Shown here piece by piece: positions 1-36,279 of a stretch of 36,279 bases of DNA (its first letter is position 1; each line of letters begins with the position of its first letter). The stretch is from contig JAEEOP010000035.1 of the NCBI GenBank assembly GCA_016284295.1, forward strand, positions 1 through 36,279, given 5' to 3'. Under the pieces are notes generated by a model. The model was given only the letters and a program-made list of their open reading frames with translations. It ran no database searches and was not told the origin of the DNA. Made by a program: the position numbers and the translations under genes. The stretch is from Methanomassiliicoccaceae archaeon (GTDB lineage: Archaea > Thermoplasmatota > Thermoplasmata > Methanomassiliicoccales > Methanomethylophilaceae).

Positions 1-925
<925 letters not shown>

Positions 926-935
926 TCAACCTTTT

Positions 936-957
936 AAGGTGCCTTTCGGCACCTTTT
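936..957 (+). terminator. Hairpin terminator after gdhA
   Basis: AAGGTGCC (936-943) pairs with GGCACCTT (948-955) around a TTTC loop and is followed by further T residues. It lies about 10 bases after the gdhA stop codon, so it probably ends or processes the gdhA transcript. Confidence 0.6.
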
Positions 958-1290
958 CCATATATAATGCATGTTTATATGCAGACCAATCGTTGTTACC
1001 AATCGATTTAAAAGCGCATAATTGGATGATTGTTCCCAAGGGTACGAAATCCGATGTTCGGACACGGATCGCGACAAAGCTTCTATTGGTTGATTTTGGT
1101 CTCTGTTCACCTAATAATCTACCAATTTCGTACCCGGACTGACACTAACGAGGCATTATTATTATATCATGAGTAGATAATGTAGTTTCGCAAGTGAACC
1201 CGCTGTAGGCGGGAGTGGATGTTGAACTGGGATGGGGTGCTAAGAGTCATTACCATTGGTTTGTACATTTACTGAATCAACTACCTTAAC

Positions 1291-1300
1291 CTTTAAATAA
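1291..1300 (+). promoter_or_regulatory. TATA-like box upstream of the candidate ncRNA
   Basis: CTTTAAATAA resembles an archaeal TATA element. The expected start site, about 25 bases downstream (near 1318), coincides with the start of the structured segment described next. This is a prediction by eye only. Confidence 0.35.
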
Positions 1301-1317
1301 AACGTAAAACTAATGAC

Positions 1318-1476
1318 CTTTCAAGGATGTACCTACTGGGTAGAAGATGTCGATGGTAGGTGTGTCTAACCCTAACAAACCCCTTAAGCCTGGTTTCGGA
1401 GGGATCTGGGACCAAGGTCCCCTACTATCCACCCGGACCGCGGAGAAATCCGAGGCCCGGGTCCCCTTAATTTTTA
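1318..1476 (+). ncRNA. Candidate structured non-coding RNA
   Basis: No known family is recognised. Several helices follow one another. An 11-pair helix with three G-U wobbles joins 1326-1336 and 1356-1366. AAACC (1377-1381) can pair with GGTTT (1392-1396). GGAT (1402-1405) with ATCC (1427-1430) encloses GGGA/TCCC (1408-1421). A 14-position stem joins 1431-1444 to 1449-1462, closed by a GAAA tetraloop, with 12 Watson-Crick pairs and two mismatches (A-C and G-A). A T-run at 1471-1475 follows directly and could act as a terminator. A TATA-like box lies at 1291-1300. The overlapping minus-strand reading frame (1310-1609) looks unlike a protein gene. Transcription and the ends are inferred. Confidence 0.4.
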
Positions 1477-1575
1477 CGAACATCGCTTGCATACCTCTGC
1501 CGACGGTAACAGTTGACTGAGCAATTCTGCACATAGGGATGTTATCACTGTTAAATTCAGAAGGCCCGATGTAAG

Positions 1576-1622
1576 GATTATAACCGATTAATCGATTGAT
1601 GCCATGCATACGTAGTATGCAT
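1576..1622 (+). promoter_or_regulatory. purH promoter region with overlapping palindromes
   Basis: A TATA-like tract (GGATTATAACC, from about 1575) precedes purH. Immediately downstream are the 10-base palindrome CGATTAATCG (1585-1594), an overlapping AATCGATT palindrome (1590-1597), and the perfect inverted repeat ATGCATAC-GTA-GTATGCAT (1604-1622). The symmetry so close to the expected transcription start suggests an operator or a 5' leader hairpin. This is inference from position and symmetry. Confidence 0.45.
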
Positions 1623-1640
1623 TTCCTCTAACGAGGGGGT

Positions 1641-3197
1641 GTGCATCTGGCTAAGATTAAAAGGGCAGTCATCAGTGTTTCGGATAAGAGCGGGATCGTG
1701 GATTTCGCCAAGGACTTATCCGCAGCCGGCGTGGATATCATCTCCACAGGCGGAACATACAAGCTTCTGAAAGAGAACGGCATCAAGGTCACCGAGGTCT
1801 CGGACGTCACCGGTTTCCCCGAGATGTTGGACGGTCGCGTCAAGACGCTCCACCCCAAGATCCACGCAGGCATCCTAGCACGCAGGGATGTGCCCGACCA
1901 CATGTCAGCCATCAAGGACAAGGGCATCGAGCCCATCGACATGGTCGTCATCAACCTCTATCCCTTCAAGCAGACCGTGCTGAAGGAGGGAGTATCCTTC
2001 GAGGACATCGTCGAGAACATCGACATCGGCGGACCCAGCATGATCCGCGCGGCCGCGAAGAACTACCAGTCCGTCGCAGTCGTCACCGATCCCAAGCAGT
2101 ATCCCGAGATCGTGGAGCAGCTGAAGGAGAAGGGCGAGCTCAGCCTCGAGCTGCACCAGAAGCTCATGGCCGAGGCATTCGTTGCCACATCGAACTACGA
2201 TGCCATGATCGCCTCCCAGATGAAGGAGAGGTTCATCGGCAAGTTCCCCGAGTCGTTCCCCATACCTCTCGAGAAGGTCCAGGACCTCAGGTACGGAGAG
2301 AACCCCAACCAGGCCGCCGCATTCTACAAGGACCCGTTCACACCCGGCCCCACAGTGGCCAAGGCGGAGTGCCTCCACGGGAAGGAACTGTCCTACAACA
2401 ACATCCTCGACCTGGACAAGGCCCTGGACATCTGTATGGACTTCGAGAGGCCCACAGCCGTCGTCATGAAGCACACGAACCCCTGCGGACTCGCATCCGC
2501 CGACACGATCTTCGAGGCATTCAAGACAGCGTACAACGTTGACCCCCTTTCCGCGTTCGGATGCGTCATATGCCTCAACAGGCCTTGTACGAAGGAGTGT
2601 GCGGAGATGATCTCCCAATACTTCGTGGAGGCCGTCCTGTGCCCCGATTACGAGGAGGGCGCCCTTGAGATCATGGAGGTCAAGAAGAACATCCGTCTGC
2701 TGAGGACGAACTGCCCCATCGGACCTTCCGAGAGGGTCAGGGAGTACAAGATGAAGAAGGTCCAGGGCGGAATGCTCGTGCAGACCGACGAGGATGTCAT
2801 CGTCGATCCCAAGAACCTCAAGGTCATCACCAAGCGCGCACCTACCGAGGAGGAGATCCACTCCCTCCTGTTCGCATGGAAGCTCGCAAAGCACGTCACC
2901 TCCAACGCTGTCGTTTACGTCAGAGGGGAGCGCGCGGTCGGTATCGGAGCCGGTCAGATGAGCCGTGTCGATTCCGCCAAGATCGCCACCATGAAGGCCA
3001 ACGAGCCCACTGAGGGCTGCGTAATGGCATCTGATGCGTTCTTCCCGTTCAGGGACGGTGTCGACGAGGCTGCCAAGGCCGGTGTGACTGCCATCATCCA
3101 GCCCGGAGGGAGCATCAGGGACCAGGAGGTCATCGATGCAGCCAACGAGCACAACATGGCGATGGTCTTCACCGGATGCCGTGTCTTCAGGCACTGA
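1641..3197 (+). CDS. purH: Bifunctional PurH: AICAR transformylase / IMP cyclohydrolase
   Basis: PurH carries out the last two steps of purine synthesis: formylation of AICAR with 10-formyl-tetrahydrofolate, then ring closure to IMP. The protein has 518 residues, the normal length for the bacterial-type fusion. The N-terminal cyclohydrolase (MGS-like) domain shows ISVSDKSG, STGGT, GRVKTLHPKIHAG and NLYPF. The transformylase domain shows RYGENPNQ, KHTNPCG (catalytic Lys-His), a DPLSAFG segment and the C-terminal IQPGGSIRD. Most archaea use PurP/PurO instead, so PurH points to folate use, in line with folD at 22462. The GTG at 1641 is chosen as start, but the GAGGGGG tract lies almost against it; a start at the CTG at 1647, giving an Ala-Lys-Ile-Lys N-terminus, cannot be excluded. 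The stop is TGA. Confidence 0.97.
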   Translation: MHLAKIKRAVISVSDKSGIVDFAKDLSAAGVDIISTGGTYKLLKENGIKVTEVSDVTGFPEMLDGRVKTLHPKIHAGILARRDVPDHMSAIKDKGIEPIDMVVINLYPFKQTVLKEGVSFEDIVENIDIGGPSMIRAAAKNYQSVAVVTDPKQYPEIVEQLKEKGELSLELHQKLMAEAFVATSNYDAMIASQMKERFIGKFPESFPIPLEKVQDLRYGENPNQAAAFYKDPFTPGPTVAKAECLHGKELSYNNILDLDKALDICMDFERPTAVVMKHTNPCGLASADTIFEAFKTAYNVDPLSAFGCVICLNRPCTKECAEMISQYFVEAVLCPDYEEGALEIMEVKKNIRLLRTNCPIGPSERVREYKMKKVQGGMLVQTDEDVIVDPKNLKVITKRAPTEEEIHSLLFAWKLAKHVTSNAVVYVRGERAVGIGAGQMSRVDSAKIATMKANEPTEGCVMASDAFFPFRDGVDEAAKAGVTAIIQPGGSIRDQEVIDAANEHNMAMVFTGCRVFRH

Positions 3198-3210
3198 TCA
3201 AAAACCAAAT

Positions 3211-3231
3211 GCGGGGGGAACCCCCGCTTTT
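3211..3231. terminator. Strong hairpin terminator between convergent genes
   Basis: GCGGGGG (3211-3217) pairs with CCCCCGC (3221-3227) around GAA and is followed by TTTT on the plus strand. On the minus strand T-runs flank it on both sides (opposite about 3201-3210 and 3235-3241). It sits between purH (plus) and the small zinc-finger gene (minus), so it may serve both. Confidence 0.7.
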
Positions 3232-3248
3232 ATGTAAAAAACGGGTCC

Positions 3249-3464
3249 TCAGACCCTCTTGTTCTCTTCTATGGCTGACTCGAGATCAGTCGGGATGATG
3301 GGCTTGCCCTCGGCCTTCCTCTTCATGTGTCCGCCCGGTCCTCCGCGTGCGACCCTCGCCTTCTCGATGCACTCGGGGTCGTCGCAGACGAAGGCTGCGT
3401 ACACAACGTTCTTGCAAGGCTTTCCGCAGAACTCGCATGTGTAGTCATCCAGATTTAGTACCAT
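3249..3464 (-). CDS. Small Cys-rich (zinc-ribbon-like) protein of unknown function
   Basis: A protein of about 71 residues when started at the ATG at 3464. It has a CEFCGKPCKN segment (Cys-x2-Cys-x3-Cys) and a second CDDPEC pair, which together could bind zinc, followed by a basic Arg/Gly/Lys segment (ARVARGGPGGHMKRKAEGK). Small proteins of this sort often bind nucleic acid or a protein partner, but no function can be assigned. An in-frame ATG at 3494 would add ten residues, but it abuts the terminator hairpin of the upstream gene, so the shorter form is preferred. The gene lies downstream of, and on the same strand as, the beta-CASP RNase gene. The stop is TGA. Confidence 0.75.
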   Translation of the reverse strand: MVLNLDDYTCEFCGKPCKNVVYAAFVCDDPECIEKARVARGGPGGHMKRKAEGKPIIPTDLESAIEENKRV

Positions 3465-3495
3465 GATATGGTAATCTTCAATCAGGTATATCATG

Positions 3496-3515
3496 AAAAC
3501 CGGGGTTTCCCCCGG
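3496..3515 (-). terminator. Hairpin terminator after the beta-CASP RNase gene
   Basis: On the minus strand CCGGGG pairs with CCCCGG around a GAAA loop (3500-3515) and is followed by TTTTC. It is 8 bases after the TAA of the RNase gene and directly before the small zinc-finger gene. Confidence 0.65.
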
Positions 3516-3523
3516 ATTGGCGT

Positions 3524-4762
3524 TTACATGTCCAGCGTGAACTCTTCGCCGGTGGTGGGGAGGAAGACCTCGTAGTCCCCCTCAAGGTCGGGCAGGAATG
3601 CCTCGCGGTTCTCGGAGTGCATGATGATGACCTTCTCCGGGTCGCACTTCCTGATGAAGTCCACGATCTGCTCGTGGTCCGCGTGGGCGGAGAAGTCGTA
3701 CTTCTGCAGCTCGCACGCGATCCTGCAGACCTCTCCGTCGATCTTGACGCATCCCTCCTCGAGCAGCATCCTCCCGTTGGTGTCCTCGGCTTGGTATCCT
3801 ACCAGGAGGACGGCGCTCTTGGGGTCGTCCTTTATCGCCTTGAGGTATCCGAGGACGGGGCCTCCGTCGAGCATTCCGCCGGTGGTGACGATGATCTCGC
3901 CCTTGATCGCGGATGCCCTTGAGTTGGCGTTCCTGACCTCGTTGAACTTCCTCTTGGCCGCCTTGAGGTGCCTGACGTCCCTGATGTACTCGGGGTAGTC
4001 TAGGAACAGGCGGGTGACGGATCTTCCCATTCCGTCCACCCACATCTCGTAGCCGAGGTTCCTGAGCAGGAGCATGATCTCCTGCGTCCTTCCTGCCGCG
4101 AAGCAGGGGATGAGGACCTTTCCGCCGCGGTCGAGGACCTCCTCGATCTTCGCGATGAACATCTCTTCGGTCTGCTTCCTCGGAGGGTGGTTGCGTCCGC
4201 CGTAGGTACCCTCGATGAAGAGGTTGGTGCAGTCGTGGGGCTTGGCGCCTCCGACGAGCCTCTGGGCCTCGGTGTGGATGTCACCGGAGTAGATGGTCGT
4301 GACCTCCTTGTCGTATTGGAACATGGCCGCTCCAGGGATGTGCCCGGCGTCGAGCATGGTGACGTCGAAGCCCCCGATCTCGAGGCATTCCCCGTAGGTC
4401 ATGGGCACGACGGCCTTCATCGTTCTCTCTATATCCCCGGTGGTGTAGGGCATCGGGTAGTCCTCCGCCTTCGCGATCTTCAGCGTATCGTACATCATGA
4501 GCTCCGAGATCTCCGCCGACAGGGGTGTCGTGAAGAGGTCGCATTCGTTCTTTCCGCAGATTCTGGGCATCATGCCGCAGTGATCCAGGTGAGAATGCGT
4601 CAGGAACGCATAGTCGATACGGGGCGCGGGCAGGGGGTACTCCGGAGGTTTCGTAGGGCTCATACCGTACTCGATGAGGTATGTGGACCCGTCCCCCTCC
4701 ATCGTCATTCCCATGCGTCCGACCATGTCGGCCCCGCCGAGGAATTTGCATTTCATATTCAT
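3524..4762 (-). CDS. Beta-CASP metallo-beta-lactamase ribonuclease (archaeal CPSF-like)
   Basis: A 412-residue protein of the metallo-beta-lactamase/beta-CASP family, which cleaves or trims RNA 3' ends or degrades RNA 5'-3'. The zinc-binding signature HSHLDH is at residues 56-61. Further metal-ligand motifs include DAGHIPGA, IYSGD and the C-terminal SAHADHEQI. A beta-CASP insert segment with PCFAAGRTQE follows IEGTYGG. There are no N-terminal KH domains, so this is the shorter aCPSF2-like form rather than the KH-containing aCPSF1; which role it has is inference. The ATG at 4762 is preferred because AAAAGGAG ends about 8 bases before it; a second ATG follows at 4756. This is one of only four genes here that end in TAA. 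A hairpin terminator follows. Confidence 0.9.
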   Translation of the reverse strand: MNMKCKFLGGADMVGRMGMTMEGDGSTYLIEYGMSPTKPPEYPLPAPRIDYAFLTHSHLDHCGMMPRICGKNECDLFTTPLSAEISELMMYDTLKIAKAEDYPMPYTTGDIERTMKAVVPMTYGECLEIGGFDVTMLDAGHIPGAAMFQYDKEVTTIYSGDIHTEAQRLVGGAKPHDCTNLFIEGTYGGRNHPPRKQTEEMFIAKIEEVLDRGGKVLIPCFAAGRTQEIMLLLRNLGYEMWVDGMGRSVTRLFLDYPEYIRDVRHLKAAKRKFNEVRNANSRASAIKGEIIVTTGGMLDGGPVLGYLKAIKDDPKSAVLLVGYQAEDTNGRMLLEEGCVKIDGEVCRIACELQKYDFSAHADHEQIVDFIRKCDPEKVIIMHSENREAFLPDLEGDYEVFLPTTGEEFTLDM

Positions 4763-5060
4763 GTGTTAGGCTCCTTTTCGTATATTGCCTCCGTAAGGAG
4801 GACTTTGTGAAAGGAGGCGCTAAGACCTCCCTTGACTGTGATGATGATACAGAGGCTCCTGCCTCCATATTATAAGGATAGTTTTCCCTATTTATGTTAT
4901 GTATATAAACCCTTATATGGAGGATTCGGTGGAACAAACCATCCGTTTTGAAATGTCTGGCACATGAAAAACACATGTCTGGCTCATATGGAACGGCTTT
5001 CCGCTATCGAATGAGCCACACCTACAAAATGTTATATTCTTCGATTGCCTTAGATTGTCC
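4763..5060. promoter_or_regulatory. Divergent promoter region with repeats
   Basis: The spacer between the divergent RNase and membrane-protein genes. A TATA-rich tract at about 4895-4915 (GTATATAAAC on the plus strand, GTTTATATAC on the minus strand) could serve either direction, and TTATATTC near 5029-5036 lies about 26 bases before the ATG at 5061, suiting a leaderless transcript. Repeats are CCTCC-GTAA-GGAGG (4788-4801), an imperfect inverted pair (CCTCCATATTATAAGG near 4861, CCTTATATGGAGG near 4912), and a direct repeat ATGTCTGGC(A/T)CAT at about 4953 and 4975. Their use as operators is inference. Confidence 0.5.
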
Positions 5061-7145
5061 ATGGGAACACTCGACATTAAATTCGGAAAGTACACGGGGT
5101 TGGTATCGGCCGCCCTGTTCATTGTCACTGCTTTCATCATGATACTCGAGAAGAAGAGCACAGGCGGCTGGGCCATGTCCAGCACCGCCGAATACGTGTT
5201 GGCGGCCGCGGGTGCGGTGGCCATCGTGTCCGGAGTGCTCACGATGCTGTCCAAGGTAAAGTTTGTCGTCAAGATAGGCTCCGCCGTCCTGATCGTATTA
5301 GGTCTGATGTCGGTCCTATGTCTGGTCCCGATGGGCATGAGCAGCGTCCAGATTATCGAGATCATAGGTGTGCTGGGAATCATCGTTATGGTATTCGGCA
5401 TCCTGACCGATTGGATCAACGGATTCAAGGGCATGATGTACATTGACATCCTTTTCTGCATCGTCGAGATCGTTGCCGTCGCACTACTGTTCGCGGGAAG
5501 CGACGCGAGCATCTTCGCAGCCGTATCGGTCCTGATCATCGGATTCTGGATGATCGCGACCATGTACCTCGGAATGAGCGTCACCGAGGACGAATCCGGG
5601 AACCCTATCGACCCCAGGAGGAAGTCCGCGAGGAAGGCCCAGAGGAACAAGGATAAGGCGGAGGCCGAGGCGAAGAAGGAGCACGACAGGAAGGAGAAGC
5701 TCCAGAAGTCCAAGACCGAGAAGCCCAAGTCCAAGCCTGCCGAGAAACCCGTCGAGAAGAGTCCCGAGGAGAAGAAGCCTGAGGCGAAGCCCAGGAAGCA
5801 GGAGCCCATCAAGGCATCCGCGATGAAGGCCGCAGCCGCCGAGGTCGCCAAGAAGCAGGAGGCCGCGAAGAAGCAGGAGGCCAAGACCGAGGTCGCCAAG
5901 GAGCAGAAGCCCGCACAGGCCCCCGCTAAGAAGGAAGAGGTCGAGAAAGCGCCCGAGGCGAAGAAGGAGCCTGAGGTGAAGAAAGAGCCCGAGGCCAAGC
6001 CCGAACCCGCGAAGAAGAACGACTTCATGTCGAAGCTCGTGTCCTCGAGGGATGCAAGCAGCAAGACCGCTCCCAAGCAGGAGGCCAAGTCCGAGCCCCC
6101 CAAGGAGGAGCCGAAGGTCGAGAAGCCCGTCGTCGTAGCGGCCGAGGAACCCAAAGTTGAGGAGACCAAAGTTGAGGAGCCCGTTGCAGAGGAACCCAAA
6201 GAGGAACCCAAGGAAGAGCCCAAGATCGAAGAGCCCGTCACGGCAGAACCCGTGGTCGAAGAGCCTGTGATCGAAGAGCCCAAAGAGGAACCCGTGGTCG
6301 AGGAGGCTCCTGTAGAGGAACCTGTCGTCGAGCAGCCCGTAATAGAGGCGGTCGAGGAACCGGCAGCAGCAGAACCTGTCGCAGAGGTCGTCGAGGAGCC
6401 TAAAGTTGAGGAGCCTGTCGTTGAAGAGACTCCTGCGGAGCCCGTTGCAGAGGAACCCAAAGAGGAACCCGCAGTCGAAGAGCCTGCCGTGGAAGATCCC
6501 AAGGTCGAGGAGTTCGTCATCGAGGAGCCCCCCGTAGAGCAGCCGGAGCAGCCCGCCGCCTTCGAGCCCGTATCGGAGGAACCCGTTGCCGAAGAGCCTG
6601 TGATTGAGCAGACCGTTGTCGAAGAGGTCCCCGCAGAACCCGTCGCAGAGGAGCCTGCCGTTGAAGAGACTCCTGCCGAACCTGCAATCGAGCAGCCCGC
6701 AGAGGAGGTCCCCGCAGAGGCCGTAGCCGCGGAGGCCGCGGTAGCAGCCACTTCCATCGTCGCAGCGGAGGCCGCCGACGAGGCGTCTGAATCCGAGGAG
6801 GATGACGAGGAGCTCGTCGGGGACATATTCACCGACTACTCCCCCGAGGCGCTTGTCAGGAGGGCCGCATGGAACAAGGGCCTGAGGTGCAGGAGGGACT
6901 ACGGAGAGCTCCATGTCCCCGTCGCCTTCGTCAAGGGCAAGGTCGCGGTGTACGTCGAGGAGCCCGGTTCCGCGGACCTCGATGCTGAGGCGAAGCTCAA
7001 GGAGGACGGCTGGGTCGTGCTCAGGTTCGACATCAATCAGGTCACCGACGGTATCGCGGAGGGGGCCCAGATCGCTGACGCGGTCAAGGCCAACATCCGT
7101 GCTATGAAGGCTGCCAAAAAGAAGAAGAAGCCCGCCAAGAAGTGA
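5061..7145 (+). CDS. Six-TM membrane protein with long Lys/Glu/Pro tether and C-terminal DUF559/Vsr-like domain
   Basis: A 694-residue protein with three parts. Residues about 10-170 hold six hydrophobic segments likely to span the membrane, loosely reminiscent of HdeD/DUF308 proteins. Residues about 185-350 are Lys/Glu/Ala-rich, and about 350-570 form a low-complexity stretch of variants of Val-Glu-Glu-Pro. Residues about 585-694 form a compact domain with SPEALVRRAAWNKGL, LHVPVAFVKGKVAVYVEE and LKEDGWVVLRFD, laid out like DUF559/Vsr PD-(D/E)xK nucleases but with the usual acidic catalytic positions not clearly kept. The tail is Lys-rich. No function is assigned. The ATG at 5061 is preferred over the TTG at 5055, since a TATA box lies about 26 bases upstream. 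The stop is TGA and a hairpin terminator follows. Confidence 0.85.
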   Translation: MGTLDIKFGKYTGLVSAALFIVTAFIMILEKKSTGGWAMSSTAEYVLAAAGAVAIVSGVLTMLSKVKFVVKIGSAVLIVLGLMSVLCLVPMGMSSVQIIEIIGVLGIIVMVFGILTDWINGFKGMMYIDILFCIVEIVAVALLFAGSDASIFAAVSVLIIGFWMIATMYLGMSVTEDESGNPIDPRRKSARKAQRNKDKAEAEAKKEHDRKEKLQKSKTEKPKSKPAEKPVEKSPEEKKPEAKPRKQEPIKASAMKAAAAEVAKKQEAAKKQEAKTEVAKEQKPAQAPAKKEEVEKAPEAKKEPEVKKEPEAKPEPAKKNDFMSKLVSSRDASSKTAPKQEAKSEPPKEEPKVEKPVVVAAEEPKVEETKVEEPVAEEPKEEPKEEPKIEEPVTAEPVVEEPVIEEPKEEPVVEEAPVEEPVVEQPVIEAVEEPAAAEPVAEVVEEPKVEEPVVEETPAEPVAEEPKEEPAVEEPAVEDPKVEEFVIEEPPVEQPEQPAAFEPVSEEPVAEEPVIEQTVVEEVPAEPVAEEPAVEETPAEPAIEQPAEEVPAEAVAAEAAVAATSIVAAEAADEASESEEDDEELVGDIFTDYSPEALVRRAAWNKGLRCRRDYGELHVPVAFVKGKVAVYVEEPGSADLDAEAKLKEDGWVVLRFDINQVTDGIAEGAQIADAVKANIRAMKAAKKKKKPAKK
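6115..6750 (+). repeat. Degenerate coding repeat (Glu-Glu-Pro-Val units)
   Basis: Within the membrane protein gene, about 210 codons are built from variants of Val-Glu-Glu-Pro-(Val/Lys/Ala). At DNA level, 10-20-base phrases recur, such as GAGGAACCCAAAGAGGAACC near 6189 and again near 6451, and GAAGAGACTCCTGC near 6423 and 6663. This suggests expansion by slippage or recombination. The repeat number may vary between strains. Confidence 0.8.
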
Positions 7146-7155
7146 GCATGAAACA

Positions 7156-7176
7156 GGGGGACCACCCCCCTTTCTT
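7156..7176 (+). terminator. Hairpin terminator after the membrane-protein gene
   Basis: GGGGG (7156-7160) can pair with a following run of C (7165-7170) across an ACCA loop, with TTTCTT next. It is about 10 bases after the TGA of the preceding gene and before the tfs operon. Confidence 0.55.
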
Positions 7177-7272
7177 CCTTATCGTTTTATCCTCTCGGAG
7201 GCCGTCCGTCGGCCCCCTTCTGCAACATGTCCGAGACGCCGGCCACGGCGTTTGTTGCCTCTCAAAAAAATG

Positions 7273-7305
7273 TTAAAATACAGACAGTCGATGCAGTTGC
7301 AGAGG
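7273..7305 (+). promoter_or_regulatory. TATA-like box and ribosome binding site deciding the tfs start
   Basis: TTAAAATA (7273-7280) lies about 25 bases before 7303, and GAGG (7302-7305) lies 8 bases before the GTG at 7314. Together they favour the GTG over the upstream ATG at 7227, which lacks a ribosome binding site. Confidence 0.45.
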
Positions 7306-7313
7306 CTGATGAA

Positions 7314-7610
7314 GTGTTTTGCTCGTGTGGCTCAATGATGTTCCCTAAGGACGGGAAGTATGTTTGCAATTCGTGCGGTGCTACCAAGGATATTGGTGGA
7401 AAGGCCGAGGTTATCAAGACAGATGTGAAGGAGAAGGAGACCACCGTGATCACGGAGAATGTGGCCACCCTTCCCAAGACGCGTATCCCTTGTCCCGAAT
7501 GCGGTCACACGGAAGCGTTCTTCGTCATCAGGCAGACCCGTTCAGCAGATGAACCTGAGACCAGGATCTACCGTTGCTGTAAGTGCAACCACTCCTGGAG
7601 AGAATACTGA
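7314..7610 (+). CDS. tfs: Transcription factor S (TFIIS/RPB9-like RNA cleavage factor)
   Basis: TFS stimulates transcript cleavage by stalled archaeal RNA polymerase. The C-terminal zinc ribbon has CPECG and CCKC, with the acidic hairpin RSADEPETRIYRC that reaches the polymerase active site. The N-terminal ribbon reads FCSCGSMMFPKDGKYVCNSCG-like; its first pair is Cys-x-Cys rather than the usual Cys-x2-Cys. Started at the GTG at 7314 it has 98 residues and begins as the family normally does; the ATG at 7227 would add 29 residues with no family resemblance. It heads a tight same-strand run with pcn 9 bases downstream, pairing transcription and replication factors. The stop is TGA. Confidence 0.93.
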   Translation: MFCSCGSMMFPKDGKYVCNSCGATKDIGGKAEVIKTDVKEKETTVITENVATLPKTRIPCPECGHTEAFFVIRQTRSADEPETRIYRCCKCNHSWREY

Positions 7611-7619
7611 GGCGCTATC

Positions 7620-8354
7620 ATGTTCGCGGCCGATCTGAAGTCAGACACGCTCAAGGCAATGGTCAACATCATCTCGACCCTGATCGACGAGGTCAAGTTC
7701 ACCGTCAAACCCGACGGGATGACCTTGAAGGCGGTCGACGCTGCCCACGTGGCCATGATCGAGATGAACATCAACGAGAAGGCATTCGAGTCCTATTCAG
7801 CCGAGGACACGGAGCTCGGTCTCGACCTTGAGAAGGTGAAAGGTGTCCTGAAGCTCGCCGGATCCGGAGAGGTCATCAGGATGGAGCAGGACGACTCAAC
7901 CGGAAAGCTCGTCTTCAAGGTCGGCAACATCACCAGGCGCATGAGCCTCATAGACACCGCGGGCATGAACGACCCCAAGGTCCCCCAGCTCAGCCTTGCC
8001 GCAACGATCGAGGTGCCCATCGAGGAGCTCCAGAAGGGGATCCGTGCGGTGGAGTCCATCTCGGATCACATAACGCTCAAGGCCGGACCGGAGTTCTTCG
8101 AGCTCTCATGCGAGGGGGACACGGACTCGGTCAGCCTCAGGCTCGACAAGTCCGCCGCCACGATCGACACATCGTCCGATGTGTGCAGCATGTTCCCCCC
8201 GGATTACCTGGCCAACATCATCAAGGCCATCCCCGCGGGCACGAAGGTCAACATCGAGCTCGACAACGACTATCCAGTGAAACTCGTGTTCGCACTGGCA
8301 GGCGGCGCAATGGAGGTCAGCTACCTCCTCGCACCCAGGATCGAGAGCGAGTGA
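7620..8354 (+). CDS. pcn: DNA polymerase sliding clamp (PCNA)
   Basis: PCNA forms the trimeric ring that holds DNA polymerases, ligase and FEN1 on DNA. The 244-residue length and two-fold repeated layout fit the family. Visible features are the N-terminal FAADLKSDTLK strand-helix, the KPDGMTLKAVDAAHVAM segment, the interdomain region and the C-terminal LAPRIESE, which follows the usual LAPR(I/V) ending. It starts 9 bases after tfs at an ATG preceded by GAGG. It sits in the operon that continues into transketolase with a 5-base gap. The stop is TGA. Confidence 0.97.
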   Translation: MFAADLKSDTLKAMVNIISTLIDEVKFTVKPDGMTLKAVDAAHVAMIEMNINEKAFESYSAEDTELGLDLEKVKGVLKLAGSGEVIRMEQDDSTGKLVFKVGNITRRMSLIDTAGMNDPKVPQLSLAATIEVPIEELQKGIRAVESISDHITLKAGPEFFELSCEGDTDSVSLRLDKSAATIDTSSDVCSMFPPDYLANIIKAIPAGTKVNIELDNDYPVKLVFALAGGAMEVSYLLAPRIESE

Positions 8355-8359
8355 GACTG

Positions 8360-9190
8360 ATGGACAAGATGACAGTTCCCGAGCTCGAGAACATGGCCAA
8401 CAAGCTGAGGCTCCATGTGGTCGAGATGACCTACATGGCCCGTTCCGGACACCCGGGCGGATCCCTCTCGGCTGCCGACATGATCTCGGCGCTATACTTC
8501 AACTTCATGAAACACGATCCCTCCGACCCTCAGTGGGACGAGAGGGATAGGTTCGTCCTCTCCAAAGGGCATGTGGCGCCCGTCCTGTACGCGGCGCTGG
8601 CCGAGGCGGGATACTTCCCCGTCGACGACCTCCTCTCCCTCAGGCAGATGGGATCCAAGCTGCAGGGGCACCCGGTCCGCGGGAAGGTCCCCGGAGTCGA
8701 GATGTCCACGGGATCGCTCGGACAGGGTCTGAGCATGGCCTGCGGCATCGCCCTGGCGGGGAAGATGGACGGCAAGGACTACAAGACGATCTGCATGCTC
8801 GGCGACGGAGAGATGCAGGAGGGACAGAACTGGGAGGCGGCGATGTTCGCCCGCCAGGCCGGACTGACCAACCTGATCGCCATCGTGGACCGCAACAGGC
8901 TCCAGATCACCGGGGACACCGAGCAGGCCGTTGGACTCGAGCCCCTTCCCGAGAAGTGGAAGTCCTTCGGATGGAACGTCATCATCATCGACGGGCACAA
9001 CATGCGCCAGATCATCGAGGCCTTGGAGAAGGCGGCCAACGCCAGGTCCAGGCCCACTGCGATCATCATGAAGACGGTCAAAGGGAAGGGCGTCTCGTTC
9101 ATGGAGAACAACGCCGGCTTCCACGGAAGGGCATGCAACGACGAGGAGTATGCCAAGGCTGTCGAGGAGCTCAAGGCGGTGATCCAATGA
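8360..9190 (+). CDS. tktA: Transketolase, N-terminal (ThDP-binding) subunit
   Basis: This is one half of a split transketolase, which moves two-carbon units between sugar phosphates with thiamine diphosphate; archaea commonly encode it as two genes. The protein has 276 residues with the ThDP/metal-binding motif beginning LGDGEMQEGQNWEAA, the RSGHPGGSLS segment with its active-site His, the FVLSKGH motif and TGSLGQGLS. The C-terminal partner overlaps it by 4 bases (ATGA), so the two are probably made in equal amounts. With transaldolase next, it supplies non-oxidative pentose synthesis. The stop is TGA. Confidence 0.96.
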   Translation: MDKMTVPELENMANKLRLHVVEMTYMARSGHPGGSLSAADMISALYFNFMKHDPSDPQWDERDRFVLSKGHVAPVLYAALAEAGYFPVDDLLSLRQMGSKLQGHPVRGKVPGVEMSTGSLGQGLSMACGIALAGKMDGKDYKTICMLGDGEMQEGQNWEAAMFARQAGLTNLIAIVDRNRLQITGDTEQAVGLEPLPEKWKSFGWNVIIIDGHNMRQIIEALEKAANARSRPTAIIMKTVKGKGVSFMENNAGFHGRACNDEEYAKAVEELKAVIQ

Positions 9191-10131
9191 CCGGAGAGAA
9201 GCTCGCACAGCGCAACTACTACGGCAAGGCATTGGCCGAGCTCGCCACCGAGAACCCGAACGTCGTCGTCATGGACGCGGACCTGGCAGGATCCACGAAG
9301 ACCTCCGAGTTCCAGAAGGTCTGTCCCGAGAGGTTCGTGGAGGTCGGTATCGCGGAGCAGAACATGATCGGCATCGCATCCGGACTCGCGGCATCCGGCA
9401 AGGTGGTCTTCGCATCCACCTTCGGTGTATTCGCCACAGGCAGGTGCTGGGAGCAGATCAGGCTCGGCGTCGCCTACCCCAAACTGAATGTAAAGATCGT
9501 CGCCACCCACTGCGGTATCAGCGTCGGAGAGGACGGTGCATCCCACCAGGCCCTGGAGGACATGGCCATCATGCGCTCGCTCCCCAACATGATAGTCGTA
9601 GCGCCGGCGGATGCCTACGAGGCGTACGCTGCCACCAAGGCTCTGGCGAACTACGACGGACCCGCATACATGAGGATGGGCCGCGCAGACTTCCCAACGA
9701 TCCTGGAATCCGATGTCGTCTTCGAGATCGGAAAGGCCACGGTCCTGCAGGAAGGCGCGGACGTGACCATAGTGGGATGCGGACAGATGGTATCGTCATG
9801 CCTCGAGGCGGCCGAGATGCTGAAGGCCGAGGGCATCGATGCCGAGGTAATCAACATGTCCACCATCAAGCCCCTCGACAGGGAGACCCTTGTGGAGTCG
9901 GTGAAGAAGACCGGATGCTGCGTCACCGCAGAGGAGCACAGCATCATCGGAGGGCTTGGATCAGCCGTCGCGGAGGCCCTCTGCGACACTGTCTGCGTAC
10001 CGCTCGAGAGGGTAGGCACCAAGGACACTTTCGGCGAATCGGGTAAGCCCGAGGACCTCATGGGCAAATACGGACTCACCGCATCCGACATCTGCGATGC
10101 GGCCAAGAGATCCATCTCAAGGAAGGGTTGA
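9187..10131 (+). CDS. tktB: Transketolase, C-terminal (pyrimidine-binding) subunit
   Basis: This is the second half of the split transketolase. It has 314 residues, with the pyrimidine-domain catalytic Glu in [16 protein letters not shown], the conserved [20 protein letters not shown] segment, and a C-terminal transketolase domain (TIVGCGQM ... [14 protein letters not shown] ... [11 protein letters not shown]). The start ATG overlaps the upstream stop by 4 bases. It is followed two bases later by transaldolase. The stop is TGA. Confidence 0.96.
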
Positions 10132-10133
10132 AG

Positions 10134-10781
10134 ATGAAGATTTTCATAGACACAGCAAATCTGGACATGATCAAGGAGATCAACAGCTGGGGGATCCTGG
10201 ACGGGGTCACCACCAACCCCAGCCTCATCGCCAAGGAGGGCGTCGACGTAAGGACACGCGTGAAGGAGATCGCGGAGGTCGTCGACGGACCCATCTCCGC
10301 AGAGGCGATGTCGATGACCTGCGAGGAGATGGTGAAGGAGGGCCGCGAGCTCGCCAGCATCCACCCCAACATCAACGTCAAGCTCCCCATGTGCGTGGAG
10401 ACGCTGAAGGCGACCAAGATCCTCTCGTCCGAGGGAATCAAGGTCAACGTGACGCTCATATTCTCGCCCCTGCAGGCGCTGCTCGCAGCCAAGGCGGGAG
10501 CCGCGTTCGTATCCCCTTTCATCGGACGTCTCGACGACATCGGGCAGTTCGGAGGGGATCTCGTGGCACAGATAATGACGATCTTGGAGAACTACGGATA
10601 CGAGACCGAGGTCATCGCCGCATCCATCCGCGGACCCAACCATGTGCTGGAGGCTGCTCTCAACGGATGCGACATCGCTACCATCCCCTACGACACCCTG
10701 AAGAAGATGGTCAGCCACCCCAAGACCGATGAAGGTATCGAGAAGTTCATCGCGGATTACGAGAAGTCCAAGAAGAACTGA
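10134..10781 (+). CDS. tal: Transaldolase of the small TalC/MipB (F6P-aldolase-like) type
   Basis: It transfers a dihydroxyacetone unit between sugar phosphates and, with the adjacent transketolase, interconverts fructose 6-phosphate and pentose phosphates. It has 215 residues, typical of the short class. Motifs are [20 protein letters not shown], the Schiff-base Lys in the [20 protein letters not shown] region with INVKLPMC before it, and [11 protein letters not shown]. The ATG at 10134 is used; the in-frame TTG at 10128 is two codons upstream but overlaps the tktB stop. True transaldolase versus fructose-6-phosphate aldolase activity cannot be settled by eye; the neighbours favour transaldolase. 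The stop is TGA. Confidence 0.93.
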
Positions 10782-10787
10782 GGGCGG

Positions 10788-11933
10788 ATGCACGATGTAA
10801 TCATCGTCGGAGGAGGTCCTGCAGGAAGTCTCGCGGCCAAGGATCTGGCCGCTCAGGGCCTCGACGTGCTGGTGCTGGAGGAGCATGAGAGCGTAGGCCT
10901 TCCCCAGCACTGCACCGGACTGATCTCCGAGGAGACCCTCCACATGTCCGGCGTCAGGCCGGACATCCTCAACACCCTCTACGGTGCGGAGGTGGTCTTC
11001 CCCGACGGTCAGACCATAACGGTGGAGTCGGACAAGCCGAAGGCGAAGATCGTCAGCCGTGTCGATCTGGACGTCCGCATGGCCCAGGCCGCGATGGATG
11101 CGGGGGCCGTCTACTCTTTCTCAGACAAATACCAGACGCATTCGGTCGATCCCGGGGTAATGGTACGTTCCACCACGGGAATGCACGAGACCAGGGTCGT
11201 TATTGGCGCAGACGGCGCCTCGTCGGCGGTGGCCATGACCCTGGGGGACAACAGGCCCAAGGAGTACATCCGCGGCATACAGGCGGATGTCAGGTACGTG
11301 ATGGAGGACCAGAGCCTCTTCAAGCTCTTCCTGGGCAACAAGGTGGCGCCCGGATTCTTCGCATGGCAGATACCTTGCGGCTCGTTCACCCGCATCGGTC
11401 TGTGCACATCATGGTCCTCCGGCGCTCCATCCGAGTATCTTTCCAACATGCTGATACGCATGGGCATGCAGGACCGCATCATGAAGGTCTACTCGGGGAA
11501 GATACCCATCGGGAGACGCGCCCTGATCTACGGCGACAGATGTCTGCTGGCAGGGGATGCCCTCGGTTATGTGAAGCCGTTGTCCGGCGGAGGACTGTAC
11601 CCGGCCTTCAAGGCCAACAAGCATCTTGTGAACGTCCTGACCGGCGCTCTCGATTCCGATATGCTCTTCGGAAGGGACCTTTCCGAGTACGACCGCGCCT
11701 GCAACGCGGATTTCGGCAAGGAGATGGACCACATGTACGGATACAGGCAGAGGTTCAAGCGTCTCACTGATTCGGATTTCAACAAATGCTGCGACATCAT
11801 CAGGAAGAATGACCTCGTGTCGATACTCAAGGACCTGGATATCGATCATCCCAACGAGGTGATCAAGAAGGTGACGAAGATGCCCAAGGTCGTGATGTCC
11901 GCTCTTCCTCTGCTGATGAGGTCGTACAGATGA
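10788..11933 (+). CDS. Geranylgeranyl reductase family FAD-dependent oxidoreductase
   Basis: This family hydrogenates the isoprenoid chains of archaeal membrane lipids. The protein has 381 residues and begins with the FAD motif VIIVGGGPAGSLAAKDLA. It then has GLPQHCTGLIS, the Pro-x-x-Cys-x-Gly element typical of archaeal geranylgeranyl reductases, a VVIGADGASS motif and the second FAD motif LLAGDALGYVKPLSGGGLYPA. It starts 6 bases after tal and overlaps taw2 by 4 bases. The last 80 residues are helical and basic. The exact substrate (geranylgeranylglyceryl lipid or another polyprenoid) is not shown by the sequence. The stop is TGA. Confidence 0.9.
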   Translation: MHDVIIVGGGPAGSLAAKDLAAQGLDVLVLEEHESVGLPQHCTGLISEETLHMSGVRPDILNTLYGAEVVFPDGQTITVESDKPKAKIVSRVDLDVRMAQAAMDAGAVYSFSDKYQTHSVDPGVMVRSTTGMHETRVVIGADGASSAVAMTLGDNRPKEYIRGIQADVRYVMEDQSLFKLFLGNKVAPGFFAWQIPCGSFTRIGLCTSWSSGAPSEYLSNMLIRMGMQDRIMKVYSGKIPIGRRALIYGDRCLLAGDALGYVKPLSGGGLYPAFKANKHLVNVLTGALDSDMLFGRDLSEYDRACNADFGKEMDHMYGYRQRFKRLTDSDFNKCCDIIRKNDLVSILKDLDIDHPNEVIKKVTKMPKVVMSALPLLMRSYR

Positions 11934-12976
11934 AGAGGGTGACGTTCGCCAGGATACCTTCCGACGAGGCGGGCCCGGTCATACGCGACCTCATGAGGAG
12001 GGAGTTCGTCGATCTTCATGCCAAGATAGGGAAGGATGATGTCTATCGCTACGTCCCCATCCTCCTGGAGCATCTGGATGATGTCAGGGCCATGGGTTTG
12101 GAGACCCTCGAGGGGGACGCCCACACCCTGGACCGCCGCAGCCCGCAGGAGAAGATCCATGACATCCTGGTATCCAACGAGGAGCTTGCAGGCATCGTCC
12201 CTGACAAGTGGGAGTATGTCGGCGACATAGTCATAGTTAGGATGGATCCGCGCTGTGCCCCTTACAAGGACCTCATCGGAAAGGTGTATGCGGAAGTCCT
12301 CGGTGCGAAAACAGTCTGCGCGGACATCAGAGGAGTGTCCGGGGAGTTCAGGCAGCCCAGCATGGAGATAATCTACGGGACCGAGACCGAATCCGTCCGC
12401 CTGGAGAACGGCATCAGGTACGGTTTCGACGTCACAAAGGTGATGTTCGCTTCAGGCAACACCGATGAGAGGATGCGCATGAGGAATCTGGACTGCACCG
12501 GTGAGACGGTCGTTGACATGTTCGCGGGGATAGGATACTTCACTCTGCCTTTGGCCAAATATTCCGGAGCCAGGAAGGTGTTCGCATGCGAGAAGAACCC
12601 CGAATCCTACGAGTTCCTGTGCAGGAACATCAAGGACAACGGCCTGCAGGAGAAGGTCATACCGATCCTGTCGGACAACCGCAACCTTCTCGGGAAGCAT
12701 TTCGCAGACCGCATCCTGATGGGCTACGTCCAGACGACATCGGAGTTCGTCCCGAAGGCGCTGGAAATGATCCGCCCCGGCGGGATCATACACTACCATG
12801 ATACGTTCTACGTCAACGAGTACCGCGACAGGATCGAAGACGTCTTCGATTCCGCATGCGGGCCGGACGGATATGAGATAAAGAGGATACGCGAGGTGAA
12901 GTCGTACGCTCCCTCGGTATCCCATTATGTGGCCGATGTTGTGGTCAGACCTTCTCGCCTGAGCTCGAAGCAGTGA
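11930..12976 (+). CDS. taw2: tRNA(Phe) wyosine-pathway aminocarboxypropyltransferase Taw2 (Trm5-related)
   Basis: A 348-residue class I methyltransferase-fold protein of the Trm5/TYW2 group. The SAM-binding motif DMFAGIGYFTLPLAKYS is at about residues 196-212. At about residue 264 it reads MGYVQTT, where Trm5 methyltransferases have Asn-Leu-Pro, and IIHYHD follows; these are TYW2/Taw2 features. On that reading it transfers the aminocarboxypropyl group of SAM to 4-demethylwyosine at position 37 of tRNA(Phe). A Trm5 role (m1G37) is the main alternative. It overlaps the upstream gene by 4 bases, and its last 32 bases overlap the convergent minus-strand gene. The stop is TGA. Confidence 0.82.
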   Translation: MKRVTFARIPSDEAGPVIRDLMRREFVDLHAKIGKDDVYRYVPILLEHLDDVRAMGLETLEGDAHTLDRRSPQEKIHDILVSNEELAGIVPDKWEYVGDIVIVRMDPRCAPYKDLIGKVYAEVLGAKTVCADIRGVSGEFRQPSMEIIYGTETESVRLENGIRYGFDVTKVMFASGNTDERMRMRNLDCTGETVVDMFAGIGYFTLPLAKYSGARKVFACEKNPESYEFLCRNIKDNGLQEKVIPILSDNRNLLGKHFADRILMGYVQTTSEFVPKALEMIRPGGIIHYHDTFYVNEYRDRIEDVFDSACGPDGYEIKRIREVKSYAPSVSHYVADVVVRPSRLSSKQ

Positions 12977-14450
12977 GCAGGGTGTTCATCGAATCCTTGT
13001 ACTTCTCGGGGCTGGCGTTGATCACGTTCCTGGCGAACGGCACAAGGTAATCGGCGAAGTCCTTCTCCTCCTTGCTGAGCTTTACTGGCATCTCGGATGA
13101 ATCCGCGGCCATGAGGAATGCGGCCGCAAGGCTGCGGGACTTGTTGTTCTTGAGGCTCGTGTTCTGCACTGTCCTGATCACCATGGGTCCGCCTCCGACC
13201 TTGGCCGCTTTGGCAAGGCTGTCGGCGATGGATGTGATGGGTCCGGGCTTGTTGAACACCGGCAGGGAATCCACCACGGATGCGGAAATGAATATGTTAT
13301 GCGCGGATTCCAGCACCTGGAGGGGCGGGTTCTTCGACTGGTCGCCCATCTTCTCCGCCGTGGTCATGTCCGTGTGTACGGCGACGATGTCCTTCCAGTC
13401 CTCCTCCCATACCGATGACAGGAGATCATGGACCCTGTTACCCTTGAGGATGATCGCTCTGGGGTTATCGCTGAGGAACTTCCTCATGACCTCCTTGACG
13501 GTGGCATCCCCCTCGATGTCTTTGAGGAAGTCGTCCAGGGAGGATCCGTAGTTCTTCGTGCCGATGATGTATGTGGCGGAGGAGCTGCCCCTGAGGCTGC
13601 CCAGCTTGGCCCTCTTGATCTCGCTGATCAGCGAGGAGTCGGTGACCTTCCCGAACATGTACTCCTTCAGCCTATCCTCCGGGATCTCCTCGTAGTCCTT
13701 CTCCCCTTCGGAGTGGTACTTGTGCCTCACGCGGACGGAGATGTCCTTGACGGGGTCGTTGCCGGCGATCCTGGACATGAGGAACTGGACCGTGGATATG
13801 TTCTTGGCGCAGCTCTCGCAGATCCTGATGGTCTCCTTGAGGGATTTCACTTCGATCTCCAGCACGGCGGAGGCATCGTGGCCGCAATCCAGGCCGTCGT
13901 CGGGGAACTCGTAGGGGGTCTCCCAGAACGTGTCGTAGAGGTAGTCCTCGGGCATGTTAGGCCTGTCTGAGCACACCATCGTATCCTCGAAGGAGTACAG
14001 GTACAGGTCGTTCTTCTTGACGAACTGGCTGTACAGGAGGAGCCTGATTTTGGGGTCGGTGTAGTACTGGCATCCGATGAGCTTGTCCGCACCGACGCTG
14101 CCCCTCACCGCGTAGGACACGGTGTCCTCTCCCAGCTTGGCGCTGGCGAGGAGCGGGACGGATCCGGAGGCCGCAAGGGAGATGGTCCCGGCGTAGGCCT
14201 TGGTGATGTCGTCATTGAACATCTTGCCGGCCTCCTTGATGAGCGCATCGGGGTTGTTGCGTATCTTCTGCAGCGAGTCGATGCTCTTGAACGTCTTGTC
14301 GAAATGGCACTTCCTGCAGTTCCCAGCGCACTGGGGCCTGAGGAGTCCGGGGTTGTCGGCAAGGTTCCTCGAGCGTTCCAAAAGGTCATCCTCGAGCTTC
14401 TTGGATGTATGCTTTACACCTCTCATTCTCACGCGCTTCTTGCCGGCCAT
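12945..14450 (-). CDS. Cys-rich protein of unknown function (501 residues)
   Basis: I do not recognise this protein. The N-terminus is very basic (MAGKKRVRMRGVKHTSKK). A CAGNCRKC cluster is at residues 41-48 and a second possible zinc site is formed by CGH at 189-191 and CESC at 211-214. The rest looks alpha/beta, with no signal peptide or membrane segment. The basic start and Cys clusters suggest nucleic-acid or ribonucleoprotein binding, which is inference. The ATG at 14450 is chosen; the GTG at 14465 would add five residues. Its 3' end overlaps taw2 by 32 bases in convergent orientation. The gene is divergent from the RNase III gene. The stop is TGA. Confidence 0.8.
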   Translation of the reverse strand: MAGKKRVRMRGVKHTSKKLEDDLLERSRNLADNPGLLRPQCAGNCRKCHFDKTFKSIDSLQKIRNNPDALIKEAGKMFNDDITKAYAGTISLAASGSVPLLASAKLGEDTVSYAVRGSVGADKLIGCQYYTDPKIRLLLYSQFVKKNDLYLYSFEDTMVCSDRPNMPEDYLYDTFWETPYEFPDDGLDCGHDASAVLEIEVKSLKETIRICESCAKNISTVQFLMSRIAGNDPVKDISVRVRHKYHSEGEKDYEEIPEDRLKEYMFGKVTDSSLISEIKRAKLGSLRGSSSATYIIGTKNYGSSLDDFLKDIEGDATVKEVMRKFLSDNPRAIILKGNRVHDLLSSVWEEDWKDIVAVHTDMTTAEKMGDQSKNPPLQVLESAHNIFISASVVDSLPVFNKPGPITSIADSLAKAAKVGGGPMVIRTVQNTSLKNNKSRSLAAAFLMAADSSEMPVKLSKEEKDFADYLVPFARNVINASPEKYKDSMNTLLTASSSGEKV

Positions 14451-14555
14451 GATGCGTCGATACACTCCCCCCTACTAAAACATACGGTCAGCATGTTCGG
14501 AACCGGGGCGAGATGGATGGATATCGGTCAGATATCGCCATATCCCAATCTTCCA

Positions 14556-14596
14556 GTTATATATCGGGTGGGCCTACCGCCCAGTATCCGAGGGAT
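14556..14596 (+). promoter_or_regulatory. Promoter and ribosome binding site of the RNase III gene
   Basis: AGTTATATAT (about 14555-14564) is a TATA-like box; a start about 25 bases later leaves a short leader. TGGGC-CTACC-GCCCA (14569-14583) can form a small hairpin. GAGGG (14590-14594) lies 7 bases before the ATG at 14602. Intact start signals argue that this TAG-containing gene is expressed. Confidence 0.5.
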
Positions 14597-14601
14597 GTTC
14601 C

Positions 14602-15093
14602 ATGGAGTCCGATTTCGAGATGAGCGTGCGCGAGTTCCTAGCCAGGCCTCCGTTCCGCTTCAGAGGGCTTACGGATGAGCAGCTCTTCCTTTTCTGCACC
14701 GCGCTGACCCATGACAGCTACTCCAACGAGGCCGCCGACATGGATCCCCCGAGGCACGTGTAGTCCTACGAGCGCCTGGAGTTCCTTGGGGATTCAATCC
14801 TGGAGTTCGTGGTCTGCGAGCATGTCTTTCTCGACACTACGGTGAGCGAAGGCCCCATGACCGATTACAAGCAGGACAAGGTGGCCAACCACATGCTGTC
14901 GCAGCGCATCCTTGACAAGGGGATACGGATAGACGATGTTATGAGGGTGGGCCACGGGCATCTGAAGGGGCATTCCAGGTCTATCGAGGAGAACATGCGC
15001 GCGGATTGCTTCGAGGCGCTGATGGCCGCCGTCTACCTCTCATTCGGCATGGACGAGGCCCGTCGCGTCATCCGTGCGGTCGTCCTTGACTGA
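14602..15093 (+). CDS. rnc: Short ribonuclease III with an in-frame TAG (probable pyrrolysine) codon
   Basis: RNase III cuts double-stranded RNA. Read through the TAG at 14761 the protein has 163 residues. It shows LTHDSYSNEA and then, directly after the TAG codon (residue 54), SYERLEFLGDSILE carrying catalytic Glu60 and Asp64. NMRADCFEALMAAVYLSFG carries Asp135 and Glu138. All four acidic catalytic positions are present, so the gene looks functional apart from the TAG. There is no double-stranded-RNA-binding domain, as in Mini-III enzymes. Termination at TAG would leave 53 residues without any catalytic residue, and restarting at the ATG at 14809 would lose Glu60 and Asp64. The last 26 bases overlap the convergent MATE gene. 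RNase III is uncommon in archaea. The stop is TGA. Confidence 0.85.
14761..14763 (+). other. In-frame TAG in the RNase III gene (candidate pyrrolysine, residue 54)
   Basis: The codons read CAC-GTG-TAG-TCC-TAC-GAG, with the RNase III signature continuing in frame immediately afterwards. No base insertion or deletion is needed to join the two parts. Confidence 0.75.
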
Positions 15094-16447
15094 CCCTGTC
15101 CCCGGACAGGTACCCGTAGCGTCCGTCCAACCTGTACAGCGTCACGACCACCAAGACGGTGGTGATTATCTCGGTGATAGGCACGGCCCACCATATGTCA
15201 TCTATCCCGAAGACGGCCGGCAGGACGATGATCAGCGGAACAAGGAGCAACAGCGAACGGATGAATGATATCGCCGCCGATATCAGTCCGTTGGAAAGCG
15301 ATGTGTACAGCGACGAGGCGTACACGTTGATCCCCATGAACAGGAATCCTATCGAGTATATCGCCGCACCGTGGACGATCAGCTCCATGACGCTCTCCGA
15401 CGCATCGGCGAAGAACCTCGCCACCGTTCCGGAGAACAGCTCCATTGCTATGAATATCACAATTGATAGCATCATGATGAACACGGACGATATCCTGAAC
15501 AGTCTCTACATGCCGCCCCTGTCCCCGGCACCGTGGTGATAGGACATGATCGGGGCCACGCCGTTGGAGTATCCGATCACGGCGGAGATCGCCAGGAACT
15601 GCACGTAGGCTATGATGCTGATGGTCGCCACGCCGTCCGGTCCGATGTAATGCATCATGACCAGGTTGTAGCAGAGGGTGGTTATCCCCCCGGAGATCTC
15701 GGACACCATCTCGGAGATGCCGTTGGACACCGAGGAGCCTATCGCTTTCATCCCTTTGGACGGTCTCGTGAAGTGGACCGGAAGGGTCCTGACTGTGAAG
15801 AGGTACAGCGCGATGAGGGTCGGGATCAGGGAACCTATCCCGCTGGCGGCAGCGGCCCCCTCCAGCCCCCAGCCGAAGATCACTATGAAGACGTAGTCCA
15901 GGACGATGTTGGCTACGCCCGCGGCTATGGATGTGAGGAGGGCGATGGACGGCCTTCCGGCCACCACCAGGAACTGGTTGGTGATGAACTGCAGCACCAG
16001 GAACACCGTGAACGGCAGGTACACGGAGGTGTACCTCACGCATCCGTCGAGCAGCGTCCCGTCTGCTCCCAGGAGCAGGGCCATGGGTTCGAGGAAGATG
16101 AATCCCAGGATGGCGAATACGATGCAGAGGATGGAAGACACCAGCAGGATCTGCGAGAACGCTGCCCTCGCATCGTCTGGCCTCCCTTTCCCGAACAGGT
16201 TGGAGACGTATGCGCTCCCGCCCGTGGCGAACATGAACCCCATGCCGCTGATGAGCGAGAACAGGGGATACATGATGTTCAGCGATGCCAATGCGTCCGT
16301 GTCGACGTAATTGGAGATGAACGCTCCATCCACTATGCTGTAGGATGATACGAACATCATCATTACTATCGAAGGCAGGGCGAACCTCATGACCTTCCGC
16401 CAGCCGGTGATAGTTCCGAGCTGCTGGTCGGAGGAAGTTTCAGGCAT
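15068..16447 (-). CDS. MATE-family multidrug/sodium antiporter with an in-frame TAG (probable pyrrolysine) codon
   Basis: MATE proteins are twelve-helix exporters driven by Na+ or H+. Read through the TAG at 15506-15508 this one has 459 residues, the normal length. The first half has SIVDGAFISNYVDTDALAS, ATGGSAYVSNLFGKGRPDDA and a hydrophobic-helix series; the second half repeats the pattern from SNGISEMVSEISGG to GYSNGVAPIMSYHHGAGD. TAG is residue 314, in the loop after Gly-Ala-Gly-Asp-Arg-Gly-Gly-Met, where relatives often have Lys or Arg. The remaining 145 residues continue in frame with four or five more helices. The ATG at 16447 lies about 26 bases after TTTTTATAT, suiting a leaderless message; a GTG at 16459 is possible. 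The stop is TGA. Substrate unknown. Confidence 0.88.
15506..15508 (-). other. In-frame TAG in the MATE gene (candidate pyrrolysine, residue 314)
   Basis: The minus-strand codons read GGC-ATG-TAG-AGA-CTG-TTC. Both flanks match one MATE protein in the same frame. Stopping here would remove the last four or five membrane helices. Confidence 0.75.
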
Positions 16448-16469
16448 CGGGACTTGCACATAATTATGA

Positions 16470-16480
16470 TATAAAAACCG
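16470..16480 (-). promoter_or_regulatory. TATA-like box of the MATE gene
   Basis: On the minus strand TTTTTATATC lies about 25-30 bases before the ATG at 16447, as expected for a leaderless archaeal transcript. Confidence 0.45.
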
Positions 16481-16599
16481 GAGCCAAGGGCCGTTCCCGA
16501 CCGGATGCGGCCGTCGACCACAGGCACTGTAGGTTCACCGTAGAACAAGCGAATCCTCAAGCATGCGCCGAAGGCGGGAAGGATTTCATCGAGGGCCAG

Positions 16600-17124
16600 T
16601 CATAGAACGGGGCTTCGGTCCCTCTTCAGATACAATCTCCCGTCATCGGTGAATGCTATCTGCTTGATGAGGCGGATCATGGGCCGAGGGATCCTGTCGA
16701 ACCCCAAGTCCTCTACGTGCAAGGCGTCTTCCGGACTGAACGCCTCAAACTCGTTCAGGATCTCGGCGACCATGAGACCCTCGAGATAGGTCGAGTCGAC
16801 CTCGGGACCGTGACCGACCGCCAAGGCCAGCATCCTCATGACCCGTCCGATGCTGTGCCGGTTTCCTGAAGCCGATCCGGTCAACCCTCCGAATTCGGCG
16901 ATACGGCGTATCTCGCCCTCGTCGAAAGCGTTGTGGATGGTTACGCAAAGGGACTCACCATCCTCCAGATAGGTCGCCGGCTCATAAGGGCTGGAGCTTA
17001 TCCGCTAATCCATCGTCCCGTCCATCAGGTGAAGCTCTCCCCCGATGTCCTCGAGGTAGAGACCTCCCTCCCTGTGCAACACGAGCACGTCCGAGGACAT
17101 CCTGTCGTCATTCGGCGATGTCAT
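16600..17124 (-). CDS. Protein of unknown function with an in-frame TAG (possible pyrrolysine) codon
   Basis: From the ATG at 17124, read through one TAG at 17005-17007 (residue 40), this frame gives 174 residues ending in TGA. The N-terminus is acidic (LYLEDIGGELHLMDG-like), the middle contains NAFDEGEIRRIAEFGG, and the C-terminus is helical and then basic (FTDDGRLYLKRDRSPVL). No family is recognised. Without readthrough a start at the ATG at 16884 would give only 94 residues. The third-base pattern looks coding on both sides of the TAG. It could also be a decayed gene, since no homologue anchors the first 39 residues. It is the third consecutive gene with an internal TAG, with the same strand as the MATE gene. 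Confidence 0.55.
17005..17007 (-). other. In-frame TAG in the unknown 174-residue gene (candidate pyrrolysine, residue 40)
   Basis: The minus-strand codons read ATG-GAT-TAG-CGG-ATA. The frame is open for 39 codons before and 134 codons after. Weaker than the other two cases because no protein family spans the site. Confidence 0.45.
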
Positions 17125-17346
17125 AGGCGTTTACCCATTCTTGTATCATGAAGGTAGGAAAATAATGGTTGCCTCACGAAGGGGCAAAACCCGATCAGCG
17201 TCCCGCTCCGTACTCCCTTCGTCAGCGTTTCATCGACGATCTCTTCTCGGGCATTGCTACAGAGCGAACCGTGCGGTCGAACGAACAACCAGCTGCCACA
17301 CAGGCCGAGGGACGGTGATTCGACATAGTCTCCAGGTCGCACCACC

Positions 17347-17354
17347 ATTAAATC
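17347..17354 (+). promoter_or_regulatory. TATA-like box of the AMP-pathway operon
   Basis: CATTAAAT lies about 25 bases before the ATG at 17376, which fits a leaderless transcript. The rest of the 250-base spacer from 17125 shows no clear gene. Confidence 0.4.
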
Positions 17355-17375
17355 GGTCCGCACTAATACGCATCC

Positions 17376-18302
17376 ATGGACCAAGGTGTCGTATCTACAG
17401 CACAGGACATCCGCGACATGAGGATCCGCGGAGCGGGCAGGATAGCACGTTCGGCCGCAGGGGCTCTCGGGGATTTCGCGAAGAGGTACGCCGGCAACGA
17501 TATCGCAGCGTTCAGGGCGGATCTGGATTCCGCCGCCAAGACACTTCTTGGCTCCAGGCCCACTGCGGTATCCCTTCGCAACGGGGTCATGGCCGCCATA
17601 AAGGGCTCGGATTCCGCCGAGACCGTCCAGGAGGCCAAGGAGCTGATCATAGGCAATTCCAAGGACTTCATCAGGAGGTCCGAGGCCGCGGTCAGGGACA
17701 TAGCCCTGATCGGCGCCAAGAGGATAGAGGACGGGGATGTCGTCATGACGCACTGCAACAGCAGCGTCGCCATAGGCGTCCTGGCCGAGGCCCACAGGCA
17801 GGGGAAGGACTTCAGGGTGTACGCCACCGAGTCCCGCCCCTGGAGGCAGGGGATACTGACGGTGAAGGACCTCGCCAAGGAAGGGATAGACACAACGATG
17901 ATCATAGACAGCGCCGTGCGCCTGGTGATGAAGAAGGTGGACAAGGTCTTCGTAGGGGCCGACACGATCACCTCCCAGGGGGCGCTGGTCAACAAGATAG
18001 GCACTTCGCAGATAGCTCTGGCCGCCAACGAGGCGAGGGCTCAGTTCTACGTGTGCAGCGAGACATACAAGTTCTCCCCGCTGACGGTCGCAGGCGACCT
18101 GGTGAGGATCGAAGAGAGGGAGGTCTCCGAGGTCGTGAAGCCCGGGGAGATCCCGGATTCCGTCAAGGTGTACAACCCGGTGTTCGACGTGACGCCGCCG
18201 CAGTACATCAGCGGGATCATAACGGAGCTGGGGCTCATCTCCCCGGGTTCCGTGTACGGCATTATGGAGAGGAAATTCGGAACGGAGTTAATCGGAGAGT
18301 GA
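17376..18302 (+). CDS. Ribose-1,5-bisphosphate isomerase (eIF2B-like family)
   Basis: It converts ribose 1,5-bisphosphate, made by AMP phosphorylase, into ribulose 1,5-bisphosphate for RuBisCO. The protein has 308 residues. Family motifs are DIRDMRIRGAGRIA, the catalytic Cys127 in MTHCNSSVAIGVL, TESRPWRQG and catalytic Asp196 in VFVGADTITSQGALVNKIGT. The neighbours (RuBisCO 4 bases downstream, then AMP phosphorylase) separate it from the related methylthioribose-1-phosphate isomerases and eIF2B subunits. It is the first gene of the AMP salvage operon. The stop is TGA. Confidence 0.95.
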   Translation: MDQGVVSTAQDIRDMRIRGAGRIARSAAGALGDFAKRYAGNDIAAFRADLDSAAKTLLGSRPTAVSLRNGVMAAIKGSDSAETVQEAKELIIGNSKDFIRRSEAAVRDIALIGAKRIEDGDVVMTHCNSSVAIGVLAEAHRQGKDFRVYATESRPWRQGILTVKDLAKEGIDTTMIIDSAVRLVMKKVDKVFVGADTITSQGALVNKIGTSQIALAANEARAQFYVCSETYKFSPLTVAGDLVRIEEREVSEVVKPGEIPDSVKVYNPVFDVTPPQYISGIITELGLISPGSVYGIMERKFGTELIGE

Positions 18303-18306
18303 TTGA

Positions 18307-19536
18307 ATGGATTCGTATCTGCATCTTGGAGAGCCGGTGGACCCGGACAAGTACGTAGTCTGCAAGTACCGTGTGACCACGGACCTTCCCATGGAGAAGG
18401 CCGCCGAGGCCATCGCTGCGGAGCAGTCGACGGGAACATGGACCGGGATATCCACTCTGGACAACGATGTCTTCACCAGGCTCGGCGCCAGGGTCATCGA
18501 CATCAGCGGCGACGAAATCGTCGTGGAGTTCCCCACGGAGGACTTCAGCATCGAGGTCGGGGCCGTGCCGCAGATTCTCAGCGTCATAGCCGGGAACCTG
18601 TTCGGACTGGGGTCCCTGAAAGGGGTCAGGCTGGAGGATGTGACGTTCCCCAAGGAGATCCTTGACCAGTTCAAGGGACCGAAGTTCGGCGCCCAGGGCA
18701 TCAGGAAGGCATTGGACCGTCCCGAGAAGCCCCTGGTGGGGACCATAGTCAAGCCCAAGATCGGCCTGGACCCGAAGAAGACTGCCCAGTACGTCTACGA
18801 GGCGGGATCCGGAGGCCTCACCAACTCCAAGGACGACGAGACCCTGGTCGACCAGGCGTTCTGCCCGATAGAGGACAGGACCGTCGCCGTCGCTGAGGCA
18901 TTGGACAGGCTGGAGAGCGAGGGCCACAGGATGATGCATGCCATCAACGTCAGCACCCGCGGCGACAGGATCGTCGAGCTGGCCGAGAAGGTGCAGTCAT
19001 GGGGTGCCAGGGAGCTGATGGTCGATGTCATCACATGCGGATTCGGCGCCGTCCAGGCGCTGGCCGAGGATCCGTCCATCAAGGTCCCGATCCATGTCCA
19101 CAGGACGATGCACGGCGCTTTCACCAAGGATCCGCTCCATGGGGTCGCCATGCTGCCCCTGACGAAGTTGACCAGGATGTGCGGCGGAGATGCATTGCAC
19201 ATCGGGACGCTCGGTGTCGGCAAGATGACCGGGAGCTCCAAGGACGACGGCAACCTTGCCGCCTGCCTCGGGGACGATGTGCCTTACAAGGTCATGATGC
19301 CCGTGTGCTCCGGAGGCGTCTATCCCGGGATAGTCGAGGCCATCGTGAAGAAGGCGGGCAACGACGTCCAGATACAGGCCGGAGGAGGCGTCGCAGGCCA
19401 TCCGGAGGGCGTCAGGGCAGGCGCCATGGGAATGAGCCAGGCCGTGGATGCGGCCTTCGCGGGCATACCTAAGGAGGAGTATGCGAAGACGCACAGGGAA
19501 CTGGCTATCGCTCTTGAGAAGTGGGGATCGAAATGA
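18307..19536 (+). CDS. rbcL: Form III ribulose-1,5-bisphosphate carboxylase (RuBisCO), large chain
   Basis: It adds CO2 to ribulose 1,5-bisphosphate to give two 3-phosphoglycerate; in archaea this serves AMP/nucleoside salvage. The protein has 409 residues. Visible motifs are EQSTGTWT (Glu60 region), the GNLFG Asn, GTIVKPKIGL (Lys175/177), SKDDE with the carbamylated Lys201 equivalent, HVHRTMHGAF (His294/Arg295), LHIGT, the loop 6 VGKMTG Lys334, CSGGVYPG and QAGGGVAGHPEG. So the enzyme should be active. One oddity: GGLTNSKDDE has Thr where most RuBisCOs have Asp in GGxDxxKDDE. No small subunit is present. The start ATG is 4 bases after the isomerase; AMP phosphorylase overlaps by 4. Placement fits form III-b. 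The stop is TGA. Confidence 0.97.
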   Translation: MDSYLHLGEPVDPDKYVVCKYRVTTDLPMEKAAEAIAAEQSTGTWTGISTLDNDVFTRLGARVIDISGDEIVVEFPTEDFSIEVGAVPQILSVIAGNLFGLGSLKGVRLEDVTFPKEILDQFKGPKFGAQGIRKALDRPEKPLVGTIVKPKIGLDPKKTAQYVYEAGSGGLTNSKDDETLVDQAFCPIEDRTVAVAEALDRLESEGHRMMHAINVSTRGDRIVELAEKVQSWGARELMVDVITCGFGAVQALAEDPSIKVPIHVHRTMHGAFTKDPLHGVAMLPLTKLTRMCGGDALHIGTLGVGKMTGSSKDDGNLAACLGDDVPYKVMMPVCSGGVYPGIVEAIVKKAGNDVQIQAGGGVAGHPEGVRAGAMGMSQAVDAAFAGIPKEEYAKTHRELAIALEKWGSK

Positions 19537-21044
19537 AGTTCAAGGTAAAGGCATACGTGATGAACTCGTCCGAGCAGACCATACTCCTGGCCGACGAGGA
19601 CAGCCTGGCGATAGGCGTAAAGGAGAACGACCGCGTGAGCGTCACCGGCTACAGGTCCGCCATAGCCGTGGTCACCCATGCGAAGGACATAGTCCCCAGG
19701 GGAACGGTCATAATGACCAAGGACCTCGCGGACAGGATCGGCGTCGGGAACGACGGCGAAGTGGACATAAAATACGCCCATGCGCCGGATTCCGTCAGGT
19801 TCATACGCAAGAAGATGGACGGAGAGAGGCTGGAGAAGGAGCAGATCGAGGCGATAGTCAATGACATCCTGGACAACAGGCTCTCCAAGATAGAGGTCTC
19901 CGCCTGGCTCACCGCCCTGTACATCAACGGGATGGACATCGACGAGATCGCTGATTTCACCATGGCGATGGCCAACACCGGCGACATAGTCAAGTTCTCC
20001 AGGTCCCCCGTATTCGACTTCCACAGCCTGGGAGGGGTCCCCGGCAACAAGATCACACCCATAGTCGTGTCCATAGTGGCAGCCGCTGGGTTCATGATCC
20101 CCAAGACCTCGTCCCGCGCCATCAGCAGTGCATGCGGAACGTCCGATTTCGTCGAGACCTTCTGCGACGTGGAATTGGAGTCAAGCAAGCTGAAGGCCAT
20201 ATCCGAGGACGTCGGAGGCGTGTTCTCATGGGGAGGATCCATGAACCTGGCGCCCGTGGACGACCTGGTCATCGACATTGAGCATCCCCTGGGCATCAAC
20301 CCCAGGGCGCAGATGCTGGCATCCATCATGAGCAAGAAGGTGGCGATGGGTTCGACCCACCTCCTGGTCGACATCCCGATGGGAAGGGACACCAAGGTCC
20401 CCACCCTGGAATCGGCCAAGGCCTACGCACGCGACCTGATGGACCTGGGCGACAGGATCGGCATGCACGTGGAGTGCGCCATAACCTACGCGGACCAGCC
20501 CATCGGCACGGCGGTAGGGCCCATACTCGAGGCAAAGGAATGCATCAGCATCCTCGAGGGCGACAAGCACCCGGCCAGCGTCATCGAGAAGGCGGTGGAG
20601 TGCGCAGGGATAATCCTGGAGATGGGAGGCATCCCCAACGGCGCCGTCAGGGCCAAGGAGATCCTGGATTCCGGAGAAGCGTACAAGAAGTTCATGGAAA
20701 TCGTCGTCGCCCAGAACGGGCGCCCGGACCTGAAGTCCTCCGACCTGGTCCCCGGCGAGTTCACCCAGGACATCATCGCATCCAGCTCGGGATACGTCCA
20801 CTCCATCAGGAACAAGAACGTGGTCCTCATCGCCAAGACCGCAGGCTCGCCGTCCGACAAGGGCGCCGGCCTGAAGATCTTCAAGAAGAAGGGCCAGAGG
20901 GTCGAGCAGGGCGACGTCCTTATGACCATCTATGCCGAAAGTGAGGCCAAGCTGAAACGCGCGGTCGAGATGGCCATCAGCAACAACCCGTTCGACATCG
21001 AGGGAATGCTGCTCAAGAGGGTCGCAGGCATCAAATCCATATGA
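19533..21044 (+). CDS. deoA: AMP phosphorylase (archaeal thymidine-phosphorylase family)
   Basis: It splits nucleoside 5'-monophosphates with phosphate, giving ribose 1,5-bisphosphate plus free base, the entry step of the archaeal AMP pathway. The protein has 503 residues, with an N-terminal extension domain (about 1-85) typical of the archaeal enzyme, then the phosphorylase core with FDFHSLGGVPGNKITPIVV, KTSSRAISSACGTSDFVE and GGIPNGAVRAKE, and a C-terminal beta domain (SSGYVHSI ... AGSPSDKGAGLKIFKKKGQ). The ATG overlaps the RuBisCO stop (ATGA), and the next gene overlaps it by 4 bases, so these genes are translationally coupled. The stop is TGA. Confidence 0.96.
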   Translation: MKFKVKAYVMNSSEQTILLADEDSLAIGVKENDRVSVTGYRSAIAVVTHAKDIVPRGTVIMTKDLADRIGVGNDGEVDIKYAHAPDSVRFIRKKMDGERLEKEQIEAIVNDILDNRLSKIEVSAWLTALYINGMDIDEIADFTMAMANTGDIVKFSRSPVFDFHSLGGVPGNKITPIVVSIVAAAGFMIPKTSSRAISSACGTSDFVETFCDVELESSKLKAISEDVGGVFSWGGSMNLAPVDDLVIDIEHPLGINPRAQMLASIMSKKVAMGSTHLLVDIPMGRDTKVPTLESAKAYARDLMDLGDRIGMHVECAITYADQPIGTAVGPILEAKECISILEGDKHPASVIEKAVECAGIILEMGGIPNGAVRAKEILDSGEAYKKFMEIVVAQNGRPDLKSSDLVPGEFTQDIIASSSGYVHSIRNKNVVLIAKTAGSPSDKGAGLKIFKKKGQRVEQGDVLMTIYAESEAKLKRAVEMAISNNPFDIEGMLLKRVAGIKSI

Positions 21045-21796
21045 CCCGCAGGTTTCTGTTCACGGTCGACCTGGACAGGGACGTCAACATCCAGCTGGAG
21101 GGGAGGCCCGAGGCCGGTTCCATCGACCGCGGCCAGGGCACCGCGCCCCGCTTCGCATCCGCGGAGAGGGGGCTCCATCTCCTGCTGGACCTGCTGGACG
21201 ACATCGGGATGAAGGCGACGTTCTTCGTGGAGGGCCGTACGGCCCAGACCATAGACTGCTCCGTCCTGTCCGGGCACTGCATAGGGTTCCATGGGTACGA
21301 CCACGAGGACATGGCCAAGTTGGACGATCCCCTCCCTGCCATGTCCGAAGGATACCGTGCCGTGAAGGACAACGTATCCGCGCCTGTCTGCTTCAGGGCA
21401 CCTTACATGTCCGCCGACGACAGGACGTTCGACGCGCTGAGGCAGCTCGGCATCAGACACGATTCCTCGGTATACTCCGATCCCGGGACCGCACCATATG
21501 ACATCTCGGGCATCACGGAGCACCCCGTCGCCAAGGGCAGGGACAGGGCGGGTCGCACGATAGCGGCATACCTCTGGCCTCTGCACGAGGGCAAGCGCAT
21601 CCCATCGGACTACGTGGAGCTGGCACTGTCGTCGGGGGACAATGATTTCATACTCGCTACGCATACGTGGCACCTGGTCGAGCGCAGGGATTCCGGCCCG
21701 ATGTCCGGAGAGGATGTCCGCAGGAACCTATCCGATGTCAGGGAGGCGCTCACAGGCATAATCGACAGCGGATACAGGCCTAGCGGGATGGTATGA
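21041..21796 (+). CDS. Polysaccharide-deacetylase (NodB-like) family protein
   Basis: A 251-residue carbohydrate esterase family 4-like protein. It begins with FTVDLDRDVN (metal-binding Asp motif), then KATFFVEG, a GFHGYDHEDM segment supplying the His-x4-His-like metal site, CFRAPYMSADD, and a C-terminal ATHTWH-like His motif. The family removes N-acetyl groups from sugars or acts on related amides. There is no signal peptide, so it probably acts in the cytoplasm on a sugar or lipid-linked precursor; the substrate is unknown. It overlaps AMP phosphorylase by 4 bases, suggesting co-expression with nucleoside salvage, an odd pairing. The stop is TGA. Confidence 0.87.
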   Translation: MTRRFLFTVDLDRDVNIQLEGRPEAGSIDRGQGTAPRFASAERGLHLLLDLLDDIGMKATFFVEGRTAQTIDCSVLSGHCIGFHGYDHEDMAKLDDPLPAMSEGYRAVKDNVSAPVCFRAPYMSADDRTFDALRQLGIRHDSSVYSDPGTAPYDISGITEHPVAKGRDRAGRTIAAYLWPLHEGKRIPSDYVELALSSGDNDFILATHTWHLVERRDSGPMSGEDVRRNLSDVREALTGIIDSGYRPSGMV

Positions 21797-21797
21797 G

Positions 21798-22406
21798 ATG
21801 GTGAGGTTTTACTTCAGGAAGATCATCGAATCGGACTACCGCCCCTTAGCGGAGATCCTGGACGAGGAATGGAAGTTCCACCTGTATTCGAAGTCCAAGG
21901 GCCTCGACATGGCCGAATACTACCTCTTCCACTGTCTCGACGGCGCGAACGAGGCCATGATCCTGGCCGTGGACGGCAGGCCGGACGGCATCGTCATCAT
22001 CAGGGAGGCCGGGGAGGACAGGCTTGATTTCTCGAAGGACCTGCAGCGCTGCCACAGGGCCATCGAGGACGATCCCTCCTTCGACAGATGCATGGAGGAC
22101 CTCAAGGCCATCAACGACCAGTACGAGGCCTTCGCCAGGGATCACAAGACCTCGGACCAGGCGGAGCTCAGGCTGGTGATCATCTCCGAGAGGGACAAGG
22201 GCATGGGATTGGGGCGCACCCTCATCGACGAGGCCCTCAGGATGGCGTCCAGCAGGGGGAAGAGGGGGTTGTTCTTCTTTACCGACACCGACTGCAACTA
22301 CGGGTTCTACGACCACATCGGGGCTGTCAGGGAGGCCGAGGCGGAAATCGTCTGCATGGGCATGCCCCTGGGCATGTTCGCGTACCGTCTGGATTGCCGG
22401 CAATAA
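21798..22406 (+). CDS. GNAT-family N-acetyltransferase
   Basis: A 202-residue protein with a GNAT fold. The acetyl-CoA-binding strand-loop is seen as ELRLVIISERDKGMGLGRTLIDEAL, where Arg/Gly-x-Gly-x-Gly-type residues contact the pyrophosphate. The C-terminus has LFFFTDTDCNYGFYDHIGA, the usual Tyr-containing segment. A central insertion (about residues 75-115) is charged and helical. The substrate is unknown. Its start is one base after the deacetylase stop, so an acetyl-group cycle between the two is conceivable but unproven. It ends in TAA, then a promoter for folD follows. Confidence 0.85.
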   Translation: MVRFYFRKIIESDYRPLAEILDEEWKFHLYSKSKGLDMAEYYLFHCLDGANEAMILAVDGRPDGIVIIREAGEDRLDFSKDLQRCHRAIEDDPSFDRCMEDLKAINDQYEAFARDHKTSDQAELRLVIISERDKGMGLGRTLIDEALRMASSRGKRGLFFFTDTDCNYGFYDHIGAVREAEAEIVCMGMPLGMFAYRLDCRQ

Positions 22407-22417
22407 GGGACATGCGC

Positions 22418-22430
22418 ACGATTATATACG
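22418..22430 (+). promoter_or_regulatory. TATA-like box upstream of folD
   Basis: GATTATATACGG lies about 35 bases before the ATG at 22462 and marks a likely new transcription unit (folD, kptA and following genes). Confidence 0.5.
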
Positions 22431-22461
22431 GTGCATTTCATCGAACTGCTACCGTGATACC

Positions 22462-23349
22462 ATGGCCAAGCTGATATTGGGTAAGGATGTTTCCGCCGAG
22501 ATCTACGCGGAACTTAGGACGAGGATCGATGCTCTGAAATCCAAAGGGACGGTCCCCGGACTGGCGGTCGTGCTCGTAGGGGACGACCCGGCATCCCAGG
22601 TGTATGTAAGGAAGAAGGGCGAGATGTGCGAAGAGCTCGGCATGAAGTCGGTCATCGTGTGCATGCCCGCCGACACCACACAGGAGCAGCTCATGGCCAA
22701 GGTGGACGAGCTCAACAACGACCCCACGATACACGGATTCCTGGTGCAGCTCCCCCTGCCGTCGCATCTCGACGAGGAGGCGGTCATCAACGCCATCGAT
22801 CCGAAGAAGGATGTGGACTGCTTCCACCCCAGCAATGTGGGGCGCGTCCTCATCGGCGACCCCGATTTCCTTCCCGCGACCCCTGCCGGGGTGCAGCAGA
22901 TGCTCATCAGGTCCGGCACGGAGACCTCCGGGAAGCATGTCGTCGTGGTCGGACGCAGCAACATCGTCGGCAAGCCCATGGCGGCCATGATGGTCCAGAA
23001 GGGCGTCGGAGCGGATTCCACTGTCACGGTCGTGCATTCCCGCACCAAGGACCTGCCCTCCATCACCAGGCAGGCGGACATACTCATAGTGGCGATAGGC
23101 AAGCCGCGCTTCATCAAGGCCGATATGGTCAAGGAGGGTGCCGTGGTCATAGACGTGGGCACCAACAGGGTCGAGGATCCGACGCATCCCAAGGGCAGCA
23201 GGCTCGTAGGGGATGTGGATTTCGAGGAGGTCGAGAAGGTCGCCTCCGCCATCACCCCGGTCCCCGGAGGAGTGGGACCGATGACAATATGCATGCTCAT
23301 GGCCAACGCAGTCAAGGCGGCTGAGAAGGCGTCAGGAGGGAAAATATGA
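22462..23349 (+). CDS. folD: FolD: methylene-tetrahydrofolate dehydrogenase / cyclohydrolase
   Basis: FolD interconverts 5,10-methylene-, methenyl- and 10-formyl-tetrahydrofolate with NAD(P). The 295-residue length is normal. Motifs are VGDDPASQVYVRKK (catalytic Tyr and Lys), GFLVQLPLPSHLDE, DPKKDVDCFHPSNVG, the Rossmann segment VVVGRSNIVGKPMA and ITPVPGGVGPMTI. With purH in the same window it shows that this cell uses folate for C1 units, as expected for Methanomassiliicoccales that lack the full H4MPT pathway (known of the group, not shown here). It overlaps kptA by 4 bases. The stop is TGA. Confidence 0.97.
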   Translation: MAKLILGKDVSAEIYAELRTRIDALKSKGTVPGLAVVLVGDDPASQVYVRKKGEMCEELGMKSVIVCMPADTTQEQLMAKVDELNNDPTIHGFLVQLPLPSHLDEEAVINAIDPKKDVDCFHPSNVGRVLIGDPDFLPATPAGVQQMLIRSGTETSGKHVVVVGRSNIVGKPMAAMMVQKGVGADSTVTVVHSRTKDLPSITRQADILIVAIGKPRFIKADMVKEGAVVIDVGTNRVEDPTHPKGSRLVGDVDFEEVEKVASAITPVPGGVGPMTICMLMANAVKAAEKASGGKI

Positions 23350-24002
23350 TAAGAGAATGCGAGGAGCACGGATATTTCCGCAACGAGCGCTGCCCGTACT
23401 GCGGCGAGGAAGGCAAGTTCATCATGTCGGACTTCGAGGTCGAGAAGATCGGAAGGACGCTCGCCGGGATCCTCAGGCACGGCAAGTACAACCTGAGGAT
23501 GGACTCCCAGGGATACGTATCGACACGCGATGTCCTGGACAAGATCAAGGATCTCAATCCCCGCATGAACTGGCTGAGGATCAGGCACCTGGAGGCGCTG
23601 GTGGACACCGACCCCAAGGGAAGGTACAACATCACCGGGGGCAAGATCAGGGCCACCTACGGCCACACCATCGACATAGACATCAGGCTCGACTGCGAGA
23701 ACATACCCGAGGAGCTGTTCTACCCCACCAACGAGGATGAGGTGCAGGACCTGCTCGACAACGGTATCGTCCCCGTGGACCGCTCGATGGTCCATCTCTC
23801 GAGGACGTTCCAGGATGCGATGCGCGCAGGACTGGTCCACACCGAGGACCCGATCATACTCGGCATCGACACGGACATCTGCATGGACATGGGATCGGAC
23901 ATCGGAAAGGCCGCCCGCACGGTGTACCTGTGCAGGAGCGTTCCTCCCGAGGCCGTCTTCGTGGCGGACCCGGACGAGTACTCCGCAGAGACCGACGAAT
24001 GA
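23346..24002 (+). CDS. kptA: tRNA 2'-phosphotransferase KptA/Tpt1 with N-terminal zinc ribbon
   Basis: The Tpt1 family moves an internal 2'-phosphate from RNA to NAD+, giving ADP-ribose 1'',2''-cyclic phosphate. The protein has 218 residues. An N-terminal zinc-ribbon-like element (CEEHGYF...CPYCG) precedes the catalytic domain. The conserved LAGILRHG (Arg-His), GKIRATYGHT (Arg) and PVDRSMVHLS (Arg, His) elements are all present. FYPT replaces the bacterial/fungal HGT motif, which I believe is common in archaeal members. Archaeal ligation does not leave 2'-phosphates in the yeast manner, so its physiological substrate is uncertain. The start overlaps folD and the stop overlaps the next gene (ATGA). 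Confidence 0.92.
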   Translation: MIRECEEHGYFRNERCPYCGEEGKFIMSDFEVEKIGRTLAGILRHGKYNLRMDSQGYVSTRDVLDKIKDLNPRMNWLRIRHLEALVDTDPKGRYNITGGKIRATYGHTIDIDIRLDCENIPEELFYPTNEDEVQDLLDNGIVPVDRSMVHLSRTFQDAMRAGLVHTEDPIILGIDTDICMDMGSDIGKAARTVYLCRSVPPEAVFVADPDEYSAETDE

Positions 24003-24985
24003 GTTTCCAACCAATACAGATAGGTGATCAATTGGTACAGGTATTGACCCCCGAAGAGGTGCAGGCGAGGAGCGGCAGGATGTTCTGCAAGCGCTTCCTC
24101 ACACTGGTAGACGAGAAGAACGAGAAGGTCCAGATCATCGAGACATGCTCATCCGTGGGCCCCGCGGAATGGGACCTCGTGAACAGGCGCCGCACAGGCG
24201 GTGTCATCGAGTCCGTGGATCTGAAATCGACCATGCTCTTCACCAACACCAGGCTGGGAGAGGGCGAGATGAGGCTCGGACCTGCATCCCAGCAGCTCGG
24301 CGCCCAGGGAATCAGCGCGGTCAGGATCGAGGGTGACGAGGTCCGCACCACCTGGTACGGCATGGCCGGCGCATCTGTAGGAATAGGCGCATGCCTTCCC
24401 GCGTGTCCCGACGTGCTCCGCACGGAGTACCCCGACGATTTCAAGATGGGCGGAGCGCACATCGCCCACGTGGACATCATCACCCCCAAGTACGTCCGCG
24501 TCGTCATAGGGATCGACGATACCGACACGAAGGAGAAAGGCGCCACATGGGTGGCCGGTCTGAAGCTTGGGACGCAGTGCCCCATCGGCAAGTTCATCGA
24601 GCACAAGATCGTCCAGCTGAACCCCGACGCCCCCAACAAGACCACCAACTGCTGCGGAACTGCCGTTTCATTTGCAGTGAAGGAGTCCGACATCCCCGCC
24701 CTCATAGAGTACGCGGTGGACTTCATCAGGAAGGAGTCCTATTCCGAAGATGCGGTGCTGACGGTATATCAGGGGCTGAAGATTCCGGAGCCGCTGGCCA
24801 AGTTCGGATGGGACTGCAAGAGCATCCTCTTCAAGCCGGCAGACGCAATCAAGGTCGCGGAGGAGTGCGGAGTCCAGATCATCTCCCTCAACGGAGGGGA
24901 CAAAGGCGTCATCGGCGCTGTCGCCGCCATCGGATGCTTCGACATGGGCGAGAAGGCCGCAGGCGTGCCACAGGATTTCGAGTGA
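23999..24985 (+). CDS. Methanogenesis marker protein 11
   Basis: A 328-residue protein matching what I recall of methanogenesis marker 11, a family almost confined to methanogens and of unknown function. It has a VRVVIGIDDTDTKEKGATW segment, the Asp-Asp-Thr-Asp motif shared with the TiaS (tRNA-Ile2 agmatidine synthetase) group, a TTNCCGTAVSFAV segment and a C-terminal SLNGGDKGVIGAVAAIG motif. The TiaS resemblance suggests nucleotide-dependent chemistry, which is inference. The ATG at 23999 overlaps the kptA stop and is preferred over upstream in-frame codons lying inside kptA. The stop is TGA, 4 bases before the next gene. Confidence 0.85.
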   Translation: MSFQPIQIGDQLVQVLTPEEVQARSGRMFCKRFLTLVDEKNEKVQIIETCSSVGPAEWDLVNRRRTGGVIESVDLKSTMLFTNTRLGEGEMRLGPASQQLGAQGISAVRIEGDEVRTTWYGMAGASVGIGACLPACPDVLRTEYPDDFKMGGAHIAHVDIITPKYVRVVIGIDDTDTKEKGATWVAGLKLGTQCPIGKFIEHKIVQLNPDAPNKTTNCCGTAVSFAVKESDIPALIEYAVDFIRKESYSEDAVLTVYQGLKIPEPLAKFGWDCKSILFKPADAIKVAEECGVQIISLNGGDKGVIGAVAAIGCFDMGEKAAGVPQDFE

Positions 24986-24989
24986 TTAG

Positions 24990-25769
24990 ATGCCATTACC
25001 GAAGATAGTTTCCGGTCCAGCCTATTCGGCCTACGAAAGTCAGCTGGAGAAGGAGGTCCTCTCGGGCCTCATACCCCAGCACATAGCCTTCATCATGGAC
25101 GGCAACCGCAGGTACGCCAAGGAGGTGCTGAACGCTCCCACCGTGGAGGGCCATAGGCTGGGCAAGGACAAGCTGAACGAGGTCGTCCACTGGTGCCTCG
25201 AGCTTGGGATCCATCACATGACGGTCTACGCCTTCTCCACGGAGAACTTCAAGAGGGATCCGACGGAGATAGATTACATCATGGAACTCATGGAGAAGTC
25301 CTTCTACGAGTTCGCGGAGGATAAGGACGTCCATTCGCACCATGTGGCCATCAAGCTGATCGGTGATCTGGAGCTGATCCCGGAGAACGTGCTCAAGGCT
25401 GCTGATTATGCGATGGAGAGGACGAAGGATTACAAGGACTTCACACTGAACATGGCCGTGGCCTACGGCGGAAGGCAGGACATCGCCAACGTCGTCCGCC
25501 AGATCGCGGCAAAGGTCCGCGACGGGGAGATCGATGTAGACGACATCGACGAGGATATGATCGGCTCGTACATCTCAACCGGAGACATACCCGACCCGGA
25601 CCTGATCCTGCGCACGTCTGGGGAGATGAGGATATCCAACTTCCTCCTCTGGCAGATGGCCTATTCGGAGCTCTATTTCACGGATGTCTACTGGCCCGGC
25701 TTCAGGTACATCGATTTCCTGAGGGCCATCAGGACCTATCAGCAGCGCAAGAGGCGCTACGGGGCTTGA
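24990..25769 (+). CDS. uppS: cis-Prenyltransferase (undecaprenyl/polyprenyl diphosphate synthase type)
   Basis: It condenses isopentenyl diphosphate units in cis to make the long polyprenyl diphosphate used as a sugar carrier lipid (dolichol type in archaea). The protein has 259 residues. Motifs are HIAFIMDGNRRYAKE (catalytic Asp in the phosphate-binding loop), EGHRLGKDKL, VYAFSTENFKR, NMAVAYGGRQDI and DLILRTSGEMRISNFLLWQMAYSE-like residues with the C-terminal TDVYWPGF. It lies 4 bases after marker 11 and 3 bases before the radical SAM gene. The stop is TGA. Confidence 0.95.
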   Translation: MPLPKIVSGPAYSAYESQLEKEVLSGLIPQHIAFIMDGNRRYAKEVLNAPTVEGHRLGKDKLNEVVHWCLELGIHHMTVYAFSTENFKRDPTEIDYIMELMEKSFYEFAEDKDVHSHHVAIKLIGDLELIPENVLKAADYAMERTKDYKDFTLNMAVAYGGRQDIANVVRQIAAKVRDGEIDVDDIDEDMIGSYISTGDIPDPDLILRTSGEMRISNFLLWQMAYSELYFTDVYWPGFRYIDFLRAIRTYQQRKRRYGA

Positions 25770-25772
25770 TTC

Positions 25773-27497
25773 ATGAGGTCGGACATAATCTTCATGCATG
25801 CTCCCTCGGTATACGATTTCCGTAAGAAACCCATCTTCTACGGCCCGGTCAGCGATGTCATCCCGTCATCGCCGGTCTTCGAGATGTATCCGATAGGGTT
25901 CATGACGATTTCGTCCCATCTGGAGGCCGCAGGTTTCAAGACAAGGATCGTGAACATCGCCGTCCAGATGCTGGCCAGCGACAAGTTCGATGTGGAGAAG
26001 AGGATAGCCGGCCTGAACGCCAAGGTGTTCGCCATCGACCTTCACTGGATGCCCCATGCCCACGGCGCGATAGAGCTGGCCAAGATAGTCAAGAAGTACC
26101 ATCCCGATTCCCTGGTGGAGTTCGGGGGGCTCACATCTTCGTACTTCTACCGGGAGCTGATTCAGCGCCCGGAGATAGACCTGGTGATGAGGGGGGACAC
26201 CACCGAGGTGCCGACCGTCCGGATGATGGAGGTGCTGGAGAAGGGCGGCGATCTCTCGACCGTTCCGAACCTCACATGGAAGGACAGGGATGGGCACGTC
26301 CACGAGAACGAGGTCACGCACTCGCTGCAGTCCCTGGATGAGGTCATGTTCGATTACGGGACCATGATCAAGTGCGTTATGCGCAACATGGACATAGGCG
26401 GCGCCCTGCCATGGTTCGGTTGGGACAAGCTCCCGCTGACATCGGTATTCACCGTCAGGGGATGCTCCATCAACTGCGCCGAATGCGGAGGGTCCCATTA
26501 CGCGAATGGAAAGGTCGTCTGCAGGAAGGCCCCTGCCTTCAGGAGCCCCGAGAAGCTCGCCGAGGACATGGCCCTCATCCAATCGTATCTGGACACCCCG
26601 ATCTTCATCGTCGGGGACATCAGGCAGCAGAGCATGTCCTATGCGGAGAGGTTCCTCGAGGCATGCAAGCAGCAGCGCATCAAGAACCACGTGGTCATCG
26701 AACTGTTCAACGGCGCCACGCCGGAATACTTCAAGAGGCTCGATTCCGTCTTCGAGGGCGGCTGGTCCATAGAGTTCTCGCCCGATTCCCACGACGAGAA
26801 GGTCCGCATGGCCCTCGGCAAGGGATACACCAACGAGGCCATCGAGAAGACGATCCCGGCGGCCTTCCGCAACGGATGCAGCAGGTTCGACCTGTTCTAC
26901 ATGAACGGCCTCCCCTATCAGGACAGAGAGTCCTCCCTGTACAGCGTTCAGGTCTCTGAGAGGCTGTGGGCCTCGGTCAACAGGGAGGATGGGCTGTTCA
27001 TCTACAATGCTCCATTCGCGCCCTTCGTCGATCCCGGGAGCCGCATATTCGAGGAGCCCGAGAAATGGGGCTACAAGCTCCGCGCACGCACGCTCGAGGA
27101 CCACAGGAAGCTGCTGGACAACCCGTCGTGGAAGCATGTCCTCTCCTACGAGACGCAGTGGATGACACGCGACGACGTGGCGGAGGTGTCCTATGACGCT
27201 GCACTGGTGCTGGCACAGAAGGAGTTCGAGGCCGGGCGCATCGATGAGTCCGTCAAGGACGACAGGTGCGAGAGGACCGAGTTCGCAAGGGGTCTGATGC
27301 ACAAGGTCGACGAGATAATGCTCATCAAGGACGCGGAGGAGAGGGACGCCCGCCTATGGGAGACCAAGGATGAGGGCACCCGTATGATGAACTCCACGAT
27401 AGCTAACAAGAAGGATCTCGACTGGGATGCGGGATCGATATGGTCCAACGCACCCCGTGTCGGGATAGGGCTTTTGAAATCGTTCTTCAGGAAGTGA
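25773..27497 (+). CDS. B12-binding-domain radical SAM protein (Ta0216-like)
   Basis: A 574-residue protein. The N-terminal 200 residues look like a cobalamin-binding domain (YPIGFMTISSHLEAAGF, VFAIDLHWMPHAHGA, VEFGGLTSSYF, MRGDTTEVP). The radical SAM core carries the [4Fe-4S] ligands Cys231, Cys235 and Cys238 in GCSINCAECGG. A long C-terminal region follows. It resembles a family first named for Thermoplasma Ta0216, recalled rather than searched. Such enzymes often methylate or couple unreactive carbons. Lying 3 bases after a cis-prenyltransferase, it could modify an isoprenoid lipid, but this is inference. The stop is TGA, 2 bases from the convergent proC stop. Confidence 0.85.
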   Translation: MRSDIIFMHAPSVYDFRKKPIFYGPVSDVIPSSPVFEMYPIGFMTISSHLEAAGFKTRIVNIAVQMLASDKFDVEKRIAGLNAKVFAIDLHWMPHAHGAIELAKIVKKYHPDSLVEFGGLTSSYFYRELIQRPEIDLVMRGDTTEVPTVRMMEVLEKGGDLSTVPNLTWKDRDGHVHENEVTHSLQSLDEVMFDYGTMIKCVMRNMDIGGALPWFGWDKLPLTSVFTVRGCSINCAECGGSHYANGKVVCRKAPAFRSPEKLAEDMALIQSYLDTPIFIVGDIRQQSMSYAERFLEACKQQRIKNHVVIELFNGATPEYFKRLDSVFEGGWSIEFSPDSHDEKVRMALGKGYTNEAIEKTIPAAFRNGCSRFDLFYMNGLPYQDRESSLYSVQVSERLWASVNREDGLFIYNAPFAPFVDPGSRIFEEPEKWGYKLRARTLEDHRKLLDNPSWKHVLSYETQWMTRDDVAEVSYDAALVLAQKEFEAGRIDESVKDDRCERTEFARGLMHKVDEIMLIKDAEERDARLWETKDEGTRMMNSTIANKKDLDWDAGSIWSNAPRVGIGLLKSFFRK

Positions 27498-27499
27498 GT

Positions 27500-28306
27500 T
27501 CACTCCCTGCTCATCTCGGCCGACTTGGCGATGGTGGCATCCACGGCGTTGGCCATGGCCGACCTTAGTCCCAGATCCTCGAGCGTCTTCACTCCGACGA
27601 TCGTGGTGCCTCCGGGCGAGCAGACCTCGTCCCTGAGCTGTTCCGGGTGCTTACCGGTCTCGAGGACCATTTTGGCCGAACCGAGCATCGATTGCGCAGC
27701 AAGTCTCACCGCCTGGTCGCGGGGCATGCCGTTCAGGACGCCTGCCTCCGCCATGGAATCTATGACCATGTAGAGGAATGCGGGGGAGCTTCCGGCGATG
27801 CCCGTGACACAGTCCATGAGGTACTCGGGGACCTCCTCGGCGAGGCCCACGGATGACAGTATCTTGGCTATGCGCTTCTTGTCGTCCCCATCGACGGAGG
27901 GGTCGCAGGCATAGCCCATGGCGCCTTCCTTGACCATGCAGCAGTGATTCGGCATCACCCTGATTTTCTTAGCATCTGGCACATATGAATCCATCTTCGC
28001 GAGCGTCAATCCCGCGATGATGCTTATGACGGTCTTGCCCTTGCCGATCTCGAGCCCTTCGTCCTCGAAGAGGCCGGGGACGCTGCGGGGCTTGACCGCA
28101 AGGACGATTAGGTCGGCCTCGGGCACGATCTGCACGGCTTTCTCGAACATCCTGATGCCGTAGTTGGATGATACCCGATCCCTCGTCGTTTTGCTTGGAG
28201 CACAGGCTACGATCTCATCTTTGGTGAAGATGCCCTTCGCGATGAGGCCGCCGATGAGGGCTTCCGCCATCTTTCCGGCGCCTATGAATCCTATCTTGGC
28301 AGACAT
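27500..28306 (-). CDS. proC: Pyrroline-5-carboxylate reductase
   Basis: It reduces pyrroline-5-carboxylate to proline with NAD(P)H. The protein has 268 residues, the usual length. The N-terminal Rossmann motif is IGFIGAGKMAEALIGGL; VLAVKPRSV follows, then SIIAGLTLAKM, RVMPNHCCMVKEGAMGY and the C-terminal signature with SPGGTTIVGVKTLE. It is convergent with the radical SAM gene, with only two bases between stop codons, and divergent from the fpo operon. A TATA-like TTTTTTATAG lies about 25 bases upstream (28328-28338). The stop is TGA. Confidence 0.95.
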   Translation of the reverse strand: MSAKIGFIGAGKMAEALIGGLIAKGIFTKDEIVACAPSKTTRDRVSSNYGIRMFEKAVQIVPEADLIVLAVKPRSVPGLFEDEGLEIGKGKTVISIIAGLTLAKMDSYVPDAKKIRVMPNHCCMVKEGAMGYACDPSVDGDDKKRIAKILSSVGLAEEVPEYLMDCVTGIAGSSPAFLYMVIDSMAEAGVLNGMPRDQAVRLAAQSMLGSAKMVLETGKHPEQLRDEVCSPGGTTIVGVKTLEDLGLRSAMANAVDATIAKSAEMSRE

Positions 28307-28419
28307 GGTCCGTAAACGGTATCCAGCACTATAAAAAACGTTTACACGAAGCTAACTTTCCTATTATAGAAGCGCGGGCGTGCTTATCTTTATGTACTAA
28401 CAATCAATCCAAGAGGCCA
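28307..28419. promoter_or_regulatory. Divergent proC / fpo promoter region
   Basis: GTAAACG (about 28311-28317) is repeated in inverted form as CGTTTAC (about 28340-28346), flanking the proC TATA-like tract. For fpoA, TATA-like tracts occur near 28362 (CTATTATAG) and 28386 (CTTTATG). GAGG at 28413-28416 is only 3 bases before the ATG at 28420. Confidence 0.45.
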
Positions 28420-28782
28420 ATGTTACTAATTATGTACTACATGCCGTTAGCCTTTGTGGCGTTACTAACGTTCGCATTTGGCCCGCTTGCATGGTTGGTA
28501 TCAAGGTTCCTTAGGCCAGAGAAACCCACTGAGTGGATGGAACAGACCTACGAGTGTGGTTCGGAACCTATCGGAGATGCGCACGTACAGTTCAGGTTCC
28601 AGTACTATACGTTCGCACTGATTTTCGTCGTTTTTGATTTGGTAGCAACATTCCTCCTGATGTGGGCAATCGCATTCGGTGGACTTACTCCCACAGCACA
28701 ACTGATGATGATTCTCTTCTTCGGTATCATGGTCCTTGGAGTCGCATACTCTCTCAAAAAGGAGGCAGAAGTATGGATATGA
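28420..28782 (+). CDS. fpoA: F420H2 dehydrogenase-like complex, membrane subunit FpoA (NuoA type)
   Basis: First gene of the Fpo operon, encoding the complex I-like proton pump of methanogens. FpoA is 120 residues with three membrane helices. The loop TEWMEQTYECGSEPIGDAHVQFRFQYY matches NuoA. The second helix reads FVVFDLVATFLL, so the Asp of the usual Phe-Asp-Val-Glu element is kept but the Glu is Val. In-frame ATGs at 28432 and 28441 also exist; the first is used although its GAGG is close. It overlaps fpoB by 10 bases. The stop is TGA. Confidence 0.93.
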   Translation: MLLIMYYMPLAFVALLTFAFGPLAWLVSRFLRPEKPTEWMEQTYECGSEPIGDAHVQFRFQYYTFALIFVVFDLVATFLLMWAIAFGGLTPTAQLMMILFFGIMVLGVAYSLKKEAEVWI

Positions 28783-29336
28783 GCCTATACCCCCATGCAG
28801 TTGCAATGAGTGCTGATGAGTTCATGACATGGTCGGACGCGATCATAAATGACCTTTTGAGCACAGGAACGAAAAAGACTGTCGACAAGTTGACAGGACC
28901 TATCTGGGCATGGGGTATGAAGAACTCTATGCACCCCCTGCACTGGGGACTGGCCTGCTGCGCTCTCGAGATGGCGGCGGCTTCAGCACCCAGGTATGAT
29001 GCAGAGCGTTACGGAATGATCTACCGTTCCTCGCCCAGGCAGACAGATATCCTTCTCGTCAACGGCTGGATCTCCAAGAAGATCCGTCCCGACCTCAGGC
29101 GTCTCTACGAGATGATCCCGAACCCCAAGTGGGTCGTGGCCATGGGAGAGTGCGCCATCTCCGGAGGACCCTGGTACGACGCATACAACTGTGTCCAGGG
29201 TCTCGATCAGATCGTCCCCGTGGACGTGTACATCCCCGGATGCCCCGCACGTCCCGATGCGATGATCGACGGATTCATGCTGCTCCAGAAGAAGATCGAG
29301 AACTACTTCCGCAGAGGAAACTTCATGGAGGACTGA
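28773..29336 (+). CDS. fpoB: Fpo complex subunit FpoB (NuoB type, N2 cluster)
   Basis: FpoB is a peripheral subunit that binds the terminal [4Fe-4S] cluster (N2) next to the quinone/methanophenazine site. The protein has 187 residues. Cluster ligands are seen as Cys62-Cys63 in LACCALEM, Cys127 in MGECAISGG and Cys157 in PGCPARPDA. RYDAERYG and SPRQTDILLVNG also match the family. The ATG at 28773 is preferred because GGAGG (28761-28765) lies 7 bases upstream; an ATG at 28779 is 13 bases away. The stop is TGA. Confidence 0.96.
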   Translation: MDMSLYPHAVAMSADEFMTWSDAIINDLLSTGTKKTVDKLTGPIWAWGMKNSMHPLHWGLACCALEMAAASAPRYDAERYGMIYRSSPRQTDILLVNGWISKKIRPDLRRLYEMIPNPKWVVAMGECAISGGPWYDAYNCVQGLDQIVPVDVYIPGCPARPDAMIDGFMLLQKKIENYFRRGNFMED

Positions 29337-29338
29337 GA

Positions 29339-29803
29339 ATGGCGCAAGTCTATCAAAGTCCTTCAGTCGAGGAGATCAAAGCGGCGCTCACATCCGAGTT
29401 CCCCCAGGTGGAGATCATCTCCACAGCGGAGCGCAGGGTCAAGGCCAAGTGCCCCAGGGAGATTTCCCACGATGTGTGCCAGTTCATTCACGACAACCTG
29501 ACATTCGAGCACTGCTCCGTCGTCACCGCCGTGGACTACATCGACCACCTGATGGTCGTCTATCTTCTTTCGAACTACTACAACGGAGTCATGATCGACC
29601 TCGATGTCGATGTCCCCGACGACGACCTGCACATCCAGGCCGTCACGGACATCTGGGAAGGTGCCAACTGGCACGAGAGGGAGACATGGGAGCTCTTCGG
29701 AATCGTCTTCGACGGTCACCCGAGGCTCGAGAGACTGCTTACACCTCAGAACTACGAGTTCTTCCCCTTCAGGAAGTCCTACAAGCTGAGGAGCCAGGAG
29801 TGA
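29339..29803 (+). CDS. fpoC: Fpo complex subunit FpoC (NuoC type)
   Basis: A peripheral-arm subunit of 154 residues, corresponding to the 30 kDa (NuoC) subunit of complex I. The signature region DIWEGANWHERETWELFG with FDGHPRLERLLTP matches the family's Glu-Arg-Glu...Gly-His-Pro pattern. It starts 2 bases after fpoB and is followed 5 bases later by fpoD. The stop is TGA. Confidence 0.94.
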   Translation: MAQVYQSPSVEEIKAALTSEFPQVEIISTAERRVKAKCPREISHDVCQFIHDNLTFEHCSVVTAVDYIDHLMVVYLLSNYYNGVMIDLDVDVPDDDLHIQAVTDIWEGANWHERETWELFGIVFDGHPRLERLLTPQNYEFFPFRKSYKLRSQE

Positions 29804-29808
29804 GTATC

Positions 29809-30963
29809 ATGGCAGATTCACTAGTACCGGTTTTGGAAGCGCAGGAGAAGATGGACACCGACAAGATGTGGGTCATCTGGGGTCCGCAGCACCCGTTCTC
29901 CCATGGACTTTGGACGCTCAAGCTCCAGATCGATGGAGAGTTCTGTACGGACGCCGATCCGATCGTCGGTTATCTTCACCGCGGTTGGGAGAAGGAGACA
30001 GAGAACAGGGATTACGCAAGGATCATCCCCATGACCGACCGTCTCTGCTATTGTGCATCCATGACCTATTCTCACCTCTACTGCATGACAGTCGAGAAGG
30101 CCCTCGGAATAGACATTCCCGAGAAGGCGAAATATATCAGAATTGTGGCGGACGAGGTCTGCCGTATCCAGTCCCACTTGATGTGGCTCGCTGCAGTAGG
30201 AACCGACATGGGTAACCTGACGGTCTTCCTGTGGGCCATGAGGGAGAGGGAGTACTTCCTCGATCTCAACGTCAAGCTCTGCGGACAGAGGATGACAACC
30301 AACTATCCCCGTATCGGTGGAGTCAGGAACGACACCACCCCACTGTTCGACAGGGATATCATCAGGGCCGTCGACCGTTTCGAGAAGGCAATGTGGGATA
30401 TCATCTACCTGATCGACGACTCATCCGTCTTCGTATCAAGGATGAGGAAGATCAGCTATCTGACCCGTGAGCAGTGCGCCAACATGGGTCTCACAGGTCC
30501 TGCTATGAGGGGCTGCGGTGTCGACTTCGATATCCGCCGTGACGACCCCTACGACAACTACGACAAGATCGATTTCGAGGTCCCCGTCCTCAACAAGGAC
30601 ACCAAGGTCGGAGATACATATGACAGGTACATGATCCGTATCGAGGAGATGTTCCAGTCATGCGACATCATCAGGCAGGCTGTCAAGAAGATCGAGGCAC
30701 TCGGAAAGAACGCGCCCTACAGGATCAAGACACCCACCAAGGTCCCCGCCGGAACCACATTCGGAAGGCTCGAGGATCCCCGTGGAGAGTCCATCATGTA
30801 CCTGGCGTCCGACGGAACGGACCACCCGTACAGGCTCAAGGTCCGCAGTCCGATCTTCACGAACGTATCATGCTCCAAGGTCATGTGTCAGGGAGTCAGG
30901 ATCGCTGACGTCCCCGCTGTGCTCGCGCAGATCGACATGTGTCTCGGAGAGACAGACAGGTGA
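29809..30963 (+). CDS. fpoD: Fpo complex subunit FpoD (NuoD type, 49 kDa)
   Basis: A peripheral subunit of 384 residues related to the large subunit of NiFe hydrogenases; with FpoB it forms the methanophenazine reduction site. Visible motifs are WGPQHPFSHGLWTLKLQIDGE, GYLHRGWEKETENRDY and ADEVCRIQSHLMWLAAVGTDMG. The paired Cys motifs that hold NiFe in hydrogenases are absent, so it is a dehydrogenase-type subunit. The stop is TGA; fpoH starts 6 bases later. Confidence 0.96.
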   Translation: MADSLVPVLEAQEKMDTDKMWVIWGPQHPFSHGLWTLKLQIDGEFCTDADPIVGYLHRGWEKETENRDYARIIPMTDRLCYCASMTYSHLYCMTVEKALGIDIPEKAKYIRIVADEVCRIQSHLMWLAAVGTDMGNLTVFLWAMREREYFLDLNVKLCGQRMTTNYPRIGGVRNDTTPLFDRDIIRAVDRFEKAMWDIIYLIDDSSVFVSRMRKISYLTREQCANMGLTGPAMRGCGVDFDIRRDDPYDNYDKIDFEVPVLNKDTKVGDTYDRYMIRIEEMFQSCDIIRQAVKKIEALGKNAPYRIKTPTKVPAGTTFGRLEDPRGESIMYLASDGTDHPYRLKVRSPIFTNVSCSKVMCQGVRIADVPAVLAQIDMCLGETDR

Positions 30964-30969
30964 GCTGAT

Positions 30970-32133
30970 ATGGTACAGTATTCATCAATATTGGACTGGA
31001 TCAACTTCTCTGATCCCAACGCGAACCCGTTCACACCGTTCCTCTCGGACAACCTCCCGTACGACATCTGTTACGGACTCTGGGAGATCATCGGCGGAGC
31101 CCTCGCATGGCTGATCAACCTGCTGTTCCCCGACAACGTCGTGTCCGCATGGCTCCTCGATGAGAGGACGATGGTCATGTTCGCTCTCGTCCTGTTCATG
31201 CTCGTGATCTTCATCGTTGCATTCGTGGTCGTTCTGCTGAACCTGTGGATGGAGCGTAAGGTCCTCGGTAGGCTGATGGACAGGCGCGGAACAATGATCG
31301 GAATGAAGGGATTCCTTCAGTGCGTCGCTGACGGTCTGAAGACCTTCATGAAGGAGAACACCATACCCTCCAAGGTCGACAAGATGACATACATGTGGTG
31401 TGTGTCCCTTATCGTCGGTCTCTCCTGTTTCGTAGCTTGTATGGTGCCCCTGTCCGACAGGTGGTACGTCGTCAACTACGACACCGGTCTTCTCATCATC
31501 ATGGCGTTCTACGCCCTCGCGCCCTTCTTCATCCTGGTTTCGGGATGGGCGCAGAACAACAAGTATTCCCTGATCGGAGGTCTGAGGGCCGCCGAGCTGA
31601 TGATCTCGTACGAGGTCCCCATGCTCATCATCATCGCCACGGTCTCCCTGCTCGCGGGAAGCTTCAACATCAACGACATCGTCAACCTCCAGAGCGAGAT
31701 CTGGCTCATCATCCCGATGTGTCTGGGATTCATCGTCTTCTTCTTCTGCGCCATCGCAGAGTGTGAGAGGCCCCCGTTCGACATCGCAGAGGCAGAGACC
31801 GAGCTGGTCGAGGGTTGGCAGACCGAGTATGCAGGAATGAAATGGGGTCTCATCATGCTCGCAGACTACCTCAGGGGATCCGTCTCCTGTGGAATGGTCG
31901 CGATCATGTTCCTCGGAGGATGGACCATCCCCTTCATCGGCGGAACGGCCCTTCCCGAGATCGTGTTCCTGATCAAGGCATGGTTCGTGTTCTTCCTCAT
32001 GATCCTCGTGAGGGGAGCCATCGCTCGTGTCAGGCCCGATCAGATCCTCAACATCGGTTGGAAGGTCTTCATGCCTCTGGCCGTGTTCAACCTCGCAATC
32101 GCTGTAATGCTCAAGGTAGGAGGGTTCTACTGA
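30970..32133 (+). CDS. fpoH: Fpo complex membrane subunit FpoH (NuoH type)
   Basis: A 387-residue membrane protein with about eight helices, linking the peripheral arm to the proton-pumping subunits. The family motifs are LNLWMERKVLGRLMDRRGT, FCAIAECERPPFDIAEAETELVEGW (the conserved acidic loop) and a VRGAIARVRPDQILNIGWK C-terminal segment. An N-terminal extension of about 60 residues precedes the first long helix. The stop overlaps the fpoI start by one base (TGATG). Confidence 0.96.
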   Translation: MVQYSSILDWINFSDPNANPFTPFLSDNLPYDICYGLWEIIGGALAWLINLLFPDNVVSAWLLDERTMVMFALVLFMLVIFIVAFVVVLLNLWMERKVLGRLMDRRGTMIGMKGFLQCVADGLKTFMKENTIPSKVDKMTYMWCVSLIVGLSCFVACMVPLSDRWYVVNYDTGLLIIMAFYALAPFFILVSGWAQNNKYSLIGGLRAAELMISYEVPMLIIIATVSLLAGSFNINDIVNLQSEIWLIIPMCLGFIVFFFCAIAECERPPFDIAEAETELVEGWQTEYAGMKWGLIMLADYLRGSVSCGMVAIMFLGGWTIPFIGGTALPEIVFLIKAWFVFFLMILVRGAIARVRPDQILNIGWKVFMPLAVFNLAIAVMLKVGGFY

Positions 32134-32873
32134 TGGCGATGAAATATCTGGACAAATATCCGAAGAACCTCGCGAAGAGCCTTTGGATCATGAAGCCTGT
32201 ATGGACCGCTTTCAAGCTTTTCTGCAAGACGGTCGTCCACAGACCCGTCACCGTTCTCTATCCCTATGAGAAGGAGTGGATTCCCGAGAACTACCGCGGA
32301 CGCCCCGGACTCAGGTTCGACAAGTGCGTCGGATGCGGTATGTGCGTCCGCATGTGCGTCACCCAGGCCATCAAGCTCATCGAGGTCGACGACGACAACG
32401 GAAACAAGGTGATGAGGCCTCAGATCAACATCGGAAGGTGCGCTTTCTGCGGTTACTGCGCAGAGTACTGCCCCGTCGATGCTATGACTGTGACTCCCGA
32501 GTACGAGCTGGCCGAGTATACAAGGTACGACCTGCTCTACGGTCCCAGGAGGCTCCACTATGAGAACACGACCCCCGGAATGGAGGTCAAACTGGAAGTG
32601 ACTCTTCCCTCGGATATCGCCAACGGCAACCCCGAGAGGCGCGTCCACATCTTCGATGTCGACAAGCCGGAGCTCACCGACAGCAAATGTATCGGATGTA
32701 AGAAGTGCTCCAAGGTCTGCCCCGTCAACGCCGTCACGATGGTCGAGAAGGGAACGAACGACAAGGGTAAGCCTATCATACGTCCTGAATTCGACAATGC
32801 CAAGTGCATCTCATGCAAGAACTGCGTCGACGCATGTCCCAAGGATGCACTGCAGATCAAGGAGGTGCTCTGA
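32133..32873 (+). CDS. fpoI: Fpo complex iron-sulfur subunit FpoI with four [4Fe-4S] motifs
   Basis: FpoI (NuoI type) normally carries two [4Fe-4S] clusters that relay electrons to FpoB. This 246-residue version has four motifs: Cys65/68/71/75, Cys103/106/109/113, Cys186/189/192/196 and Cys225/228/231/235. The first two with the preceding N-terminal helix form the standard subunit. The last two (about residues 180-246) form an extra ferredoxin domain joined by a linker of about 70 residues. The extra domain may take electrons from ferredoxin or a partner in a complex that lacks FpoF; this is inference. It starts on the fpoH stop and fpoJ overlaps it by one base. The stop is TGA. Confidence 0.93.
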   Translation: MAMKYLDKYPKNLAKSLWIMKPVWTAFKLFCKTVVHRPVTVLYPYEKEWIPENYRGRPGLRFDKCVGCGMCVRMCVTQAIKLIEVDDDNGNKVMRPQINIGRCAFCGYCAEYCPVDAMTVTPEYELAEYTRYDLLYGPRRLHYENTTPGMEVKLEVTLPSDIANGNPERRVHIFDVDKPELTDSKCIGCKKCSKVCPVNAVTMVEKGTNDKGKPIIRPEFDNAKCISCKNCVDACPKDALQIKEVL

Positions 32874-33214
32874 TGGGAGCTATTTGGGATGCTATAACAT
32901 GGGTCTGGAACGAGCTCTGCAACTTCGGGGGTTATGCACTTAACAACCTCGACCTGGTCGCCTTCCTGATCCTCGCCGCCGTTACGATCCTGGCGGCCAT
33001 ATTCGTCGTACGCGACAAGGAGGTCATGCACAGCGCGTTCTATCTCGCCCTGGTGTTCCTCTGCGTAGGACTCTTCTACTTCTTCCTCGAGGCGGAGTTC
33101 ATAGGAGTCATACAGATGCTCGTGTACGTGGGTGCGATCACTATCCTGTTCGCATTCAGCGTCATGCTTACAAGAAGGTATATTGTAACTAAGGAGGATG
33201 AATCCGATGAGTAA
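32873..33214 (+). CDS. fpoJ: Fpo complex membrane subunit FpoJ, N-terminal half (NuoJ type)
   Basis: A 113-residue membrane protein with three helices corresponding to the first part of NuoJ. The segment EFIGVIQMLVYVGAITILFAFSVMLT matches the conserved third helix with its pi-bulge region. NuoJ is split here into two genes, as it is in some other methanogens. It ends in TAA inside the start of the second half, overlapping by 8 bases. Confidence 0.92.
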   Translation: MGAIWDAITWVWNELCNFGGYALNNLDLVAFLILAAVTILAAIFVVRDKEVMHSAFYLALVFLCVGLFYFFLEAEFIGVIQMLVYVGAITILFAFSVMLTRRYIVTKEDESDE

Positions 33215-33506
33215 GAGGACTTCAGTAGGCCTTCTCGTCGTTGGAATCCTTCTGGCCGTTCTGGTGGCCGGAATCGTCACAACGGATTTCCAGCCGGAGT
33301 ACGACACCCCGCAGGGACTGCCTACATTCACAACAAGCCACAACGATGCACAGGACATCTACGACGACAGCGGAAAGCTCAAGGAGAACAGTCTCCCCTA
33401 CGCCATCTTCGAGCAGTACGGATTCGTGCTGATCCCCCTGGCTATCCTCATGTTCGGGGCCATGGTCGGCGGAGTCGTCATATCCAAGGAGGAGGTTGAG
33501 GAATGA
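33207..33506 (+). CDS. Fpo complex membrane subunit FpoJ, C-terminal half
   Basis: A 99-residue protein with two membrane helices (about 7-25 and 73-92) separated by a polar loop, in the position of the NuoJ C-terminal half. By itself it is poorly conserved; the call depends on its place between fpoJ and fpoK. The ATG at 33207 is chosen because AAGGAGG (33191-33197) lies 9 bases upstream, whereas the in-frame ATG at 33198 abuts it. It overlaps fpoK by 4 bases. The stop is TGA. Confidence 0.85.
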   Translation: MSKRTSVGLLVVGILLAVLVAGIVTTDFQPEYDTPQGLPTFTTSHNDAQDIYDDSGKLKENSLPYAIFEQYGFVLIPLAILMFGAMVGGVVISKEEVEE

Positions 33507-33811
33507 TCCCGATGGAATATTTCCTGATCCTTGCCGCGATCCTGTTCGTGATCGGTGCATACGGTGTGCTCACAAAGAGCAACGCGATCGTCGTTCTCAT
33601 GTGTATCGAGCTCATGCTCAACGCAGCGAACATCAACTTCATCACGTTCGCAGCGTTCAACTACGATATCGTGGGACAGGCATTCGTCATCATGTCGATC
33701 TCGGTGGCAGCCGCAGAGGTGGCCGTCGGTATCGCTATCCTGCTCAACGCATACAAGATCAGAAAGACGACCGAGCTCGACGAGGCCGAGCTCACATCCA
33801 TGAGGTGGTAA
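33503..33811 (+). CDS. fpoK: Fpo complex membrane subunit FpoK (NuoK type)
   Basis: A 102-residue membrane protein with three helices. The second helix has MCIELMLNAANINF with the conserved Glu of NuoK, and the third has AAAEVAVGIAIL with the second conserved Glu; both are part of the proton path. It overlaps the FpoJ C-terminal half by 4 bases. It ends in TAA, one base before fpoL. Confidence 0.95.
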   Translation: MIPMEYFLILAAILFVIGAYGVLTKSNAIVVLMCIELMLNAANINFITFAAFNYDIVGQAFVIMSISVAAAEVAVGIAILLNAYKIRKTTELDEAELTSMRW

Positions 33812-33812
33812 G

Positions 33813-35813
33813 ATGATCGCAGAATACACGTGGCTCGTACCCTTCATACCCATGATGTGCTTCCTTATCATAGGAATCATCGGAAGGAAGACTCCCGAGA
33901 AGGGAGGATACATCGCGATCGCAGGTGCACTGTGCTCGTTCCTGATCGCCGTCGCGATCTCATACGAGTATCTCACAAGCGACGCATTCGCGGCCGGACA
34001 GCCCATCACCGAGTCCATCAGGTGGTTCTCCATCGGAGACTACACGATGAACCTCGGATACTACGTCGATGGACTGACCTGCGCCATGATGCTGTTCTCG
34101 TCCTTCATCTCGACGCTGATCTTCATCTACTCCCTCGGCTACATGCACGACCAGGGAGAGAGGAAGAACAGGTACTACGCCGAGGTCTCGCTGTTCCTTA
34201 CCGGAATGCTCGGACTGATCGTTTCAAGCAACTTCCTGGAGCTCTTCATCTTCTGGGAGGTAATGGGACTCTGTTCCTACCTGCTCATCGGATTCTGGTC
34301 CTTCAGGCACCACGACGGTGACGCGGCATCCGCCAACGCGGCATCCGCTGCGAAGAAGGCGTTCCTCGTCACACGTATGGGAGACGTCTGCCTCATGGGT
34401 GGACTCTTCATATTCCTCAACCTGTTCCACACGCTCGACTATGCGGACATGTTCGCGAACGCCGGAGCCATCGCAGCGGCCAACCCCGAGCTCCTGACCC
34501 TCGGTCTCCTCCTGATGTTCGGAGGAGTCATCGGTAAGAGCGCTCAGTTCCCCCTGCACGACTGGCTTCCCGATGCGATGGCAGGTCCTACGACTGTATC
34601 GTCTCTGATCCACGCCGCGACCATGGTCAAGGCAGGAGTGTACCTTGTCGCAAGGGCATTCCCCATCTACGTCATGGACGCGAACGTCATGCTGTTCGTC
34701 GCCATCATCGGAGGAATCACCGCATTCATCGCGGCCACCATGGCTCTCAATAACATGAACATCAAGAAGGTCCTCGCTTACTCCACCGTCTCTCAGCTCG
34801 GATACATGATCCTGGCCCTCGGAGCCGGCGGATACCTCTGGGCACTCGGCTATCACGAGCTCGGTGCACTCGGATTCTTCGCGGGATGCTTCCACATGAT
34901 CAACCACGCCTTCTTCAAGGCACTCCTGTTCATGGGATCCGGATCCGTCATCCACGGAACCGGAACGGAGGACATGAGGCTCATGGGCGGACTCTTCAGC
35001 AAGATGAAGATCACGGCCATCACCATGCTCTTCGGATGTCTCTCCATCGCAGGAATACCCATCTTCAGTGGATTCTGGTCCAAGGATCTCGTCATCGATG
35101 TCGCCATGGCGGCCTTCAACAACGGCACCGGCGATGCGGCGACCTGGTTCATAATCCTCTGGATCCTGGCAGTCATCACTGCCTTCATGACCGCGTTCTA
35201 CATGTTCCGCATGTGGTTCATGACATTCATGGGCGAACCCCGCGAGAACGCACAGCACTGCCACGGCGAGTCCCCCAAGACCATGACCATGCCTCTTGTG
35301 ATCCTCGCGGTCTTCGCACTCATCAGCGGACTCTTCATGTTCTTCGGACTCGGAGACATGCTCGCCTTCCAGGGCGTCGCAATCGATGGTGTCGAACACG
35401 GTATCGAGCTGTTCAGCAACCCCTACACCTACCTGACCCTCGCCCTTGCGGCGATCGGTATCGGAATCGCATACCTCATGTATGTGAAGAAGTCGATCAA
35501 CCCCGGAAAGTTCAACAAGGATGGACAGTCCTGGCTCTACAACGCTCTCACGAAGAGATGGTGGTTCCCCGACCTGTACAACCAGATCTCATGGAAACTG
35601 GGATACGGTGTCGCGAAGGGAGTCAACTATGTGGACAGGCAGATCGTCGACGGAACCGTCAACGGTCTCTCCAGCGCCGTCGTCGGCGGAGGAGATGTCC
35701 TGAGCAAGGTGCAGACCGGACACGTGCAGGATTACTCCTCGATCGTGCTCCTCGGAGTGTCTGTGCTTTCGGTGCTCTTCCTTATTGTCGCATTCGCACT
35801 GGGAGGTCTCTGA
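33813..35813 (+). CDS. fpoL: Fpo complex proton-pumping subunit FpoL (NuoL type)
   Basis: A 666-residue antiporter-like subunit with about 16 helices, the most distal pump module of complex I relatives. Motifs include IFWEVMGLCSYLLIGFW (conserved Glu), FPLHDWLPDAMAGPTTVSSLIHAATMVKAG-like residues with the Lys, and HMINHAFFKALLFMGSGSVIH. The C-terminal part contains the amphipathic lateral helix region and a final anchoring helix. It starts one base after fpoK and ends in TGA one base before fpoM. Confidence 0.96.
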   Translation: MIAEYTWLVPFIPMMCFLIIGIIGRKTPEKGGYIAIAGALCSFLIAVAISYEYLTSDAFAAGQPITESIRWFSIGDYTMNLGYYVDGLTCAMMLFSSFISTLIFIYSLGYMHDQGERKNRYYAEVSLFLTGMLGLIVSSNFLELFIFWEVMGLCSYLLIGFWSFRHHDGDAASANAASAAKKAFLVTRMGDVCLMGGLFIFLNLFHTLDYADMFANAGAIAAANPELLTLGLLLMFGGVIGKSAQFPLHDWLPDAMAGPTTVSSLIHAATMVKAGVYLVARAFPIYVMDANVMLFVAIIGGITAFIAATMALNNMNIKKVLAYSTVSQLGYMILALGAGGYLWALGYHELGALGFFAGCFHMINHAFFKALLFMGSGSVIHGTGTEDMRLMGGLFSKMKITAITMLFGCLSIAGIPIFSGFWSKDLVIDVAMAAFNNGTGDAATWFIILWILAVITAFMTAFYMFRMWFMTFMGEPRENAQHCHGESPKTMTMPLVILAVFALISGLFMFFGLGDMLAFQGVAIDGVEHGIELFSNPYTYLTLALAAIGIGIAYLMYVKKSINPGKFNKDGQSWLYNALTKRWWFPDLYNQISWKLGYGVAKGVNYVDRQIVDGTVNGLSSAVVGGGDVLSKVQTGHVQDYSSIVLLGVSVLSVLFLIVAFALGGL

Positions 35814-35814
35814 T

Positions 35815-36279
35815 ATGAGTATGATACTTTCAAGTCTGATCTTGATCCCGCTGATCGGAGCCATATTAGCGCTTCTGATGGGTGGACCGAGGGAGAAGTA
35901 CTCGAAGTACGTCGCAATCGCCTTCTCGGCAGTGACGCTCGTCATCTCTCTGTTGATCCTCCTCGGAATGTTCGGCGAATTCGGAACGCTCAGCGAGAGC
36001 TTCGAGTGGATCCACAACTCCTCGTTCATCATGAACTACGCTCTGGCCATCGACGGTCTCAGCGTCCTGATGGTCTTCCTGACGGCGCTACTCGTCCTGC
36101 TGGTCAACGTGTTCTCGCTCGATGAGCACAGGGAGAATAACAACTACTTCTACGCACTGATCATGGCGATGGAAGTCGGTCTGATGGGTGTCTACACCGC
36201 AGCTGACTACTTCCTGTTCTACATCATGTGGGAGGTCACCCTCATCCCGATGTACTTCATGATCTCATGGTACGGAGGA
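35815..36279 (+). CDS. fpoM: Fpo complex proton-pumping subunit FpoM, N-terminal part (cut by right edge)
   Basis: The first 155 residues of a NuoM-type antiporter-like subunit. Several membrane helices are visible, with the family motif FLFYIMWEVTLIPMYFMISWYGG-like residues near the edge containing the conserved Glu. The start ATG follows the fpoL stop by one base. The remaining two thirds, and probably fpoN, lie beyond the window. Confidence 0.94.
   Translation, partial: MSMILSSLILIPLIGAILALLMGGPREKYSKYVAIAFSAVTLVISLLILLGMFGEFGTLSESFEWIHNSSFIMNYALAIDGLSVLMVFLTALLVLLVNVFSLDEHRENNNYFYALIMAMEVGLMGVYTAADYFLFYIMWEVTLIPMYFMISWYGG

Follow-up and report, generated by a model that had tools for sequence, protein, structure and literature searches.

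The window analysed here, a stretch of 36,279 nucleotides, is an entire contig (C37) of a Methanomassiliicoccaceae archaeon, the genome of which is assembled into 45 contigs totalling 1,857,069 bases. It contains a gene for a one-domain RNase III interrupted by an in-frame TAG codon, next to which lie a convergently oriented transporter gene and, 1.5 kb from the RNase III gene, a gene without recognizable family affiliation (Table 1).

Table 1. Features of the RNase III locus. Coordinates refer to the window.
Feature	Position	Strand	Support
One-domain RNase III gene, TAG read through, 163 aa, TGA end	14602..15093	+	PF14622, 87.2 bits
Proposed pyrrolysine codon, in-frame TAG at codon 54	14761..14763	+	Relatives: Glu, Pro, others
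Codons 60-64, catalytic acids Glu60 and Asp64	14779..14793	+	Invariant in 32 rows
Codons 135-138, catalytic acids Asp135 and Glu138	15004..15015	+	Invariant in 32 rows
MATE-family transporter gene, convergent to RNase III, TAG at codon 314 (15506-15508)	15068..16447	-	PF01554, 141.2 bits
Neighbour gene, no known family, 174 aa, TAG at codon 40 (17005-17007)	16600..17124	-	Same codon TAG in six genomes

The RNase III frame comprises 53 codons, the TAG, 109 further codons and a terminal TGA, and is otherwise open. In a profile search, PF14622 matched residues 30-161 of the read-through product, spanning the TAG and well above the cut-off of 35 bits, which confirms the single frame with TAG at codon 54 recognized in the initial annotation. 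Given that homology is found on both sides of the TAG in one frame, this is not a chance frame. All four acidic residues listed in that annotation, the catalytic role of which we assume from the RNase III family, are indeed present and unchanged across 32 aligned sequences. The predicted consequences of termination also hold: ending at the TAG would leave a 53-aa fragment, and the first in-frame ATG, GTG or TTG past it is the GTG at 14809 (residue 70), so that a restart there would lose Glu60 and Asp64. The protein shares the signature helix and the catalytic acids with bacterial RNase III (TIGR02191, PF14622), but differs from it in consisting of the nuclease domain alone: TIGR02191 gave 98.2 bits, short of its equivalog cut-off of 166.25, and was covered only at positions 10-136 of 219, corresponding to the nuclease domain. 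No double-stranded RNA-binding domain follows, only RNase III domain families were matched, and the stop comes after residue 163. We therefore consider the enzyme a one-domain RNase III, because it falls below the full-length cut-off and no second domain was found. In the AlphaFold model (pLDDT 95.7), calculated with Lys in place of Pyl, residue 54 is located in a loop between the helices formed by residues 38-45 and 57-78.

Although described as uncommon in archaea in the initial annotation, RNase III is no rarity in this family, with matches in 66 of the 102 genomes (the window genome and 65 others); several of the 36 genomes without a match are incomplete. We compared codon 54 of the window gene with that of 31 relatives drawn from the 65 other matching genomes, the alignment that had been proposed as a check. 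The 32 rows contain Glu (19), Pro (7), a single TAG, and Thr, Gln, Val, Gly and Arg once each; the closest relative (82%) has GAG, one base from TAG. Relative to the latter, the dN/dS ratio is 0.10 before the TAG and 0.07 after it. Nine pairs were compared; no estimate was obtained for one of them, and in the remaining eight the values ranged from 0.07 to 0.21 before and from 0.07 to 0.26 after the TAG, the ratio after the TAG being somewhat above the pre-TAG value in some of them (e.g., L009, L013 and L015). In one relative (G061, locus L026), a TAG is located just beyond the matched stretch near the C-terminus and is followed by 7 codons and a TAA; it may be either the stop of that gene or a second read-through site in the RNase III family.

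The location of the TAG just ahead of the signature helix, in a gene that must be read through to yield an active enzyme, could be taken to mean that Pyl54 is functional or regulatory and, in particular, that RNase III activity follows the pyrrolysine supply, as the initial annotation envisaged when tying RNA processing to it. We regard such a role as very improbable, and the specific tie to pyrrolysine supply as unsupported. The residue at this position is variable and lies in a loop, no stop was present inside the RNase III match among the matches listed for the 65 other matching genomes, and the 100 bases downstream of the TAG display no sign of a regulatory RNA structure (z -0.46, with 67 of 200 shuffles folding at least as well). 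Furthermore, any dependence on pyrrolysine would be common to citrate synthase and other, unrelated TAG-bearing genes described below.

The genome encodes the machinery for decoding UAG as pyrrolysine, and all components for which a search had been proposed (pylT, pylS and pylBCD) were found. A pyl cassette lies beside mtmB on contig C36, which also encodes tRNA-Pyl with the anticodon CTA (CUA in RNA). PylS matched TIGR02367 with 261.2 bits (cut-off, 178.15), and PylB, PylC and PylD scored 437.7, 311.9 and 201.2 bits, respectively, all above their own cut-offs. The mtmB gene (PF05369) has one in-frame TAG, across which the family match runs, and the best model for a corrinoid protein gene on the same contig, TIGR02370, scored 191.8 bits, under its cut-off of 215.3. 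In the family as a whole, PylS was matched at E ≤ 1e-30 in 75 of the 102 genomes, in 74 of them over the cut-off, whereas the N-terminal model TIGR03912 matched none of the 102, being ill suited to an order for which a shortened PylS is reported. PylS was not found in genomes G060 and G062, yet both contain MtmB with TAG, and pylS is probably missing from these assemblies. Because of its TAG-bearing MtmB, G060 is unfit as a cassette-free control, and we used G087 and G094, in which neither a PylS match (E ≤ 1e-30) nor an MtmB match was detected.

The use of TAG was surveyed in the window and 20 more stretches, which add up to 429,375 bases and represent 23% of the genome (a non-random sample from five contigs), with genes called by a codon-usage score without curated annotation. 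Under the standard code, 403 gene calls ended with TGA (348), TAA (39) or TAG (16). Run-on ends, defined by at least 30 coding-like codons past the stop, were observed for 11 of 16 TAG ends, compared to 4 of 39 TAA and 22 of 348 TGA ends (26 of 387 for the two combined; Fisher p 2.7e-9, TAG versus the rest). The remaining 5 TAG ends had no run-on, and some genes of this genome may still be stopped by TAG. Four relatives were examined by the same procedure after it had been retrained on each genome. The cassette-bearing ones, G060 and G059, both with a TAG-containing MtmB, had run-on at 2 of 4 and 1 of 2 TAG ends, samples too small to be read alone, and the cassette-free G087 and G094 at 2 of 21 and 2 of 13. 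TAG accounts for 4.0% of ends in the window genome, 2.2% in G060 and 1.0% in G059, versus 11.0% in G087 and 6.7% in G094. In the sampled 23% of the window genome, TAG behaves as a sense codon and is hardly used as a stop. An archaeal "Pyl code" in which all TAG codons mean pyrrolysine, reportedly described around 2025 with proteomics, likewise treats TAG as a general sense codon.

These figures also bear on the possibility of a sequencing or assembly error at 14761-14763. The sequence comes from a single assembly, broken into 45 contigs; at this codon the nearest relative is one base away, and the searches brought up no other genome of the species, the best other match being 82%. However, random errors would not prefer TAG to the other two stops in the way that the run-on ends do, and the next two genes of the window carry a TAG as well, which makes an error extremely improbable.

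When TAG was treated as a sense codon, at least one TAG was present in 19 of the 380 genes called, although some of these look spurious, such as L067:18796-19890 with eight TAGs. Eight of the 10 calls scanned against Pfam were matched, and in three of the 10 the family match runs plainly across the TAG, namely in a citrate synthase, at codon 291, and in a pair of nitrogenase-like proteins encoded side by side, at codons 358 and 202. By contrast, the accepted domains of a TPR protein, a pyridoxal-dependent decarboxylase, an ABC transporter and a 2-hydroxyacid dehydrogenase all lie after the TAG, and translation of these four may start downstream of it. The genes of this nitrogenase-like pair, each with its in-frame TAG, are located at L061:7832-11184 (minus strand), one of them being a fusion of NifH-like and component-1-like domains. 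Codon 291 of the citrate synthase gene (L062:3360-4709, minus strand) corresponds to Lys or Arg in the 19 relatives compared, among which TAG occurs elsewhere, at codon 13 in two and at codon 58 in three (loci L092, L095, L103, L105 and L107). The citrate synthase genes of two more genomes of the genus, and a second copy in the window genome, also contain one TAG each. Relatives of the MATE-family transporter align across codon 314, and none of the 19 compared, the distant ones of which are maybe paralogues, has TAG there.

Against this background, a recent nonsense mutation in a dying RNase III gene, which would then produce only the 53-residue fragment, appears highly unlikely. Such decay would fit the restriction of the TAG to a single genome and the lack of an RNase III match in 36 of the 102 family genomes, several of them incomplete, but the pyl cassette is present, the frame bears no other lesion, and other conserved genes of the same genome are also interrupted by TAG.

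We thus favour, with considerable confidence, the explanation that RNase III is made full length by reading UAG as pyrrolysine and that the TAG stems from drift at a tolerant position. Because the genome possesses both a pyl cassette and sense-like TAG ends, a pattern not seen in the two cassette-free relatives, the enzyme is very probably full length with Pyl54. In the proposed mechanism, pyrrolysine-charged tRNA-CUA would read the RNase III UAG, yielding the complete one-domain enzyme, and the codon, one base from the GAG of the nearest relative, most likely arose by drift in the tolerant loop; it counts among several codons of this kind in the genome, in which TAG rarely serves as a stop. 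Insertion of pyrrolysine at residue 54, the efficiency of this step and an unharmed enzyme are inferred; some chains may end at the TAG. The drift reading is limited by the occurrence of this TAG in one genome only, so that selection after its origin is not measurable. The view of RNase III as a candidate pyrrolysine enzyme is accordingly supported as far as the decoding capacity of the genome is concerned, by the cassette and the sense-like TAG, but not in the sense that the TAG matters to the enzyme, the residue being a variable one in a loop.

The gene at 16600-17124 presents a different picture. Of 31 genomes of the genus, 6 contain a match to it; a search of 147 genomes of the order recovered the same 6, and one of 389 genomes sampled from the phylum recovered 2, which belong to these six as well. 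In all six genomes, its codon-40 TAG occupies the same column (relatives' loci L111-L115); a total of 10 columns, this one included, have the same codon throughout. The copy in G057 contains a second TAG. The proteins of the other genomes are 52-84% identical to the window gene product. In 15 pairwise comparisons, dS ranged between 0.40 and 1.74 downstream of the TAG and between 0.33 and 3.36 upstream (two pairs without an upstream estimate), and dN was lower than dS wherever both were estimated. Both sides of the TAG thus evolve as coding sequence, with the TAG being kept. By contrast, the relatives compared do not have the TAG of the window genome at the corresponding positions of RNase III, MATE and citrate synthase. 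Tentatively, the gene could represent a new family that requires pyrrolysine, in which case a role of this amino acid outside the methylamine methyltransferases would be conserved or the TAG would serve as a conserved pyrrolysine-sensing switch, but we hold this to be possible rather than probable. Amino acids are invariant anyway in 60 of the 159 ungapped columns, and all six genomes belong to one genus. Our estimate is further lowered because the codon-58 TAG of citrate synthase is common to three species without being kept by all. In one of the six genomes, G062, PylS was not found; this genome is 82% complete and has MtmB with TAG.

Searches with members of this family returned no match in NCBIfam (2 members), PHROGs or PADLOC (2 members each), one insignificant match in Pfam (3 members; E 0.19), no match among plasmids and phages, and a best hit of only E 0.9 among PDB sequences; of the viral contigs, 93 stretches fit the pattern of the gene, none of them encoding a relative. 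The structure model, built from six sequences, has a pLDDT of 85.4, with 2 of 5 models above 80, and yielded nothing at E ≤ 0.001 in fold searches of PDB and BFVD. A weak hint concerns a TubR-like helix-turn-helix (probability 0.92, E 0.59, 65 columns). A conserved RNA structure in the approximately 150 bases after the TAG was considered and rejected, the covariation term of the consensus fold being unfavourable (+0.89) and two-sided change being seen in 6 of 27 pairs.

The genomic context of the gene is variable. The window genome and G067 are 84% identical in this gene versus 54% in RNase III, and this contrast in sequence identity suggests that the gene may have been transferred between lineages. 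In five loci of relatives (L037-L041), about 60-430 bases separate RNase III from the next gene, a homologue of window gene 17376, and loci L037-L047 gave no match to MATE or to the gene at 16600-17124; the latter two genes (15068-17124), both TAG-bearing, look like a pair inserted in the window genome. Elsewhere, the gene neighbours a DUF1638 gene (G067), a URO-D family gene (G057), or serpin and HerA helicase genes (G069). A 20-residue match to its start, beside a DUF1638-like gene in G057 (L116/L128, G057:C32:100916-100975), is perhaps the remnant of a lost copy.

Publications of 2014 and 2016 (PMC4153887, PMC5011839) describe scattered pyrrolysine codons in ordinary genes of the order. The passages on 'Ca. 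Methanomethylophilus alvus' list 16 putative pyrrolysine proteins besides the methyltransferases, with TAG forming 1.6% of stops, and those on methanogenic archaeon ISO4-H5 give in-frame amber codons in 46 genes. Both organisms belong to the same order as the one studied here; in the former, as in the window genome, ordinary genes carry TAG where relatives have none, and in the latter, from the rumen, TAG is found in adenylate kinase, an isomerase, Cas3 and others. The former is another species, however, and RNase III is missing from its Table 7 (PMC4153887); the passages on ISO4-H5 (PMC5011839) do not name it either. Our literature search returned no paper joining RNase III, or ribonuclease III and pyrrolysine, with Methanomassiliicoccales. 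The conserved TAG of the gene at 16600-17124 is likewise absent from the passages of these two sources.

The window RNase III is therefore one more case of a known phenomenon, that of scattered TAG codons. With it, an RNA-processing enzyme joins the ordinary proteins likely to contain pyrrolysine through drift, and it illustrates how such genes are split when gene callers take TAG for a stop. The gene at 16600-17124 is the more novel lead and the strongest of this analysis. Retention of a TAG among diverged relatives, as seen in this gene, helps to sort function from drift and marks a candidate for bench tests. If the reading proposed for it is true, the conserved roles of pyrrolysine would extend beyond the methylamine methyltransferases, or the codon would act as a conserved pyrrolysine-sensing switch.
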